Below are positions 1 to 59,094 of a stretch of 59,094 bases of DNA, one piece after another. Origin of the DNA: Bacillota bacterium (GTDB taxonomy: Bacteria; Bacillota; Bacilli; Alicyclobacillales; SLC66). Under the pieces are notes generated by a model. That model was not told the DNA's origin and ran no database searches. It saw only the letters and a list, made by a program, of their open reading frames with translations. Made by a program: the position numbers and the translations under genes. Location: the NCBI GenBank assembly GCA_021821055.1, contig JAKACX010000008.1, forward strand, positions 1-59,094. The letters run 5' to 3'. How positions within the stretch are numbered: position 1 is the first letter of the stretch; each line of letters opens with the position of its first letter.

Positions 1-2
1 AC

Positions 3-1547
3 GCGGGTCTGGCGCAGCTTGTCGCGTGGCGGGAAGAGCGCGGGCGTCTGGCCGAATCGCTGCGGGAATCCGGCAGCGAGGTGCAGGAGCGGCGGTCGCT
101 GCTGGCGCGCGCGGACGTGCAGTTGGAGGCGGCGCAGAGCGAGGAGGCTGCTGCCCTGCGCATGCTGCAGGCCGCCGATGCGGACGTGCTTCAGGCGTCT
201 GCGGCGGCGGGCGCGGTTTTGGCGCGGGCGGGCGTGGTGCACGACGGGGATCTCCTGCAGGCCGGAGAGCGTTTTTCTGCCGGACAGGACGACAGTATCC
301 GCAAGCGTGACGCGGCGTACGCGAAGGCGGCGAAGCAGGCGGAAGCGGCAGACAGGGAACTGGCGGACGCCGTGCTGCAGATCGGGGAGTCGGAGCGTGC
401 GCTCGCGCAGCGGGCGATGGGATTGGATCAGTTGGACAGGGAGATCGACAGGACGGTGCGGGCGCTGGAAGTGCAGCGGGAGCAACTGTTCCAATTGACC
501 GGCGGACTCAGCATCGACGGCGCGCTGGCGGATATTGACGATCGGTTGGCCCGGCTGCGGACAACGGTCGAGGAAGTCGCGACAGCCGCGCGGCGCGCCC
601 GGGTTGCGGCGGACAACGCGGAGCGCAGTCATCTGGAGGCGGAGATCGCGGCGCGGTCTGCGGCCGCGGAGGTGGACCGGCTGCGGGCCGAAGCGGAGGC
701 GGCGCTCTTGCGCGAAGGCTTTGCAACCATCGGCGAGGCGCTCGACGCGGGCATGGACGACGATGCGGGACGGTCGGCGGCGCAGGAGATCGAACGTTTT
801 GCAGAGACGCGGAGGCGGCTTGCATTCGACTGCGACCGCCTTGCCAAGGAACTCGGCGGGCGCAGCGTTGCGCCTGGAGAGTGGGCTGACCTGGATGCGG
901 CGGAGTCCGAGGCGCAGGATGTGAAGCGGCGGGCGTTCGAGCGACTGGGCGCTGCCCGGGGCTCGTTGGAGAGTGCAAAAGCGCGGCACGATCGCTGGCG
1001 CGAGTTGACCGAAAGGGCTGACGGGCTGTCGCAGGAGACGGGGCTGCTGCAGGAACTCGCCGGGTTGTTTCGCGGCAACGCGTTTGTCGACTTCCTCGCG
1101 CAGGAGCAATTGACCGCCGTGACGCGCATGGCGACGGACCACCTGTCGCGCGTGACCGGCGGGCGGTACGCCCTGGAACTGTCCGACCGCGGGGACTTCA
1201 TCATGCGCGACGACTTTGCCGGGGGTGAGCGCCGCCCCGTGTCGACGCTGTCGGGCGGCGAGACGTTCATGACGTCTCTTGCGATGGCGCTCGCGCTCTC
1301 CGGGCAGATCCAGTTGCACGGGCGCTATCCGCTGCAGTTCTTCTTTCTCGACGAAGGCTTCGGGACGCTTGACCCGGAACGGCTGGATACTGTGGTGTCG
1401 TCCCTCGAACGTCTGCCAAAGGGCGACATGCTGGTCGGCGTCATCACCCATGTTCCGGAGATGCGCCAGCGCATTGAACGGCGCCTGATGGTGGAAGCTG
1501 CGACTCCGCTGCATGGCACGCGGGTGCGCGTGGACAGAGGGTCATAG
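3..1547 (+). CDS. sbcC: Nuclease SbcCD subunit C, C-terminal part (gene cut by window start)
   Basis: SbcC is the SMC/Rad50-like ATPase of the SbcCD nuclease, which trims DNA hairpins and protein-blocked ends. The frame is open to the first base, so the N-terminal Walker A half lies outside the window. About 400 residues of charged, Ala/Glu/Arg-rich coiled coil come first. The C-terminal ATPase half follows: signature motif TLSGGE near local residue 415, Walker B FFFLDEGFGTLD near 446, and H-loop region VITHVPEMRQRI near 480. This is the usual end of the family. It is convergent with the regulator that follows. The 99-bp gap holds only a small GC hairpin (1597-1609) without a T-run. Confidence 0.93.
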   Translation, partial: AGLAQLVAWREERGRLAESLRESGSEVQERRSLLARADVQLEAAQSEEAAALRMLQAADADVLQASAAAGAVLARAGVVHDGDLLQAGERFSAGQDDSIRKRDAAYAKAAKQAEAADRELADAVLQIGESERALAQRAMGLDQLDREIDRTVRALEVQREQLFQLTGGLSIDGALADIDDRLARLRTTVEEVATAARRARVAADNAERSHLEAEIAARSAAAEVDRLRAEAEAALLREGFATIGEALDAGMDDDAGRSAAQEIERFAETRRRLAFDCDRLAKELGGRSVAPGEWADLDAAESEAQDVKRRAFERLGAARGSLESAKARHDRWRELTERADGLSQETGLLQELAGLFRGNAFVDFLAQEQLTAVTRMATDHLSRVTGGRYALELSDRGDFIMRDDFAGGERRPVSTLSGGETFMTSLAMALALSGQIQLHGRYPLQFFFLDEGFGTLDPERLDTVVSSLERLPKGDMLVGVITHVPEMRQRIERRLMVEAATPLHGTRVRVDRGS

Positions 1548-1646
1548 ACCTCAAGACTAAAGTCGGGGCTGCTCGCGGGCATTTGGTGACGGGACGGCCG
1601 CTTCGCGGCGGTGTCTTGACGACCGAAGGGTACGGCCGATTCCTGG

Positions 1647-2864
1647 TCATTCAGGCAGGGTCTTGATCAGGTCGGCGGTCTGCCTCATTTCCTGCCGGGC
1701 TTGAGACACTTCGAAGAGTGACCATGCGATCTGATACCAGTGTAGCGCAAAACCGGCGTGCTGGCGATGCTGCTCGACTTGGCCGAGTATCCTGAACAGG
1801 CGTGCGCGCAACAGCGTCTGCCGGGAATCGGGGAGCAATCCAAGCGCTTGTCGAGCGCACCTTTCGGCTTCATCCGGGTCGTCTCTCACCGCAAGGTAGT
1901 ATGTGGCCATGTGTTCCAGGACGTTCGCCTTCTCAATCGGCTGCGATGTTTGCCCGAAGGTCTGCCGCAAATGCTTCCAGTATTCGGCGGCTTTGCTGGA
2001 GGGGTCGTTGGCAAACCTATAGATGCCGAGGGCGTGCTCGATCCGAGGCAGTTCGTATTTCCCATGTTTCAGGCTCAGAGAGCGTACTTCGCCGCCGATT
2101 TCAATGGCCTTCTCAACATTATGCATTTTGTAGTGCGTCCATGAGAGGCCCATGCCCGCGTCAATCTTGAGGCGTGGTGGAAGACCGCTGGCCGACGCTG
2201 AAAACAGATGCCCGTAGATTTCCATTGCATCTTCGAGGTCACCCAGTCGGTACGCGCAGGTGGCCATGTAAATCTCGGACTGGCAATGGAGATCGTTCAT
2301 TCTTTTCAAGTTTCTTGTTTTGTCGTGCACCTCCTTGTACCGGGTGCGGGCAAGGGCGTATTGGTCCGATCGGAAGTGGCAATTCGCCAGCCAGAAGAGT
2401 GATTCCATACTGTCCACTGGATGAGTGGAAAAGGAGGTTTTGTGATATACATCGTCAATGAATATGATAGCTTCCGGTACCCGGTCCACGTTGTACAGTG
2501 ACCTGCCGACCAGCATCTTCAGACTGTTCGCTGCCTCGGTATCCCCGTCCAGGCAGTCTGACCGTTCGAGCATCTCCTGCCCTATCGTTATGGCCTGCCC
2601 ATACTCTTCTTTCTCAAACAATTCCCGGACGGCGTTGACGACGGACACAGTTTTTGACTTGAAGCTTTCCTGCCCATCCTGAAAAAAGGCAAGGGACACG
2701 CCCAGGCGGCGAGCAATGAGGGTAAGTGTCTTGAAGGACGGCTGTACATTGCCGCTTTCGATTCGGCTGATCATTGAGACGGAAAGGCGATCGCCAGCGA
2801 GTTCCCTCTGGGTCATATTCTGGTCCCGCCTGACTTGCCGAACTCTTTCGCCGATCGTCAACAC
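1647..2864 (-). CDS. HTH (XRE) regulator with TPR-like C-terminal domain
   Basis: Residues 1-60 form a clear Cro/C1-type helix-turn-helix (QRELAGDRLSVSMISRIESG). The remaining roughly 340 residues are helical and read as tetratricopeptide repeats, with many paired Tyr/Ala/Leu helices. This is the architecture of RRNPP-type peptide-binding regulators (Rgg, PlcR, Rap) and of many uncharacterised Bacilli proteins. The GTG start at 2864 follows GGTGGTGAG. The gene is divergent from the secreted-protein pair at 2994-4975, and their shared 129-bp region carries two small palindromes (around 2872-2883 and 2885-2898). Control of that pair is an inference from position. No ligand peptide is identifiable. 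Confidence 0.8.
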   Translation of the reverse strand: MLTIGERVRQVRRDQNMTQRELAGDRLSVSMISRIESGNVQPSFKTLTLIARRLGVSLAFFQDGQESFKSKTVSVVNAVRELFEKEEYGQAITIGQEMLERSDCLDGDTEAANSLKMLVGRSLYNVDRVPEAIIFIDDVYHKTSFSTHPVDSMESLFWLANCHFRSDQYALARTRYKEVHDKTRNLKRMNDLHCQSEIYMATCAYRLGDLEDAMEIYGHLFSASASGLPPRLKIDAGMGLSWTHYKMHNVEKAIEIGGEVRSLSLKHGKYELPRIEHALGIYRFANDPSSKAAEYWKHLRQTFGQTSQPIEKANVLEHMATYYLAVRDDPDEAERCARQALGLLPDSRQTLLRARLFRILGQVEQHRQHAGFALHWYQIAWSLFEVSQARQEMRQTADLIKTLPE

Positions 2865-2927
2865 ATCTCACCACCACGGTGGTTCATGTCGAAACATGAC
2901 AAACCAGGAAGGACGGCTCAACACATT

Positions 2928-2955
2928 TTGATACGCACTCAATTCAGTTTAGCAT
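2928..2955 (+). promoter_or_regulatory. Candidate sigma-A promoter for the secreted pair
   Basis: TTGATA (2928-2933) and TAGCAT (2950-2955) are separated by 16 bp and lie 20 bp before a perfect Shine-Dalgarno (AAGGAGGTGA, 2973-2982). The -35 is good and the -10 is weak, so this is only a candidate. Confidence 0.3.
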
Positions 2956-2993
2956 TATCTTAGAAACGGTGGAAGGAGGTGAGGAGTGGAACT

Positions 2994-4163
2994 GTGAATA
3001 GTTCGCAAAGATGTAAACAATCTACTGCAGGTGGTGGGGCCGAGGGAATGCGAGTTTATCGGAAAGGGGTGGCAGCGGCCGCGTTTCTCACGGTGGTACT
3101 GACTGCGGCGTCCATCGCGTCGGGTTTTCCCGGTCACGTGGATGCATTCGCGACCGCCCTCCATCAGAAGTCGATTCGTCTTTCGGTAACGGAACAGCGT
3201 GATCTCGGAGTGTTGAATCCCATGTTTGCTGAACCAGACCTCTCTCAGAACGACATGGTTTGGGTGGGGGATGAACCGGCGACCCGGTTGCGGAATCCCA
3301 ACGCGGTCTTCCTGACGAATGTCGTGACAGGCAAATCTGCACTGGTGGCCACCACTTCATTCGCGCAAAATTCCGTGATCACAGATCCGCAGGTCAACAA
3401 TCAGTGGATCACATGGTTGGATCAGGGCTGGGACGCAACGGGCAGGCCCATCTACAGGCTGTTTGTCCGGGACCGTCTGACAGGAAAGAAGAAAGTGCTT
3501 GTCTCCTTTTCAGCGGCACTAGGAAAGAATTTCTTTATGGGCAATGACGTCCTGCGGGGCAATCGGCTACTCTTTGCGCAGCCTTTCGGTACGCACGCTG
3601 CCAGGATACAGCTGGCGGATTTGCAGTCGGGCAAGATCGAAACCGTCACTACGACCGGCGCCCAATTTGCCCCGAACCTCTCTTGGTACGGCGATGTCGT
3701 GACCTGGGAATCCTCAATCGGTCTGGCGGGGACGGTCAACGTGCTTCGCCTCAGCACGCACGCGCTCAAGCGCTTTCCCGTCGGCGGCGATTTTGCCTAT
3801 CCGAAGGTGTTTGGCCGCTACGTCGTTTATTCTCCAGAGAAGTTCAATAAGCGAAACGGTCAACTGATCAACCAGCGCAACGTCCTGCAGGTGCGGGACA
3901 TGACCACTGGGGCCGCCATTTCGACATCCGCCCGTTCGGCTTATTTCTGGAGCATCGGCGATGGGTTCTTCACCTGGAGCGACTACTCAAACAATAAGGC
4001 CTCCAGTGTCTTTCTTGAAGCTGTTTCAGGGCACTCGGAGCGGGTGCTGCTAGGAACCGGCCTGAGCCTTCCGTATGCGTTTGGCAATCGGCTCATTTGG
4101 GTCGCGCAGAACAGACACGTCCATCTTGGCACAGTCACACTATCGAACTTGGGGGGACAATGA
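2994..4163 (+). CDS. Secreted beta-propeller-like protein of unknown function
   Basis: There is a cleavable-looking signal peptide: Arg/Lys then AAAAFLTVVLTAASIASG. After it come about 340 residues of repeating short strands (phrases such as 'ITWLDQGWD', 'VVTWESSIG', 'FFTWSDYSN', 'LIWVAQN') that resemble TolB/propeller blades. No catalytic motif is recognised. The start is uncertain. GTG 2994 is served by the perfect Shine-Dalgarno at 2973-2982, although its spacing is long. ATG 3048 would begin directly at the charged end of the signal peptide. The stop overlaps the next start (ATGA, 4160-4163), so it is coupled to the C39-like peptidase. Confidence 0.72.
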   Translation: MNSSQRCKQSTAGGGAEGMRVYRKGVAAAAFLTVVLTAASIASGFPGHVDAFATALHQKSIRLSVTEQRDLGVLNPMFAEPDLSQNDMVWVGDEPATRLRNPNAVFLTNVVTGKSALVATTSFAQNSVITDPQVNNQWITWLDQGWDATGRPIYRLFVRDRLTGKKKVLVSFSAALGKNFFMGNDVLRGNRLLFAQPFGTHAARIQLADLQSGKIETVTTTGAQFAPNLSWYGDVVTWESSIGLAGTVNVLRLSTHALKRFPVGGDFAYPKVFGRYVVYSPEKFNKRNGQLINQRNVLQVRDMTTGAAISTSARSAYFWSIGDGFFTWSDYSNNKASSVFLEAVSGHSERVLLGTGLSLPYAFGNRLIWVAQNRHVHLGTVTLSNLGGQ

Positions 4164-4975
4164 TGAGAGGCAAACTGCTTCTGGCGACACTGGCAACCAT
4201 GGCCGTCTGCACAACGACATCCGTGGTTGACGCGACTTCTGTTCCTGCTTCCCAGACTCCGAATAACCCGCAGGCGCAGCTCACACCAGCGCAACAGGCC
4301 ATTTCGGCCGCGAAGCAGCACAGGGCGGATGCTGCGATGGCTCGCATTACGCCGGACCCTGTCGGCAAGTCCTCGGCGACAACTGTGCAGTCCGCCGCGT
4401 CGACCATCAACTACGTGGTGCTGGGAGTGCAACTGCGTGTCGAGAATCCCGATTGGAATTGCGGCCCTGCCGCCACTTACCAAGCTGCCAAGTACGTGAA
4501 TCCGGCGACGCTGTATTACCAGAGCTCCAGTGACAATTCCAACAACGAACCTGCGTCGTACAATCTCGCTACTCTCGAAGGGACGACACAGGCCAGCGGG
4601 ACGAACTGTGTGAATATTCCGGGGCCATTGAATCAAGCGGCAGGGACGGGGTCCTACTACATCGGTAGCAACATTACCTCAGAGTCGACCCTGATTAACG
4701 ACGTCGTCTTTGATGTAGGAGGGAGGTATCCTCAGGTTGCTGATGTCAGCACGTCCGCGCTCGATTATTATAACGGGGCAGAGTATTACCACTACATCAC
4801 GGTTGACGGTTACGAACAAGTCAACCCCAACGACGGGAGCCCAGTGTACTACACGAACGCGCATGTGGTCGACGACAACTGGAATTCAGCGTACAGTGGG
4901 CTTCACTGGACGTCTTTCAACGGTTTGTCGAATGCGATCAGTTATTTTGGATCCAATGTGAATTACGTTTGGTGA
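4160..4975 (+). CDS. Secreted C39-like cysteine peptidase
   Basis: The 271-residue protein has a signal peptide at residues 1-25 and a papain-like C39_2-type domain. The catalytic Cys sits in NCGPAATYQAAKYV, the His in YHYITVDGYEQV, and an Asp in HVVDDNWNS, in the family order Cys-His-Asp. C39-like peptidases cut peptide bonds, often in leader peptides, but this one is exported and has no ABC transporter, so its substrate is unknown. ATG 4160 is preceded by GGGGGG and overlaps the previous stop. A pairing with the propeller-like protein is likely, for example as scaffold or inhibitor, but that is inference. Confidence 0.75.
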   Translation: MMRGKLLLATLATMAVCTTTSVVDATSVPASQTPNNPQAQLTPAQQAISAAKQHRADAAMARITPDPVGKSSATTVQSAASTINYVVLGVQLRVENPDWNCGPAATYQAAKYVNPATLYYQSSSDNSNNEPASYNLATLEGTTQASGTNCVNIPGPLNQAAGTGSYYIGSNITSESTLINDVVFDVGGRYPQVADVSTSALDYYNGAEYYHYITVDGYEQVNPNDGSPVYYTNAHVVDDNWNSAYSGLHWTSFNGLSNAISYFGSNVNYVW

Positions 4976-5147
4976 GATCAGGGACTCCTCCCAAGGGGAT
5001 GTAGGTGGAGTTCGGACTTCCCTCGGGTCTCTTTACCCCTCGTCGTCAAGCCAGTTGGACGGCGATGAGATAAATAACCTGAATTCCCGCTAGGAATTAC
5101 GCGTACAAGTGATGATTGCCCATAATGCCAGGATACCTCCCGGGCCG

Positions 5148-5465
5148 TTATTTCAAGAGTTCGCAAATCCACAGGGTGCAAAAGATAATTGGAATCATAA
5201 AGAGAGCGACTTCATTGAAAAAGAACATCCACCATCCCCACAGTGCGATAATAACCATGATACCCGCGAAATATCGAGGAAGTCCGGCCAGTCGTCGAAT
5301 GTCAAATGGAGCCAAACATCCTGCGGCAGGTATGAGGAGAGTGATTGCGATCGGCCAGGTGAATGTTGTGGAATTCGATGCCATCAACCATAAAGTAAGA
5401 AAGCAGGAGGCAAAGACACTCCCCACAGTTCCCCACATCCAGGAAAATCGGCTTTTGAGAGTCAC
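5148..5465 (-). CDS. Small membrane protein, unknown
   Basis: This is a 105-residue hydrophobic protein with about four membrane segments: GTVGSVFASCFLTLWLMAS, a WPIAITLLIPAAG segment, YFAGIMVIIALWGWWMFFF, and MIPIIFCTLWICELL. No family is recognised. I chose GTG 5465 because AAGGGGAC lies 6 bases upstream on the minus strand. An ATG at 5516 in the same frame has no ribosome-binding site. It stands alone between the C39 gene and a gene-poor stretch. Confidence 0.5.
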   Translation of the reverse strand: MTLKSRFSWMWGTVGSVFASCFLTLWLMASNSTTFTWPIAITLLIPAAGCLAPFDIRRLAGLPRYFAGIMVIIALWGWWMFFFNEVALFMIPIIFCTLWICELLK

Positions 5466-5778
5466 GAGGATGTCCCCTTCTTCAGTGATAACAGAATGGC
5501 GATGAGGGCCAGCCATGGGTCGTAACCCATCGAAGACGATTTGAAGGACCCGCTCCAGAATTCCATGATTGTCGCCGATTGTCGCGAGATCCTCTCCGAA
5601 TTGCAGCCTTATGCTGCTTACGCCGACTCCGGCGTCTGCGAAGGCCCTCTTCGTCCCTGCCTGACCAACACCACCATCGGATCATGGACTCGGGCGTGAC
5701 CCATACGCAGTACGTCTTAGCCTCGTGGATCCCCGAGGTTTCGATGTCCCAACGCGCCGCGAGGATCCGTCCGATCGC
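5466..5778. other. Gene-poor stretch (313 bp)
   Basis: I see no convincing gene here. A plus-strand open stretch from ATG 5565 to a stop near 5700 encodes about 44 residues with a Cys-rich, slightly transposase-like look, but it has no ribosome-binding site and no recognisable motif. A short inverted repeat (CCTCG...CGAGG, around 5722-5740) follows the end of the DUF2812 gene and could be a weak terminator. Confidence 0.3.
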
Positions 5779-6336
5779 CTATCTCCCGTTGAGCCTCCTG
5801 ATCTTCCTTGTCATCGCTATAAAGCCGTATCCGAGCAGGCCGATAGCCGCCAGCAGCAGGCCGACCGCGACGGCCCCGGACGCTGGCGAAATGTGCTGCC
5901 GCGGCGCGGTCGCCGTGTTCACGGCGTTGACGAAGAGAATCGGCATTTCCGCCAGAAACACCACGCCCAGCACGGTTCGGATCCTGTTGTATTGCGCCTT
6001 GAGAGACTCCTTGTCCGTGTAGATCTCGGTCACCGCGACCGGCGACCATTCCCGCCGAAAGTAGCGCCAGTTCATCCAGCTTCCGATGTGCGTCCAGCCC
6101 GCGTCCTGGTACAGGTTCAGGTAGTCCCTGCGCGCCGCCGCAGTCCGCAGTCCGGTCTGATAGTCCAGCCGGTACACGTAGCGCGTGGAGTCGTCGCGAT
6201 TGTAAAAACTCCAGAGTTTGCCCGGTCGGACCAAGTGGAGCCCGGCGGCCGAGGCCTTGTCAAGACGCTGCTGTTCGCGTTCGTAATTCCACACCCACCA
6301 TAGATCCAGACGTCTGATCTCATTTTGTGTGTTCAT
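5779..6336 (-). CDS. DUF2812 domain membrane protein
   Basis: The 185-residue protein begins MNTQNEIRRLDLWWVWNYER. A soluble DUF2812-type domain follows (TGLRTAAARRDYLNLYQDAG, then WNWRYFRRE-like aromatic positions) and then two C-terminal membrane helices (VLGVVFLAEMPILFVNAV and GAVAVGLLLAAIGLLGYGFI). DUF2812 proteins are typically encoded right after a PadR repressor, as here: the start ATG 6336 overlaps the PadR gene by 17 bp, with AGGGAG upstream. The molecular role of the family is not known to me. Control by the PadR protein is the natural inference. Confidence 0.82.
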   Translation of the reverse strand: MNTQNEIRRLDLWWVWNYEREQQRLDKASAAGLHLVRPGKLWSFYNRDDSTRYVYRLDYQTGLRTAAARRDYLNLYQDAGWTHIGSWMNWRYFRREWSPVAVTEIYTDKESLKAQYNRIRTVLGVVFLAEMPILFVNAVNTATAPRQHISPASGAVAVGLLLAAIGLLGYGFIAMTRKIRRLNGR

Positions 6337-6679
6337 GTTCCACACTCCCTTTTCGACTGATGGCGTGTCGGCCGTTTTGCAGCAATAGTTCCAATCGGTC
6401 CAACTCTCCGTGCAGCGCCTCCCGTCCGTGATCCGTGATCGCGTACATCTTGCGTCGGGCGTCGGCGCCCCGGTCGAGGCCTGCGCTGGCAATGAGTTGC
6501 TTCTTGACCAGCGTGTTCAGCGCGGTGTACAGCGTCCCCGCCCCGATGGTCACCCTGCCGCGGCTCATCTGCTCCACGTCCTGCATGATCCCGTAGCCGT
6601 GGGACGGTCCGCCGTACAGCGCGACGAGGATGTAATAGAATGCTTCTGTCAAGGGAAGCGCGTCTTTGCCGGATTCCAC
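6320..6679 (-). CDS. PadR-family transcriptional repressor
   Basis: This is a 119-residue PadR protein with a winged-helix core: EAFYYILVALYGGPSHGYGI, then the TIGAGTLYTALNTLVKKQLI recognition region and the wing RRKMYAITDHGREAL. A C-terminal dimerisation helix follows. I chose GTG 6679 because GGGAGGG sits 6 bases upstream and the protein then starts shortly before the winged helix, as usual. It overlaps and probably controls the DUF2812 gene in a two-gene operon. The AT-rich stretch 6700-6770 is the likely promoter and operator region. Confidence 0.88.
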   Translation of the reverse strand: MESGKDALPLTEAFYYILVALYGGPSHGYGIMQDVEQMSRGRVTIGAGTLYTALNTLVKKQLIASAGLDRGADARRKMYAITDHGREALHGELDRLELLLQNGRHAISRKGSVEHEHTK

Positions 6680-6859
6680 CGATGTCCCTCCCTTTCCACT
6701 GAGAATCGCTATAACGTTTCTTGATATATCGACAATAGATATTTTAACGCGGAATATAATGAATGTCAATATAGTGGCGCACAAACATTGCGCCGTCGTG
6801 TGACATTGCTGGCGGCGCAGACGTGAACCTGGATCGCCCGTATCCCGTGCGTTGGTCCG

Positions 6860-9007
6860 CTACACCGAGACGGCCGGTCCAAACAGAATCGCTACAGGCC
6901 CGTCGCTGACGTGGAGCACCTGTTCCAGGGTGTTCCCGCAGTACAGTTCCCCGTCGGAGAAGCGCCGCTGCGCGTGCATCATGATGAGGTCGCAGTCCTG
7001 ATCCGCAGAAAAGGTGGCGATCGCTTCTCCCGTGTTGCCCCGCGCGTACCACACCTTGCGTTCGATGGACACATCAAGGCCTTCAGCCAGGTCTTCGATG
7101 AAAAGCGTCGCAGCGTCCGCGCGCGCCGCTTTCCTGTTCAACTGTTCGCCAAGGCCGCCGCCAAACGGGTCTGACAGAGGGTGGGCGTCCACGACGTGCA
7201 GGACGATGACTTTTGCCCCGGTACCCCGCGCCAGCGCCAGCGCCAGTTCGGCCACGCGCCGGTCTGCCGGGGTGCCCGTCGTCGGCAGCAGGATACGTTT
7301 TGGATCGACGCCGCCCATGATCTCGTGGGACATGCGCCACACCCACGTGGGACAAGGAGCGTCGCGCACGATGTCGTCCACGATTTTGCCGAACAGCCCG
7401 GTATGCGGTTGACGGGTCGGCGCACCGAGAACAAGCAGGTCGTAGTCCCTCGCCGCCTCCTCGAGGATGGCTTGCACCACGCCTTGCCCGTCCGATCCGT
7501 CGCGCATGTGCCACGTGACCTGATCGGCATGCTCGGCGGGCGACGCGGCGGGGTTGGGAGTTTCGCGCGGCGGCTTTTCACCGGGGGTGCGAATGTGCAG
7601 CGCGGTCGCCTCGATACCACGATCGCCGGCAAGGTGGCTCGCGACCTGCGCTGCGATCATGGCGTAGCGACCGTCGCGGATGGGAACGAGCATCTTCTGG
7701 ATGCCGTACAGAAAGCTGCGCTCCTTGCGGACCTCCTGGCGCAGACGTTCTTCCTCCTGAGGATCCGCGGGGGAGCGCCCGAGGGACCATTTTAGCAGCG
7801 GGGGCGCCATGATGGAGGTGACAACCGCCATGAGTACGATGATGGAGTACATCGGCACTGTCAGCACGCCGATCTGCAGTCCGACGGTCGCGACGATGAT
7901 TTCCACCGCGCCGCGGGCGTTCATCCCCGACCCAAGCGCGATGGCGGTCCAGTTCGGCAGGCCCGTCACACGCGCGCCGATGTACGTGCCGACAAATTTC
8001 CCCACGCTGGCGACCAGCACCACGACAAGCATCGTGAGCATCAACGGGGGCGTGAGGAGCGCGGGGAAATCGACCTTGAGCCCGGCCACGGCAAAAAACA
8101 CCGGAGCAAAGATGCCGAGCGTCATCGTCTCGAGTTGCTCACGCGCCGTCCGCTGTACGCGCGGCAGGCGGGACAACTGGACGCCGATGACAAATGCGCC
8201 GAGGAACGCCTCCACGTGCAGCGCCTGAGTGACGGCGGCGCCCGCCAGTCCCACGACGAATATGGCCGCAAGCGTGGCGGTGCCGTCGCCGAAATGGTCG
8301 TCGACAAACCGTATAAACGCGCGGATCAGCCGGTAGCCAATAGTGAAGGCAAAAGCGGCGTAAATCAGTGTTCCGAAGATGGATGTGGCAAGTGACGCGA
8401 GCGGCAAGGCGCGCGCGGTCGCGAATCCCGCGACGATCGAGAGGAGGAACCAGCCCACCGTGTCGTTGATCACGCCGGCGGCCAGTGTCAATTGACCGAT
8501 GTCGCGGCGCATCAGATCCATGTCGAGGAGGATCTTTACGATCACCGGAATCGCGGAGATTGACATCGCGGTTGCAAGAAACAGCGCGAACACAGGCCGC
8601 TGATCGGGATGGCCCATCAACGATGCAGGCAGTATCTGCGCCAGTCCATAGCCGGCGATAAACGGCACCAGAACGCTCCCGAAAGCGATCAGCGGGGCGG
8701 AGCCGGCCTTGCGCCGGACAAGCGGAATGTCGACCTCGATGCCGCTGAGCAGCAGCAGCAGTATGACGCCAAGTTGCGCCACGAGTTGGAGCAAGAGGGC
8801 CTGTGCGCCGCTGGAAGGGAACAGCGTGCGGTCAAGCGAGGGGAACAGCCAGCCGAACAGCGAGGGGCCGAGTACAACCCCGGCGAGCAGTTCACCGATC
8901 ACCTGCGGCTGGCCCAGGCGCCGGGCAACTTCGCCGAGCCCGCGCGCGAACGAAATGAGCAGTATCAATTCAAGCAAGAAGAGCAGGACCTCTGTAGGCG
9001 TCAGCAT
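6860..9007 (-). CDS. CPA2-type cation/proton antiporter fused to two USP-like domains
   Basis: The 715-residue protein has two parts. Residues 1-390 are a 12-13-helix Na+/H+ exchanger domain with family motifs LGQPQVIGELLAGVVLGPSL, INDTVGW (the proton-relay Asp pair position) and GMNARGAVEIIVA. Residues from about 420 hold two universal-stress-protein-like domains: KMLVPIRDGRYAMIAAQVAS...LLVLGAPTRQ, and KRILLPTTGTPADRRVAELA...LIMMHAQRRF. Such tails bind nucleotides and regulate flux in related transporters, by family analogy. ATG 9007 has AAAGGACGG upstream. Transport of K+ or Na+ cannot be decided from sequence. Confidence 0.9.
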   Translation of the reverse strand: MLTPTEVLLFLLELILLISFARGLGEVARRLGQPQVIGELLAGVVLGPSLFGWLFPSLDRTLFPSSGAQALLLQLVAQLGVILLLLLSGIEVDIPLVRRKAGSAPLIAFGSVLVPFIAGYGLAQILPASLMGHPDQRPVFALFLATAMSISAIPVIVKILLDMDLMRRDIGQLTLAAGVINDTVGWFLLSIVAGFATARALPLASLATSIFGTLIYAAFAFTIGYRLIRAFIRFVDDHFGDGTATLAAIFVVGLAGAAVTQALHVEAFLGAFVIGVQLSRLPRVQRTAREQLETMTLGIFAPVFFAVAGLKVDFPALLTPPLMLTMLVVVLVASVGKFVGTYIGARVTGLPNWTAIALGSGMNARGAVEIIVATVGLQIGVLTVPMYSIIVLMAVVTSIMAPPLLKWSLGRSPADPQEEERLRQEVRKERSFLYGIQKMLVPIRDGRYAMIAAQVASHLAGDRGIEATALHIRTPGEKPPRETPNPAASPAEHADQVTWHMRDGSDGQGVVQAILEEAARDYDLLVLGAPTRQPHTGLFGKIVDDIVRDAPCPTWVWRMSHEIMGGVDPKRILLPTTGTPADRRVAELALALARGTGAKVIVLHVVDAHPLSDPFGGGLGEQLNRKAARADAATLFIEDLAEGLDVSIERKVWYARGNTGEAIATFSADQDCDLIMMHAQRRFSDGELYCGNTLEQVLHVSDGPVAILFGPAVSV

Positions 9008-9146
9008 GGCGCACCGTCCTTTGCCCGACACAACAGCGAATGTCATGCATGTTATCATGAACCCGCTGAGGTGACAAACAGAGGAGCCGGACCGTTCCTG
9101 TCCAGGGCCAGGCGCGCTTGCTGGATGCGATCAGGCCATCAGGCGT

Positions 9147-9731
9147 TCAGCGGCGAACGACGGTGTCGATCAGCCCGTACGCCTTCGCTTCGTCGGCCGT
9201 CATGAAAAAGTCGCGGTCCGAGTCGCGGGTGATGCGCTCCATCGGCTGCCCCGTGTGCTGCGCGAGGATGCGGTTGATCTTCTCGCGCGACTTGATGATC
9301 CACTCGGCGTGGATGTGAATGTCGGACGCCTGGCCTGTCGCGCCGCCGTGTGGCTGATGGATCATGACTTCGCTGCTTGGCAAGGCCATTCGCTTGCCCC
9401 TTGCCCCGGCGGCGAGCAGGACGGCCGCGAAACTCGCCGCCATGCCGACGCAGATGGTGGAAATGTCTGGCCGCACGAATTGCATGGTGTCATAAATGGC
9501 GAGTCCGGCCGTAACCGAACCGCCGGGACTGTTGATGTACAGTTGGATGTCCTTGACCGGATCCTCCGACGCCAGGAACAGCATCTGGGCCATGACGGCG
9601 TTCGCCAAGCCATCGTCGATCGCCGTTCCGATCATCACAATGCGGTCCTTGAGCAGGCGGGAATAGATGTCGTAGCTGCGCTCCCCGCGCGGGGTCTGTT
9701 CTATCACATAGGGAATCTGGTTCTGGATCAT
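9147..9731 (-). CDS. clpP: ATP-dependent Clp protease proteolytic subunit (stand-alone)
   Basis: ClpP is the tetradecameric serine peptidase that degrades substrates unfolded by a Clp ATPase. The 194 residues show the usual N-terminus ([20 protein letters not shown]), the catalytic Ser in [15 protein letters not shown], His in [12 protein letters not shown] and Asp in the [18 protein letters not shown] tail. The Phe after the active Ser replaces the Met more often seen. ATG 9731 is preceded by GAGAGGACGG. No clpX or tig is adjacent, so this may be an extra paralogue; the rest of the genome would decide. Confidence 0.93.
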
Positions 9732-9907
9732 GGGATCGCCGTCCTCTCCGGTTCGCTTGACAGGATATGCGCCTACGCCGGAGCGCGACACCGCAGGTCA
9801 GGGCGGATATGGCCGGGAAGTAAGGGACGCGGGAACGGTGACCGCGTGGGCAAGCGGTGCGCATGAGTAGTATGATAAGAGAAATTCCCGGAAGGGTGGT
9901 TCCGGAC

Positions 9908-10420
9908 ATGCGAAGCGTCCCCATCAAGTCGAGAACGGAAGGTATTGTTGGTAACGCCGCTGGCTGGATCGAATTTGACCTGACGGACGATCTGGGCTTT
10001 CAGGAGTGGCGGGGCATGCTGGAGGAAGTCGGCGCCGAGGGCAGGCTGTTCAATGCCTACATGGTGCAGACTGCGGAATTGGAGATTTCAGGTACACCGG
10101 TCCAGTTGCATGTTTTCCCTGAGACAGTCTATATTACGCCGCCTTTTTCGTCCGAAGAGTACTACATACAACTGGAGACGGAACAGGTCCTGCTAGCGCG
10201 GACGTATTTTCGCATTCCCCCGGAACGCGAGAACATGAGTCTGCAAGGGTACAAACCACCGCTCGCCGACATGCTTGCGATGGATGTCTGGGTGCTGGGC
10301 GACAAACCGTCGGCGGACAAACGCCAGGCGATCTACACCTTTTTCTATGAAGCGACTGTCCGGACCGAGACCCGGGAGTATCACATACGCCGCTTCTCCA
10401 TGGACCATCCATGGCAGTGA
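9908..10420 (+). CDS. Conserved-looking hypothetical protein
   Basis: The soluble 170-residue protein is acidic and aromatic, with no family recognised. It has beta-rich phrases (QLHVFPETVYITPPFSSEEY, EYHIRRFSMDHPWQ) and no signal or membrane segment. ATG 9908 follows GGAAGGGTGG. A good -10 (TATGAT, 9871-9876) would place the transcript start just upstream of this codon, which argues against the earlier in-frame starts at 9857 and 9872. The gene is followed by the equally unknown 10481 gene. Confidence 0.55.
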   Translation: MRSVPIKSRTEGIVGNAAGWIEFDLTDDLGFQEWRGMLEEVGAEGRLFNAYMVQTAELEISGTPVQLHVFPETVYITPPFSSEEYYIQLETEQVLLARTYFRIPPERENMSLQGYKPPLADMLAMDVWVLGDKPSADKRQAIYTFFYEATVRTETREYHIRRFSMDHPWQ

Positions 10421-10480
10421 GGCGACCGCGCCCAGGGTGGGCGTGCAACCGGTCCGCAGGCCATGTCAGGAGGTGAACGT

Positions 10481-10966
10481 GTGCAAATCATACCGCGTGC
10501 GCTGGGGCAGACGGAAGGAGCCCTGGTCTTTTGGGACGATCTCGCGGAAATCGGCGTCGCCTTGCCGAGACCGACGCAGGTGATCGACGAACTTTCGGTC
10601 GGACTCGGCGTGCTGGAGGGCGCGCCAAGTCTGATCGTGTACGCATCGTACGGCGGGCAGACGCTTGAGGTGCACCTGCCGCGCGAATTGCCGACATCGG
10701 TCGAGGGGGCGGTCGATGTCTGGGAGGTGTTGTGGAAGTGGAGGCCCGATGTGCTGCGCCTGCGTTACGGCGAGAGTCCAGCGCGGCGCGAGCGCGAGGT
10801 GGCGCTCCTGTTGCCCAAGGCGCCGGGAGAGTCGCTCGCCGAAAAGATGCGCGACCTGGCCCGGCGCATGGAAGCCCTGCGACGCGCGGACGCGCTCGGC
10901 GCGGACCAGGTGGGAGCCCTGGAGGAACTGCTCGAACTGATGGGCGACGACGCCGGCGTGGAGTGA
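10481..10966 (+). CDS. Hypothetical protein
   Basis: The 161-residue soluble protein has an alpha/beta N-terminal half and a charged helical tail (SLAEKMRDLARRMEALRRAD). No family is recognised. GTG 10481 is supported by AGGAGG at 10468-10473, 7 bases upstream; the ATG at 10463 precedes that site. It ends 22 bases before the LysR gene, so the two may be cotranscribed. Confidence 0.6.
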   Translation: MQIIPRALGQTEGALVFWDDLAEIGVALPRPTQVIDELSVGLGVLEGAPSLIVYASYGGQTLEVHLPRELPTSVEGAVDVWEVLWKWRPDVLRLRYGESPARREREVALLLPKAPGESLAEKMRDLARRMEALRRADALGADQVGALEELLELMGDDAGVE

Positions 10967-10988
10967 GTAAAGGAGTGGAACGCGAGTC

Positions 10989-11870
10989 ATGCACCTGGAG
11001 AGCTACGAGGTGTTTCAGGCGGTCGTGCAGGAACAGAGCGTGACCAAGGCGGCGTCGCTGTTGCACATGACGCAGTCTACGGCGAGCCGTCACCTGCAGG
11101 CGCTGGAGCAGGAGTACGGCGCTCTGCTGTTTGAGCGCTCGGCCAGCGGACTGACGCTGACGCCGATTGGCAAGGCGCTTTATCCGTATGCGCTGGACCT
11201 GCTGAGCTGTCACCAGCACGCAAAGGAGGAGATGCAGCGCCTGCGTCGCGAGGGCGGAGGACTTTCTGTCGGAGCGACGTTCACCATCGGAGAATACCTG
11301 TTGCCTCACATCCTCGGCGATTTTCGCAACCAGCACGCGGGCGCGGAAGTGCGCATGCGCGTCAGCAATACAAGCCAGGTCGTGGACGACCTGCGCCGCC
11401 ACCGGATCGATCTGGGGTTGATTGAAGGGATTGCCGAAACGTCTGATCTGGCAGTGACCGAGTGGCGCACGGATGAGCTGGCGCTGGTCTGTTATCCGCA
11501 ACACCGCTTTGTTCGGGGGCCGGTCGCGGTAGCTGAGCTCGTCGGCGAACCGCTGCTCATGCGTGAAGAAGGATCCGGGACGCGCCAGGTGACGGAGCAC
11601 GCGCTCGAACGGGTCGGAATTCTTGCGCGCGTGTCCGTCTCGATGGAACTCGGCAGCACGCAGGCGATCAAGTCCGCCGTCGCCGCCGGGTTCGGCGTCG
11701 CCTTTCTGTCCCTGTTGACGGTGGCCGACGAGCTCGCGGCCGGGACGCTCGTGCGCGTGCGGATCGAGGGGCTGCGGATCACGCGGGCGCTCTGCATTGT
11801 CCAGAGGCCCGCGCGCCATGTCAGCTACCTTGTGGAGGCCCTCGTGCGCGAACTTCAGCGTTCGTCCTGA
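10989..11870 (+). CDS. LysR-family transcriptional regulator
   Basis: The 293-residue protein has an N-terminal winged helix (residues 1-60: SVTKAASLLHMTQSTASRHL) and a C-terminal periplasmic-binding-type effector domain from about 88 (LSVGATFTIGEYLLPHILGD). The domain phrases resemble CysL/CbbR-type LysR proteins, which sense small metabolites. It is read in the same direction as the molybdoenzyme genes that follow after a 224-bp gap containing inverted repeats, so it probably controls them. The effector is not deducible. Confidence 0.88.
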   Translation: MHLESYEVFQAVVQEQSVTKAASLLHMTQSTASRHLQALEQEYGALLFERSASGLTLTPIGKALYPYALDLLSCHQHAKEEMQRLRREGGGLSVGATFTIGEYLLPHILGDFRNQHAGAEVRMRVSNTSQVVDDLRRHRIDLGLIEGIAETSDLAVTEWRTDELALVCYPQHRFVRGPVAVAELVGEPLLMREEGSGTRQVTEHALERVGILARVSVSMELGSTQAIKSAVAAGFGVAFLSLLTVADELAAGTLVRVRIEGLRITRALCIVQRPARHVSYLVEALVRELQRSS

Positions 11871-12094
11871 TCAGCGCGGTCCGGGTCCGGCAGTCTCCGC
11901 CCGCGCGGCGACAGCGGCGGCGGCCCTAGCAGGTCGTTTCCGAGATTTCATTTCCATGAATCGACGAAAGACCTGCGTTGATTCTCAACTTCAAATGTAA
12001 CGAAATTTCGGAAGCCGACCACTAGTCTGAGGCCTGTCTGAACACACGCGTATGGGGGTATGCAACATCCGCATTACCCACCCCGCAGGAGCCG
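11871..12094. promoter_or_regulatory. Control region between LysR gene and molybdoenzyme operon
   Basis: This is a relatively AT-rich 224-bp gap. GCAGGTC (11929-11935) pairs with GACCTGC (11970-11976), and TTTC/GAAA extends the arms past one bulge. A 10-bp perfect palindrome CGAAATTTCG lies at 12001-12010. These could be LysR operators or part of the promoter. No high-scoring -35/-10 pair is obvious. Confidence 0.35.
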
Positions 12095-13705
12095 ATGGTA
12101 TCCTTTAAGACATATTCGGTTCCGGAGGAGGGGCAGGACTTGATTGAACTGGATGTCGTCGCACCGCCCCAACCGGGGCAAGCCCAAGCCCCTGTCAAGT
12201 GGGGCAAGGTGATCGACCAGGACGCGTGCATCGGGTGTCACGCGTGCACAGTCGCCTGCAAGATGGAACACCTGGTGCCGCTCAGCGTCAACCGGACCTA
12301 TGTGAAGCAGGTGGAAATCGGCGTCTATCCCGAGGTCAACCGGCAGTTCCAGATCACCCGCTGCAACCAGTGCGAAAAGCCCCCGTGCGTCGAAATCTGT
12401 CCGGTCACCGCGATGTTTCGCCGCCCGGACGGGATCGTCGACTTTGACCGGGATGTGTGCATCGGCTGCAAGGCCTGCATGGCGGCGTGCCCGTACGACG
12501 CCATCTATATCAATCCGCAGTCGAACAGCGCCGAGAAGTGCAATTTCTGCGCGCACCGCATCGACCAGGGGCTGGAGCCCGCGTGCGTCATCGTCTGTCC
12601 CGTCGACGCGATCATCGTCGGCAATCTGAATGACACCGGCAGCGAAGTGGTACAGCTCATCGCCCGCGAGAAGGCCGCCGTCCGCAAGCCGGAAAAGGGT
12701 ACGGATCCCAAGCTTTTTTACGTCGGGGCAAGCGGTTACACGTTGAACCCCGGCAAGGCGAATTACGAGAACATGCACATGTACTCCGAGCAGCGGGAAG
12801 GTTACCCCGTGAAACACAAGGCGCAAAGCGCGCACCACAGCGTGGCGGCGGCGCGGCTGGCGTACGACGTGCCGCACCATTCCCCCTGGCACTGGGAGGT
12901 TTCCCTTTACACCTGGACAAAATCGATCTCATCCGGCGTCTTCCTGTTGTTTGCGCTGCTCGTCTTTTCGGGTCAGCGTCTGAGCGCTCAGTGGGACGTG
13001 GCGACCGCGATTGTCGGCGGGATCTTCCTGGGTCTGACGGGCGTCCTGCTGATCTACGACCTTGAGCATCCGGCGCGTTTCATCCGCATCTTCACGCGGC
13101 CGCAGTGGAAGTCGTGGCTCGTGCGCGGGTCGTTCATCATCGCGGGCTACAGCGTCATCCTGCTCGCGCAGTTTGTCATGGGCGTCGCGGGGGCGACTGG
13201 AGGGAGCGTCGCCCTGGCCGTGCCGGGAGTCGTGCTGGCGGCGTTCACGGCGATGTACACCGCCTTCCTGTTTGCGCAGGCAAAAGGTCGCGACCTGTGG
13301 CAAAATCCCGCCCTGCCGTTGCACCTGCTCGCGCAGGCGACGCTCGCGGGGGCGGCCGCCTATTCACTGCTTGGCCTCTTCCTGCCGCTGTCGGCCGCAG
13401 CGCTTCTGATCGTGCATATCGCCCTGATCGCGTCGCTCGCGGCGCACATCGTGCTGACCCTCAGTGAACTGGTCATTCCCCATTCGATCGCCGACGCGAA
13501 ACGCGCCGCGCACCAGATGACCGCGGGGCGATACCGCGGATACTTCTGGACGGGGCTCGTGGCGGGCGCCCTGGCGCCGCTCGGGCTCAGCATGTTCACC
13601 GGCGTGCCGGCGCTGCCGCTGGCGGCCTCCGTCCTGGCCCTGGTCGGCCTTCTGGCGTATGAGCACGCGTTTGTGCAGGCGGGCCAGTCTGTTCCGCTCA
13701 GTTGA
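12095..13705 (+). CDS. Fused FeS-cluster subunit and NrfD-type membrane anchor of a molybdoenzyme
   Basis: The 536-residue protein fuses two subunits that are usually separate. Residues 40-175 carry sixteen Cys in four ferredoxin-like groups (C45/48/51/55, 90/93/98/102, 122/125/128/132, 149/152/164/168), the DmsB/PsrB/SoeB pattern for four [4Fe-4S] clusters. From about 270 there are eight hydrophobic helices of NrfD/DmsC/SoeC type (for example SSGVFLLFALLVFSG), which would exchange electrons with quinone. There is no twin-arginine signal, so the clusters face the cytoplasm. ATG 12095 has GCAGGAG upstream. The catalytic subunit follows 55 bp later. Confidence 0.87.
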   Translation: MVSFKTYSVPEEGQDLIELDVVAPPQPGQAQAPVKWGKVIDQDACIGCHACTVACKMEHLVPLSVNRTYVKQVEIGVYPEVNRQFQITRCNQCEKPPCVEICPVTAMFRRPDGIVDFDRDVCIGCKACMAACPYDAIYINPQSNSAEKCNFCAHRIDQGLEPACVIVCPVDAIIVGNLNDTGSEVVQLIAREKAAVRKPEKGTDPKLFYVGASGYTLNPGKANYENMHMYSEQREGYPVKHKAQSAHHSVAAARLAYDVPHHSPWHWEVSLYTWTKSISSGVFLLFALLVFSGQRLSAQWDVATAIVGGIFLGLTGVLLIYDLEHPARFIRIFTRPQWKSWLVRGSFIIAGYSVILLAQFVMGVAGATGGSVALAVPGVVLAAFTAMYTAFLFAQAKGRDLWQNPALPLHLLAQATLAGAAAYSLLGLFLPLSAAALLIVHIALIASLAAHIVLTLSELVIPHSIADAKRAAHQMTAGRYRGYFWTGLVAGALAPLGLSMFTGVPALPLAASVLALVGLLAYEHAFVQAGQSVPLS

Positions 13706-13760
13706 GCGCTCGGACAGGCCGCTTCGCATGGCCACACACTCGGGTTTGGAGGGAATCGCA

Positions 13761-16700
13761 ATGAGCGTTCGTGAAGAGCATGTCGCGTCGGTTAAAGGCT
13801 TCAACGGACTCAAGTCACACCCCGACCCCGCAAACTGGGATGATTGGGCTGAACTTGACCCAGCCGTCTGGCCGCGCAAGAAGTACCGCCATTACGACCT
13901 GATCCCCACCGTCTGCTTCAACTGCGAAGCGGCGTGCGGGCTGCTGGCCTACATTGACAAGGAGACAGGCGAGATCCGCAAACTTGAGGGTCACCCGCTG
14001 CACCCCGCGAGCCGCGGCAGAAACTGCGCCAAGGGCCCGGCCACGGTCAGCCAGGTGACCAATCCCGAACGGATCCTGTATCCGATGAAGCGCGTCGGCG
14101 AGCGCGGCGACGGCAAGTGGGAGCGGGCGACGTGGGACGAAGCGCTGGATGACATCGCCGCGCGCATCCGCAAGGCGATCGTGGAGGAACGACGCGACGA
14201 GGTCGTGTACCACGTCGGTCGGGCGGGCGAGGACGAGTACACGGAGCGCGTGCTCAAGTGCTGGGGCGTCGACGGGCTGTCGACGCACACCAATGTGTGT
14301 TCGTCCGGAGGCCGGGCCGGGTACGCGTTTTGGATGGGAATGGACCGCCCGGCGCCCGACTATGCCAATGCGCGCTTCATCCTGATGATGAGTTCGCATT
14401 TTGAGGCTGGCCACTACTTCAATCCAAACGCGCAACGCATCATGGAGGCGAAGAAGAACGGGACGAAGATCGCGGTCATTGACACGCGCCTGTCGAACAC
14501 GGCGTCCAAGGCCGACTACTGGCTCTCCCCATGGCCGGGGACGGAGTCGGCGTTGCTGCTTGCGCTGGCCAACGAACTGCTGCGCACGGACCGCTTTGAC
14601 CGCGAATTCATGCGCAAGTGGGTGAACTGGCGCGAATTTGTCGAGGACCGCCAGTATCTGCAGGAACTGCGGGACCGCGGGTTTGTCAAGAGCGTGCCGG
14701 ACGGGCGGACGTTCGACGACTTTGTGACGCTGATCAAGGAGATCTACAGCCACTACACGCCGGAATGGGCGCGGGAGGAGACGGGCATCGCGCCCGACGT
14801 GACGCGCCAGATCGGCGACGAGATCGCGCGGGCGGGTTCCGCGTTCACGACGAACATCTGGCGCAATGCGGCGGCGGGACACCTCGGCGGCTGGATGATC
14901 ACGCGCTGCCTGACGTTTCTCAATGTCCTCGTCGGCGCGATTGGCGAGGCCGGCAGCACGATACCGAATTCCTGGGTGAAGTTTGTGCCCGCCCGGAACA
15001 GCGCTCCGGCGCCGCTGCGAACGTGGAACGAGAATCACTGGCCGCGCGAATACCCCCTGTCGTTCTTTGAACTGAGTTTCTGCCTGCCGCACATCCTGCG
15101 CAAGCGCGACAAGCGGCTGGAGGTGTACTTCGCGCGCGTCGTGAACCCGGTCTGGACCTTCCCGGACGGCTTCACCTGGATCAATATGTTCAAGGAGCAG
15201 GACAGGGTGGGCCTGCACGTGACGCTCTCGCCAGTGTGGTCGGAGACGTCCCAGTTCTCGGACTACGTGTTGCCCATGGGTCTCGCGACGGAGCGCCACG
15301 ATCTGCACAGCTACGAGACGCACGCGGCGCAGTGGATCGGTTTTCGCCAGCCGGTGGCGCGCGTGTGGAAAGAGCGGCGCGGGGATGCGGTCGGCGACAC
15401 GCGCGACGCGAATCCAGGCGAGGTGTGGGAAGAAAACGAGTTCTGGATCGAACTGTCGTGGCGCATTGACCCGGATGGGAGCCTCGGCATTCGCGAGCAC
15501 TTTGAATCGCCTTATCGGCCGGGCGAGAAGATCACGATTCTCGAATACTACCAGTGGATCTTTGAAAACTCCGTGCCGGGACTGCCGGAGGCTGCCGCGG
15601 AGCAGGGGCTGACGCCCTTGGCGTACATGCAGAGGTACGCCTGCTTCGAAGTGACGAAGGACGTCTACGGCGTGCACCGAAGGACACTCGCGCCGGATGT
15701 CGTCAGCGACGCCTCCATCGTGCCCGAGGTGTCGGAGGCCGGCCGCTGGAACGGCGACCAGGCCGGCGTGTGGCTTGACCGCCCGGTTCACAGCCACAAT
15801 CACGCGCCGCTCCCGGGACCGTTCAGGAACGCCGAGGGCAAGTTTCGCGCCGGCATAGTGGTCGACGGCAAGCCGGTCAAGGGCTGGCCGACCCCGTCCG
15901 GCAAACTGGAGTTTTTCTCGACGACGCTGCGTGACTGGAACTGGCGCGAGTACGCGATCCCGATCTACCCGAGGAGCGACGCCGAGCGGAAATTGATGCC
16001 GCACATCGTCACGCAGGTGCATCACAAGACGATCGACCGGGACAAGAACGAGTACATCCTGCTGCCGACGTTCCGGCTGCCGATGCTGATCCACTCGCGC
16101 ACCAACGGAGCCAAGTGGCTGCACGAAATCGCGCACACCAACCCCGTCTGGATCCATCCCGAGGACGCACGGCGGCTGGACGTGGATACGGGGGACGAGG
16201 TGCGCATCAGTACGGAAATCGGTTCCATCGTCGACAAGGTGTGGGTGACGGAGGGCATCCGCCCCGGCGTGATCGCCTGCTCACACCACCTGGGACGGTG
16301 GCGGCTGCACGAGAGCACGGGGAGCGATCGCTGGAGTTCGTCGCTTGTGCGCATTGAGGAAGTGGAGAAGGGCAAGTGGCAGATGAGACAGTTGCACGGC
16401 CCGGCGCCGTTTGCCAGCAGCGACCCGGATTCGCAGCGCATCTGGTGGTCGGACGGAGGCGTGCACCAGAATGCGATTTTCCCCGTGCAGCCCGATCCGA
16501 TCAGCGGCATGCACTGCTGGCATCAGCGGATTCGCGTCGAGAAGGTGGCGGCGGGGGCGCACTACGGCGAAATTGAGGTGGATACCGAAAAGTCGTACCA
16601 GGTGTTCCTGCGCTGGCTGAAGATCACGCGTCCGGCGCCGGGGCCGGGCGGTCTGTACCGGCCTTACTGGATGCTGCGCGTGCTCAAGCCGCATCCGGAC

Positions 16701-16772
16701 GCGTACGTTGTTCCCGGCGAGGAGAAGCGCGAAACGGTGGAGGAAGTTGGGGCGTCAGGGCGGCGCGAGTAA
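13761..16772 (+). CDS. Cytoplasmic molybdopterin oxidoreductase, SoeA/PsrA-like catalytic subunit
   Basis: This is a 1003-residue member of the DMSO-reductase family. An N-terminal [4Fe-4S] site (C52, C55, C59, C89) is followed by the bis-MGD domains and a C-terminal dinucleotide-binding domain (LPTFRLPMLIHSRTNGAKWL, NPVWIHPEDARRL). Cys180 in THTNVCSSGG is the likely Mo ligand. There is no Tat signal, so it stays in the cytoplasm like sulfite dehydrogenase SoeA, unlike most Psr/Phs enzymes. With the fused FeS-NrfD protein it would form a quinone-linked complex. Sulfite oxidation is my best guess; polysulfide, thiosulfate or tetrathionate chemistry cannot be excluded. ATG 13761 follows GGAGGGA. 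Confidence 0.85.
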   Translation: MSVREEHVASVKGFNGLKSHPDPANWDDWAELDPAVWPRKKYRHYDLIPTVCFNCEAACGLLAYIDKETGEIRKLEGHPLHPASRGRNCAKGPATVSQVTNPERILYPMKRVGERGDGKWERATWDEALDDIAARIRKAIVEERRDEVVYHVGRAGEDEYTERVLKCWGVDGLSTHTNVCSSGGRAGYAFWMGMDRPAPDYANARFILMMSSHFEAGHYFNPNAQRIMEAKKNGTKIAVIDTRLSNTASKADYWLSPWPGTESALLLALANELLRTDRFDREFMRKWVNWREFVEDRQYLQELRDRGFVKSVPDGRTFDDFVTLIKEIYSHYTPEWAREETGIAPDVTRQIGDEIARAGSAFTTNIWRNAAAGHLGGWMITRCLTFLNVLVGAIGEAGSTIPNSWVKFVPARNSAPAPLRTWNENHWPREYPLSFFELSFCLPHILRKRDKRLEVYFARVVNPVWTFPDGFTWINMFKEQDRVGLHVTLSPVWSETSQFSDYVLPMGLATERHDLHSYETHAAQWIGFRQPVARVWKERRGDAVGDTRDANPGEVWEENEFWIELSWRIDPDGSLGIREHFESPYRPGEKITILEYYQWIFENSVPGLPEAAAEQGLTPLAYMQRYACFEVTKDVYGVHRRTLAPDVVSDASIVPEVSEAGRWNGDQAGVWLDRPVHSHNHAPLPGPFRNAEGKFRAGIVVDGKPVKGWPTPSGKLEFFSTTLRDWNWREYAIPIYPRSDAERKLMPHIVTQVHHKTIDRDKNEYILLPTFRLPMLIHSRTNGAKWLHEIAHTNPVWIHPEDARRLDVDTGDEVRISTEIGSIVDKVWVTEGIRPGVIACSHHLGRWRLHESTGSDRWSSSLVRIEEVEKGKWQMRQLHGPAPFASSDPDSQRIWWSDGGVHQNAIFPVQPDPISGMHCWHQRIRVEKVAAGAHYGEIEVDTEKSYQVFLRWLKITRPAPGPGGLYRPYWMLRVLKPHPDAYVVPGEEKRETVEEVGASGRRE

Positions 16773-16974
16773 ATCCCGCTGGCGCCGTCAGGCTTGGCGA
16801 CGCGGCTGGCCGTTGTGCGGTACAATGGGGGCATGGTTGCGTGCGCCGCAGATCGGTGCGGGCGGGTCCGGCGGGCGCGCGATGGAAGGCGGTGTAGCGG
16901 TGCAAGAGACCCCGGGAGGCATGTGCCGGACGGATCCGGCGGAGTGGTCAGGGCGGTCGGGAGCGGAGTCGGCC

Positions 16975-17610
16975 GTGGGCGAGATGCCTCTTCCGCCAGT
17001 CAGCGGCGTTCTGTTGTCCGGGGGATACAGCAGGCGCATGGGCCGGGACAAGGCAGGGCTCACCTGGCGCGGCCGCACATTTGCCCGCTGCGTCCTGGAC
17101 GCCCTTCACGATGTCTCCGATGACGTGCTGTCTGTGCGGCGGCCCGGTCAGGCGGCCCTGGAATCCGCCGGGCGCACCGTTTTTGATCGCCACAGCGACG
17201 TCGGCCCGCTTGCCGGGCTTGAGTCCGGGCTGCTCGCGATGCACTGGGAGTGGGCGGTCGTGTGCCCGGTCGACGCGCCAAATGTAAAGACGGACCTGTT
17301 GCGCCTGCTCGCGCGGCTTACAGAAAGGGTTGGGCCGGCGGTGCAGGCGATCGTCCCGGTGAGCGACGGACAGATTCACCCGCTCACCGCGTGCTATCAT
17401 CGTTCCGCGGCCGAGGTGTTTGGGCGCGCGATCCGCGATGGCCGGCTGCGGGTGTCGTCTGCGTTGGCGCACCTGCACGCAACCTACGTGCCGGAAGAGG
17501 TGTGGCGTGCGGCCGATCGCGACGGGAGCAGCTTCTCGATGGTCAATACCCCGGAAGAGTACCTCAGGCTCTGCGCCGCGGACGAGACAAGAGGGTCATG
17601 GAATGGATGA
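16975..17610 (+). CDS. mobA: Molybdenum cofactor guanylyltransferase MobA
   Basis: MobA attaches GMP to Mo-molybdopterin to make MGD, the cofactor form required by the molybdoenzyme upstream. The nucleotide-binding signature SGVLLSGGYSRRMGRDKAGL lies at the N-terminus, and VVCPVDAPNV gives the metal-binding Asp. GTG 16975 (211 residues) is chosen because GGGAGCGGAG lies 6 bases upstream and the signature then begins at residue 9, as in the family. In-frame starts further upstream (16825, 16882, 16900, 16921) would add an unconserved leader. It overlaps moeA by 8 bp. Confidence 0.88.
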   Translation: MGEMPLPPVSGVLLSGGYSRRMGRDKAGLTWRGRTFARCVLDALHDVSDDVLSVRRPGQAALESAGRTVFDRHSDVGPLAGLESGLLAMHWEWAVVCPVDAPNVKTDLLRLLARLTERVGPAVQAIVPVSDGQIHPLTACYHRSAAEVFGRAIRDGRLRVSSALAHLHATYVPEEVWRAADRDGSSFSMVNTPEEYLRLCAADETRGSWNG

Positions 17611-18892
17611 GTTGATCACCCTGCAGGAAACGCAGCGTCGCTTGGCGGCCGCGGTCATTCCACTCTGCGCCGAACGCGCGCCGCTGTCGGGCGCTCTGGG
17701 CCGCACGCTGGCAAACGGCGTGCGGGCCGAGACGGACATGCCCCCGTTTGATCGCGCCATGCTGGACGGGTATGCGGTGCGGGCAGAGGATGTGGCCGCG
17801 GCTGCGCCGGCCGCGCCTGTGGTGCTGCGCGAGGGCGGACCGACCGTGTTTGCGGGATCGCGGCCGGGTGCGGTCTGTTTGCCGGGCACTGCCGTGCGCA
17901 CGATGACGGGCGCGCCGCTGGCGCAGGGGGCGGACGCCGTGGTTCGGGTTGAATTCACGGCGCAGGACGGAAACGGGACGGTCCGCATCCTGCGCGGCGC
18001 GCCCGCCGGAGAAGCCGTGCAGCCGCGCGGCTTTGGTCTGCGTGCGGGGGATGAAGTCGCGCCGGCGGGGGCGTGCATCGACGCGCTGACGCTGGCGGCG
18101 ATAGCCGCCCATGGGCACGCGGAGGTCCGGGTCGCGCGCCGGCCGCGGGTGGCGCTTGCGGCGATCGGCAGTGAACTGGCGACGGCGGGCGGTACGATGG
18201 AGACGGGGCAGTTATACGATTCAAATTCGCACATGTTGCGTTCATTGGTGACCGAATGGGGGGGAGACCCGCTTGACGGCGGGGCGTGCGCGGACGGCAT
18301 CGAGGACATGACGTCTCTGCTCGGCGCCCTCTGGGACAGCGCTGACGCGCTTGTGACGACGGGCGGCGTGGCGGCGGGGGACGGTGACCTGACGCCGTAC
18401 GCGCTCGAACTGCTCGGCGCGCGCCGGCTGTTCTGGGGCGTGTGGATGCGGCCCGGCACCCCGGTGTACGCCTGTGAGCGCGGTGGCAAGGTGGCACTGG
18501 CCTTGTCCGGCAACCCGGGCGCGGCGTACGTCGACGCCGTCATGCTGTTGCTGCCGCTGCTGTACCGCCTGGCGGGCGCTCCGCAGCGCCTGCGGGGTCA
18601 TGTCGCGACGGCGCGGATAGCCGCCGATCCAGGCAAGAGGCCGACGCGGCACACGCGTTTTTTGCGCGGGCAACTGTTCATGCGCGGCGCCGAACTGTGG
18701 ATCGATCTCGGGATGGGGCAATCGTCCGGCATACCGCAGCGGCAGGGATCGGCGCTGGCGGTGATTGGACCCGGGGAAGCGGTGCGAGAAGGCGCCGCCT
18801 GCGCGGTGATCGTGGAGCGGGCGCTGCCGTTTTCCGGAGTCGAGGATGGTGGTCTGGCGGATGACGCACTGCATCGCTGTTTCGGGATTTAA
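17603..18892 (+). CDS. moeA: Molybdopterin molybdenumtransferase MoeA
   Basis: MoeA inserts molybdate into adenylylated molybdopterin. The 429 residues carry the family motifs MPPFDRAMLDGYAV, MTGAPLAQGADAVV, the PRGFGLRAGDEV loop, TTGGVAAGDGDLT and ALSGNPGAA. The start ATG 17603 lies inside the end of mobA and the end of the gene contains the mobB start, so mobA-moeA-mobB is a tightly coupled unit. It supplies bis-MGD for the oxidoreductase and probably for other Mo enzymes in the cell. Confidence 0.94.
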   Translation: MDELITLQETQRRLAAAVIPLCAERAPLSGALGRTLANGVRAETDMPPFDRAMLDGYAVRAEDVAAAAPAAPVVLREGGPTVFAGSRPGAVCLPGTAVRTMTGAPLAQGADAVVRVEFTAQDGNGTVRILRGAPAGEAVQPRGFGLRAGDEVAPAGACIDALTLAAIAAHGHAEVRVARRPRVALAAIGSELATAGGTMETGQLYDSNSHMLRSLVTEWGGDPLDGGACADGIEDMTSLLGALWDSADALVTTGGVAAGDGDLTPYALELLGARRLFWGVWMRPGTPVYACERGGKVALALSGNPGAAYVDAVMLLLPLLYRLAGAPQRLRGHVATARIAADPGKRPTRHTRFLRGQLFMRGAELWIDLGMGQSSGIPQRQGSALAVIGPGEAVREGAACAVIVERALPFSGVEDGGLADDALHRCFGI

Positions 18893-19451
18893 GCACACGG
18901 GGAAGACCACGCTCGTGCAACGCCTGACCGAGCAGTTCGACCGGCGCGGTCGGTCGGTCGGCGTGATGAAGCGGGATGTGCACGGGTTTGCGGCGTTTGC
19001 CGACGCCCGGGTCGACACGGGTCGGCTCGTCCGCGCGGGAGCGGCGCGCACGCTGATCGTGGGGCCCGGAGGCCACCTTGGGCTTGAGGCTGCTCGGGTG
19101 GGACGCGCAGAGCTTGCGGCGCTGCTCGGATGGATGGGCGCTTTGGACGTGCTCTTGCTCGAGGGATTCAAAGGCGCGCGCGTTTCCAGGGTGGCGCTGC
19201 TTGGCGCCGCGGACTTGCGCGACGGAGTGTACGCGGCGCCGGAATTCGCGCGCGAGGCGTGGGTGCGCGGCGAACTGGAGGCGTGCATCGTGCCGCGCCC
19301 GCCGCTCGCGGTGGACGTGGGATGTCCGGTGTACCTGCGCGACGACGCGGAGGGAATCGCGGACCGGATGGAACTGGCGTTTCAAAAGGGCGTGGGCCGC
19401 TTCGACGCGCAAGGGCTGGCGGCGTACGCTCTGTCGGACATGCAGACCTAA
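18846..19451 (+). CDS. mobB: MGD biosynthesis GTPase MobB
   Basis: MobB is a GTP-binding accessory protein of MobA. The 201-residue product has a P-loop GFKHTGKTTLVQRL near the N-terminus, the MKRDVHG motif with its conserved Lys/His, and LLLEGFKGARVSRV for Walker B and the base-binding strand. ATG 18846 has GGAG 5-6 bases upstream; ATG 18861 is a possible alternative. It overlaps moeA by 47 bp in another frame. A 118-bp repeat element starts 30 bases after the stop. Confidence 0.92.
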   Translation: MVVWRMTHCIAVSGFKHTGKTTLVQRLTEQFDRRGRSVGVMKRDVHGFAAFADARVDTGRLVRAGAARTLIVGPGGHLGLEAARVGRAELAALLGWMGALDVLLLEGFKGARVSRVALLGAADLRDGVYAAPEFAREAWVRGELEACIVPRPPLAVDVGCPVYLRDDAEGIADRMELAFQKGVGRFDAQGLAAYALSDMQT

Positions 19452-19481
19452 AATGGCCCCTCTTTGAACAGGCTCTTTAAG

Positions 19482-19599
19482 GGAACTGTGCACTTCGACC
19501 GGCCCGTCGCAGGTCTGTCCATCTGTAGGGTTTGACTAAAGCGTCAAACGCTATGGATGTCCGTTTTGGATTTCGCTCCGGGCTTTTTCACGGTTCCCC
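19482..19599 (-). repeat. 118-bp palindromic intergenic element, copy A
   Basis: This is one of three elements of identical length in the window (others at 31305-31422 and 40092-40209). It is in reverse orientation relative to them and matches copy C at about four of five positions. The terminal inverted repeats are GGAACTGTG / CACGGTTCC. The inner stem is partly decayed, with mismatches in the CAAACG arm. It sits after the mobB stop. TTTAA occurs on both outer sides and might be a target-site duplication, but the other copies show none. Confidence 0.75.
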
Positions 19600-19734
19600 T
19601 TTAAGCCAACGTTAAAATTGTCTTGGTACACTCCATGCATTGGAAGAAACAGGCGAGTCTGTTTGCCGGGGCGCCGGATTACTCCAGGATGTCCGCGCAG
19701 TCCGGTCGGCCGCTGATATCCAGGAGGCGTCCAT

Positions 19735-20511
19735 GTGAATACGGAAGTGCTTGAATTGCCGTCGCGTCTGGCGAAGCCACGCGAGACCGGTCTCACGATC
19801 CTGATCGACAATGGAGTGCCCACGAGGTACTTCACGGACGTGATGGAGAGCATGGGGGAGTCGATTGATTTTGTCAAGTTTGGCTGGGGGACGTCCGTCG
19901 TCACGAAGGACCTCGTGCGCAAGATCGACAGCGTTGTGGAGAACGGCGTGGGGTTTTTCTTCGGCGGCACGCTGTTTGAAAAGTTCTATGTCCAGGGGAA
20001 AATAGACGAGTACTACAATTATCTGACGCGCTTTGGCTGTCGGCACGTGGAGATATCCAACGGCACCGTGCCGCTCTCGAACCGAGACAAGGCAAGGTTT
20101 ATCCAGGATTTCTCGCGCCATTTCACGGTCTTGAGCGAAGTGGGCTACAAGGACGAGGAAAAGTCGATCAACCTCCATCCGAAGAGGTGGATCGACTTCA
20201 TTCGTGAGGACCTTGACGCCGGAGCCTGGAAGGTCATCACGGAGGCGAGGGAAAGCGGCACCAGCGGCATCTGCCGGTCCAACGGCGAACTCCGTTTCGG
20301 CCTCATGGAAGAAATCTTCGAAGCGGTTGACGCTCGGAAGATGGTTTTCGAGGCGCCGGGCAAGGAGTTGCAGACGTACTTCATCAAGCGCCTCGGGGCT
20401 GAGGTCAACCTCGCAAATGTCCCGTTTGTCGATGTGATCCCGCTTGAGACGTTGCGCCTCGGGTTGCGCTCCGACACGCTGATGACGTTTGAGGCAGGTG
20501 GCGCCCTGTGA
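19735..20511 (+). CDS. comA: Phosphosulfolactate synthase (ComA/YitD family)
   Basis: The enzyme joins sulfite to phosphoenolpyruvate to give (2R)-phospho-3-sulfolactate. In archaea this begins coenzyme M synthesis; in spore-forming Bacilli it leads to sulfolactate stored in spores. The 258 residues match the family along their length: IDFVKFGWGTSVV, GTLFEKFYVQGK, FGCRHVEISNGTVPL and EARESGTSGI. GTG 19735 follows CAGGAGGCG. A translationally coupled VOC protein follows (GTGA overlap 20508-20511). No phosphatase or dehydrogenase of the pathway (ComB, ComC) is in the window. Confidence 0.92.
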   Translation: MNTEVLELPSRLAKPRETGLTILIDNGVPTRYFTDVMESMGESIDFVKFGWGTSVVTKDLVRKIDSVVENGVGFFFGGTLFEKFYVQGKIDEYYNYLTRFGCRHVEISNGTVPLSNRDKARFIQDFSRHFTVLSEVGYKDEEKSINLHPKRWIDFIREDLDAGAWKVITEARESGTSGICRSNGELRFGLMEEIFEAVDARKMVFEAPGKELQTYFIKRLGAEVNLANVPFVDVIPLETLRLGLRSDTLMTFEAGGAL

Positions 20512-20909
20512 GAAACCAGGACAACGTGTTTCACCTCGCAATCCCGTGCAAGGACCTCGATGAAACGCAGGATTTCTACGTGTCCAAGCTCGGTTGCAAG
20601 CTTGCCCGGCGGTATGCCGACCGTGTGACGCTCGATTTTTTTGGCGACCAGGTGGTCTGCCACCTGGCGCCGGAAGAGATCGACCAGGACCCGTCCATGT
20701 ACCCACGCCACTTCGGCGTGACGTTCAGACACAGGCAGGACTTTGACAACCTCCTCAAGCTGGCCCGCCAGCGCGGTCTACCGTTTTTTCAGGAACCGAT
20801 GCGTCGTTTTGAAGGCCGGGCCGAGGAGCACGAGACGTTCTTTCTCATCGATCCGGCGAACAACCTGCTGGAATTCAAGTACTACTTCGACGACCGCATG
20901 ATGTACTGA
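20508..20909 (+). CDS. VOC (glyoxalase/dioxygenase) family protein
   Basis: The 133-residue single VOC module has paired beta-alpha-beta-beta-beta units. HLAIPCKDLDETQDFYVSKL opens the first, RHFGVTFRHRQDFDNLLKLA the second, and FLIDPANNLLEFKYY closes it with the expected metal-ligand Glu. The probable metal ligands are His9, a mid-protein His and that Glu. The start GTG overlaps the phosphosulfolactate synthase stop by 4 bp, so the two proteins are made together. A role in sulfolactate chemistry is inference; no substrate motif is known. Confidence 0.85.
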   Translation: MRNQDNVFHLAIPCKDLDETQDFYVSKLGCKLARRYADRVTLDFFGDQVVCHLAPEEIDQDPSMYPRHFGVTFRHRQDFDNLLKLARQRGLPFFQEPMRRFEGRAEEHETFFLIDPANNLLEFKYYFDDRMMY

Positions 20910-20919
20910 ACAGCGGCGG

Positions 20920-21909
20920 TCAGTGACGTGAATCCAGCAGGACGCGACGGCCCCCGGCGTGCGAGGCCGCCGCGGCCTGATTGATCTCGGTGAGCCGCCG
21001 CATGTCGGCGCGGCCGATCGCTGGCGGCACGCGGTGCAGGATGGCCGCCGCCCACTGCTCGAGAGGCGAGGCGATCGCGGGGGGCAGTTCCGGCGTTTCC
21101 CACGAGTCGCCGACTTTCATCCGGACACTCTCGTTCTCCACCGCAAGCATGCCCTCCGTGCCGTAGACCTGAAGCTGGAACGGGCTCCCGCCGGAGGCGA
21201 AGCCAGTCTCGAGCACTCCGAGCGCGCCTTGCTCATATTCGACGATCACAACGGAGTTGTCGTCCACCGCGCGGCCCAGGGTGTGTGTCAGGCGCGCCGT
21301 GACCGCCTTGACCGCGCCGCCCAGCCTGTTGGTCAGGTAGATGGTGTGCGCTCCCAGGTCGATCAGGGCGCCCCCGCCGCACGTCTCCGGGTCAAAGAAG
21401 TACTCGGGCAGCCAGCCGTGCGGGCGGCCCTTTGCAGGCACGGCTCCGTTATGCGCCAGGCGGCAGCGGATCATGGTGATCTGGCCGAGGGATCCGCTGT
21501 CGACCACGCGCTGCACAAAGAGGTAGTATGGATGGGAAAGACGCGGCAGGGACAGCATGAGTTCCACGCCGGATGAGTCGACGGCGGCAAAGATGCCGTC
21601 GCACTCCTCGACGGACAGGCCCAGAACCTTCTCGGAGAAGATGTGTTTCCCGTTTTTGGCCGCCTGCACGATCACGTCGCGGTGCATGCTGGTCGGGGTA
21701 TCGACAATGACGCCGTCGATATCCGGTCTGGCGAGGAGCGCGGCGAGGTCCTGATGGAATGGGACGCCGAGTTCTTCAGCCCAGGAGCGTCCCCGCGCGG
21801 CATCCTCGTCCCACACGGCGGAAATGCGCATGTCCGGGTGGCTGTTCGCCTGTCTGGCGTAGTCGTTTGCATGGACGTGCCAGCGGCTGAGCATTGCGAC
21901 CGAAAGCAT
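20920..21909 (-). CDS. Gfo/Idh/MocA family oxidoreductase
   Basis: The 329-residue predicted NAD(P)-dependent dehydrogenase of sugars or inositol-like compounds has a Rossmann half (DGVIVDTPTSMHRDVIVQAA, then HIFSEKVLGL at the usual EKP position) and a C-terminal substrate domain (GGGALIDLGAHTIYL). The first loop reads MLSRWHVHANDY instead of GxGxxG, a variant I associate with one Gfo/Idh subgroup. ATG 21909 is preceded by GAGGAGG, which overlaps an upstream ATG at 21924. It is convergent with the VOC gene, with only 10 bp between. Confidence 0.87.
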   Translation of the reverse strand: MLSVAMLSRWHVHANDYARQANSHPDMRISAVWDEDAARGRSWAEELGVPFHQDLAALLARPDIDGVIVDTPTSMHRDVIVQAAKNGKHIFSEKVLGLSVEECDGIFAAVDSSGVELMLSLPRLSHPYYLFVQRVVDSGSLGQITMIRCRLAHNGAVPAKGRPHGWLPEYFFDPETCGGGALIDLGAHTIYLTNRLGGAVKAVTARLTHTLGRAVDDNSVVIVEYEQGALGVLETGFASGGSPFQLQVYGTEGMLAVENESVRMKVGDSWETPELPPAIASPLEQWAAAILHRVPPAIGRADMRRLTEINQAAAASHAGGRRVLLDSRH

Positions 21910-22031
21910 GTGTGGCCTCCTCATCGATCACGCAGGATCAATGGACTATGTAGCGCTTACACTAGTCATTGTAGGCATCCGCAGTCTTTCGGTCAAAGGG
22001 ATTGCGTGGAAGCGCGGCGGCGCGCGCCGCT

Positions 22032-23099
22032 TCAGGCGATGGTGACCTCATGGGAAAGGTAGACGTCCTGAATCGCGTGCAGCAACTCGATGCCTTCCGC
22101 CATCGGCCGTTGGAACGCCTTGCGCCCAGATATGAGTCCCATGCCGCCGGCGCGTTTGTTGATGACAGCCGTGCGCACAGCCTGGCGCATGTCATCGTTC
22201 CCCGACGCTCCACCGGAATTGATCAGGCCAATCTTCCCCATGTAACAGTTGGCCACCTGATACCGCGCGAGATCGATCGGGTGGTCCGACGACAGTTCGG
22301 TGTACATGCGGTCGTCAATCTTCCCGTAGTGCGAGCCCTCCATGTTCAGCGTCCTGTATCCGCCGTTGTTCTCCGGCAACTTCTGCTTGATGATGTCCGC
22401 TCCGACCGTGACGCCCAAGTGGTTCGCCTGGCCCGTAAGGTCGGCGGCGACGTGGTAGTCTGTCTTGCCCGTGTGAAACGCGGGGTTGCGCAGGTAGCAC
22501 CACAGGATCGTGAACATGCCGAGGTCATGCGCCGCTTCAAACGCCTCGCTCACTTCCTGCAACTGGCGCGTCGACTCTGGCGAACCGAAGTAGATCGTCG
22601 CCCCGATGCCCGCCGCGCCGAGGTCCCACGCCTGCCGGACGCTTGCGAACATGACCTGGTCAAATTGATTGGGGTAGGTCAGCAATTCATTGTGATTGAC
22701 CTTGACAATGAACGGGATTTTATGGGCGTATTTCCTGCTGGTCAGGCTGAGCGCCCCGAGCGTCGAGGCCACGGCGTTGCATCCGCCCTCGACAGCCAGT
22801 TTGACGATATTCTCCGGGTCAAAATAGGCTGGATTACTCGCGAAGGAAGCGCCAGCCGAATGCTCCACGCCTTGGTCCACGGGGAGGATCGATGCGTACC
22901 CGGTGTGCCCGAGACGCCCCGCGGCAAAGAGGGACTGCAGGCTCCGCAGCGTCTGATTGCTCCGGTCCGACCGTGCGTAAACAGCGTCCACGCAGTCGGG
23001 CGACGGGACCGTGAGGGCGGCCTTCGGGATCGTGCTGCAGGTGTGGTTCAGCAGAAATTCGGCTTCACTGCCCAACTGGGCGGCGATTGAATCCATCAT
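22032..23099 (-). CDS. fbaB: Class I fructose-bisphosphate aldolase, FbaB/DhnA type
   Basis: Class I aldolases cleave fructose 1,6-bisphosphate through a Schiff base. The 355 residues follow the FbaB (archaeal-type) pattern: [13 protein letters not shown] near the N-terminus, [12 protein letters not shown], and [13 protein letters not shown] with a candidate Schiff-base Lys. INSGGASG in the phosphate-binding region is followed by [15 protein letters not shown]. The ATG pair at 23099/23096 follows GGGGGAA. It is followed by the Gfo/Idh gene on the same strand. Action on another phosphorylated ketose is possible. Confidence 0.9.
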
Positions 23100-23135
23100 G
23101 GTGAGTTCCCCCTGTCTTGAGTCCTGGCCCCTGGG

Positions 23136-23912
23136 TCAAATGATTCCCAAATGGCGCAGACCGTGGGCGATTCCATCATCGTCGACATGCCTCGTGACGT
23201 AGCTGGCCCTGTTTTTCAGTTCGGGGACGGCATTGCCCATGGCAACGCCTGTCCCGGCGAACGTCAGCATCTCAAGATCGTTCGGACCGTCGCCAAAGGC
23301 AACCGCTTCCTCGCGCGAAATCCCCATTTTCTGAAGTATGAGCTCGAATCCGCGCGCTTTTGAGACGCCCTTTGGAATGACGTTGAATGCGTTGGGGCGG
23401 GACACCCAGGGATAAAACGTGAGATCGGAGTACGCCGATATGTAGGGTGCGACCTCGTCGCTCGCGCAGAACAGGTCGATCTGCGAAATCGGCTGGTGAA
23501 AATCCTCGTACGGTACGCGCCGCGAGTGGTCCCACGCCTTGGCGTACGTGTCGATGATGACGTCCGGCTGTTCGCTGATGAGCGAGAAGCGATCCAGCCC
23601 CTCGGGCATGACCGAATGACGCCGCCGGACCGCATCGTCGATCAGCGTGTGCGCCATGACCGGGTCAATCATTTCCTGGTGCAGGACTGCGCCCTCGTGA
23701 ATCACGAGACACCCGTTGTACACCATGTACGTGTCAATCTGCAGCGCCTGGAGCCACTCGCCAATGTTGTACGGCGTCCGTGCGGATGCGATGGCGCTTG
23801 TCACTCCGTGTGAGCGGAGCTGGCGGACGGCGGAGATGGTTTCGTTGGACAGTTGCCGCCTGGTGTTGAGCAGTGTACCGTCCACGTCGAACATCACGAT
23901 CTTGTATTTCAC
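23136..23912 (-). CDS. Cof-type HAD phosphatase
   Basis: The 258-residue HAD-IIB hydrolase has motif I VMFDVDGTLLNTRRQLS (nucleophile and acid Asp), motif II SAIASARTP, and motifs III/IV KARGFEL...AFGDGPNDLEMLTFAG. A Cof-type cap separates motifs II and III. Such enzymes dephosphorylate sugar phosphates or nucleotides. GTG 23912 has GGGGGAA upstream and places motif I at residue 7, as usual; upstream codons lack support. It is probably cotranscribed with fbaB, 36 bp downstream. Confidence 0.88.
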   Translation of the reverse strand: MKYKIVMFDVDGTLLNTRRQLSNETISAVRQLRSHGVTSAIASARTPYNIGEWLQALQIDTYMVYNGCLVIHEGAVLHQEMIDPVMAHTLIDDAVRRRHSVMPEGLDRFSLISEQPDVIIDTYAKAWDHSRRVPYEDFHQPISQIDLFCASDEVAPYISAYSDLTFYPWVSRPNAFNVIPKGVSKARGFELILQKMGISREEAVAFGDGPNDLEMLTFAGTGVAMGNAVPELKNRASYVTRHVDDDGIAHGLRHLGII

Positions 23913-24097
23913 GCGCGTTCCCCCAGCATGTGTAATTGCTTTTAATTTCATTTTACCCGTTGCGAGGGGCGCGGGTCAACACTGAGCGCCCGGTCGGGCC
24001 GCCGCCGTGCCACGCACCGGACCAGGAGCGGGTGCGGTTTGAATCGAAGGCGGCGGCGCTGCGGGGGAGTGGGGTGTGAGGATACAGGATCATGGCG

Positions 24098-24133
24098 CGA
24101 TGCCAGGCAGGGGCGGCCCCTTGCCTGGCATCG
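24098..24133 (-). terminator. Strong hairpin after the thioredoxin gene
   Basis: A 12-bp perfect stem (24098-24109 with 24122-24133), extended by GGGG/CCCC around a 3-nt loop, starts 12 nt after the thioredoxin stop. No T-run follows on either strand. It may act as a weak or factor-assisted terminator, or as a 3' stabiliser of the thioredoxin mRNA. Confidence 0.5.
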
Positions 24134-24145
24134 TGTGCGGCGGAC

Positions 24146-24451
24146 TCAGGAATGCGCGAAGCGTTTGACTTCCGCCTCGGGCGCATAGCCCACGCGGCGC
24201 GCCGTCTCGCGGCCATTCTTGATCTGGACGAGCGTCGGGATGCTGCGGACTCCGAACTGGCTTGCCAGTTGCGGTGTCCGGTCAACGTCCACAAAGAAGT
24301 ACTCCACATCTTTGTCCGTATCGGACAGCTTGGAGACCACCGGTCTCAGCATGCGGCAAGACGGTCACCAGTCAGCGGCAAAGTCAAGGACAACGGGCTT
24401 CGTTGCCTTCGTCACGAGCGTGCCGTATTCCGCAGCCGTAATGGTTTTCAT
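24146..24451 (-). CDS. Thioredoxin with in-frame UGA at first active-site Cys (candidate selenoprotein)
   Basis: The 101-residue thioredoxin fold reads without a flaw except for TGA at 24365-24367 (codon 29). Before it comes KPVVLDFAADW and after it PSCRMLRPVVSKLS, so the active site is W-U-P-S-C where thioredoxins have WCxxC. The cis-Pro loop (VRSIPTLVQIKNG) and the C-terminal strand and helix are intact, which argues against decay. A hairpin at 24333-24347, 17 nt after the UGA, fits a bacterial SECIS. ATG 24451 follows AAAGGGGG and the gene has its own promoter. If UGA is not decoded, only 28 residues are made. A sequencing error or a recent nonsense mutation is the alternative. Confidence 0.75.
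24333..24347 (-). promoter_or_regulatory. Candidate SECIS hairpin in the thioredoxin mRNA
   Basis: On the minus strand, 17 nt after the UGA, GAGACC pairs with GGUCUC around a GGU loop. GCU/AGC can extend the stem past a 2-nt bulge. Bacterial SECIS elements lie just after UGA and have a short upper stem and a small apical loop with an early G, as here. Confidence 0.6.
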
Positions 24452-24521
24452 CGTTGAGGACCCCCTTTTGCCCCGTCCTACAGCCGTCGCCGCCCATGAT
24501 CTGCGGCGATGGACTCCCCCC

Positions 24522-24550
24522 AGTGTATCCAAACGCGGAGCGTCAATCAA
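24522..24550 (-). promoter_or_regulatory. Candidate sigma-A promoter of the thioredoxin gene
   Basis: Read on the minus strand, TTGATT (24550-24545) and TACACT (24527-24522) are separated by 17 bp, about 70 nt before the ATG at 24451. It would give the gene a transcript of its own. Confidence 0.45.
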
Positions 24551-24648
24551 ACTCCCCAGGGGATGTGATACAGTCCGCATGCCCTGATTTGGACGATCCA
24601 GTCCGCCAGGGAAGCAAAAAGGGTCGCGGGCCGCGCCTTGCGCCTGCA

Positions 24649-25212
24649 TCACGCATTCTGGCCGGTGGGTTGGGGTACATTTTGCACGGTGGAGAGAAAC
24701 GTGTTGATGAGTGAGTTGTAGCTGCTGTTGGAGTGCTCGTTGTTCACGATGATTTCGCGGACGGAGTTCCCCACCGGAGCAAGATACACGTCGTATGTGA
24801 TGCCGCCAGGCATGGAGAAAGAAAGCTCTGTCCCGTACGGAGTAGGGCCGCTCATCAAAAGACGGTCGCTCGCGTACATGGTGCGCAATTGTTGCTGCAC
24901 CGTCTGGACGGTTGCTCCCGCCGTGGAATTCACGGCGACGCCAAGCAACAGGTCATAGGCCGTGTGCGATTTGTTTTGCAATGCGCCGCCCACCAGCGTG
25001 AAACCTGGCCCCCCGTCGCCTGCTGGCGTGAAGTTGCCCGGATATGCGAACGATACAAGGCCGCGATTGTTTTGGGCCACCCAGCCCGCCGGTACCTGAC
25101 CGACTGAAGGCGCGGCCGCAGATCCGTCCTTTGTGGCGCTGACAAGCAAAACCGCGCAAAAGACAAGCGCCGTCGCCAGCATGAAAGGATACCGCAGATT
25201 CTGCATGGACAT
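24649..25212 (-). CDS. Secreted or anchored protein, unknown
   Basis: The 187-residue protein has a signal sequence (LRYPFMLATALVFCAVLLVS) followed by an extracellular domain of about 150 residues with alternating strands (GLVSFAYPGNF, YGTELSFSMPGGITYDVYLA). These phrases recall PsbP/LpqN/DUF1795-type folds, but I cannot assign a family. ATG 25212 has GAGGTGA 7 bases upstream. It lies 197 bp upstream of the thioredoxin gene on the same strand, separated by that gene's likely promoter. Confidence 0.65.
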   Translation of the reverse strand: MSMQNLRYPFMLATALVFCAVLLVSATKDGSAAAPSVGQVPAGWVAQNNRGLVSFAYPGNFTPAGDGGPGFTLVGGALQNKSHTAYDLLLGVAVNSTAGATVQTVQQQLRTMYASDRLLMSGPTPYGTELSFSMPGGITYDVYLAPVGNSVREIIVNNEHSNSSYNSLINTFLSTVQNVPQPTGQNA

Positions 25213-25455
25213 GGCCGAATCACCTCTCTGTGCGATTGTCGCGCACACGATCATCTACATTATAGACGTTTTGCCACAAGAAAAGTTTCGGCTACATGTG
25301 CTTTTGCTAAACATTTTTCTTTTGCGCCCGTTTTTGTCCCGCGCCGCTCAGGCTGCATACACCGCCGGCGAACGTTGCATACTTCCCCGGAACGGCCTGT
25401 CGCACAGGGCCGTCGCGACCGCGTGAAGCGGCGCGCCGTTTGGGAGGGAACGCCA

Positions 25456-26958
25456 TTGAGGACTGCGATGGAAACTGTCGGACAGGTGAGCATTTCGACG
25501 TGTCTGCAGGACAACGACGAGTACCTCAAGCAACTGCTTGGAATTGGCGTGAGTTGGGATCTCATCGCGAAACCGTTCGTGTTCGACGGTGTAAAAATGA
25601 CGTCGTATACGGTGAATGGCTATTTCTTGACGATGAACATGGTGCTGATCGTGGAGAATCTCGAGATGACGCTCAAAGAGTTTGTTCAGAGCCACAGGGA
25701 CCACGCGTTTGCAATCAGCGAACTGGTTGCTTACCTGAATGTCACGATCGGGTTTGTCCAGGTGCAGATCGTCGACCGCATGCAAGATGCGGTGCGCTAC
25801 ATCCTGTCCGGACCGATGGTCACATTTCTTGACGGATATGACCAGGCGCTGATGATCGACACGCGGATCTATCCGATGAGGGGAATCCAGGAGCCGGAAG
25901 TCGAACGGCTCGTTCGCGGCCCGCGGGACGGATTCGTCGAAACCATGCTCATGAACGTCGCCCTGATCCGGCGCCGCATGCGCGACCCGCGATTGCGGGT
26001 GGAATTGATGCAACTGGGCACGCGATCGCAGACGGACGTCTCCCTGATTTACCTGCAGGACGTCACCAGCGAAGAACTGGTCGACGACGTGCGGGGGCGC
26101 CTCAAGGCGCTCGACGCCGACGTCGTGGCCATGGGAGAACAGGCGGTGACTGAGAGCATCGGCCACGTCGCGTGGAATCCGTTCCCGATCACGCGCTACA
26201 CGGAGCGACCGGATGTCGCGACGCAAGCGCTCGTGGAGGGCCAGATCGTGATCGTCGTGGACACGACGCCTGAGGCTATTGTCCTGCCCACGACCATCTT
26301 CCACCACATCCATCACATCGAGGACTACCATGGCTATCCGATCAATGGCACATACATGCGTTGGGTCATGCTCGTCGGATCACTCATGTCGGTGCTGGCC
26401 CCTGGCGTCTTTATCGTGCTGGCGCAAAACGCCGCGTCGGTGCCGAAATGGTTTGCGCCGCTGTTCATCCCAAAGAACCTGCCGCTGCCGCTCGGAGTGC
26501 AGTTCTTCCTGGCGCAGATCGGGGTGGACCTGTTTGAGCGGGCCGTCATCAACACGCCAACGGCGCTCGCGACGGCCATCGGGGTGGTGGCGGCGCTGGT
26601 GTTCGGCCAGTTTGCGACGATGATGGATCTCGTGACGCCAGAGGTGCTGGTGTTCATGGGGGTGGCGGCCATCGCCCAGTTCGCGATTTCCTCCCACGAA
26701 CTCGGAGCCGCCAACCGCCTCGTGCGCCTGTTTGTCATCACCGCGGCGTCGACCTTGGGGATATGGGGTTATGCCGGAAGCGTTGTCGTGATCTTCCTCG
26801 TGCTCGCGTTCACCAAGTCGTTCGGCGTTCCCTATCTGTGGCCGTTTGTGCCATTTGACTGGGAGGGGTTCAAAGGGCTGCTTGTGCGGCGACCGCTCTA
26901 CGGCCCCGATGGCCGGCCGGCCATTTTCCGTCCAAAGACGCCCGCCCGACGCGGATGA
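25456..26958 (+). CDS. spoVAF: GerA-family spore protein, SpoVAF-like
   Basis: GerA-family A subunits act in the spore inner membrane in nutrient sensing or ion release; SpoVAF is the member linked to the SpoVA dipicolinate channel. The 500 residues have a soluble N-terminal half with the family box EVERLVRGPRDGFVETMLMN and LIRRRMRDPRLRVE. Membrane segments follow from about residue 300 (MLVGSLMSVLAPGVFIVLA, ATAIGVVAALVFGQFA). The N-terminus (YLKQLLGIGVSWDLIAKPFV) resembles SpoVAF more than GerAA. TTG 25456 is 6 bases after GGGAGGGAA; ATG 25468 is an alternative. No B or C subunit follows, which also fits SpoVAF. Confidence 0.85.
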   Translation: MRTAMETVGQVSISTCLQDNDEYLKQLLGIGVSWDLIAKPFVFDGVKMTSYTVNGYFLTMNMVLIVENLEMTLKEFVQSHRDHAFAISELVAYLNVTIGFVQVQIVDRMQDAVRYILSGPMVTFLDGYDQALMIDTRIYPMRGIQEPEVERLVRGPRDGFVETMLMNVALIRRRMRDPRLRVELMQLGTRSQTDVSLIYLQDVTSEELVDDVRGRLKALDADVVAMGEQAVTESIGHVAWNPFPITRYTERPDVATQALVEGQIVIVVDTTPEAIVLPTTIFHHIHHIEDYHGYPINGTYMRWVMLVGSLMSVLAPGVFIVLAQNAASVPKWFAPLFIPKNLPLPLGVQFFLAQIGVDLFERAVINTPTALATAIGVVAALVFGQFATMMDLVTPEVLVFMGVAAIAQFAISSHELGAANRLVRLFVITAASTLGIWGYAGSVVVIFLVLAFTKSFGVPYLWPFVPFDWEGFKGLLVRRPLYGPDGRPAIFRPKTPARRG

Positions 26959-26980
26959 GACGGCCATCGGGCATCACGCG

Positions 26981-28213
26981 TCACAGAAACGGCCAGTACG
27001 GCGAGAGGACGAGCTCACCCAGTTTCTGCACCAGCGGACGTTTCAGCCACTCATGCAGCAGCAGCTCGCGGCCATGGGCGCGATCCTCGATGAAGATGTC
27101 CTCCATTTGGCGCGCAAGTTGCGCGCCAAAAAACTCGACGTTCACTTCGTGGTTGCCCATCAGGCTGAGGCGGTCCAGGTTGGCCGTCCCGACAGTGGTC
27201 CATTCACCGTCGATCGTCGCCGTTTTCGCGTGGATCATGGCGCCCTGGTACAGGAAGATCCGGATGCCGCGCCTGAGGCACTTCGTGAAGTACGTTCGCG
27301 CGAGCCAGTCCGCCAGAAGGTGGTTGGACTGTTCGGGTACGAGCAACTGGACGCTCACGCCGCGCTTCGCGGCGCGGATGAGCGACTCGAGGACGAAGCG
27401 GTCGGGCACGAAGTAGGGGGTTGTCAGCAGGATCCGGTCCTTGGCAAGATCGATCGCTTCGATGTACATGGAACGGATGGGAAACATGATGCGCGTCGGA
27501 TTGTTGATGTAAAGGCGAACGTGCGGCTGCAGCGCGGGCGCCTGCGTCGCCTTCGGCCGCACGGCCGAGCCGGCGTGTTCCGTCCAGAAATCGGCAAATG
27601 ACGCGTGCAGTTGCCGCGCCGCGTCGCCCTCGATGCGCACATGTGTGTCGCGCCATTTCGCGCCGTAGAGGTCGCCGATGTTGTAACCGCCGAGGTAGCC
27701 GATACGCTCGTCGACGATGAGCAGCTTGCGATGGTCGCGGGCGAGGCGTCGCGGGTCGATGACGTCAAGCGGGCGGCGCCATGCTCTGTAACGGTAGGTA
27801 TGTATATTATCGGGAAACAGTTTGAAGGCGCGGGGAACTACCATATTTGCGAAAGAATCAAAAATTACAAATACTTCGACGCCCCGCTTGGCCTGGTCGA
27901 TAATCGCCTCTTTGAAGGCGGAGCCGATGGTGTCGCCTTTCCAAATGAAGGACTCGATGCAGATGGTCTGCGTGGCCTTGCGGATGTCCTGCAACATGGC
28001 ATCGTACAGGTCCATGCCGTAGGTGTAGAGTGTCACCACGTTGTCCTCGGCGACCTCGGACAGGCGCGCCGGTTGCCGATTTGGGAAAATCGCGTCTCTG
28101 CGCCGGCGAAAACGCGTGGCAATGGCCGAACTGACGACCACTGCCGTCTGGAGGGCGACAAGCGCCACGATGATGACCAGAACGGCGTTCAGAACGGCGG
28201 CCCTGATGGACAC
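26981..28213 (-). CDS. Cardiolipin synthase-like phospholipase D protein
   Basis: The 410-residue protein has one N-terminal membrane helix (AVLNAVLVIIVALVALQTAV) and two HKD motifs of the phospholipase D family: HRKLLIVDE...GGYNIGD and HAKTATIDGEWTTVGTANLD. It probably transfers a phosphatidyl group between phosphatidylglycerol molecules to make cardiolipin at the membrane. GTG 28213 is preceded by GGGGGAG; longer starts at 28318 lack a site. The family usually has two N-terminal helices, so this is the one-helix form. It is convergent with spoVAF. Confidence 0.88.
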   Translation of the reverse strand: MSIRAAVLNAVLVIIVALVALQTAVVVSSAIATRFRRRRDAIFPNRQPARLSEVAEDNVVTLYTYGMDLYDAMLQDIRKATQTICIESFIWKGDTIGSAFKEAIIDQAKRGVEVFVIFDSFANMVVPRAFKLFPDNIHTYRYRAWRRPLDVIDPRRLARDHRKLLIVDERIGYLGGYNIGDLYGAKWRDTHVRIEGDAARQLHASFADFWTEHAGSAVRPKATQAPALQPHVRLYINNPTRIMFPIRSMYIEAIDLAKDRILLTTPYFVPDRFVLESLIRAAKRGVSVQLLVPEQSNHLLADWLARTYFTKCLRRGIRIFLYQGAMIHAKTATIDGEWTTVGTANLDRLSLMGNHEVNVEFFGAQLARQMEDIFIEDRAHGRELLLHEWLKRPLVQKLGELVLSPYWPFL

Positions 28214-28339
28214 AGTACCACTCCCCCGATGCAATCTCCGCGACACAATCCTATCCGAAGAGTCGCCCGGCTTCAAGCGGAAGAACACGGGCGCACATGA
28301 ACCGTCGCGTACATACAATGTTGATCAAGGGAAAAAGTT

Positions 28340-28368
28340 TTGCCGCACATTAAAAAATGTGCTATAAT
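28340..28368 (+). promoter_or_regulatory. Strong sigma-A promoter with a palindrome filling the spacer
   Basis: TTGCCG (28340-28345) and a perfect TATAAT (28363-28368) are 17 bp apart. An inverted repeat GCACATT-AAAA-AATGTGC (28345-28362) occupies the whole spacer. A dimeric repressor bound there would block the polymerase. Confidence 0.7.
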
Positions 28369-28413
28369 GCAACATAGGAAGTCAAGACCGTTAGCACTGA
28401 AGAGGTGAATTTT

Positions 28414-28620
28414 ATGCGAATCAGCATTGCGGATGAATCCGCCTGGTCGGGAGCGGACCTGGAAGATGTCCTGGAGCCGTCACAGTTGTCGGATGCGCGC
28501 CGCACCCCGCTGGGTCGCAGACGGTTGACGCCGGGTATGTTGATCGCGATGTGGGCGTTGCGGCTTTATGTGCTGGTTGCCTTGCCCCTTGTGGGCTATG
28601 TGTTCTTTCGTTCTCTGTAG
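28414..28620 (+). CDS. Small single-pass membrane protein, unknown
   Basis: The 68-residue protein has an acidic N-terminal half (SIADESAWSGADLEDVLE), a basic stretch (RRTPLGRRRLTPG) and one membrane helix to the end (MLIAMWALRLYVLVALPLVGY). No family is recognised. ATG 28414 has GAGGTGA 5-6 bases upstream, and a strong promoter lies 46 bp before. That combination supports a real, expressed gene. Confidence 0.72.
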   Translation: MRISIADESAWSGADLEDVLEPSQLSDARRTPLGRRRLTPGMLIAMWALRLYVLVALPLVGYVFFRSL

Positions 28621-28792
28621 CGGGCGGCGATGATGCCAGTGGCGCAAGGCGCACCGCTCCGGACAGCGCGCGCCAGGGCCGCGGACGCCGTGTCCGATCC
28701 GTGCCCGGGCGGTGCGTCCGGAGTGGTGCGCCTGTTTGGTGGACGGTGCGCTGTGTCCTGGAGCGTGCCCTTGGCGCGCCTGGATCCCGCGC

Positions 28793-30277
28793 TCAGATTT
28801 CGATGGCGTGCGCTTCGGCGCTCGTTTCGCTCTTGGCGACATTGCCGCGCAGGGCGGAGATCAGCGCGGCGAACACGCCCAGCAGCGCGACCGCGGCGAA
28901 CGACCAGCGAAACGCGACGATCAGGTCGGCGTGGGGCGCCTGAAACGAGCCGTATCCCATGGTGAGCATGACGCCTTCGAGAATTGTGAACGCGTACGCG
29001 ATCCCAAAGCTCTGCCCGAGCGAACGCGACATGTTCAGAATGCCCGAGGACACGCCCAGCCGGTTGCGCGGCGACGCGCCCATGACAGAACTGTTGTTCG
29101 GAGGCGTGAAGACGCCCATGCCGACGCCGATCAGCAGGAGCGCCGCAATCAGATAGATGTATGACACCTGCAGGCTGATGAGGACGAGGCCGGCGGCGGC
29201 GACGGTGGAGACGATCATGCCGACCGTGGTCGGTCCGCGCGACCCGAATCGGTCCGAGATGCGCCCGGCGATGGGCGCCAGAAGCATCATTCCGACAGGC
29301 AGCGGTGTGGTGAGCAGCCCTGCCTGCGCGGCGCTCCTGCCCATGACGTCCTCAAAGAAGTACGGCACGACGTACAGGACGCCGTACATGAGCGCGTAGG
29401 ACAGGGATCCCGAGATGTTCCCCCAAGTCCATTGCTCGATTTTGAACAGCGAGAGGTCGACGAGCGGAGACGGATGCCGCTTCTCGATCGCGATGAAGAG
29501 AAGCGTGAACAAAACCCCCGCCGCGAACGAGGCAAGGATGAACGGCGACGCCCAGCCGCGCGAATTCCCCTGGTTCAGTCCCAGCATCATGCCGACCAGG
29601 GCGATCGCGAGCGTCACGGCGCCGAGGTAGTCGAAGCGCTCCTTGCGCGCGGTCTCCCGCAGCTTGTCGCGCGGCAGGATGAGCGCCGCAAGCGTCGTGC
29701 CGATGATGCCGACGGGAACATTCACATAGAAGATGGCCCGCCATCCGAAGCCCGCGATCAGCAGGCCGCCGATGGTCGGGCCGAGCGACAGCCCGACAGC
29801 CAGCGCGGACCCCTGGATGCCGATCGCCTTGCCCCGCACGGATTCTGGAACCGCGGCGGTGATGATGGCCACGCTGTTGGCCTGCAGCATCACGGCGCCG
29901 ACGGACTGCAGGATGCGCATGACAATGAGAAAGGCCAGACTCTGAGACGCCCCGCACAGCGCCGACCCGACGATGAACACGCTGAAGCCGATGGTGTACA
30001 GGGGCCGCCGGCCGAGGATGTCCGAGAGGCGGCCGAACATGGCGAGCAGCGCCGTGAGCGTGAGCAGGTACGCCAACGCGACCCACTCGACGGCGCTCAC
30101 GGTGGTGTGGAACTTCGCCTGGATGGCCGGCTGGGCGACCGTGACGATGCTCGCGTCGAGCGCCGCCATGAACGCGCCGATGCACACGGTCGCGACGACG
30201 AACCAGTGATAATTGGGCCGCGCTGTCAGGCCGCGCAGGGGCAGGGAGTGCATCGCGTCAGGGACGGAATGGCTCAT
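28793..30277 (-). CDS. MFS multidrug transporter, DHA2 (14-helix) family
   Basis: The 494-residue drug/proton antiporter shows the DHA2 signatures: FMAALDASIVTVAQPAI in helix 1 (motif D1), the loop 2-3 motif GRLSDILGRRPLY, and motif C in helix 5 (GLSLGPTIGGLLI). About 14 hydrophobic helices can be counted. ATG 30277 has GGAGAGG upstream. It is preceded on the same strand by a GntR/UTRA regulator 47 bp away, which probably senses the exported or a related compound. The substrate is unknown. Confidence 0.9.
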   Translation of the reverse strand: MSHSVPDAMHSLPLRGLTARPNYHWFVVATVCIGAFMAALDASIVTVAQPAIQAKFHTTVSAVEWVALAYLLTLTALLAMFGRLSDILGRRPLYTIGFSVFIVGSALCGASQSLAFLIVMRILQSVGAVMLQANSVAIITAAVPESVRGKAIGIQGSALAVGLSLGPTIGGLLIAGFGWRAIFYVNVPVGIIGTTLAALILPRDKLRETARKERFDYLGAVTLAIALVGMMLGLNQGNSRGWASPFILASFAAGVLFTLLFIAIEKRHPSPLVDLSLFKIEQWTWGNISGSLSYALMYGVLYVVPYFFEDVMGRSAAQAGLLTTPLPVGMMLLAPIAGRISDRFGSRGPTTVGMIVSTVAAAGLVLISLQVSYIYLIAALLLIGVGMGVFTPPNNSSVMGASPRNRLGVSSGILNMSRSLGQSFGIAYAFTILEGVMLTMGYGSFQAPHADLIVAFRWSFAAVALLGVFAALISALRGNVAKSETSAEAHAIEI

Positions 30278-30324
30278 GTTGTGTTCATCCTCTCCGAAGG
30301 GTGCCACTTCTTTGCGTCATCCGG

Positions 30325-31065
30325 TCAGTCGACCGGTTCTGTCCGGCGCGCCAGACGGACCCGGTACTCGTAGCTCTCCGCCCGGTAGTGCGCGCACGCG
30401 TACTCCACGGGGCGACCGGTCCCGTCCCGCGTCGTGCGTTCGATGCGCAGCACGGGCTGGCCGGGGGCGATGCACAGCAACGCCGCGTCCGTTCCATCGG
30501 CCGCCTGCGCGGTAATGGTCTGTTCGCCGGCGGAAATCGATACGCCGTGCTGCTCCAGCGCCCGGTAGATCTGCAGTTGCCGGACGTCGCGCCCCGCGAG
30601 CAGCGGGTGCGCTGCCTCCGGAAGGAAGCTCTCGTCGTAAAAGACCGGGTTGCTCCCTTCGTGCACGAGGCGGAATATCCGCACAACAACCGTGTCCTGC
30701 GGGAGATGCAGGTGCGCGGCGACGGTCGCGTCCGCGCGCACAAGGGACAGATCGGCGGACGCGACGGTCGCGCGCCTGCCCAACAGGTCGAATTCCTCAA
30801 AGAAGCCGTACAGCGGCGACGATGTGGACAGGCTCTCCTTGCGCGCCACAAACGTGCCGCGCCCTTGCTGGCGCACGAGGTTTCCGGTTCCGACGAGGTC
30901 CTGCACGGCCTGCCGGACGGTGGTCCGCGACACGCCATGGAGCTCGATGAGCTCGTGTTCTGTCGGGATCATGGTGCCCTCGGGCCATTCTCCGGACTCG
31001 ATCTTCTTCATCAGCCATGATCGCAGTTGAAGGTAGAGCGGGTATCCGGCGCGCACCATTGCCAT
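30325..31065 (-). CDS. GntR-family (HutC/UTRA) regulator
   Basis: The 246-residue protein has an N-terminal winged helix (PLYLQLRSWLMKKIESGEWP, TEHELIELHGVSRTTVRQAV) and a UTRA effector-binding domain (VVRIFRLVHEGSNPVFYDES, QPVLRIERTTRDGTGRPVEY). UTRA regulators respond to sugars or amino-acid derivatives. ATG 31065 is chosen because the winged helix then starts a few residues in; ATG 31059 is equivalent. It forms an operon with the MFS gene downstream. Direct repeats GTTATGA/CGTTATG (31202-31215) near a minus-strand TATAAT (31227-31232) may be its own operator. Confidence 0.88.
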   Translation of the reverse strand: MAMVRAGYPLYLQLRSWLMKKIESGEWPEGTMIPTEHELIELHGVSRTTVRQAVQDLVGTGNLVRQQGRGTFVARKESLSTSSPLYGFFEEFDLLGRRATVASADLSLVRADATVAAHLHLPQDTVVVRIFRLVHEGSNPVFYDESFLPEAAHPLLAGRDVRQLQIYRALEQHGVSISAGEQTITAQAADGTDAALLCIAPGQPVLRIERTTRDGTGRPVEYACAHYRAESYEYRVRLARRTEPVD

Positions 31066-31304
31066 GATCGCACCCGCTTTCAAATGGAATCCGCATGACC
31101 GTCTTCTCCCGTTCGCCCGACAAACATGAAGATTCGGATCCATCGAGCAGGCGACCATGCGACGCTACGGGCGATCCCGTTTTTTCAGGATAGATCATAT
31201 TGTTATGACGTTATGCCATCTGGTTTATTATATCGCCTCTGGCGCGGATGAACTGTGACAAATATGTGAAAAATGAAGGCTTCACGGATCGCGGGCAGTC
31301 TGGG
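31066..31304 (-). promoter_or_regulatory. Promoter/leader region of the GntR-MFS operon
   Basis: No gene is visible. On the minus strand a perfect TATAAT (31232-31227) lies about 160 bp before the GntR start, but no matching -35 sits at the right distance. Repeated GTTATG motifs at 31202-31215 lie just downstream of it and could bind the GntR protein. Confidence 0.35.
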
Positions 31305-31422
31305 GGAACTGTGAAACGGTCCGCAGAGAAAGCGAAACCGGGCATATGGAGCGTTTGCGATTTCCGTCAAACGCTCCATAGGGACAGGCTTGCGACGGAC
31401 CGACCGCATTTCACAATTCCCC
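31305..31422 (+). repeat. 118-bp palindromic intergenic element, copy B
   Basis: Same length, ends (GGAACTGTGAAA / TTTCACAATTCC) and architecture as copies A and C, but more diverged in sequence. The inner stem TATGGAGCGTTTG / CAAACGCTCCATA is a perfect 13-bp pair although its bases differ from copy C, so both arms changed together. It lies between the GntR promoter region and the 3' end of the small gene at 31478. Confidence 0.75.
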
Positions 31423-31477
31423 AAGACGCGCACCGTCCTTCTGCCCGCGGGTTCCGCGCCTCTGCGTCGCGTCAGGT

Positions 31478-31705
31478 TCAGTCCGCCGCGTCGGCCATCT
31501 GACGCCGTTTCTCCGAAACAGTGTCGACGACGTTGTCGGCGACCCTGCCCGCCGTCCGGCGAAACCAGCTGTAGTTCTGCCGTTTGGCGAATTCCCACGC
31601 GGCGATTCCCATCCCCGCGCCAACGATCATCGGCCATGTCTGCGCAAACGGCCGCGGGCCGGCCCGCCTTGGTCCTCGCGTCATGCCATCAATAAAAGCC
31701 CACAT
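31478..31705 (-). CDS. Small basic protein, unknown
   Basis: The 75-residue protein has a short hydrophobic stretch (WPMIVGAGMGIAAWEFA) between basic segments, and a charged helical tail (VADNVVDTVSEKRRQMADAA). It resembles small Bacilli proteins of the DUF3918/YtxH kind only in general layout. GGAGGTG precedes ATG 31705 with good spacing, which supports translation. It is divergent from the aminopeptidase gene. Confidence 0.6.
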   Translation of the reverse strand: MWAFIDGMTRGPRRAGPRPFAQTWPMIVGAGMGIAAWEFAKRQNYSWFRRTAGRVADNVVDTVSEKRRQMADAAD

Positions 31706-31816
31706 GTTGCAACACCTCCGCGTTTAGTTTGCTCATACGGATGAGAGCCATGCGGTTGAAATCTTATCCTCTGTGCGCACCGTGTGGTAAAATGCGAAGC
31801 GAAAGAGGGTGGCCAA

Positions 31817-32932
31817 ATGCGGGATCCGCGGGCAACACAACTGGCCGAAAGCGTGGTTCGCCAGTCCTGCCGCCTGAAGGCGGGGGAGAACATTCTCATC
31901 GAAGTGTTTGGCTCTGGAATTGAACTGGCAGAGGAATTTATTGAAGCGGCGTACCGGGTGGGGGGAAGGCCGTTTTTTCAGGCGCGCGTACCCACCTTGT
32001 GGCGCGCGTGGCTGCGCGATGCGACAGACGAGCAGTTGGCCCTGCAGGCGCAGAATGACGAGGCGCTGATGAAGCAGATGGACTGCTACGTGGCCGTCCG
32101 CGCCTGGGACAATGTGGCGGAGTACGCGGATGTACCGCAACACCGCATGGCGGCGCACGAGAGGATCTACCACAGTCCCGTGCACTCCTTCGCGCGCGTC
32201 AAGGGCACTCGGTGGTGCGTGATGCGTTATCCGAACAGCGCGATGGCCCAATTGGCCGGCATGAGCACGCGCGAATTCGAGGACTTCTACTTCCGCGTCT
32301 GCACCGTCGACTACGCGTTGATGGGCGACGCCATGGAAGCGCTCAAGGAACTCATGCAGGCGACGGATCGGGTGCACATCAAAGGGCCGGGGACCGACCT
32401 CCGGTTTTCGATCAAGGACATTCCTGCGATTCCCTGCGCTGGCCAGAACAACATTCCCGACGGCGAGGTGTTCACGGCGCCCGTCCGTACGTCCGTGAAC
32501 GGCGTGGTGCAATTCAATACGCCGTCGCCGTACGACGGGTTCATCTACGAGAACGTCAGGCTGCGTTTTGAAGAGGGCCGCATCGTCGAGGTGTCCGCCA
32601 ATGATCCGGAGCGAGCGCGGCACGTGTTTGACACGGACGAAGGCGCGCGTTACGTCGGGGAATTCAGCATCGGCCTGAATCCGTATATTCGCGAGCCGAT
32701 GAAGGACATTCTATTTGACGAGAAGATCGACGGCAGTTTCCATTTCACTCCGGGGAATTGCTACGACGAGGCGCCAAACGGCAACGAGTCCGCCATTCAC
32801 TGGGACCTGGTCTGCATTCAGCGCCCGGAATACGGCGGCGGCGAAATCTGGTTTGACGACCGGCTGATCCGCAAGGACGGCCGCTTCGTCGTGCCGGAAC
32901 TGCTCCTGCTCAATCCGGAAAAGCTGGTCTGA
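31817..32932 (+). CDS. M29-family aminopeptidase
   Basis: The 371-residue metallo-aminopeptidase is of the thermophilic AmpS/AmpT/PepS family, using two metal ions to remove N-terminal residues in the cytoplasm. Family features seen: LAESVVRQSCRLKAGENILI, LRFSIKDIPAIPCAGQNNIP leading to the metal-ligand Glu in DGEVFTAP, the Glu in ARYVGEFSIGLNP, and the His/Asp tail (GSFHFTPGNCY, SAIHWDLVCIQRPEYGG). ATG 31817 follows AGAGGGTGG. It is followed after 3 bp by mutY, so the two are cotranscribed. Confidence 0.92.
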   Translation: MRDPRATQLAESVVRQSCRLKAGENILIEVFGSGIELAEEFIEAAYRVGGRPFFQARVPTLWRAWLRDATDEQLALQAQNDEALMKQMDCYVAVRAWDNVAEYADVPQHRMAAHERIYHSPVHSFARVKGTRWCVMRYPNSAMAQLAGMSTREFEDFYFRVCTVDYALMGDAMEALKELMQATDRVHIKGPGTDLRFSIKDIPAIPCAGQNNIPDGEVFTAPVRTSVNGVVQFNTPSPYDGFIYENVRLRFEEGRIVEVSANDPERARHVFDTDEGARYVGEFSIGLNPYIREPMKDILFDEKIDGSFHFTPGNCYDEAPNGNESAIHWDLVCIQRPEYGGGEIWFDDRLIRKDGRFVVPELLLLNPEKLV

Positions 32933-32935
32933 GTT

Positions 32936-34006
32936 GTGGACGGACGCCAGTTTGTCCAGGACCTGCTGGCGTGGTACGGCCAGGCGGCGCGCTCCCTGCC
33001 GTGGCGCGCGAGTCCGGACCCTTACCGCGTGCTGGTCTCGGAGATCATGTTGCAGCAGACACGCGTCGATACGGTAATTCCCTATTTCCAGCGCTTCATG
33101 GAGCGCTTCCCTTCGATCGGCGAGCTTGCCCGCGCGCCCGAGCAGGACGTTCTGAAGCTGTGGGAGGGCCTCGGCTATTATTCCCGGGCGCGGAATCTGC
33201 AGGCGGCGGCGCGGGAAGTCGAGGCCGCGTACGGCGGGGTGCTGCCCGACAGCGCCGGGGAGATGAAGAAGCTGCCGGGCATCGGCGAGTACACGGCGGG
33301 AGCGGTGGCTTCGATCGCCTACGGACGCGCGGAACCGGCTGTGGACGGCAATGTGCTGCGTGTGTTCGCCCGCCTGTACGCGATTGCGCAAGACATCAAG
33401 GCGCCGGCCACGAAGCGCGCCGTCACGCAAATCGCGGCGCAATTGCTGCCGGACGCGAGGGCGGGCGCGTTCAACCAGGCGTTGATGGACCTTGGCGCCC
33501 TGGTGTGCACGCCGAAGAGTCCCCGTTGCGGGGAGTGCCCGGTGCAGGCGCACTGCGCGGCGCGCGCCGCGGGCGTTCAGGCGCAGCTGCCGATGCGGTC
33601 GGCGAGCCGGACGGCGCGGGAGGAGCACTATGGCGCGCTGCTGCTGCAGTGCGGCGACGCGGTCTGCGTCAGCCAGCGGCCGGGTCGCGGCTTGCTCGCG
33701 GGGCTGTGGCAGTTGCCGCAGACCGCGACGGAGGAAGCGACGGCCCGGCAAGCCACGGCGGAGTTGGCCCGTTCGATCACGGGGCGGGATGTCGCAGTAT
33801 CCGGGCCCCTGGGCCGGTATACACATGCATTCTCCCACCTGCACTGGACAATCGACCTGTTTGCGGCGTACTCTGACAGTGACGTGTGCGCAGACGGCTC
33901 GTTTCACTACGCCGACGCGGGCCAGCGCGCTGCGCTGCCCTTCGGGCGGGTGTTCCTGCGGATGCTTGCCGATCATGCGCGGGGGGGACGGGGCGGACAT
34001 GATTGA
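32936..34006 (+). CDS. mutY: A/G-specific adenine glycosylase MutY
   Basis: MutY removes adenine mispaired with 8-oxoguanine. The 356 residues have the HhH-GPD domain (SEIMLQQTRVDTVIPYF with catalytic Glu; LPGIGEYTAGAVASIAYG hairpin; VDGNVLRVFARL with catalytic Asp). The [4Fe-4S] loop CTPKSPRCGECPVQAHC and a C-terminal MutT-like 8-oxoG-recognition domain (YGALLLQCGDAVCVSQRPGR, LAGLWQLPQ) follow. The GTG start is 3 bp after the aminopeptidase stop. Its end overlaps the HesB-like gene by 8 bp. Confidence 0.95.
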   Translation: MDGRQFVQDLLAWYGQAARSLPWRASPDPYRVLVSEIMLQQTRVDTVIPYFQRFMERFPSIGELARAPEQDVLKLWEGLGYYSRARNLQAAAREVEAAYGGVLPDSAGEMKKLPGIGEYTAGAVASIAYGRAEPAVDGNVLRVFARLYAIAQDIKAPATKRAVTQIAAQLLPDARAGAFNQALMDLGALVCTPKSPRCGECPVQAHCAARAAGVQAQLPMRSASRTAREEHYGALLLQCGDAVCVSQRPGRGLLAGLWQLPQTATEEATARQATAELARSITGRDVAVSGPLGRYTHAFSHLHWTIDLFAAYSDSDVCADGSFHYADAGQRAALPFGRVFLRMLADHARGGRGGHD

Positions 34007-34292
34007 AATTACGGATGACGGCGCGCGGCGCCTGCGGGAGATCCGCGACGAGGAGGACGCCGGGGATCTCATCATACGCGTCGTGGCGGCGCCCGGGTGA
34101 GGCGGGGTGCGTTTCACGATCGCTCTGGATGAGCGAGACGACCGGGATGAGGTTATTGACGTGAAAGATGTGCGGTTTGCGCTCGACCCGTTTACCAGAA
34201 CGGTCGTGCGCGGGCGCGTGCAGATTTTCTATAACCCTGCCCGCGATTCCTTTTCCGTTGCGGCCGGCGCCGGGGATTTCGGCGGTTGCTGA
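33999..34292 (+). CDS. HesB-like protein with in-frame UGA (candidate selenoprotein)
   Basis: This is a 97-residue HesB/IscA-like protein read through a TGA at 34098-34100 (codon 34). N-terminal part: MIEITDDGARRLREIRDEED...LIIRVVAAPG. Then U and GGVRFTIALDERDDRDEVID, a continuous family pattern, ending IFYNPARDSFSVAAG...DFGGC. The UGA falls where A-type Fe-S carriers have their first conserved Cys (CSG). HesB-like selenoproteins with Sec there are a known bacterial family. A hairpin 19 nt downstream fits a SECIS. ATG 33999 overlaps the end of mutY by 8 bp, so it is coupled to an Fe-S enzyme. Read as a stop, it would give a 33-residue fragment. Confidence 0.8.
34120..34136 (+). promoter_or_regulatory. 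Candidate SECIS hairpin in the HesB-like mRNA
   Basis: Starting 19 nt after the UGA, UCGCUC pairs with GAGCGA around the loop UGGAU, with G at loop position 2. Position and shape match the hairpin in the thioredoxin mRNA and the general bacterial SECIS form. Confidence 0.6.
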
Positions 34293-34347
34293 GCGCCGGT
34301 TGCCGCCGGCGGCTGGCGCCGCCGGGTGTAACCCCTGTCGGGCGCTC

Positions 34348-34376
34348 GTGACGGTCTGCGAAAAAAGATGTACAAT
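34348..34376 (+). promoter_or_regulatory. Candidate promoter of the BI-1 family gene
   Basis: GTGACG (34348-34353) and TACAAT (34371-34376) lie 17 bp apart, 81 bp before the ATG at 34457. The spacer is A-rich next to the -10. Confidence 0.5.
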
Positions 34377-34456
34377 AAACCGTGTATACGCCGGGAGTAT
34401 ACGCAAATCGACAGGCGTCTCGCACGGCGCACTCTGTCGGGAGGAGGCGGCTTGGC

Positions 34457-35098
34457 ATGTACGAACAGGTGAGTGTCCGCTTGATGCGCAACAGGGTCAT
34501 GTTGGGCCTGGCGGCGTCGTTGGCGTTTGCCGCTCTCGGAGCCTATGTTGGGCAGTACTTGCCTCCTGCATTGTACTTTCCATTGTGGCTTGTCGAGATG
34601 GGCATGATGGTCACCGCCATGGTGGTTCGCCGACGCCGCGTCGTCGGCTGGACGTTTCTGTTCGCCTTCACGCTGCTGTCGGGCATGACCGTGACCCCGC
34701 TGCTGATTGTCTATTCGCAGATGCTCGGGGTGCAGGTGGTCGAAGAGGCGTTTCTCGTAACCGCGGGCGCCTTTGGGCTTTCGGCGTTTGTCGCGAGCCG
34801 GCGCGGCGTGGATTTTCATTGGTTGGGCATGTTGGCGAGCGTAGGCTTGATCACGCTGCTTTTGCTCGCCGTGGTCAGCATATTCTTTCCGCTGGGCGGC
34901 GCGCTGCAGCTTATCTACACGTACCTTGGCATCTGCGTGTTTGTCGCGTTCATGCTGTTTGACCTGAACCGCTTGACGCGCTACGGGGTTGCGGCGGAAC
35001 AGGTCCCGATGATGGTGTTGAACCTGTACCTCGACTTCCTCAACCTGTTTCTCTTTATCCTCCAATTGTTTGGACTGAACGTTCAGTCCCGCAGATAG
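34457..35098 (+). CDS. Bax inhibitor-1 / YccA family membrane protein
   Basis: The 213-residue protein has seven hydrophobic helices, the count of the BI-1/TMBIM family, whose bacterial member YetJ is a pH-dependent Ca2+ leak channel. Helices include MLGLAASLAFAALGAYVG, TPLLIVYSQMLGVQVV and LITLLLLAVVSIFFPLG. The family end motif with a conserved Asp appears in LFDLNRLTRYG and MVLNLYLDFLNLFLFIL. ATG 34457 has GGGAGGAGG upstream. An ion-leak role here is by analogy. Confidence 0.87.
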   Translation: MYEQVSVRLMRNRVMLGLAASLAFAALGAYVGQYLPPALYFPLWLVEMGMMVTAMVVRRRRVVGWTFLFAFTLLSGMTVTPLLIVYSQMLGVQVVEEAFLVTAGAFGLSAFVASRRGVDFHWLGMLASVGLITLLLLAVVSIFFPLGGALQLIYTYLGICVFVAFMLFDLNRLTRYGVAAEQVPMMVLNLYLDFLNLFLFILQLFGLNVQSRR

Positions 35099-35109
35099 GA
35101 TTGACCGCG

Positions 35110-35814
35110 ATGGCCGGCAGAGGCAAGAAGGAGAGCAGGCCGCTGTATCTCGATGTGGCGGATCGTATCGAATCGCTGATCGTGCGCGGCGAGTGGAGGC
35201 TTGGGGAGCGATTGCCCCCTTTGGCCACTCTCGCCGCGCACTTTGGCGTGTCGCGGGCGGTGTTGCGGGAATCGTGCAGCATGCTGGTGGGCAAGGGACT
35301 GCTTGAATTGCGCCATGGCGACGGAACGTACGTGAAACCGTTTGCCGAAGACGCCTTCCTGCGGCCGGTGCACGCCGCCGTGCTGATGGGTTCTTCGGAT
35401 GCCCGCGCGTTGCTCGAGGTGGGCATGTGGCTGGAAAAGGGCATCGCCAGCGCCGCGGCGCGACGACGGTCAGACGAGCACTGCCGCGCGCTGTCCGAGG
35501 CGCTCTTCACGATGGAGACCGGCGTCGGGGATCTCTCTTTGATTCTAAAGGGCGAAGGAGACTTTCACCTGACTCTGGCCGACGCAGCCGGGAATCCCAC
35601 GGCGGCCAATATCGTGCGCATCCTGTACCATCCTTTGTCAGGGGTCTTGCGCTGGCTCGGAGCGGAGGAGAAGGTGCAGCGGGAGGTTGTCGCGCTGCAC
35701 CGGGCGCTGCACGACAGCGTCGTGCAGATGGACGAGGACGCGGCGGAACGGCATTTGGCGATGTACCGCACGCTGTTGCGCGAGCGGATCAGCGAGCGAC
35801 GGGAGGGACTGTGA
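35110..35814 (+). CDS. FadR/GntR-family regulator
   Basis: The 234-residue protein has an N-terminal winged helix (PLYLDVADRIESLIVRGEWR, LAAHFGVSRAVLRESCSMLV) and an all-helical FCD domain with metal-ligand-like residues (DFHLTLADAAGNPTAANIVR, HRALHDSVVQMDEDAAERHL). FCD regulators sense organic acids. ATG 35110 is used; a weak site TAGGA precedes it. Its stop overlaps the next start by one base (TGATG), so the small membrane protein is coupled. No obvious metabolic target is adjacent. Confidence 0.85.
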   Translation: MAGRGKKESRPLYLDVADRIESLIVRGEWRLGERLPPLATLAAHFGVSRAVLRESCSMLVGKGLLELRHGDGTYVKPFAEDAFLRPVHAAVLMGSSDARALLEVGMWLEKGIASAAARRRSDEHCRALSEALFTMETGVGDLSLILKGEGDFHLTLADAAGNPTAANIVRILYHPLSGVLRWLGAEEKVQREVVALHRALHDSVVQMDEDAAERHLAMYRTLLRERISERREGL

Positions 35815-36008
35815 TGTCAAGAGGTGTAAAGGGAGCATTTTTCGCGTTGGCTGTGGTGACCATGGGACTCCTTGCCCTGGGCGCATACATCATGCCGGCC
35901 AATCGCGCGGCGGGACTGCTGCTGTGCGCCGCCGGGCTGGCCCTTGCCGGAGCGGGTTTCGTGGCCAGGAATCGCATCATTCGCGCCAACCGGTTGCCCG
36001 GTGCGTGA
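35814..36008 (+). CDS. Small two-helix membrane protein, unknown
   Basis: The 64-residue protein has two membrane helices (GAFFALAVVTMGLLALGAYI and AAGLLLCAAGLALAGAGFVA) joined by a short loop and ends in a basic tail. ATG 35814 shares one base with the FadR stop and has GGGAGGGA upstream. It is 23 bp from the response regulator gene, so it may belong to that operon. No family is recognised. Confidence 0.65.
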   Translation: MSRGVKGAFFALAVVTMGLLALGAYIMPANRAAGLLLCAAGLALAGAGFVARNRIIRANRLPGA

Positions 36009-36031
36009 CGGTGGGCGAAGGAGGGGATGGC

Positions 36032-36739
36032 GTGGAGCGCCGGCGCATGATTTTCGTGGTTGACGACGACGACAGCGTACGGACCGTCGTGGAGCGGTAC
36101 CTGACGCGCGACGGCTATGACGTCGCGAGTTTTGCCTCCGGCGAGGATGCGCAGACGGCGATGGAAGACAGCCTTCCGGATATGCTGGTCCTCGACATCA
36201 TGCTGCCCGGGCTCAGCGGCTACGACCTGTGCAAGTGGGTGCGGGCGCGCAGCGAGATTCCGATTATCATGGTGTCGGCGCGGGACGAGGAGGTCGACCG
36301 GATCATCGGACTGGAACTCGGTTCGGACGACTATCTGTCAAAGCCTTTTTCGCCGCGCGAACTGGTGGCGCGCGTTCGCACCGTGTTTCGTCGCCTGCGT
36401 CCCGCCTCCCCGCTGTCCTCAGGGCCGGGGCAACCCGACGAGGACATGCCGACGTGCGCCGACCTGGTCTTGCGCGACGCGGAGCGGCGCATCACGTCGG
36501 CCCAGGCGGACATGACCCTGACCACGAAAGAGTATGAACTGCTGGCGTTTCTCATCCGTCACAAGAACCACGCCTTTACGCGCGAACAGTTGTTGACGCA
36601 GGTGTGGGGGTACGAATTCATCGGCGATGAGCGGGCCATCGACGACCTGGTGAAGCGCCTGCGCAAGAAATTGTTGGCGGCGAGTTCTCACGCGGAGATC
36701 GTAACGGTCTGGGGCTACGGATACAAAATCGAAGGATAG
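36032..36739 (+). CDS. OmpR/PhoB-type response regulator
   Basis: The 235-residue protein has a receiver domain with the acidic cluster VVDDDDS, the phospho-acceptor Asp in MLVLDIMLPGLSG and the Lys in LSKPFSPREL. A C-terminal winged-helix DNA-binding domain follows (TTKEYELLAFLIRHKNHAFT, VWGYGYKIEG). GTG 36032 lies 5 bases after GGAGGGG; the downstream ATG 36047 is less likely. It works with the histidine kinase that starts 44 bp later. Its target genes are unknown, though YtvI and DUF402 genes follow. Confidence 0.93.
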   Translation: MERRRMIFVVDDDDSVRTVVERYLTRDGYDVASFASGEDAQTAMEDSLPDMLVLDIMLPGLSGYDLCKWVRARSEIPIIMVSARDEEVDRIIGLELGSDDYLSKPFSPRELVARVRTVFRRLRPASPLSSGPGQPDEDMPTCADLVLRDAERRITSAQADMTLTTKEYELLAFLIRHKNHAFTREQLLTQVWGYEFIGDERAIDDLVKRLRKKLLAASSHAEIVTVWGYGYKIEG

Positions 36740-36783
36740 CCGAGGGCGGGCAGGTCCCGGCGCGCTTTTGGCGAGGTGGGCTC

Positions 36784-38268
36784 TTGAGAACATCGATTGC
36801 CTTCAAGGTGGTTTCAGTGTACCTGGTGATGGTGGCGGCGTCGCTCGTGCTGGCGGGCGCATTGACGAACCGGACCATTCACGGCTACGTGATCGGCACC
36901 ACCAAGCAGAGTCTTGTCGTGTACGGAAGGCAGATCATCTCAAACTATGAGCTGTTCGGCCGACTGGTGCAGACGCACGCACACGAACCGGCGCACAAGA
37001 GCGGTTCCAAGGGGAGTGCGAAGGTCTTCACGGTGTCGGTCGCGGCGCAGAACGTCCCGGCCAAGTACGCGGTCATCGATGCGAAAGGGCGAGTGCTGGG
37101 GGGGACGTTTACCCACGAGGAGTCCGGCATCCTGCCGCAGACTGGTCCCCTTATCTCCCGCGCGCTCGACGGCAGAATCAGTTCCGGAGTGTATCCCGCC
37201 AACGACCCGCAGTATGAGATCGTCGCGCTGCCGTTTCATTATCTGTCGGGCGTGCCGATGCAGTTGCCGCACATTTCGTTGCCGAGCAACCTGAACCTGC
37301 GGGGCAGCCAATACTTTGTGCGGATCAACACCCGTGTGCTCACCCTGTTCACAAACCTGTCGGACCTGCGGCGCATCACTTCGCAGATCTGGTGGTCCGT
37401 GACGCAGGGACTGATCATTTCCAGCGTCATCATCGCGCTTGTCGGCATTCTGCTCGCAAGGCGGATGATGCGGCCCATCTGGGTGCTCAAGGACGCCGCC
37501 AACCGCGTGCGGCAGCGTGATTTCTCGGTGGTTGCGCCGCTGCACACGGGGGACGAGTGGGAGGAACTGAGCACGGCGTTCGCGGATATGGTGACATCGC
37601 TGCGCTCATTCGACGATGCGCAAAAACGCTTCCTGCAAAATGCGTCGCATGAACTGAAGACGCCGCTCATGGCGATCCGCGGGTATGCGGAGGGGTTGCG
37701 CGACGGAATGTTCGAATCGTCGGAGTCCTTCCGCATTCTGGATATCGTGGCTCAGGAGAGCGTCCGGCTAAAGCACCTGGTCGACGAGTTGATCTATCTC
37801 TCGAAACTCGAAACGCTGGACGAGGTGTATAATTTCGAACAATGCGACGTCACTGCGGTCATATACCAGACCATTGAACGGGTGCGCCCGATGGCGAGAG
37901 ACAGGGGTGTCCTCGTGGCTCCGGTCACGCCCGCGGAAAGCCTGACATGCCTTGCCGACAAGGACAAACTCGCCCAGGTGCTGCTCAATGTCGCGTCCAA
38001 CGCGATTCGGCACGCGCGCCAGAGGGTGCGCATCACGGCGGGCAGGACTGCCGCGGGGGGCGTGGAGATCATCGTCGAGGACGACGGCGACGGACTGAAT
38101 CCGGATGGCTTGACGCGGGTGTTTGAACGGTTTTATCGCGGGCCGCAGGGCGACACCGGCCTTGGCATGTCGATCGCCAAGGCGATCGTGGACAAACACA
38201 GGGGAACCATCACGGCAGCAAATGCGGAACGCGGCGGCGCCCGCTTCGTGATCGTTCTGCCCGAGTAG
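36784..38268 (+). CDS. Sensor histidine kinase
   Basis: The 494-residue membrane kinase has helix 1 at residues 8-28 (VVSVYLVMVAASLVLAGAL), then an extracytoplasmic sensor domain of about 180 residues. Helix 2 lies near 210-232 (LIISSVIIALVGILLARRM), followed by HAMP, HisKA with His289 in NASHELKTPLMAIRGY, and the ATPase domain (N box NVASNAIRHA, DDGDGLNPDG, GDTGLGMSIAKAIV). The TTG start 36784 follows GCGAGGTGG. It pairs with the response regulator just upstream. The sensed signal is unknown. Confidence 0.93.
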   Translation: MRTSIAFKVVSVYLVMVAASLVLAGALTNRTIHGYVIGTTKQSLVVYGRQIISNYELFGRLVQTHAHEPAHKSGSKGSAKVFTVSVAAQNVPAKYAVIDAKGRVLGGTFTHEESGILPQTGPLISRALDGRISSGVYPANDPQYEIVALPFHYLSGVPMQLPHISLPSNLNLRGSQYFVRINTRVLTLFTNLSDLRRITSQIWWSVTQGLIISSVIIALVGILLARRMMRPIWVLKDAANRVRQRDFSVVAPLHTGDEWEELSTAFADMVTSLRSFDDAQKRFLQNASHELKTPLMAIRGYAEGLRDGMFESSESFRILDIVAQESVRLKHLVDELIYLSKLETLDEVYNFEQCDVTAVIYQTIERVRPMARDRGVLVAPVTPAESLTCLADKDKLAQVLLNVASNAIRHARQRVRITAGRTAAGGVEIIVEDDGDGLNPDGLTRVFERFYRGPQGDTGLGMSIAKAIVDKHRGTITAANAERGGARFVIVLPE

Positions 38269-38318
38269 AGGCCGTCTCGCCGGGTGCGGCGACCCTTCAA
38301 GAGAGGTGTGGTGCAAGG

Positions 38319-39476
38319 ATGAGAGAGCAACGGCGCGGACCGGACCGGGGAATGCGGACCCTTGACCGCGACATGCGACGCTATCTGCGAAGCGTCATGG
38401 AGATAGCCGCCTTGTTGGCTTTTCTGCTGATCGTCACGGAACTGTTCCTCCACCTGTTCGTGTACGTCCTGCCGTTTGTCCTCGGCCTCCTGATCGCCGC
38501 AGCCCTCTTTCCCTTCGTTCGCGCGTTGCGGTCGACCGGACTGTCCGAACACGGGGCGGTGATCGTCGCGATGACGACCGCCGTCGCGGGGGCCGTGGCG
38601 TTGCTCACCTTCGTGGTCATCCAGGCGGCGCAGGAGGCGGTTGGATTCTCGCAGGCCATTCCCGTCTACTTCGCCTACTGGCGACGCTGGACGGAGAGCG
38701 TCCTGCACCAGGGCATGGCGGTGTATGGGCACCTGCCTCCGAAAGTCGTGACGACCTTCCAGTCCACTGCGCTCGGCGCGGTCGAACAGGCGAAACAGTT
38801 CGTCGCGACGCTGTTTGCCTCCGTCGTGACGGGGGTGGCGCTGTTGCCTGACACGATTATCATCGGAATCATCGCGGTCGTCGCGGCGTACTTCTTCCTC
38901 GCGCAGCGTGTGGAATTGCTGTCCCTGCTCAGGCGGGCGCTGCCGCCGGGGTGGGCTCCGAAGCTTGAGGTTGTGGCGATGGACGTGAGCCGCGCCATCG
39001 CGGGGATGCTGCGGACCCAATTGATCCTGATCGGTGTGACGAGCCTGATCTGTATTGTGGGGATGGCCGCCATGCACATCCGCTACGCGTTCATCCTCGG
39101 GCTTGCGATCGGCCTGACGGGATGGGTGCCGCTGGTCGGTTCGGGAATCGTGACGTTGCCTTGGGCCGCCGGCGCATTTGTCGGGGGACACGTGATTCTC
39201 GCCATCAAGATTCTGCTGCTGCAGGCGGTCGCGTCGCTCGTGCGGCACACCATCGAACCGAAGATCATGGCGACCAGCGTCGGGCTCGGAACGTTTGCGA
39301 CCATGTTCGGGATGTACGTCGGCCTGAGCAGCATCGGATTTTTCGGCCTTGTGATCGGGCCGATCGTCCTGATAGCCATCCGTTCGCTTATTCGCGCCCG
39401 CATTTTTGTCGACCTGTTGCCGAGTGTTCCGCCGCCGGAGGCCCGTCCGCCTGAGCACCCGGAGCCTGAGCCGTGA
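38319..39476 (+). CDS. ytvI: AI-2E/PerM family membrane protein, YtvI-like
   Basis: The 385-residue protein has about eight hydrophobic segments in the pattern of the AI-2E (UPF0118/PerM) family: paired N-terminal helices (EIAALLAFLLIVTELFLHLF, FVLGLLIAAALFPF), a soluble middle, and the C-terminal bundle (LIGVTSLICIVGMAAMHIRY, GWVPLVGSGIVTLPWAAGAF). The family box IEPKIMATSVGLGTFATMFG is present. YtvI is the sporulation-associated member in Bacilli. Its substrate is not established. The Pro/Glu-rich tail is not conserved. It overlaps the DUF402 gene by 4 bp. Confidence 0.82.
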   Translation: MREQRRGPDRGMRTLDRDMRRYLRSVMEIAALLAFLLIVTELFLHLFVYVLPFVLGLLIAAALFPFVRALRSTGLSEHGAVIVAMTTAVAGAVALLTFVVIQAAQEAVGFSQAIPVYFAYWRRWTESVLHQGMAVYGHLPPKVVTTFQSTALGAVEQAKQFVATLFASVVTGVALLPDTIIIGIIAVVAAYFFLAQRVELLSLLRRALPPGWAPKLEVVAMDVSRAIAGMLRTQLILIGVTSLICIVGMAAMHIRYAFILGLAIGLTGWVPLVGSGIVTLPWAAGAFVGGHVILAIKILLLQAVASLVRHTIEPKIMATSVGLGTFATMFGMYVGLSSIGFFGLVIGPIVLIAIRSLIRARIFVDLLPSVPPPEARPPEHPEPEP

Positions 39477-40090
39477 TCGCGCGGGCAGGACGTGGGCCGT
39501 GGCGCATCGAGAGCCGCAAATTTGACGGCGACGCGCATCGTTTCTGGACCCGCTGCCATCTGCTGGAACCGCGTCTCTGGTACAAGGGCGGCATGGCTCC
39601 GGACATCGTGTTGCACGTGCCTGCGCGGTCACCGGTGCAGGAGGCCGACGGACGCATCTGGTCGAGCGACTACGATGTATTTTCGTGTTTTTTCGCCGCG
39701 CGCCACTTCCAGGCGACCGTCTTGTGCAAGCAGGGCGGCGTCGAGTACTACTGCAACGTCTGTACGGTTGCGCGCGTCGACCGGGTCCGCCGCCGCGTCG
39801 TCTACGTGGATTTGGAACTTGACGTCAAGGTCGGCGCAAGATCGGTGGAGGTCGTGGATCAGGATGAGTTCGAGCGCAACGCAGCACGTTATGGATACAG
39901 CGCGCTGCTGCGCGAAAGGATGTTTGCCGATCTGGACCGCCTGACGCGCGAGGCGAGACTGCGCCGGGGCGTATTCTCGCCTGCATTCGTCCACAGCGTG
40001 CGGCGCTTGTCGGGAAAACGCGGGCGGTTCTGTGCTGCACATGACCCGCAGGCGTCCGCAGGCGCCTCCGTGCTATCGCTGCTCCCCTAA
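39473..40090 (+). CDS. DUF402 family protein
   Basis: The 205-residue protein has a beta-barrel DUF402 domain (YKGGMAPDIVLHVPARSPVQ, VEYYCNVCTVARVDRVRRRV, DLELDVKVGARSVEVVDQDE with clustered Asp). Members hydrolyse nucleoside di/triphosphates or act as tRNA- or RNase-linked proteins. The exact role here is unknown. GTG 39473 overlaps the YtvI stop (GTGA). The last 40 residues are Arg/Ala-rich and probably unstructured. A 118-bp repeat element begins one base after the stop. Confidence 0.8.
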   Translation: MIARAGRGPWRIESRKFDGDAHRFWTRCHLLEPRLWYKGGMAPDIVLHVPARSPVQEADGRIWSSDYDVFSCFFAARHFQATVLCKQGGVEYYCNVCTVARVDRVRRRVVYVDLELDVKVGARSVEVVDQDEFERNAARYGYSALLRERMFADLDRLTREARLRRGVFSPAFVHSVRRLSGKRGRFCAAHDPQASAGASVLSLLP

Positions 40091-40091
40091 T

Positions 40092-40209
40092 GGAACTGTG
40101 AAAGAGCGCGCAGCGAAATCCAAAAAGGACATCTATAGCGTTTGAGGCTGTAGTCAAACGCTATAGATGGACAGACCCGCGACGGACTGATCGAACGTCA
40201 CAGTTCCCC
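40092..40209 (+). repeat. 118-bp palindromic intergenic element, copy C
   Basis: This is the best-preserved copy. The outer arms are GGAACTGTGA (40092-40101) and TCACAGTTCC. The inner 16-bp perfect stem runs CATCTATAGCGTTTGA / TCAAACGCTATAGATG around an 8-nt loop. It fills the gap between the converging 3' ends of the DUF402 and RsfA genes and could act as a two-way terminator, although no T-run follows. Confidence 0.8.
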
Positions 40210-40227
40210 GGTCGGGAAACGGAAGTC

Positions 40228-40839
40228 TCAGTCCTGGGTGACGCGCTCGACAGCATCGAGCTGGAAACGGGGCTTGAAGGCGTCGCCGCTGTCCGTCTGG
40301 ATCAGGCGTCGTGCGCGTTCCATGATGGCCAGGAGAGCGCGTGAGTCCTCCGCGATCTGCTCCGGCGTCGCGGCGGCGAGCAGTACGCCGCTGCCCGTTG
40401 TGCCCTGGCGCTCGAGTTCCGCGAGGCGGCCTTCAAGATCAACCTTGTCGTTTTGCAGCCGGTCGACCTCGTCGGTCAGTTCGTGGTAGCGGCGCTCAAA
40501 GTCGCGCAGACCGCGAATCAACAGGTCAAGCGTGAATTCCTTGTCTCCCCCGATCGTGATCTGCGTGCGATTGGGGCGCCTGTGCCTGCGCTCCTCCAGC
40601 GCCTTGCGGCGGACCTGCTTCGCGTCCCGGATGGGGTCTTCGTAGTGCCGCCGCACGACGCCGTTCCAGCGGTAGCCGCAGGCCGCCGCAGTGCGGCCAA
40701 GGAGTGAGGCGGCCTCGTCAAAGGCCACCAGTTGTGTGCTGCCCTCGCGAATGTGACGCAACACCAATTCGGCCAGCGTAACATCGTCTTCGGGCGTCCA
40801 GGCATCGGAGCGCGATGCCCATCGCTCCATCAATTCCAT
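40228..40839 (-). CDS. rsfA: RsfA-family prespore-specific regulator
   Basis: RsfA adjusts gene expression in the forespore under sigma-F. The 203 residues have the family N-terminal Myb/SANT-like domain (DAWTPEDDVTLAELVLRHIR, then ACGYRWNGVVRRHYEDPIRD). A basic linker and a coiled coil follow (LRDFERRYHELTDEVDRLQN). ATG 40839 follows GGAGGGA. The upstream region (40840-40950) is AT-rich but I cannot assign a sigma-F/G promoter with confidence. It is a strong marker of an endospore former. Confidence 0.92.
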   Translation of the reverse strand: MELMERWASRSDAWTPEDDVTLAELVLRHIREGSTQLVAFDEAASLLGRTAAACGYRWNGVVRRHYEDPIRDAKQVRRKALEERRHRRPNRTQITIGGDKEFTLDLLIRGLRDFERRYHELTDEVDRLQNDKVDLEGRLAELERQGTTGSGVLLAAATPEQIAEDSRALLAIMERARRLIQTDSGDAFKPRFQLDAVERVTQD

Positions 40840-40950
40840 GTCGAAATCCCTCCAAACATTGATAATATCTTTATGTCCGAAATTTGGAAGAAAGATACGC
40901 GCTTCCGGGGCGGAAGATACAATATGGTATGTTTATAGAGCAAATATGTG

Positions 40951-40973
40951 AAAATGGGCGTAAAAATGCGCCC
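40951..40973 (-). terminator. Weak rho-independent terminator after the Dabb gene
   Basis: On the minus strand GGGCG/CGCCC forms a 5-bp stem around an 8-nt T-rich loop, followed by ATTTTC, 41 nt after the Dabb stop. The stem is short. Confidence 0.4.
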
Positions 40974-41014
40974 GCTTGCACGGACGCCCAACGCGCCGGC
41001 CGGACGGAAAGCCG

Positions 41015-41308
41015 TCAGAGCGGCCTGAAATCCAACACGATCAGCGAGTCAGCCGCGTCTTTAAGCTGTCCGGCAACCTGTTGGTGCAAAGGGTGCGAGC
41101 CGTAGGCGGCGAGGCTCGCCTCGTCGGCGAACGTCGATGTGATGGCCGCGTGGTATCCTTGGCTGCGCTCGGAAAAGTTCTCTCCCACGCGGTATTCGAC
41201 AATTCCCGGCAGTTTGTCGCGCAGTGCGGCGAGTTGCTCCAGAATACCGAGACGCCGCGCCTGGGGAGTGGCGTCTTTCCAACGAATGACGACAAGGTGT
41301 TCGATCAT
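41015..41308 (-). CDS. Dabb (stress-responsive alpha/beta barrel) domain protein
   Basis: The 97-residue dimeric ferredoxin-like protein has the Dabb pattern: MIEHLVVIRWKDATPQARRL, PGIVEYRVGENFSERSQGYH, then FADEASLAAYGSHPLHQQVA. The His pair is typical. Dabb proteins are small, stress-linked or act as cyclases; no specific reaction can be assigned. ATG 41308 has GGAGGGA 6 bases upstream. It is a single gene divergent from the receiver-like gene. Confidence 0.88.
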   Translation of the reverse strand: MIEHLVVIRWKDATPQARRLGILEQLAALRDKLPGIVEYRVGENFSERSQGYHAAITSTFADEASLAAYGSHPLHQQVAGQLKDAADSLIVLDFRPL

Positions 41309-41451
41309 GTGTGTCCCTCCGCTTCCGTGTCGCCATATTATAGGGCAGTCGGGCGGTCCGCCGCCACCGACGGGCGCGGTCGTGATATAGTTGGGGCAAG
41401 AGCCTGCGCCCATGTACCGCCGCCGTCTATTTGACAGCGGAGATGGCAACC

Positions 41452-41841
41452 ATGGAAGTGAATTTGGATGGGGGTGTTCCCGTGGCGGGACATGCAATCC
41501 TGGCATTCGTGCCCGATCTGATGTTTTCCGTACACCTGCGCGAAGCCGCGGCAAAGTCGTTGGACACGGTGTCCATTGTCGAGACGCGCGAAGATTTTGA
41601 AACTCGTCTTGACGAGGTCCATCCGGCTCTTGTGGTGCTGGACCTGACGGCTGCCGCCTCTGCGACGGCGACTCTGGTCGCCCTGGCGAAACAGCGTGAC
41701 TGCAAGGTGATCGCTTACGGACCGCACGTGCAAAAGGCGCTGCTGCTCCAGGCCCGCGAGGCCGGATGCGAAGCAGTGTACGCGAAGTCGATGTTCAAAA
41801 TGGACACGGACAAGATCCTGCGTAAATGGCTGGGTGAATAA
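41452..41841 (+). CDS. Stand-alone receiver-like protein
   Basis: The 129-residue protein has the layout of a CheY-like receiver: AILAFVPDLMFSVHLREAAA, the possible phospho-acceptor Asp in PALVVLDLTAAAS, a Thr/Ser strand KVIAYGPHV, and Lys in AVYAKSMF. The usual N-terminal acidic pair is replaced (FVPD), so phosphorylation is doubtful. ATG 41452 has GCGGAG 9 bases upstream; TTG 41431 and ATG 41443 are alternatives. It is one base from the YktB gene, so the two are probably cotranscribed. Confidence 0.68.
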   Translation: MEVNLDGGVPVAGHAILAFVPDLMFSVHLREAAAKSLDTVSIVETREDFETRLDEVHPALVVLDLTAAASATATLVALAKQRDCKVIAYGPHVQKALLLQAREAGCEAVYAKSMFKMDTDKILRKWLGE

Positions 41842-41842
41842 G

Positions 41843-42514
41843 ATGACGCCGGAAACGATGGCACGGGAAACAATGGTGCAACAAGCGATCGTGGAGGACC
41901 AATTTCCGCAGCTTGACGAGCATGACTTTGACGTCTTTGCCGTTCCCGGGCTTGAAGCGCGAATGGCTGCGCTGCGGACCCGGCTGCGCCCGAAGCTCGA
42001 ACAGATGGGCGTCTGGCTGACCCCCGTATTGTCCGACGCGCTGGATCGGCCGTTTTTCGCGCACGTGGCGAGGCATGCGCGCCGCAAGGTCAACGCGCCG
42101 AATGATTCCTGGGTGGCGTTTAGCGAGAATGCCCGGGGCTACAAACAGTGGCCCATGTTCATGGTCGGCCTTTGGCAAACGCACCTCTTCGTCCAGTTCG
42201 GCGTGATCTACGAGTCGCCGCGCAAGGCCGGATTCGCCCGTCACGTGATCGACGAGGCGGGCCGGATCAAGCGAGAGCTGCCGTCGACCTTTGTGGTCCA
42301 TGCGGACTACACGGCGCCGGAGGGCGTCGCCCTGGGGGACCTGTCGGAAGGCGACCTGCAGGTACTGGCCCACCGGGCTGCCGAGCGCAAGCAGGGCGAC
42401 CTGCTGTTTGGCCTGCAGATCCCGCGCGAACAGGCTGTCTCCCGAACGCAGACGGCGCAAATGGTGCGGGCGACGTGCCTGACTCTGGCCTCCCTGTATC
42501 CGTCCGTCCGATGA
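41843..42514 (+). CDS. yktB: YktB/DUF1054 family protein
   Basis: The 223-residue protein matches the UPF0637 family: FPQLDEHDFDVFAVPGLEAR near the N-terminus, VARHARRKVNAPNDSWVAFS, then RGYKQWPMFMVGLWQTHLFV. The family has no known biochemical function, but a structure is known for a member. ATG 41843 lies one base after the preceding stop; GTG 41834 is also possible. It is followed 15 bp later by the YunD-like hydrolase. Confidence 0.9.
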   Translation: MTPETMARETMVQQAIVEDQFPQLDEHDFDVFAVPGLEARMAALRTRLRPKLEQMGVWLTPVLSDALDRPFFAHVARHARRKVNAPNDSWVAFSENARGYKQWPMFMVGLWQTHLFVQFGVIYESPRKAGFARHVIDEAGRIKRELPSTFVVHADYTAPEGVALGDLSEGDLQVLAHRAAERKQGDLLFGLQIPREQAVSRTQTAQMVRATCLTLASLYPSVR

Positions 42515-42529
42515 AGCAGGGGGGAACCC

Positions 42530-43996
42530 GTGGAACTGCACATTTTTCATACCAATGACGTTCATAGTGAGCTGGACCGATTCGTCGTCCTGGCGCAGGA
42601 ACTGAGCGACGCGCGGCAGCGTGTGGCGGCGGCCGGGGGCAGCGCCCTGTGCTTTGACCTCGGCGACCATATCGACTGTTCAGATCCCGTGACCAACGGA
42701 ACCAGCGGCATGGTCAACGCGGAACTGCTGCGCGAGCTTGGCTACGATGGCTGGGTCCTTGGCAACAACGAGACGCTGACGCTGGACCGCGCGCACTGGA
42801 AGGCGGTCGTGGACACCGCGGGGATACCCCTTTACTGCTCCAATCTCCCGGTCCCCGAGACGGCCGCCAGGCAGCGCGCCGAAGGCGACATCCTGGAGCG
42901 GGGCGGCGTGCGGCTCGGCGTATTTGGCGTTACCGTGCCGTTTGACAAGCCGTTTCGGGCGCTTGGATTGCCCGTGGTCGATCCGTTTGCGACCGTGCGA
43001 GAGACGGTCGGTCTCCTGCGCCGCCGTGGGGCGGACGTGGTGATCCTGCTGTCCCATTTGGGCCTGCAGGCCGACAAGGAGATCGCTGCGGCGGGGATGT
43101 CGGTCGACGTTATCATCGGGGCGCACTCCCATCATTTTCTCGAATCAGCCGTGCTCGCCGGAGACACGTGGATCTGCCAGGCGGGGAAGCACGCCCGCGC
43201 CTTCGGGAGAACGGTCGTGCGGGTGGAGGGCGGGCGCGTGACAGGCGTCGACTCGACCCTTGTCCACACGCCCGCAGACGGCCGACAGCACGACGGAGCC
43301 CGCGCCGTGCTGCTGCGCAACAGCCGGGAGGCCCGGCGCGAACTCGCCACGCCGGTCACGGTGTTGGACAGGCCGCTCCATCACTCGTTGCATGGAGAGT
43401 CGGACTTGGCGAATCTCTTGTGCGACGCCGTGCGCGACGAGCTCGACGCGGACATCGCGGTGGTCAATGGCGGCGTGATTCACGCCGCCCTGCGCGAGGG
43501 AACGGTTCGGCGCGGCGACCTGCTCGCCGTCTGTGCGACCCCGATGCGGGCCGTCACCCTGCGCATGACGGGGCGAGCGGTGAGGCAGTTGCTCGACGAC
43601 GGGCTGGACCCGTCGGTGATCGAGTCCGAAGGCTTTGGCTACGGGTTTCGCGCGCACTACATCGGACGTCTGCACGTTTCGGGCGCGTTCATCGAAACCG
43701 CGCCGGACGTGGCGGCAGACGGCAGGACGCGCGAAACGGTCCGCGGCATTTACGCCGGCGCAGAACCGCTCGTCGCCGAGCATTCGTACAGCGTCGCCGT
43801 ATGCGAGTACATCGCCCTGTCGTCCAGGTTTCCGGCCGTTTCCCCCATGGATATTGTCTATCACGCCCCCACACTGCGCGCCATGCTCACGCGGGCGATC
43901 GCCGATCCGGACCGTGTGCGCCGGGCTGCACAGGCCCGTTACTCCCGGGCCGCAGACAGCCATCAGGGGACAGGAGAACGGACCGAATCGGGTTGA
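42530..43996 (+). CDS. yunD: Cytoplasmic YunD-like 5'-nucleotidase/UDP-sugar hydrolase family protein
   Basis: The 488-residue protein has a metallophosphoesterase domain (FHTNDVHSELD, CFDLGDHIDCSDP, LGNNETLTL, LLSHLG, IIGAHSHHFL) and a C-terminal 5'-nucleotidase domain (NLLCDAVRDELDADIAVVNG, LRMTGRAVRQLLDDG). The GNNE box, instead of GNHE, is the form I associate with YunD. There is no signal peptide, so it acts inside the cell. The GTG start 42530 follows GGGGGAA. Substrate specificity cannot be read from sequence. Confidence 0.88.
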   Translation: MELHIFHTNDVHSELDRFVVLAQELSDARQRVAAAGGSALCFDLGDHIDCSDPVTNGTSGMVNAELLRELGYDGWVLGNNETLTLDRAHWKAVVDTAGIPLYCSNLPVPETAARQRAEGDILERGGVRLGVFGVTVPFDKPFRALGLPVVDPFATVRETVGLLRRRGADVVILLSHLGLQADKEIAAAGMSVDVIIGAHSHHFLESAVLAGDTWICQAGKHARAFGRTVVRVEGGRVTGVDSTLVHTPADGRQHDGARAVLLRNSREARRELATPVTVLDRPLHHSLHGESDLANLLCDAVRDELDADIAVVNGGVIHAALREGTVRRGDLLAVCATPMRAVTLRMTGRAVRQLLDDGLDPSVIESEGFGYGFRAHYIGRLHVSGAFIETAPDVAADGRTRETVRGIYAGAEPLVAEHSYSVAVCEYIALSSRFPAVSPMDIVYHAPTLRAMLTRAIADPDRVRRAAQARYSRAADSHQGTGERTESG

Positions 43997-44056
43997 ACAA
44001 GGCGAATGGACGGGCGCAAGGTCATTGGAGACACCATTCACGAACGGAGAGTTCAT

Positions 44057-44707
44057 ATGCCGCTTCCCCGAGTCAACACCGCGGAGGTCCTGCGCATTCT
44101 TGAGGAACTTTATCCGGACGCGGAGTGCGCGCTGGTCCATCAGAACGCGTTTGAGTTGCTGATCGCGACGATTCTGTCGGCGCAGTGCACGGACCGACGG
44201 GTGAACATGATCACTCCGGGGCTGTTCGCCGAATTTCCCGACGCCGCGAGTATGGCGTGCGCGGATATCCTGCGCGTTGAACGGCTCATCGCGGAGTGTG
44301 GCCTATACAAGATGAAGAGCCGGAATATCGTCGGTGCGAGCCGCATCATCGTGGAACAGTGCGGCGGCTCGGTGCCCGGAACGATGGACGAGTTGCTGGC
44401 CCTGCCCGGCGTGGGCCGCAAGACCGCCAATGTCGTACTGTCCAATGCGTTTGGCGTGCCGGCGATCGCCGTCGACACGCACGTGCAGCGGGTCGCGAAC
44501 CGCATCGGGCTCGCGCAGAGTGAGGATGTAGCCGTGACCGAGCAGCAGTTGATGCGCCGGATACCGCGGGCGAAGTGGTCGAACGCGCATCACTGGTTGA
44601 TCTACCACGGAAGACAGGTGTGCACCGCCCGAACTCCCAAGTGTGGCGAGTGCGCACTGGCCCCGCTGTGCCGTTACTTCAAAAATGGTGTGGTGGTGAG
44701 GCAATGA
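44057..44707 (+). CDS. nth: Endonuclease III
   Basis: Nth excises oxidised pyrimidines and nicks the abasic site. The 216 residues show the HhH motif LPGVGRKTANVVLSNAFG with catalytic Lys, the catalytic Asp in AVDTHVQRVANRIG, and the [4Fe-4S] loop CTARTPKCGECALAPLC. ATG 44057 has GGAG 8 bases upstream; ATG 44006 would add 17 unconserved residues. The stop overlaps the rnhA start (ATGA, 44704-44707). It is a second HhH-GPD repair enzyme besides mutY in this window. Confidence 0.94.
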   Translation: MPLPRVNTAEVLRILEELYPDAECALVHQNAFELLIATILSAQCTDRRVNMITPGLFAEFPDAASMACADILRVERLIAECGLYKMKSRNIVGASRIIVEQCGGSVPGTMDELLALPGVGRKTANVVLSNAFGVPAIAVDTHVQRVANRIGLAQSEDVAVTEQQLMRRIPRAKWSNAHHWLIYHGRQVCTARTPKCGECALAPLCRYFKNGVVVRQ

Positions 44708-45180
44708 CGGAGCGGCCGGAACAGGATGGGCGCATGGAGGTCAGCGTCTATACGGACGGAGCGTGCAGCGGCAATCCGGGGCCGGGCGGCTGGGCCGCGA
44801 TTCTCGTGGTCGGAGAGCGGGAACGCGAACTGTCCGGACGCGAGCCGCAGACGACAAACCAACGGATGGAACTGATGGCGGCGGTCGCCGGGCTGCGCGC
44901 GCTCAAGCGGGCGTGCCGCGTCACGCTGTACAGCGACTCCGCCTATATGATCAACGGACTGAAGCAGCGTTGGTATGTGACATGGCGAAAAAACGGCTGG
45001 CTGAACAGCAACCGTGAGCCCGTGAAGAACCGCGACCTGTGGGAGGACCTCGTGGAATTGATCGAAGACAAGGGGCACGAGGTGACCTTTGGCAAAGTCA
45101 AGGGGCACAGTGGGCATGTGTACAACGAGCGCTGCGACGCGCTGGCGCGGGCAGCGATTCGCGCGGATTCGACAGGGTGA
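44704..45180 (+). CDS. rnhA: Ribonuclease HI
   Basis: RNase HI cuts the RNA strand of RNA-DNA hybrids. The 158 residues contain the four carboxylates in order: Asp in VYTDGACSGNPGPGGW, Glu in NQRMELMAAVAGL, Asp in TLYSDSAYMINGL, and Asp in NERCDALARAA, with the basic handle region GLKQRWYVTWRKNGW. Many Bacilli rely on RNase HII/HIII or a truncated HI, so a full HI is worth noting. ATG 44704 is coupled to nth, and queG follows 6 bp later. Confidence 0.94.
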   Translation: MTERPEQDGRMEVSVYTDGACSGNPGPGGWAAILVVGERERELSGREPQTTNQRMELMAAVAGLRALKRACRVTLYSDSAYMINGLKQRWYVTWRKNGWLNSNREPVKNRDLWEDLVELIEDKGHEVTFGKVKGHSGHVYNERCDALARAAIRADSTG

Positions 45181-45186
45181 GCGCAG

Positions 45187-46383
45187 ATGTCTGACGTCCG
45201 CGGTGAAATCAGCGTCGCGACCGTGGTGCAACTGGGCGTCGAACTGGGCTTCTCCGCCGTCGGCGTGACGACCGCGGAACCGTTTGCCGATCTGTTGCAG
45301 AAACTGCGCACGTACTACGCGGAGGGCAGGGCGTCCGGCTTCGAGCACCCCGTCCCGGAGGAGCGGATTGATCCGCAGACGGTCCTGCCGGGGGCGCGGA
45401 GCCTCATCGCCGTCGCATTGCCGTACGTCGACCGGGCGCTGCTCGGCGAGCGGCGGCCCTCCGGGCGGCGCGGCGTCGTGTCGCTGTACGCGCGCGGCGA
45501 GGACTACCACCGGACGCTGCGGCGGATGCTCACGGCGCTTGCGGCGCGCCTCGAGCAGGAGGTGGGACGCGCGGTCCTGTGGCGCGCGGGTGTGGACACC
45601 ACGCCGCTGGTGGACAGAGCGGTCGCGGAGCGCGCCGGCATCGGCTTTATCGGGAAGAACTGCTGTGTCATCACGCCGGAACACGGGTCGTGGGTGTTTC
45701 TCGGGACGCTGCTCACCGATGTGACCGTTGATGGGGCGCTCGACGAAACTGCGCCTGGCGGGACGGCGCTGCGCGAAACGGCGTCGGGCGAACCGGAACA
45801 ATCGGTCGCGGCGGATGGCTGCGGCGACTGCGACCTGTGCCTGCAGGCGTGCCCGACAGGTGCGCTGCGCGAGCCGTTCGTGCTGGACTCGTCGCTGTGT
45901 CTGTCGTTCGTGACGCAGATGAAGGGGCACATTTCGCGGGAATTGCGCGAACCGCTCGGTCGCCGCGTCTGGGGGTGCGACACGTGCCAGCGCGTCTGCC
46001 CCAAGAACGCGGTGAGCCTGACCGCCATCGACGATGCGGGGCGCCTGGACCCGGAACTCGGCCAGCCGGAGTTGCGCGCTGTGTTGGAGTTGTCCAATCG
46101 CGCGTTCACGCGCGCGTACGGCCACACGGCAGGCGCTTGGCGCGGCGCGCAGGTATGGCGGCGCAACGCGGTGATCGCGCTCGGCAACGCACGGGACCGC
46201 GAGGCAGTCCCGCAACTGATCGGACTGTTGGCCGACGCGCGTCCGGAGATTCGCGGCAGCGCTGCGTGGGCGCTGGAACGCATCGATCCGGAGCAGGCGT
46301 CGGCGGCGGTGCGCGCCGCCTGGGAGCGCGAGACGGACGGGGAGGCCCGGCGCGACATGGCGTGGGCGGCGGGCGGTCAGTAG
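45187..46383 (+). CDS. queG: Epoxyqueuosine reductase
   Basis: QueG performs the last step of queuosine synthesis in tRNA, reducing epoxyqueuosine with a corrinoid and two [4Fe-4S] clusters. The 398 residues show DRAVAERAGIGFIGKNCCVI, the first cluster motif CGDCDLCLQACPTGAL and the second WGCDTCQRVCPKN. The C-terminal HEAT-like repeats bind tRNA (VIALGNARDREAVPQLIGLL). A short low-complexity insert (GALDETAPGGTALRETASG) precedes the first cluster. It is cotranscribed with nth and rnhA. Confidence 0.93.
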   Translation: MSDVRGEISVATVVQLGVELGFSAVGVTTAEPFADLLQKLRTYYAEGRASGFEHPVPEERIDPQTVLPGARSLIAVALPYVDRALLGERRPSGRRGVVSLYARGEDYHRTLRRMLTALAARLEQEVGRAVLWRAGVDTTPLVDRAVAERAGIGFIGKNCCVITPEHGSWVFLGTLLTDVTVDGALDETAPGGTALRETASGEPEQSVAADGCGDCDLCLQACPTGALREPFVLDSSLCLSFVTQMKGHISRELREPLGRRVWGCDTCQRVCPKNAVSLTAIDDAGRLDPELGQPELRAVLELSNRAFTRAYGHTAGAWRGAQVWRRNAVIALGNARDREAVPQLIGLLADARPEIRGSAAWALERIDPEQASAAVRAAWERETDGEARRDMAWAAGGQ

Positions 46384-46441
46384 GACTCCGCGCAGGGCGG
46401 TCGCGAAGCGGAGCGGGCCTACGGAAGAGGAGTGTTGCACC

Positions 46442-49369
46442 GTGCAAGTCACATTTCTTGGCGGCACTGATATTGGCGCCACCTGTCTTTGGTTTCAAAC
46501 ACAGCTGGCGCAGTGGCTGGTTGACGCCGGCGCGCGCATGGACGAACAAGACCCGCTGCCGGACCTGGCCCTGCTGGAACGGGAGCAGGCCCGAATAGAG
46601 GCCATCTTTATCACGCACGCCCATCACGACCACATCGGCGCGCTGCCGACGGTTTCGCATCTGTACCCGGACGCTCCCGTGTTCATGACGGCGCCCACGG
46701 CGGACATCGCCCGGATCATGCTGCAGGATGCGTTGCGCTTGGGCGAGACTGACGGGAAGAGGGCGCTCTTCACGGAGGTGCAACTGGCCGCATTGTGGGA
46801 TCGCGTGCGCATCTTGCCGCAGGATCGCCCGATGCAGTGGAACGGCGTCTACGTTGCGACGTACACGGCCGGTCACATTCTCGGCGCGGTGTCCATCGGC
46901 TTTGCCACGGACGAAGGCCGCGTCCTCGTGACCGGTGATGTGTCGGTCACGCCGGGCCGATTGATCGGCGGCGCGTACATTGCCAAAGGGGACACCTACG
47001 ACGTGGTGATCACGGAGTCGACATACGGCGCGCGCCTGCATGATTCGCGGGCGGTGCAGGAACGCACGCTCGTCGAGCAGGTGGCCAAGGTGATCGAAGC
47101 CGGTGGATTCGTCTTGATTCCCGCGTTCGCCGTCGGGCGGGCGCAAGAAGTCTTGATGATTCTGCTGGACGCGATGGCGCACAATCGGTCGATTCCGGAA
47201 TTTCCGATCGTCGTGGATGGCCTGGTGCGCTCGATCTGTCCGGTGTACGAGTCCTATCCGCACCTGCTGCGTGGACCGGCGAAACGCAAATTGCATGAAA
47301 AAGGGCGCCTGTTTCCGCCAGACGACGTTCAGTTCATTCGTCGCGGTGAAGAGCGGCAACGGGTGTTGCAGGAGAAACCAGCCTGTATCATCAGTTCGTC
47401 CGGCATGTTAAACGGCGGTCCGTCCGTACAATATGCACAAGGGATCATGGGACACGAAGAAAACGCGGTCTTTTTATGCGGCTACCAGGATGAGGAGTCT
47501 CCGGGTCGGCAACTGCTGCGACTCACAGAGCAGCCGCCCGAAGAACGGCGCTGGATCCTGCCGGACCGGGTCGTGCCTGTAAAGGCGCGCGTCGAATTGT
47601 ACGGCTTGTCTGCGCACGCCGACCGCCGCGAGCTTGCGCAACTCGTCTTGCAGGTCCAACCGGAAGAAGTCTGGCTGGTGCACGGCGACGACGAGGCCAA
47701 ACGCGGCCTCGCGCGGGAACTTGTCTCCCGCACGGTCCAGGTCCCCCGCGTGGGCGACACCCTCCAGGTGGTCCACAAGGACAGGCGAAAGCGGGTTCTC
47801 GGCAACGTCCAGCCTGGACTGATCGCGCTGTGTGCAAGCGAGGACGCGTTGCTGCTCGGCGTGGTCCAAACGGTCGCCGGCGGGGCGATCACCCTGTTGC
47901 GCGAGGATCATACGGTGGCCCAGACTGTGAGCGACAGCCTCCTTGCGACGCTGGGGCGCGTTCCCGCCGGCGAGTCGCCCGACCGCTACCTGCAGGGCCT
48001 GTGGGATGCCGCACAAGCCTGCGTCAGCGAGAGCCGCCTGTACGGGAATCGACCGGCGGAGCGTCTGGCGTACCATCTGGCGCGACACCAGGGGGCAGTC
48101 GGAACGCGAAACGCCGCAGAACCCCACGTGATCGCGCAGATGCTCGAACCGTACGAATGCCGTAAGGTGGAGACCGATCAGGCGACAGGGCAGCATCGCG
48201 TGTTTGTGGCGTTTCCCTGGGCGGTGCCGCCCGATGTCCGGCAGCGCGTGCATGAACGCGCGTGGAACGGCTGGTCCTATCGCATCGAACCGTTTGTTCA
48301 TGCTCCGACGCTGCTTCGGCGGGTGCAGGAAGTCTTGCACCGGCAAGGCGTAGCGGCGACGGTGGGCAGTCCGCGCCTGTTCACCGACGAGCAGCGCATT
48401 GTCCTGCCGCTGTATGGAGAGATCCCGGACTCGGTCCGCACTTCGGTCGAGCGGGAATTGACCGCGATCGCGGGCGGCCAGGTGACATTACAGATCGGGG
48501 CCCCGGCGTCTGTCTCTTCCAAACGGGTCGGCCAGAACGAAGCGCGGGTCGAGCAGAACGAGGCGATGCGCACGGCAAAGTCGCTCTTGCCGGAATCCTT
48601 TCACGTATCGAAAGTGGGCCTGGATCCGGTGGCAGGCATTTTGCGGATCACCGTCTTCTTCCCGGACGTGGTGATCGGCACCCCAGAGGCGAAGGCGTGC
48701 GAAGACCAGATCGCCCGCGAAACCGGTTGGCGAGTCGAGTGGGCGACGACCACGAATCAAGCGCAGGTCTCCATCGCGGCCCAGGCCTGCGTTGAACAAG
48801 CGGGAGGAAGGGTACTGGCCCAGCCGTCCCTGCTCTTGGACCGGAAGGCGGCGGAAGTCAGAACGGACCTTGCAGGCTCGGTCTGGAATGGGGCGGCGGC
48901 CGCGTTTCGCGAGGAAACCGGATGGGAACTGCTCCGCCAGGCGACCCTCGAGAGCGGTGGGCGGGCCCGACAGGCGCAGCGTGGCGCGATGACGATGCAC
49001 GATGCGCTGACGTGGATCGAGCGCGAGGCGCAGCACAAGGGCATCACCCTCTATCGCAAGTCCTGGTACGGTGACCGCGTGGAGTTGGGATTTATCACTC
49101 CGGAATTGGGGCGAACCGAAGCGGTGTGGCTGGCGGAATGCACGGAACGGGTCGGCGTGCCGGTGCAGGCGGCGCAAAGCGTGAACCAGCAAGCCCTCAT
49201 ATCGCTCGTCGGCTCCTTGCTGCGCGGGGCGGACATCCCGCTGGTCGGGCAACCCAGTGTGTTTCTGGCCGACAAGACCGTGGCGGTGCGCATCGCCGGA
49301 GCAATCCCAGAGACGGTGCAGGGTGCCTTTCGTGCGCAGACTGGCGGATGGACGCTGCGGGTCCGGTAG
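46442..49369 (+). CDS. Giant beta-CASP metallo-beta-lactamase-fold hydrolase with repeated C-terminal modules
   Basis: The 975-residue protein has residues 1-460 as a complete RNA-processing MBL/beta-CASP nuclease: metal motif THAHHDHIGALP, LVTGDVSVTPG, and CASP motifs AFAVGRAQEVLMIL, SSSGMLNGGP and LSAHADRRELAQLV. Residues 460-975 are not part of the usual enzyme. They contain three similar modules beginning near 640 (VGSPRLFTDEQRIVLPLYG), 790 (LAQPSLLLDRKAAEVRTDLA) and 933 (VGQPSVFLADKTVAVRIAGA), perhaps KH-like RNA-binding folds. GTG 46442 has GAGGAG upstream. It probably cuts or trims RNA; the tail may choose the substrate. Confidence 0.85.
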   Translation: MQVTFLGGTDIGATCLWFQTQLAQWLVDAGARMDEQDPLPDLALLEREQARIEAIFITHAHHDHIGALPTVSHLYPDAPVFMTAPTADIARIMLQDALRLGETDGKRALFTEVQLAALWDRVRILPQDRPMQWNGVYVATYTAGHILGAVSIGFATDEGRVLVTGDVSVTPGRLIGGAYIAKGDTYDVVITESTYGARLHDSRAVQERTLVEQVAKVIEAGGFVLIPAFAVGRAQEVLMILLDAMAHNRSIPEFPIVVDGLVRSICPVYESYPHLLRGPAKRKLHEKGRLFPPDDVQFIRRGEERQRVLQEKPACIISSSGMLNGGPSVQYAQGIMGHEENAVFLCGYQDEESPGRQLLRLTEQPPEERRWILPDRVVPVKARVELYGLSAHADRRELAQLVLQVQPEEVWLVHGDDEAKRGLARELVSRTVQVPRVGDTLQVVHKDRRKRVLGNVQPGLIALCASEDALLLGVVQTVAGGAITLLREDHTVAQTVSDSLLATLGRVPAGESPDRYLQGLWDAAQACVSESRLYGNRPAERLAYHLARHQGAVGTRNAAEPHVIAQMLEPYECRKVETDQATGQHRVFVAFPWAVPPDVRQRVHERAWNGWSYRIEPFVHAPTLLRRVQEVLHRQGVAATVGSPRLFTDEQRIVLPLYGEIPDSVRTSVERELTAIAGGQVTLQIGAPASVSSKRVGQNEARVEQNEAMRTAKSLLPESFHVSKVGLDPVAGILRITVFFPDVVIGTPEAKACEDQIARETGWRVEWATTTNQAQVSIAAQACVEQAGGRVLAQPSLLLDRKAAEVRTDLAGSVWNGAAAAFREETGWELLRQATLESGGRARQAQRGAMTMHDALTWIEREAQHKGITLYRKSWYGDRVELGFITPELGRTEAVWLAECTERVGVPVQAAQSVNQQALISLVGSLLRGADIPLVGQPSVFLADKTVAVRIAGAIPETVQGAFRAQTGGWTLRVR

Positions 49370-49468
49370 TTTATGCAGGAGCATCAAGGTAGAGAGGTCG
49401 CTGCCGGACCGGATACTGCGGGTCCGGCAGGTTTTGCATCATCAATGTGCAGTGGTCGCTGCCGGACC
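49355..49468 (+). repeat. Imperfect tandem repeat with alternating hairpin arms
   Basis: Two direct copies (49355-49410, 56 bp; 49416-49468, 53 bp) both begin CTGCGGGTCCGG and end GGTCGCTGCCGGACC. The first begins in the last codons of the beta-CASP gene. Each copy has a GGTCCGG arm and a CCGGACC arm, so several pairings compete. Confidence 0.7.
49401..49436 (+). terminator. Rho-independent terminator after the beta-CASP gene
   Basis: CTGCCGGACC (49401-49410) pairs perfectly with GGTCCGGCAG (49421-49430) around a 10-nt loop and is followed by GTTTT. The T-run is short. It precedes the small membrane gene at 49494. Confidence 0.65.
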
Positions 49469-49493
49469 CTGCCCACGGACTGGACGGTGGAGT

Positions 49494-49736
49494 ATGCCCT
49501 TCAAAAAGAGACTGCGAACCTTCGGGATTTTTCTCGTCAATGCCGCGATCGGCATCATGATTGAGCGGGCGCTGAGTTTCAACGTTCTGATGGGCGTATC
49601 CCTTGTCGTCGTGTTGTTTGTAGCCTTTCTTGCCTATCTTTTATGGGGTATGCCGCTTCGTCTTCGCAGGGTCGATTGGGCGGAACGACAGCCAAAGCCT
49701 ACGACCCAGATCGAGATGAGAGCGGACGAGAAATGA
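49494..49736 (+). CDS. Small two-helix membrane protein, unknown
   Basis: The 80-residue protein starts with a basic MPFKKRLRTFG, then has two hydrophobic segments (FLVNAAIGIMIERALSF and VLMGVSLVVVLFVAFLAYLL) and an acidic/basic tail. No family is recognised. ATG 49494 has GGACGG 6 bases upstream. It lies 58 bp after the terminator of the beta-CASP gene, so read-through could control it. Confidence 0.6.
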   Translation: MPFKKRLRTFGIFLVNAAIGIMIERALSFNVLMGVSLVVVLFVAFLAYLLWGMPLRLRRVDWAERQPKPTTQIEMRADEK

Positions 49737-49788
49737 GGATTTTTTATCCATGCAGCGATATTTTGGAGAACGCGAGTGAGTTCATTCA

Positions 49789-50151
49789 ATGGTGTACTCA
49801 GCAGATCAAGTAAACGACCTCGTCAAAGAATATGTGCGCATCACTGCAGAGACTGTGCCAGGAATGGAAGAAGTCTGGCTATTCGGCTCTTATGCAGAGC
49901 AACGGGCAAACGATGAGAGCGATATTGATTTGGCGATTGTCTCGCCGCTGTTTGGGACGGACTACCCTAAGGCTTTGAGCCTCGCGTGTCGAGCGCTGTG
50001 GGAATTAGTGGAGGCGCCGAGGATCCATGTTCACGGGTTTACAAGGCAGGACTTTCAGGCGGATATGTTAGCAGGGGAGGTGAGGCGATCAGGCCGCAAA
50101 GTGTTTGACGATTACGGGTTTTTGTCACCCGATGCGTCTGTTTTTGAATAG
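49789..50151 (+). CDS. MNT-type nucleotidyltransferase domain protein
   Basis: The 120-residue minimal nucleotidyltransferase has the signature LFGSYAEQRANDESDIDLAI (GS...D-x-D). Such MNT proteins are usually antitoxins that AMPylate a HEPN RNase toxin, but no HEPN gene lies on either side. A truncated subtilase gene follows directly. The ribosome-binding site is weak. Lower GC than the neighbouring genes hints at transfer. It may be a solitary remnant of a defence or toxin-antitoxin locus. Confidence 0.82.
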   Translation: MVYSADQVNDLVKEYVRITAETVPGMEEVWLFGSYAEQRANDESDIDLAIVSPLFGTDYPKALSLACRALWELVEAPRIHVHGFTRQDFQADMLAGEVRRSGRKVFDDYGFLSPDASVFE

Positions 50152-50241
50152 AGGAGGGAGTCTTGTGGATTATGTTCCTCGCGGGCGACCTTTTCAAGTA
50201 TCTCGCGGTGGATATCTGCGGCGGATTGGACTTTGTGGTGA

Positions 50242-51380
50242 CAACCATCAGCGTGTTTATGCAGAAGATGTGGGGCTCTTCGAGATGTTCCGGACGACAG
50301 TCCAGCCGTTGTGGTCCTGGATAGCGGCGTCGCGACAGGCCATCCACTCTTGGCAAAGGCCATTGGGGACGCGCAGAGCTTTCTGGCTGGTGGTCGCGGC
50401 GCCGCCGATGAACATGGACATGGCACGATGGTTGCGGGCATCGCGCTATACGGGGACGTGGAGGCGTGTTTGCGGGCATCGCGCTTCATTCCTCAACTGC
50501 GACTGTTCAGTGGCAGGATCACCGATGAGAATAGCAAGGGCCAGACGGCGTTTGTAGAAAATGCTGTGGTCGAGGCAGTCTCCTATTTTTCCGGCCACTA
50601 TGGTTGCAAGATTTTCAATCTTTCATTTGGCGATGAAGCCAAACCGTATCACGGTGGACACGTGAGGGGATTGGCCGCGGTCCTCGACTCGCTGGCGCAG
50701 GAGTATGGTGTGCTGTTTATTGTGTCGGCCGGCAATTTTCATGGGACGGACGAGTTTCCGATGCACTGGTTGCATGAGTATCCCGATTACCTTTTTGACG
50801 GTGCCTGCCGTATCCTGGACCCTGCCCCGGCCTTGAATGCGTTGACGGTGGGGAGTGTTGCGTGCCATGACGTGTCAAGGCTTGCAGGCCGATTTCCGAA
50901 CGATGTCGAATATCAGCCGATTGCACGACGCGATCAGCCAGACGCCGCACGCTCACTGTTGCCTTGGCGCATACGCCGATCGTCAGGCGAACCCGCGTTG
51001 GGTACAAAGGCAGCGCCATGTCCTTCAAGGTCGTCAGGGAACCGTCCCTGGACCAAGTCGCCAGAGTTTTTACCCATGCGACAAAGGGCGCTGCTGAACC
51101 CATGATGAACGAGTACGCTGGATTCTCTCCCGGCGCGGAATTGCGCTCGAAAGGCACCGTACAGGCCGGGACCAAGGTATTCACCCAGGTGGATGCACGG
51201 TGGGGGAAGAACAGGTTGTTTGTCGTCGTTACGAGGCATGTCGAGCCGTGGGCGGCAACACTGTTTGCCGATGAGTCCTATTCGCTCGTGGTCGTGCTGC
51301 GCAATCAATCCCGGAACGCGGTGCGGTTTTACACCCAGGTTCAGCAGCAACTGCAGGCCCGCACGCGTTTGCGCATGTAG
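50242..51380 (+). pseudogene. Broken S8 (subtilisin-like) peptidase
   Basis: One frame (to about 50940) encodes a subtilase core: PAVVVLDSGVATGHPLL with the active Asp, DEHGHGTMVAGIALYG with the active His, NLSFGDEAKPYHGG, and ALTVGSVACHD...PIARRDQP. It then loses sense. The family's C-terminal end appears in another frame from about 50945 to 51380 (LTVALAHTPIVRRTRVGYKG ... YTQVQQQLQARTRLRM). The part that should carry the catalytic Ser (GTSxA) is missing, and the N-terminus is cut by a TGA at 50239 and the MNT gene. An internal deletion plus frame change is the simplest reading. It cannot be an active protease. Confidence 0.75.
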
Positions 51381-51603
51381 TGTCATGGTCCATCCTCCGT
51401 CGGCGGCGCCGACGGACGGCAGGCGCGCCAGCCAGATGGGACGCAGCAACTCGGCACGGCCCAAGAGCTCATCGCCAGGACCTCCCGCGAAGGCGCGCGC
51501 CGCCGAAGACTCGCGCCGACGGGCGCGCGCCGCTTCACCCCGTGCGCCGTGTGCGCTGTTCAGGCGTTTCGCGCGCGCCTTAATGCGCAATCCTCCGACC
51601 GCG

Positions 51604-53307
51604 TCACACGTCGTCTCGGGCGCGCCGCGTCACGTATGCCGCGAAGTTGCCGAGAAACGCCGTCCGCGCGGGTTCCTCCCCGAGGGTCCGCTGCAGCAGC
51701 GCGAGTTCCTGCTCCGCTGTCCCGGCGCCCGCAGCGTCTGGATGGTAGTGTCCGCGCACCAGCCGCCAGAAGCGGTGCGGGTACGTGAGCAGGGCTTCAA
51801 GCAGCAGGTATTCGCCGTGCGACAACGGGCGCACGCGATTGTACGCGAGCAGCGGCGCCAGCGCGAGTTCGTTCTCCCATGTCCCGTGCGCCTGCATGAC
51901 GCGCCGGATCAGATGGGCCAGGTCAAGGGTGCGCGGCCCGTAGGTCATGAGATCGAAGTCGATCAGTTGGACAAATCCGGTCGGGTGCGTGATGAGATTG
52001 CGCCGCGTCACGTCCAGATGGCAAAGACCCGGGCGCAATTCACTCTCCTGCAGGTGGTTGCGCACCTGCGGCTGCTCCATCAGAGCGAGCGCCGTTTCGC
52101 CAGCCGCCAGCGCCGCGGGCGCCTGTGCGGCGGTGAGCGCGTCAAATTCGTCGAGTCCCGGGCGCTGCGACAACTGTTCGGCCACCAGAGCCAGTTCACG
52201 CTGGCGTTCGGCGAGCAGATGCGCGACGCCAAAGACATCCGGCGGTGCGGACGCCGCGAGGGACGAGAATCCCAGAGACGTGTCGTGGAAGCGCGCGAGC
52301 GACCTGGCGATCGCGCCGATTTCGCGCGTCGTGCGAAAACTGGCGCGGCGGCCCGGCATCCACTCGCTGGCGTAGTAGAGGACGCCGTCGATCCGGACGA
52401 ACGGGTCGCCCGTACGCGTGCGCAGGATGCGTGCGGCGTGCGGAAATCCTCCGCGATGGACGGCGTCGATTGCGTCCGCCATGAAGTGGACGCGGCTTGT
52501 GCTGACCCGGGTTGCCTTGACTGCGTAGGCGCGGCCGGCATCTGTGACGATTCGCCATACGCCGTCAACCGCCTGGACACTGTCAATCGCATGCCCGAAT
52601 TCGCTGCCAAGCCGCTGGGCCGACGGTCTGTCGGCCGCATCGAGCGACAGGCGGCGGCGTGTCGGTCCCGCGTCCTTTTTTCCTGCCTGCGGCGCGCTGG
52701 CGCGGGGCCCTCCGCCTGCGGCGCCAGCGCCCGTCCCTGTGGCGCCCGCTGAACCCGCTGAACCCGCTGGACCCGCCGAACCTGCCCATGAGCCCGTTGA
52801 GCCCGCGCCACTTGCCGCGCCTGTGTCCACCGCGCCAACCGAACCCGCGGCGCCGACCTTGGCGCCAGCTGAACCGTCCGCGCCACTTGGGCCCGCCTTG
52901 GCGCCCGGGTCCGGCGTCGCCCGGCGCCGGCGCGTGCCGCGGGGCTTGCCAGCGGCGCGGCGAGCCCGCGCCTTTTGTCGCCAGACCCGCGGGCGGGGTT
53001 TGACCGCGGGGGCGCCGGTCCGGCGCGGCACAAAGTAGCGCTGCGCGGCGCGCGCGGCCTGTTCGGCCGTGCTCCCGGGCAGCTTCGGCCCGTCCGGCTC
53101 ATCCGTCGGGCTTTCACGGTCAAACAGGTCGCGCACGGACTGGACCATGGGGCCCAAACCGGCGCGCGCGGAGTTGTGCGTCTGGCCGTGCGTGTCCCGA
53201 TGGTCGCCGCCTGTGTTCAGGCGGTCGCGCTTGTTCAGTATGGCGGGCGTTCTCGTCAGTTCCGTCCAGATGTACTTGAGGATTTCCGGCAGGCGGTCGG
53301 CGTTCAT
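51604..53307 (-). CDS. CotS-like spore coat kinase-fold protein with low-complexity linker
   Basis: The 567-residue protein has three parts. Residues 1-110 form a charged N-terminal part. Residues 110-220 are low-complexity and Gly/Ala/Ser/Pro-rich (for example GSWAGSAGPAGSAGSAG). From about 240 comes an aminoglycoside-phosphotransferase-fold domain of the CotS/YutH type: HFMADAIDAVHRGGFPHAAR, LRPGLCHLDVTRRNLITH (catalytic loop HxDxxxxN) and VQLIDFDLMTYGPRTLDLAH (DFD for metal). CotS proteins sit in the spore coat. ATG 53307 has AGGAGGTGA upstream. Kinase activity is plausible but unproven in the family. Confidence 0.82.
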   Translation of the reverse strand: MNADRLPEILKYIWTELTRTPAILNKRDRLNTGGDHRDTHGQTHNSARAGLGPMVQSVRDLFDRESPTDEPDGPKLPGSTAEQAARAAQRYFVPRRTGAPAVKPRPRVWRQKARARRAAGKPRGTRRRRATPDPGAKAGPSGADGSAGAKVGAAGSVGAVDTGAASGAGSTGSWAGSAGPAGSAGSAGATGTGAGAAGGGPRASAPQAGKKDAGPTRRRLSLDAADRPSAQRLGSEFGHAIDSVQAVDGVWRIVTDAGRAYAVKATRVSTSRVHFMADAIDAVHRGGFPHAARILRTRTGDPFVRIDGVLYYASEWMPGRRASFRTTREIGAIARSLARFHDTSLGFSSLAASAPPDVFGVAHLLAERQRELALVAEQLSQRPGLDEFDALTAAQAPAALAAGETALALMEQPQVRNHLQESELRPGLCHLDVTRRNLITHPTGFVQLIDFDLMTYGPRTLDLAHLIRRVMQAHGTWENELALAPLLAYNRVRPLSHGEYLLLEALLTYPHRFWRLVRGHYHPDAAGAGTAEQELALLQRTLGEEPARTAFLGNFAAYVTRRARDDV

Positions 53308-53452
53308 GCCCGTCACCTCCTGCGATGGTCTGCGTCCGCCACTCACAGTGTATTCACGGGGGCGAGCGGGTGATGCAGCATCGCCGCCAAACCAATCCTC
53401 GCCTTGCTGCCCCGCGTCCCGGCACAGTCCCCGGACCGTTCCGGGTCTCACA

Positions 53453-54226
53453 TCACGCGAGGGCGCGGGAAATGGCATCCGCCGTTTCCCGGCAGGCGGT
53501 CGCGAAGCGGGCGATCGCCTGGACGTCGTAGCGGTTGACCGGGCCAGACACCGAGAGTGCCGCGACCGTGTTCCCGAGCCTGTCCCGGACAGGCGCCGAC
53601 ACGGCCGCCGCGCCCACTTCGCGCTCTTCCTTGCTGACGGCGTATCCCCGGTTGCGCACGGAACGCAGCTGCCTGTGCAAATCAGCGAGCGCCACGTCAG
53701 GCGGGAACGCGCCAGCCGTTTCCAGCGTCGCGAATTCTCCAGCGGACAGATACGCCAGCAGCACCTTGCCCGAGGCGCCAATGTACAGCGGGAAGCGTTC
53801 GCCGACATTGGCCGCGCGGCGCACCGGCTGCGTCCCCTCGATTGCCTGGATGCGAATGCGTTCGGCGTGGGAGCGGACGTAGAGACTGATCGTCTCGCCG
53901 AGGTCGTCGCGCAGGCGGGTCATGAAGGGCAGCGCCACTGAAGCCATGTCGTCCGAATGGTGTACGCGACCGGCCAGTTGCAGGATGGTCCAGCCGAGCT
54001 GGTAGAGGTCGGAGTCAGGCTCCCGGCGAACGAATCCCTTGGTCTCCAGGGTGGCCAGCAGACGGTGCGCAGTGCTCTTGTGCAGTCCGACGCGGCGGGC
54101 GATCTCGGTCAGGCCCAGCCGACTGTCCGCCGCGGCAAAGCACAGCAGGATGTCCAGAGCGCGGCCCGCGGCCCGTACGGTATTTTTCTGCGATTTCGTG
54201 TCGTCTGACTTCGTATCGTCGTTCAC
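53453..54226 (-). CDS. IclR-family transcriptional regulator
   Basis: The 257-residue protein has an N-terminal winged helix (LTEIARRVGLHKSTAHRLLA, GFVRREPDSDLYQLG) and a GAF-like effector domain (YIGASGKVLLAYLSAGEFAT, AAAVSAPVRDRLGNTVAALS). IclR proteins sense organic or aromatic acids. GTG 54226 has GGGGA 8 bases upstream; TTG 54232 is too close to that site. No metabolic target is adjacent: an amidase-domain gene is divergent and a CotS-like gene lies downstream. Confidence 0.92.
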   Translation of the reverse strand: MNDDTKSDDTKSQKNTVRAAGRALDILLCFAAADSRLGLTEIARRVGLHKSTAHRLLATLETKGFVRREPDSDLYQLGWTILQLAGRVHHSDDMASVALPFMTRLRDDLGETISLYVRSHAERIRIQAIEGTQPVRRAANVGERFPLYIGASGKVLLAYLSAGEFATLETAGAFPPDVALADLHRQLRSVRNRGYAVSKEEREVGAAAVSAPVRDRLGNTVAALSVSGPVNRYDVQAIARFATACRETADAISRALA

Positions 54227-54328
54227 GTACAAATCCCCACTTCCGGGTCATGACACTGCCAGTGTACCATTCCTGCAAATGAACGGCATAGACTGATCCT
54301 GTGGGCGACGTGAACGGGGGCAGAGTGG

Positions 54329-55384
54329 ATGGACGACGTATTGCGGGCGCTTCGGGAGTGGTTCGCTCTGCGCAATGAGGTGTGGCTCACGGGGGACTCC
54401 GACGAACTGGAGCGCACGGGGGTCGCGGCCCGCGCCATTGTCGAGGAGATGCGGCGTCGCCAGCGCCTGCAGGAGCGGCGCGGCGCGAAAGAGCAGAAGG
54501 TGATCGTCGACGCAGCAGTCCTGTCGGCCGACGGAGCGCGCGACGGGAGCCGCGTGCGCGTGAAGGTGGCGGAACACGTGCGGTTTTTGTACGAATTGGA
54601 CGGAGAGTTGGAGCACGAACAGCGTGTGTTGCAGCACGAGATCACGTTCGCGCGCTCGCGCGACGATATTGTCATGCGCGCCCACCGCTGCCTGACAGAG
54701 GCGGACGTGAGCCAGCACGGGAGCGCCGCGTCCGACGGGCAGGAGGACGGTCCGACCGCGTCAGTCGGCTCGTCTGCAGGGGACCCCGCTGCGGGGGCTG
54801 CGGGGTCGTCAGGTCCCGCAGGCCCGCCAGGCAATCCGCCTGGCCGCGCGCACGCGGCGCAAGCCATTGAAGCGCTCGGCGCCATGCGCGACGGCGGATA
54901 CGACCGGATCCGCGCCTGGCGTTACGCAGAGCGGTGGTGGAACGCGCGCAATCCCGAGTACCAGGATATGGGCGTCGACTGCACGAATTACATATCTCAG
55001 ACGATGGCAGCCGGCGGCCTGCCGCAGCACGCCACAGGTCGCCGCGACAGCGGCTGGTGGTACCGGGCCGCGGCCCACCCCGCGTGGAGCTACTCCTGGG
55101 CTGTCGCCAACGCCTTTGCGCACTACCTCCAACGCCGCGACAACCGCGTGCGCGCCGTCCTCGTGCAGAATCCGCGGGAATTGAAGCTGGGCGACGTGAT
55201 CTGCTACGACTGGCAGGGAAACGGCGCCTACAACCACTCGACGGTCGTAACCGCGCACGACGCGGCGGGCGACCCGCTTGTCAACGCGCACACGGTAAAC
55301 AGCCACAAGCGGTATTTTTCCTACGAGGACAGCTACGCCTGGACGGAGCACACGCGCTATCTGTTCGTCCATTTTGCCGACTGA
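54329..55384 (+). CDS. Amidase-domain protein (YhbB-like)
   Basis: The 351-residue protein has a charged helical N-terminal region of about 130 residues, then a Gly/Pro/Ala-rich linker with collagen-like triplets (GSSGPAGPPGNPPGRAH). From 175 there is a putative amidase domain: YAERWWNARNPEYQDMGVDC with the active Cys in DCTNYISQTM, CYDWQGNGAYNHSTVVTAHD with the His, and NAHTVNSHKRYFSYEDSYAW. The family is thought to act on cell-wall peptides, often in spores. No signal peptide is seen. ATG 54329 has GGGGGCAGAG upstream. Confidence 0.83.
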   Translation: MDDVLRALREWFALRNEVWLTGDSDELERTGVAARAIVEEMRRRQRLQERRGAKEQKVIVDAAVLSADGARDGSRVRVKVAEHVRFLYELDGELEHEQRVLQHEITFARSRDDIVMRAHRCLTEADVSQHGSAASDGQEDGPTASVGSSAGDPAAGAAGSSGPAGPPGNPPGRAHAAQAIEALGAMRDGGYDRIRAWRYAERWWNARNPEYQDMGVDCTNYISQTMAAGGLPQHATGRRDSGWWYRAAAHPAWSYSWAVANAFAHYLQRRDNRVRAVLVQNPRELKLGDVICYDWQGNGAYNHSTVVTAHDAAGDPLVNAHTVNSHKRYFSYEDSYAWTEHTRYLFVHFAD

Positions 55385-55406
55385 GCCCCCGAGCGAGCGA
55401 TCGGGC

Positions 55407-56987
55407 CTAACGCCTCGAGCGGGCGACGATGTGTTCGTCGCGCCCGGCGCTGCTGATCACTTCCACGTCCACCGTCTGCGTCACGAAGGGACGGTAGAAT
55501 TCCGGTTCGTGCGAGACGAGCAGCAGGGTTCCGGGAAAGTTGTGCAGCGCCGCGCCAAGCGCCCGCTTGGCCGCCTGATCGAGATGGTTTGTCGGTTCGT
55601 CAAGCGCCAGTACGTTGTAGCGGCGCAGCGTCAATATGCACAGGCGCACCTTGGCCTGCTCCCCGCCGGACAAGGAGCGCACGGCCTGCATGATGTGCTC
55701 CGCCTTGAGACCGGTGCGCGCCAGGGCGCGGCGGACTTCCTGCTGCGTCATGTCGGGAAACGCGCGCCAGACGGTGTCCAGCGCAGATGTGTCGTCGTCG
55801 CGGTAGCTCTCTTGGGCGAAGTATCCGACCCGCACGCCATCGCCCAGTTCCACGGAACCGCCCCACGGAGCCAGGTCGCCGATCAGAGTGCGCAGCAGGG
55901 TGGACTTGCCGACGCCGTTGCAGCCCGTGAACGCCAGCTTGCTGCCGCGCTCGATCTCCAGGTCCAGCGTGGGCAGGAGCGGATACTCGTAGCCGATCTG
56001 GAGTTTCTTCGCGCGCACGATGAACTTCGCCGGCGCAGGGCCCGCCGTAAACTCGATGTGCGGCGGCGCGACGCTGGCAGGAGGCGCGATCCGCTCCAGC
56101 TTGTCCAGTTGCTTGCGCCGGCTCTGCGCCCGCTTCGTCGTCGACGCGCGGGCGATGTTCTTCTGGACGAATTCCTCCATCCGCTTGATGTCGTCCTGCT
56201 GCCTGGCGTAGGACTGGGCGTGCTGGGCGCCGCGCTGCTCCGCGTACGCGAGAAAGTCGCGATAGCCCCCGCTGTAGCGCAGCAGTTCCCCGTTTTCAAT
56301 CTGCCAGATGACGTTCGCCACCCGTTCCACGAAGGGGATGTCGTGCGAAATGACGACAAACGACGACGGGTGGTTTTGCAGGTAGCCGCCGAGCCATTCG
56401 ACGTGCTCTGCGTCAAGGAAGTTCGTGGGCTCGTCCAGCAAGAGGACGTCCGGACTCTGGAGCAGGAGTTGCGCCAGCAGCACCTTCGTGCGCTGGCCGC
56501 CGCTCAGTGCGTCGATGGGACGGTCGAGGCCCAGTTCGAGCAGTCCGAGACCCGACGCGACGCTGTCGATGCGCGCGTTGACCTCATAAATACCCTCTTC
56601 TTCCAGTTCCTCCTGGAGGCGAGCGTAGCGGGTGAGCAGGCGGTCCAGTTCGTCGCCCTCCACTTCCCCCAGACGCACGGCCGTCCTTTCCAACACTCGC
56701 TCTTTCTCGTACAATGCAGAGAATGACGCCTGCAGCGCCTGACGGGGCGTGCTGTATTCCGACAGATCGGCGTGCTGCGTGAGGTAACCGACGCTCACCG
56801 TGGGCAACCATGCGATGCGTCCCCGGTCGTGCGGCAGGCGGCCCGCCATGATCTGCAGCAGAGTGGACTTCCCCACCCCATTGCGCCCGATCAGCGCGAC
56901 GTGCTCGCGCGGCAGCAGGCGGACGTCGAGCCGCTTCCACAGCGTGCGGTCGCCGTATCCGTGGGACAGGTCCGAAATCTCCAGCAT
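55407..56987 (-). CDS. ABC-F family ATPase
   Basis: The 526-residue protein has two ABC cassettes in one chain and no membrane domain, as in ribosome-associated ABC-F proteins that rescue stalled translation or confer antibiotic resistance. Walker A: IGRNGVGKSTLL and GCNGVGKSTLL. Signatures: LSGGQRTKVLLAQ and LSGGEQAKVRL. Walker B: DVLLLDEPTNFLD and VLALDEPTNHLD. A charged linker lies between them (MEEFVQKNIARASTTKRAQS). ATG 56987 has AAAGGA 8 bases upstream and places the first cassette at residue 1. It is divergent from trmL. Confidence 0.92.
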   Translation of the reverse strand: MLEISDLSHGYGDRTLWKRLDVRLLPREHVALIGRNGVGKSTLLQIMAGRLPHDRGRIAWLPTVSVGYLTQHADLSEYSTPRQALQASFSALYEKERVLERTAVRLGEVEGDELDRLLTRYARLQEELEEEGIYEVNARIDSVASGLGLLELGLDRPIDALSGGQRTKVLLAQLLLQSPDVLLLDEPTNFLDAEHVEWLGGYLQNHPSSFVVISHDIPFVERVANVIWQIENGELLRYSGGYRDFLAYAEQRGAQHAQSYARQQDDIKRMEEFVQKNIARASTTKRAQSRRKQLDKLERIAPPASVAPPHIEFTAGPAPAKFIVRAKKLQIGYEYPLLPTLDLEIERGSKLAFTGCNGVGKSTLLRTLIGDLAPWGGSVELGDGVRVGYFAQESYRDDDTSALDTVWRAFPDMTQQEVRRALARTGLKAEHIMQAVRSLSGGEQAKVRLCILTLRRYNVLALDEPTNHLDQAAKRALGAALHNFPGTLLLVSHEPEFYRPFVTQTVDVEVISSAGRDEHIVARSRR

Positions 56988-57062
56988 GTCAGGCATCCTT
57001 TCCATTCTGCAATTTTCCATAACGCCATTCACTATCGCAAGGGAACAGGAGACGAGCGCCGG

Positions 57063-57530
57063 ATGCACGTTGTCCTCTTTGAACCACAGATACCGCCGAA
57101 CACGGGCAATATCGCCCGGACGTGCGCCGCCGCCGGCCTCGCGCTGCACCTGGTCCGCCCGCTCGGGTTCCGGATTGACGAGGCGGCCGTGCGCCGCGCG
57201 GGGCTCGACTACTGGGACCTGGTCGACCTGCGGCTGCATGACAGCCTGGACGAAGTGATCGGGCAGGCTGCGGAGGCCGGAGCGGCCTGCCATTTTTTCA
57301 CGAAGTTTGCGCACCGGGGCTACGCCGACGTTTCCTACGCTCCGGATGACTATCTCGTCTTTGGCAAGGAGACCACGGGCCTGCCCGCGGCCATTCACGA
57401 ACAATACCCCGACAGTCTCCTTCGTTTCCCCATGCTTCCATCCGGCGTGCGCTCGCTCAATCTGTCCAACAGCGTGGCGATCGCCGTGTACGAGGCCCTG
57501 CGTCAGCAAAGTTTCCCCGGCCTCGTGTGA
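57063..57530 (+). CDS. trmL: tRNA (cytidine/uridine-34-2'-O)-methyltransferase TrmL
   Basis: TrmL methylates the wobble ribose of certain leucine tRNAs with S-adenosylmethionine. The 155-residue SPOUT protein starts MHVVLFEPQIPPNTGNIART (motif 1). LVFGKETTGLPAAIHEQYPD (motif 2) and FPMLPSGVRSLNLSNSVAIA (motif 3, knot) follow. ATG 57063 has CAGGAGACG upstream. It is divergent from the ABC-F gene, with 75 bp between. Confidence 0.93.
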   Translation: MHVVLFEPQIPPNTGNIARTCAAAGLALHLVRPLGFRIDEAAVRRAGLDYWDLVDLRLHDSLDEVIGQAAEAGAACHFFTKFAHRGYADVSYAPDDYLVFGKETTGLPAAIHEQYPDSLLRFPMLPSGVRSLNLSNSVAIAVYEALRQQSFPGLV

Positions 57531-57752
57531 ACCGGGCGGCTGGCGCAGACCTGTTTCCCGGGTAGACACATAATTTGCCGACTCTTTCTGTTTTGGACAG
57601 CAACGACCGAAGCGCGTTCGCATAAGGATAATATCACACCATGTAGGGTGAGGATTCATTTGATCGCGTGGCATGAGGCCAGTCCCCGATGATGTGTGTG
57701 ATCCGGCAAAGGCTCCGCCGCGCAGGCGATCTTTGCATTGGGAGGAGAGAGC

Positions 57753-59094
57753 GTGGACATCTTGAACCGCCTGGCCGCCTATCGGGCCAAAGAGCAAGAA
57801 CTGGCGTGGGAGGGGACACTGAAGGAGTATCTGGAAGTGGTCCGGCGCAATCCGCAGGTGGCCCAGACAGCGCACGCCCGGATTTATCACATGGTCGCGT
57901 CGGCAGGAATTCAGGAGGACGGAGCGCACAAGAAGTACCTTTTCTTTTCTAATGAACTGTTCGGCATGGAGGCCGCCCTCGAGCGGCTCGTGGAGGAATA
58001 TTTCCATTCGGCGGCGCGTCGGCTCGACGTGCGCAAGCGCATTTTGCTCCTCATGGGCCCGGTCAGCGGCGGGAAGTCTACCATTGTTACGCTGCTCAAG
58101 CGGGGCCTGGAGCAGTACTCGAGGACGGATGCGGGCGCGCTGTACGGCATCAGGGGGTGCCCGATGCACGAGGAGCCCCTGCATCTGATCCCACAGGAAC
58201 TGCGCGCGGAGGTGGAGCAGGAACTCGGCGTGCGGATTGACGGCAATCTCTGTCCGTCCTGCCGCATGCGCCTTCAGACGGAGTATGGCGGCCGGATCGA
58301 CGAGGTGATGGTGGAGCGCATCGTCCTGTCTGAGGACGACCGCGTGGGCATCGGAACGTTCAGTCCGTCCGATCCGAAATCCCAGGACATCGCCGATCTG
58401 ACCGGCAGCATCGATTTTTCGACGATTTCCGAATTCGGATCGGAGAGCGATCCCCGGGCGTACCGGTTTGACGGTGAATTGAACAAGGCGAACCGGGGCC
58501 TCATGGAGTTCCAGGAGATGCTCAAGTGCGACGAAAAGTTTCTCTGGAATCTGCTGTCCCTGACGCAGGAGGGCAACTTCAAGGCGGGCCGCTTCGCCCT
58601 GATTTCCGCGGATGAGATGATCATCGCACACACAAACGAGTCGGAGTATCGGACGTTTGTCGGCAACAAGCGCAATGAGGCGTTGCAGTCGCGCATGATC
58701 GTGATGCCCGTCCCATACAATCTGCGCGCGTCGGAGGAAGTGAAGATCTACCACAAACTGGTCGCCCAGAGCGACCTCAAGGGTGTGCACATCGCGCCGC
58801 ACGCGATGTGGACGGCTGCGCTCTTTTCCGTGTTGACGCGCCTGAAAGAGTCGAAGCGCCAGGGCATGGATCTGCTGAAAAAACTGTACCTGTACGACGG
58901 ACGCCAGGTCGAGGGGTTCAAGGAGCAGGACCTGCAGGAGTTGCGCACCGAGGCGCCGGACGAGGGGATGGGCGGCATTGACCCGCGTTACGTGATCAAC
59001 CGCATCTCCAGCGCGCTGATACGGCACGACACGTCCTGCATCAATGCGCTCGACGTGCTGCGCGCGATCAAGGACGGACTGGACCAGCACGCGT
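57753..59094 (+). CDS. prkA: PrkA-family serine kinase/AAA+ protein, N-terminal part (cut by window end)
   Basis: PrkA is a sporulation-linked AAA+ ATPase with a C-terminal kinase-like domain. The frame runs open to the window end (447 codons seen of about 630 usual). Visible features: GPVSGGKST (Walker A) near residue 101, Cys pairs (GCPMHEEPL and LCPSCRMRL) that may bind metal, IGTFSPSDPKSQDIADLTGS and LISADEMIIAHTNESEYRTF (sensor region). GTG 57753 follows GGAGGAGAG. The 222-bp upstream gap is AT-rich, but no sigma-E promoter is clear to me. Confidence 0.93.
   Translation, partial: MDILNRLAAYRAKEQELAWEGTLKEYLEVVRRNPQVAQTAHARIYHMVASAGIQEDGAHKKYLFFSNELFGMEAALERLVEEYFHSAARRLDVRKRILLLMGPVSGGKSTIVTLLKRGLEQYSRTDAGALYGIRGCPMHEEPLHLIPQELRAEVEQELGVRIDGNLCPSCRMRLQTEYGGRIDEVMVERIVLSEDDRVGIGTFSPSDPKSQDIADLTGSIDFSTISEFGSESDPRAYRFDGELNKANRGLMEFQEMLKCDEKFLWNLLSLTQEGNFKAGRFALISADEMIIAHTNESEYRTFVGNKRNEALQSRMIVMPVPYNLRASEEVKIYHKLVAQSDLKGVHIAPHAMWTAALFSVLTRLKESKRQGMDLLKKLYLYDGRQVEGFKEQDLQELRTEAPDEGMGGIDPRYVINRISSALIRHDTSCINALDVLRAIKDGLDQHA

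Follow-up and report, generated by a model that had tools for sequence, protein, structure and literature searches.

The window, that is the whole stretch of 59,094 nucleotides analysed here (contig JAKACX010000008.1 of a Bacillota bacterium), carries on its minus strand a thioredoxin gene of 101 codons (24451→24149), the single in-frame interruption of which is a TGA at codon 29 (24367–24365), the nucleophile position of a W-U-P-S-C motif. The product reads MKTITAAEYGTLVTKATKPVVLDFAADW-U-PSCRMLRPVVSKLSDTDKDVEYFFVDVDRTPQLASQFGVRSIPTLVQIKNGRETARRVGYAPEAEVKRFAHS. With residue 29 read as Cys, residues 2–99 matched the Pfam model Thioredoxin (PF00085) at 79.3 bits (E 2.5e-22; gathering score 23.5 bits), in agreement with an earlier, sequence-only reading of this DNA, which had described, without naming the strand, a 101-residue thioredoxin broken only by TGA at the nucleophilic Cys. 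Cys32, cis-Pro72 (SIPT) and Gly88 are present and invariant across the family of homologues with UGA at this codon (U-Trx); together with the true stop at 24148–24146 they bear out the description of the cis-Pro loop and the C-terminus as intact. The ribosome-binding site was likewise found as claimed, 9 nt before the ATG, whereas the promoter, also called intact, found no support, as a sigma-70 consensus scan located none. An Rfam search of the window gave no matches. Structure prediction with AlphaFold2 on the family alignment (pLDDT 96.3) returned the thioredoxin order of strands and helices; one helix begins at residue 30, which fits residue 29 being the nucleophile of a thioredoxin. Coordinates of all features are given in Table 1.

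Table 1. Features of the predicted selenocysteine (Sec) thioredoxin locus, in window coordinates
Feature	Position	Strand	Basis
Predicted Sec-thioredoxin coding sequence, 101 codons, ATG at 24451	24149..24451	-	Translation, Pfam match
UGA codon 29, predicted Sec, nucleophile of W-U-P-S-C	24365..24367	-	Identical codon in all collected homologues
Cys32 codon, resolving residue, invariant	24356..24358	-	Translation, family alignment
Predicted bacterial SECIS hairpin, stem GAGACC/GGUCUC, loop GGU (24341-24339), within coding sequence	24333..24347	-	
cis-Pro72 codon (SIPT loop), invariant	24236..24238	-	Translation, family alignment
Probable ribosome-binding site AAAAGGGGG, G-rich, 9 nt before ATG	24461..24469	-	Sequence
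True stop codon TGA	24146..24148	-	Homologues stop there too (TAA, TAG or TGA)
16-bp inverted repeat just past stop, no T-tract; possible transcript end	24098..24133	.	

Homologues were collected by a protein search of 60 relatives and by scanning 84,980 genomes for a sequence pattern. Nine of the 60 relatives contained a homologue with one TGA (38–60% identity), which in each sequence that was read falls on the same codon, and the scan for W-UGA-P-x-C-xx-L-x-P-V-V returned 40 loci, which include some of those from the relatives. The pattern required UGA-P and V-V, and the invariance of these residues is thus partly by construction; the protein search did not require them, yet agreed with the scan. 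The 40 loci encode intact thioredoxins of about 100 residues, except one that is cut by the edge of the retrieved stretch, and all belong to named Bacilli or to unnamed Bacillota assemblies. Named genera were Planococcus, Planomicrobium, Sediminibacillus, Aquibacillus, Virgibacillus, Fictibacillus, Mesobacillus, Paenibacillus, Aneurinibacillus, Melghirimyces, Ferroacidibacillus, Alicyclobacillus and others, which we take to be mainly aerobic. The motif was present in 13 of 399 sampled Bacilli, with no hit for a reversed control pattern; viral contigs gave no match to the UGA motif, and plasmids only trxA-like matches below 60% identity.

Recurrence of the UGA at the same codon in relatives and scan loci excludes, as judged from these sequences, a chance origin, and dN/dS values of 0–0.2 downstream of it in close pairs indicate that purifying selection acts past the UGA. 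The assembly is fragmented and 74% complete, and TGA differs from a Cys codon by one base, so that a pseudogene or a sequencing error, in which TGC or TGT was mutated or misread to TGA and a 28-residue fragment was left, had to be weighed. It was rejected on the conservation of the identical UGA in all homologues of many genera; together with the low dN/dS past the UGA, the constrained synonymous sites of the hairpin described below and the lack of a Cys version in 200 Bacilli genomes, this leaves it a negligible probability. The same-codon UGA in independent genomes also rules out the base-calling error at the TGA that the sequence-only reading had named as its own possible undoing.

The hairpin with a GGU loop was located exactly where that reading had placed it, at 24347–24333 (minus strand), with 6 bp and 17 nt between the UGA and the stem, and proved to be constrained across genera. 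Folding of the region after the UGA, which had been proposed as a check, gave a divided result: the 25-nt stretch around the hairpin stood out (−9.2 kcal/mol, z −2.5), whereas the 51-nt window after the UGA was unexceptional by folding energy alone (z −1.0). Because of the latter value, the case for a SECIS element rests on synonymous-site conservation and pairing. Two hairpin classes, defined by hairpin sequence, were distinguished among 46 sequences (a few genomes counted twice), and none fell outside both. In the majority class (38/46) P37-V38-V39 is encoded throughout by CCG-GTG-GTC, the stem is G-R-G-R-C-C / G-G-U-C-U-C and the GGU loop lies 27–29 nt from the U of the UGA; the stem varies by A-U/G-U changes only, with no two-sided covariation. 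The minority class (8/46) forms an alternative hairpin 5 nt nearer to the UGA, with a GGUC loop at 22–25, and shows one compensatory G-C/A-U change, which arises from a synonymous change in a Val codon and an Arg/Gln replacement. Stem pairs are 100% paired in both classes. Third-base entropy at P37-V38-V39 (P8/V9/V10) was 0.7–1.0 bits vs. 1.5–2.0 bits at other conserved codons (41 sequences), which indicates that the synonymous sites of the hairpin are constrained across genera. A GGU loop similarly spaced from the UGA is also a feature of the E. coli fdhF SECIS.

The 5-nt offset between two alternative SECIS hairpins in orthologous genes amounts to a recoding signal that moved inside a conserved coding sequence. 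In one Sec-thioredoxin (L099, genome G147) the loop is GGGC in place of GGUC and is without the usual GU, a deviation that the SelB of that genome may tolerate.

The genome from which the window derives (2.34 Mb, 101 contigs, 74% complete) was searched for selA, selB, selC and selD. The selA gene is split over two contig ends (C99 and C10; 339 and 280 bits, both above cut-off), and selB is likewise divided, between the end of C100 and the start of C7, in pieces that share a 43-residue overlap and each score under the whole-protein cut-off. The selD gene (C10:780–1709, L010) scored 396 bits and has its own in-frame TGA in TEKSGUGCKIGP, by which the SelD of this genome is predicted to be a selenoprotein itself. 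A tRNA-Sec gene was found at 60.4 bits (gathering 47), with the anticodon loop CUUCAAA (UCA anticodon). As all four components are present, the objection that the genome might lack selABCD falls away. Formate dehydrogenase was considered as a further selenoprotein of the genome and rejected, the only candidates being sub-cut-off molybdopterin oxidoreductases without internal stops; the window itself contains, at 13659–16772, a large molybdopterin oxidoreductase-like ORF of 1037 aa with no in-frame UGA, which scored 114 bits, under the cut-off, with the formate dehydrogenase model.

Across genomes, selA was detected in 10/10 with U-Trx vs. 20/51 others among the window genome and its 60 relatives (n = 61), and, above cut-off, in 7/7 vs. 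20/60 in a Bacilli sample. Pooled, this gives 17/17 vs. 40/111 (Fisher p 2e-7, uncorrected for shared ancestry). Scores for tRNA-Sec were 53–69 bits in 15/16 U-Trx genomes, and the best score in ten selA-less genomes was 50.1 bits, where hits up to that value are probably cross-hits of tRNA-Ser. The exception, a relative with a U-Trx gene (G013), gave no clear tRNA-Sec (best 49.7 bits), possibly owing to an assembly gap. Overall, selA occurred in 30/61 genomes of the first set and in 27/67 sampled Bacilli, the latter enriched for seven genomes carrying the U-Trx gene. The sequence-only reading had called a Sec thioredoxin unusual for an aerobic Bacilli relative, but by these counts Sec is not unusual in this group.

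These data also bear on a reading in which the UGA is a regulatory stop or is decoded as another residue, as Trp or Cys through near-cognate readthrough or a reassigned code. Low-level readthrough of UGA is common in bacteria. This explanation is nevertheless very improbable, though somewhat less so than an error at the codon, as the gene's own stop is TGA, the constrained hairpin follows directly past a UGA that occupies the catalytic nucleophile, and, among the genomes checked, the gene occurs only with selA and nearly always with tRNA-Sec. The sequence-only proposal of a Sec thioredoxin is hence supported by the conserved UGA, the constrained hairpin and the presence of selA, selB, selD and tRNA-Sec, and we conclude that the locus almost certainly encodes a cytosolic selenocysteine-containing thioredoxin, in which Sec29 would be inserted by SelB with the aid of the hairpin and which is an addition to the Cys-type TrxA.

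The relation to Cys thioredoxins was assessed in a tree, in which 24 U-Trx and 22 Cys thioredoxins (WCGPC or WCAPC) separated perfectly with 100/100 support. A Cys orthologue with W-C-P-x-C-xx-L-x-P-V-V was found in none of 200 Bacilli genomes. Orthologues with TGC or TGT at codon 29, as the sequence-only reading had expected, thus did not appear: the whole clade found has Sec, and the Cys homologues form a separate TrxA clade. Within the limits of the searches, the Bacilli W-U-P-x-C clade apparently uses Sec only. The window protein shares with TrxA (TIGR01068; WCGPC) the fold, the Trp before the site, the resolving Cys, the cis-Pro and the C-terminal Gly, and its best TrxA matches are 37–46% identical; it differs in the Sec nucleophile, in the Pro at motif position 2 instead of 3 and in its separate clade (100/100). 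The TIGR01068 cut-off of 96.8 bits was missed by the window protein (89.3 bits) and by its relatives (89.6–93.1 bits). The UPxC motif (UPYC in one sub-group) recalls CPYC of glutaredoxin and CPHC of DsbA, and the Pro at motif position 2 may give the protein a redox couple unlike that of TrxA. An ordinary Cys thioredoxin (WCAPC) is also present in the window genome, near selA: a NifU-like gene followed by the thioredoxin gene (L100:4233–4913, contig C99) lies about 2 kb before selA, and many relatives likewise have a Cys thioredoxin close to selA.

Sec-containing thioredoxins with UxxC are an established selenoprotein family, of which seven sequences were known in 2006 (PF00085), among them those of Treponema denticola, Geobacter spp., Anaeromyxobacter and Carboxydothermus (PMC1794560); a 2026 review lists the family as WP_010956703.1 and cites biochemistry by Kim et al. 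2015 (PMC13188914). The window protein has the features of this family, with an in-frame UGA first in CxxC and the resolving Cys kept, within a thioredoxin domain and in a genome with Sec machinery. It differs in that the genomes of the 2006 table are mostly anaerobes, whereas the window clade occurs in mainly aerobic Bacilli, and in its motif U-P-x-C, for which no Cys version was found; the likeness to the Treponema Sec-thioredoxin is at the level of Pfam and motif. Other selenoproteins with a thioredoxin-like fold and a Sec redox motif are SaoT (NF040730), HUIPC (NF047660) and TsoB (NF045694), but the window protein matched neither SaoT nor HUIPC and reached 32 bits of 805 for TsoB. No NCBIfam model (June 2026) names the W-U-P-x-C Sec-thioredoxin clade, so that automatic annotation probably truncates the gene at the UGA. 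No description of a Sec-thioredoxin in Bacilli was found in the open-access literature searched. The window protein would accordingly join the known Sec-thioredoxin family, the new element being an apparently all-Sec W-U-P-x-C clade in largely aerobic Bacilli. According to the 2026 review, aerobic bacteria rarely retain selenoproteins (PMC13188914), although another paper counts about 40% of Sec users as aerobic (PMC5029168).

From known SelB biochemistry, the GGU-loop hairpin would direct SelB-GTP-Sec-tRNA(Sec) to insert Sec at position 29. As in other thioredoxins, the nucleophile would sit at the N-terminus of helix 2, and Sec29 would attack substrate disulfides as a selenolate. Cys32 would resolve the mixed selenenylsulfide, after which a thioredoxin reductase, the presumed partner, would re-reduce the protein, an extra thioredoxin next to the ordinary Cys TrxA. 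The likeliest role is that of a general reductant in aerobic cells.

Gene neighbourhoods were inspected at the 40 loci. In 15/40, mainly from Bacillaceae and Planococcaceae, U-Trx has a PhnC/PhnE-type ABC transporter at a distance of a few kb or less, and 13 of these 15 also have a PhnD-type binding protein, one representative of which scored 172 bits (cut-off 250) with TIGR04553, a putative selenate binding protein. A PdaB-like deacetylase is also near U-Trx in the 15/40 PhnC/PhnE/PhnD-type loci. Sec-type selD, with UGA at the same site as in the selD of the window genome, is present in 9/40, and a GT4 glycosyltransferase in 8/40 (GPMC system 290–306 bits, cut-off 400; SenB 90–97 bits, cut-off 300), which in Paenibacillus filicis is located directly downstream of U-Trx on the same strand. 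PhnCED-type transporter, Sec-type selD and GT4 glycosyltransferase are grouped in loci L049, L057, L061, L064, L070, L076, L080, L082 and L086, and this gene group is possibly a locus for selenium uptake and selenosugar formation.

Such neighbours suggest, at the level of gene context, a link between U-Trx and selenium assimilation, and raise the alternative that the protein is dedicated to reducing selenite or selenium carriers for SelD instead of acting as a general reductant; this concerns its function only and leaves its identity as a Sec-thioredoxin untouched. The transporter, selD and SenB/GPMC-like glycosyltransferase counts given above favour it. In the window and in Ferroacidibacillus, however, the neighbours of U-Trx are not selenium genes (a Gfo/Idh/MocA-like dehydrogenase gene downstream, at 20920–21924 on the minus strand, is syntenic with Ferroacidibacillus, L060), most of the genes next to U-Trx are transcribed from the other strand, which speaks against an operon, and a general thioredoxin role needs no link to gene neighbours. 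We consider the dedicated role unlikely, albeit with an appreciable chance. The fuller proposal, that the all-Sec W-U-P-x-C subfamily of aerobic Bacilli is a selenium-dependent reductant which feeds selenide to SelD, is more doubtful still; if true, the selenium supply would sustain its own uptake chain, SelD being a selenoprotein itself.

Sec-thioredoxins were previously described mainly from anaerobes. As the clade occurs in Bacilli that can be cultured, among them Planococcus, Sediminibacillus and Fictibacillus, it offers a tractable system in which to ask what makes the cost of Sec in a thioredoxin worthwhile for an aerobe.
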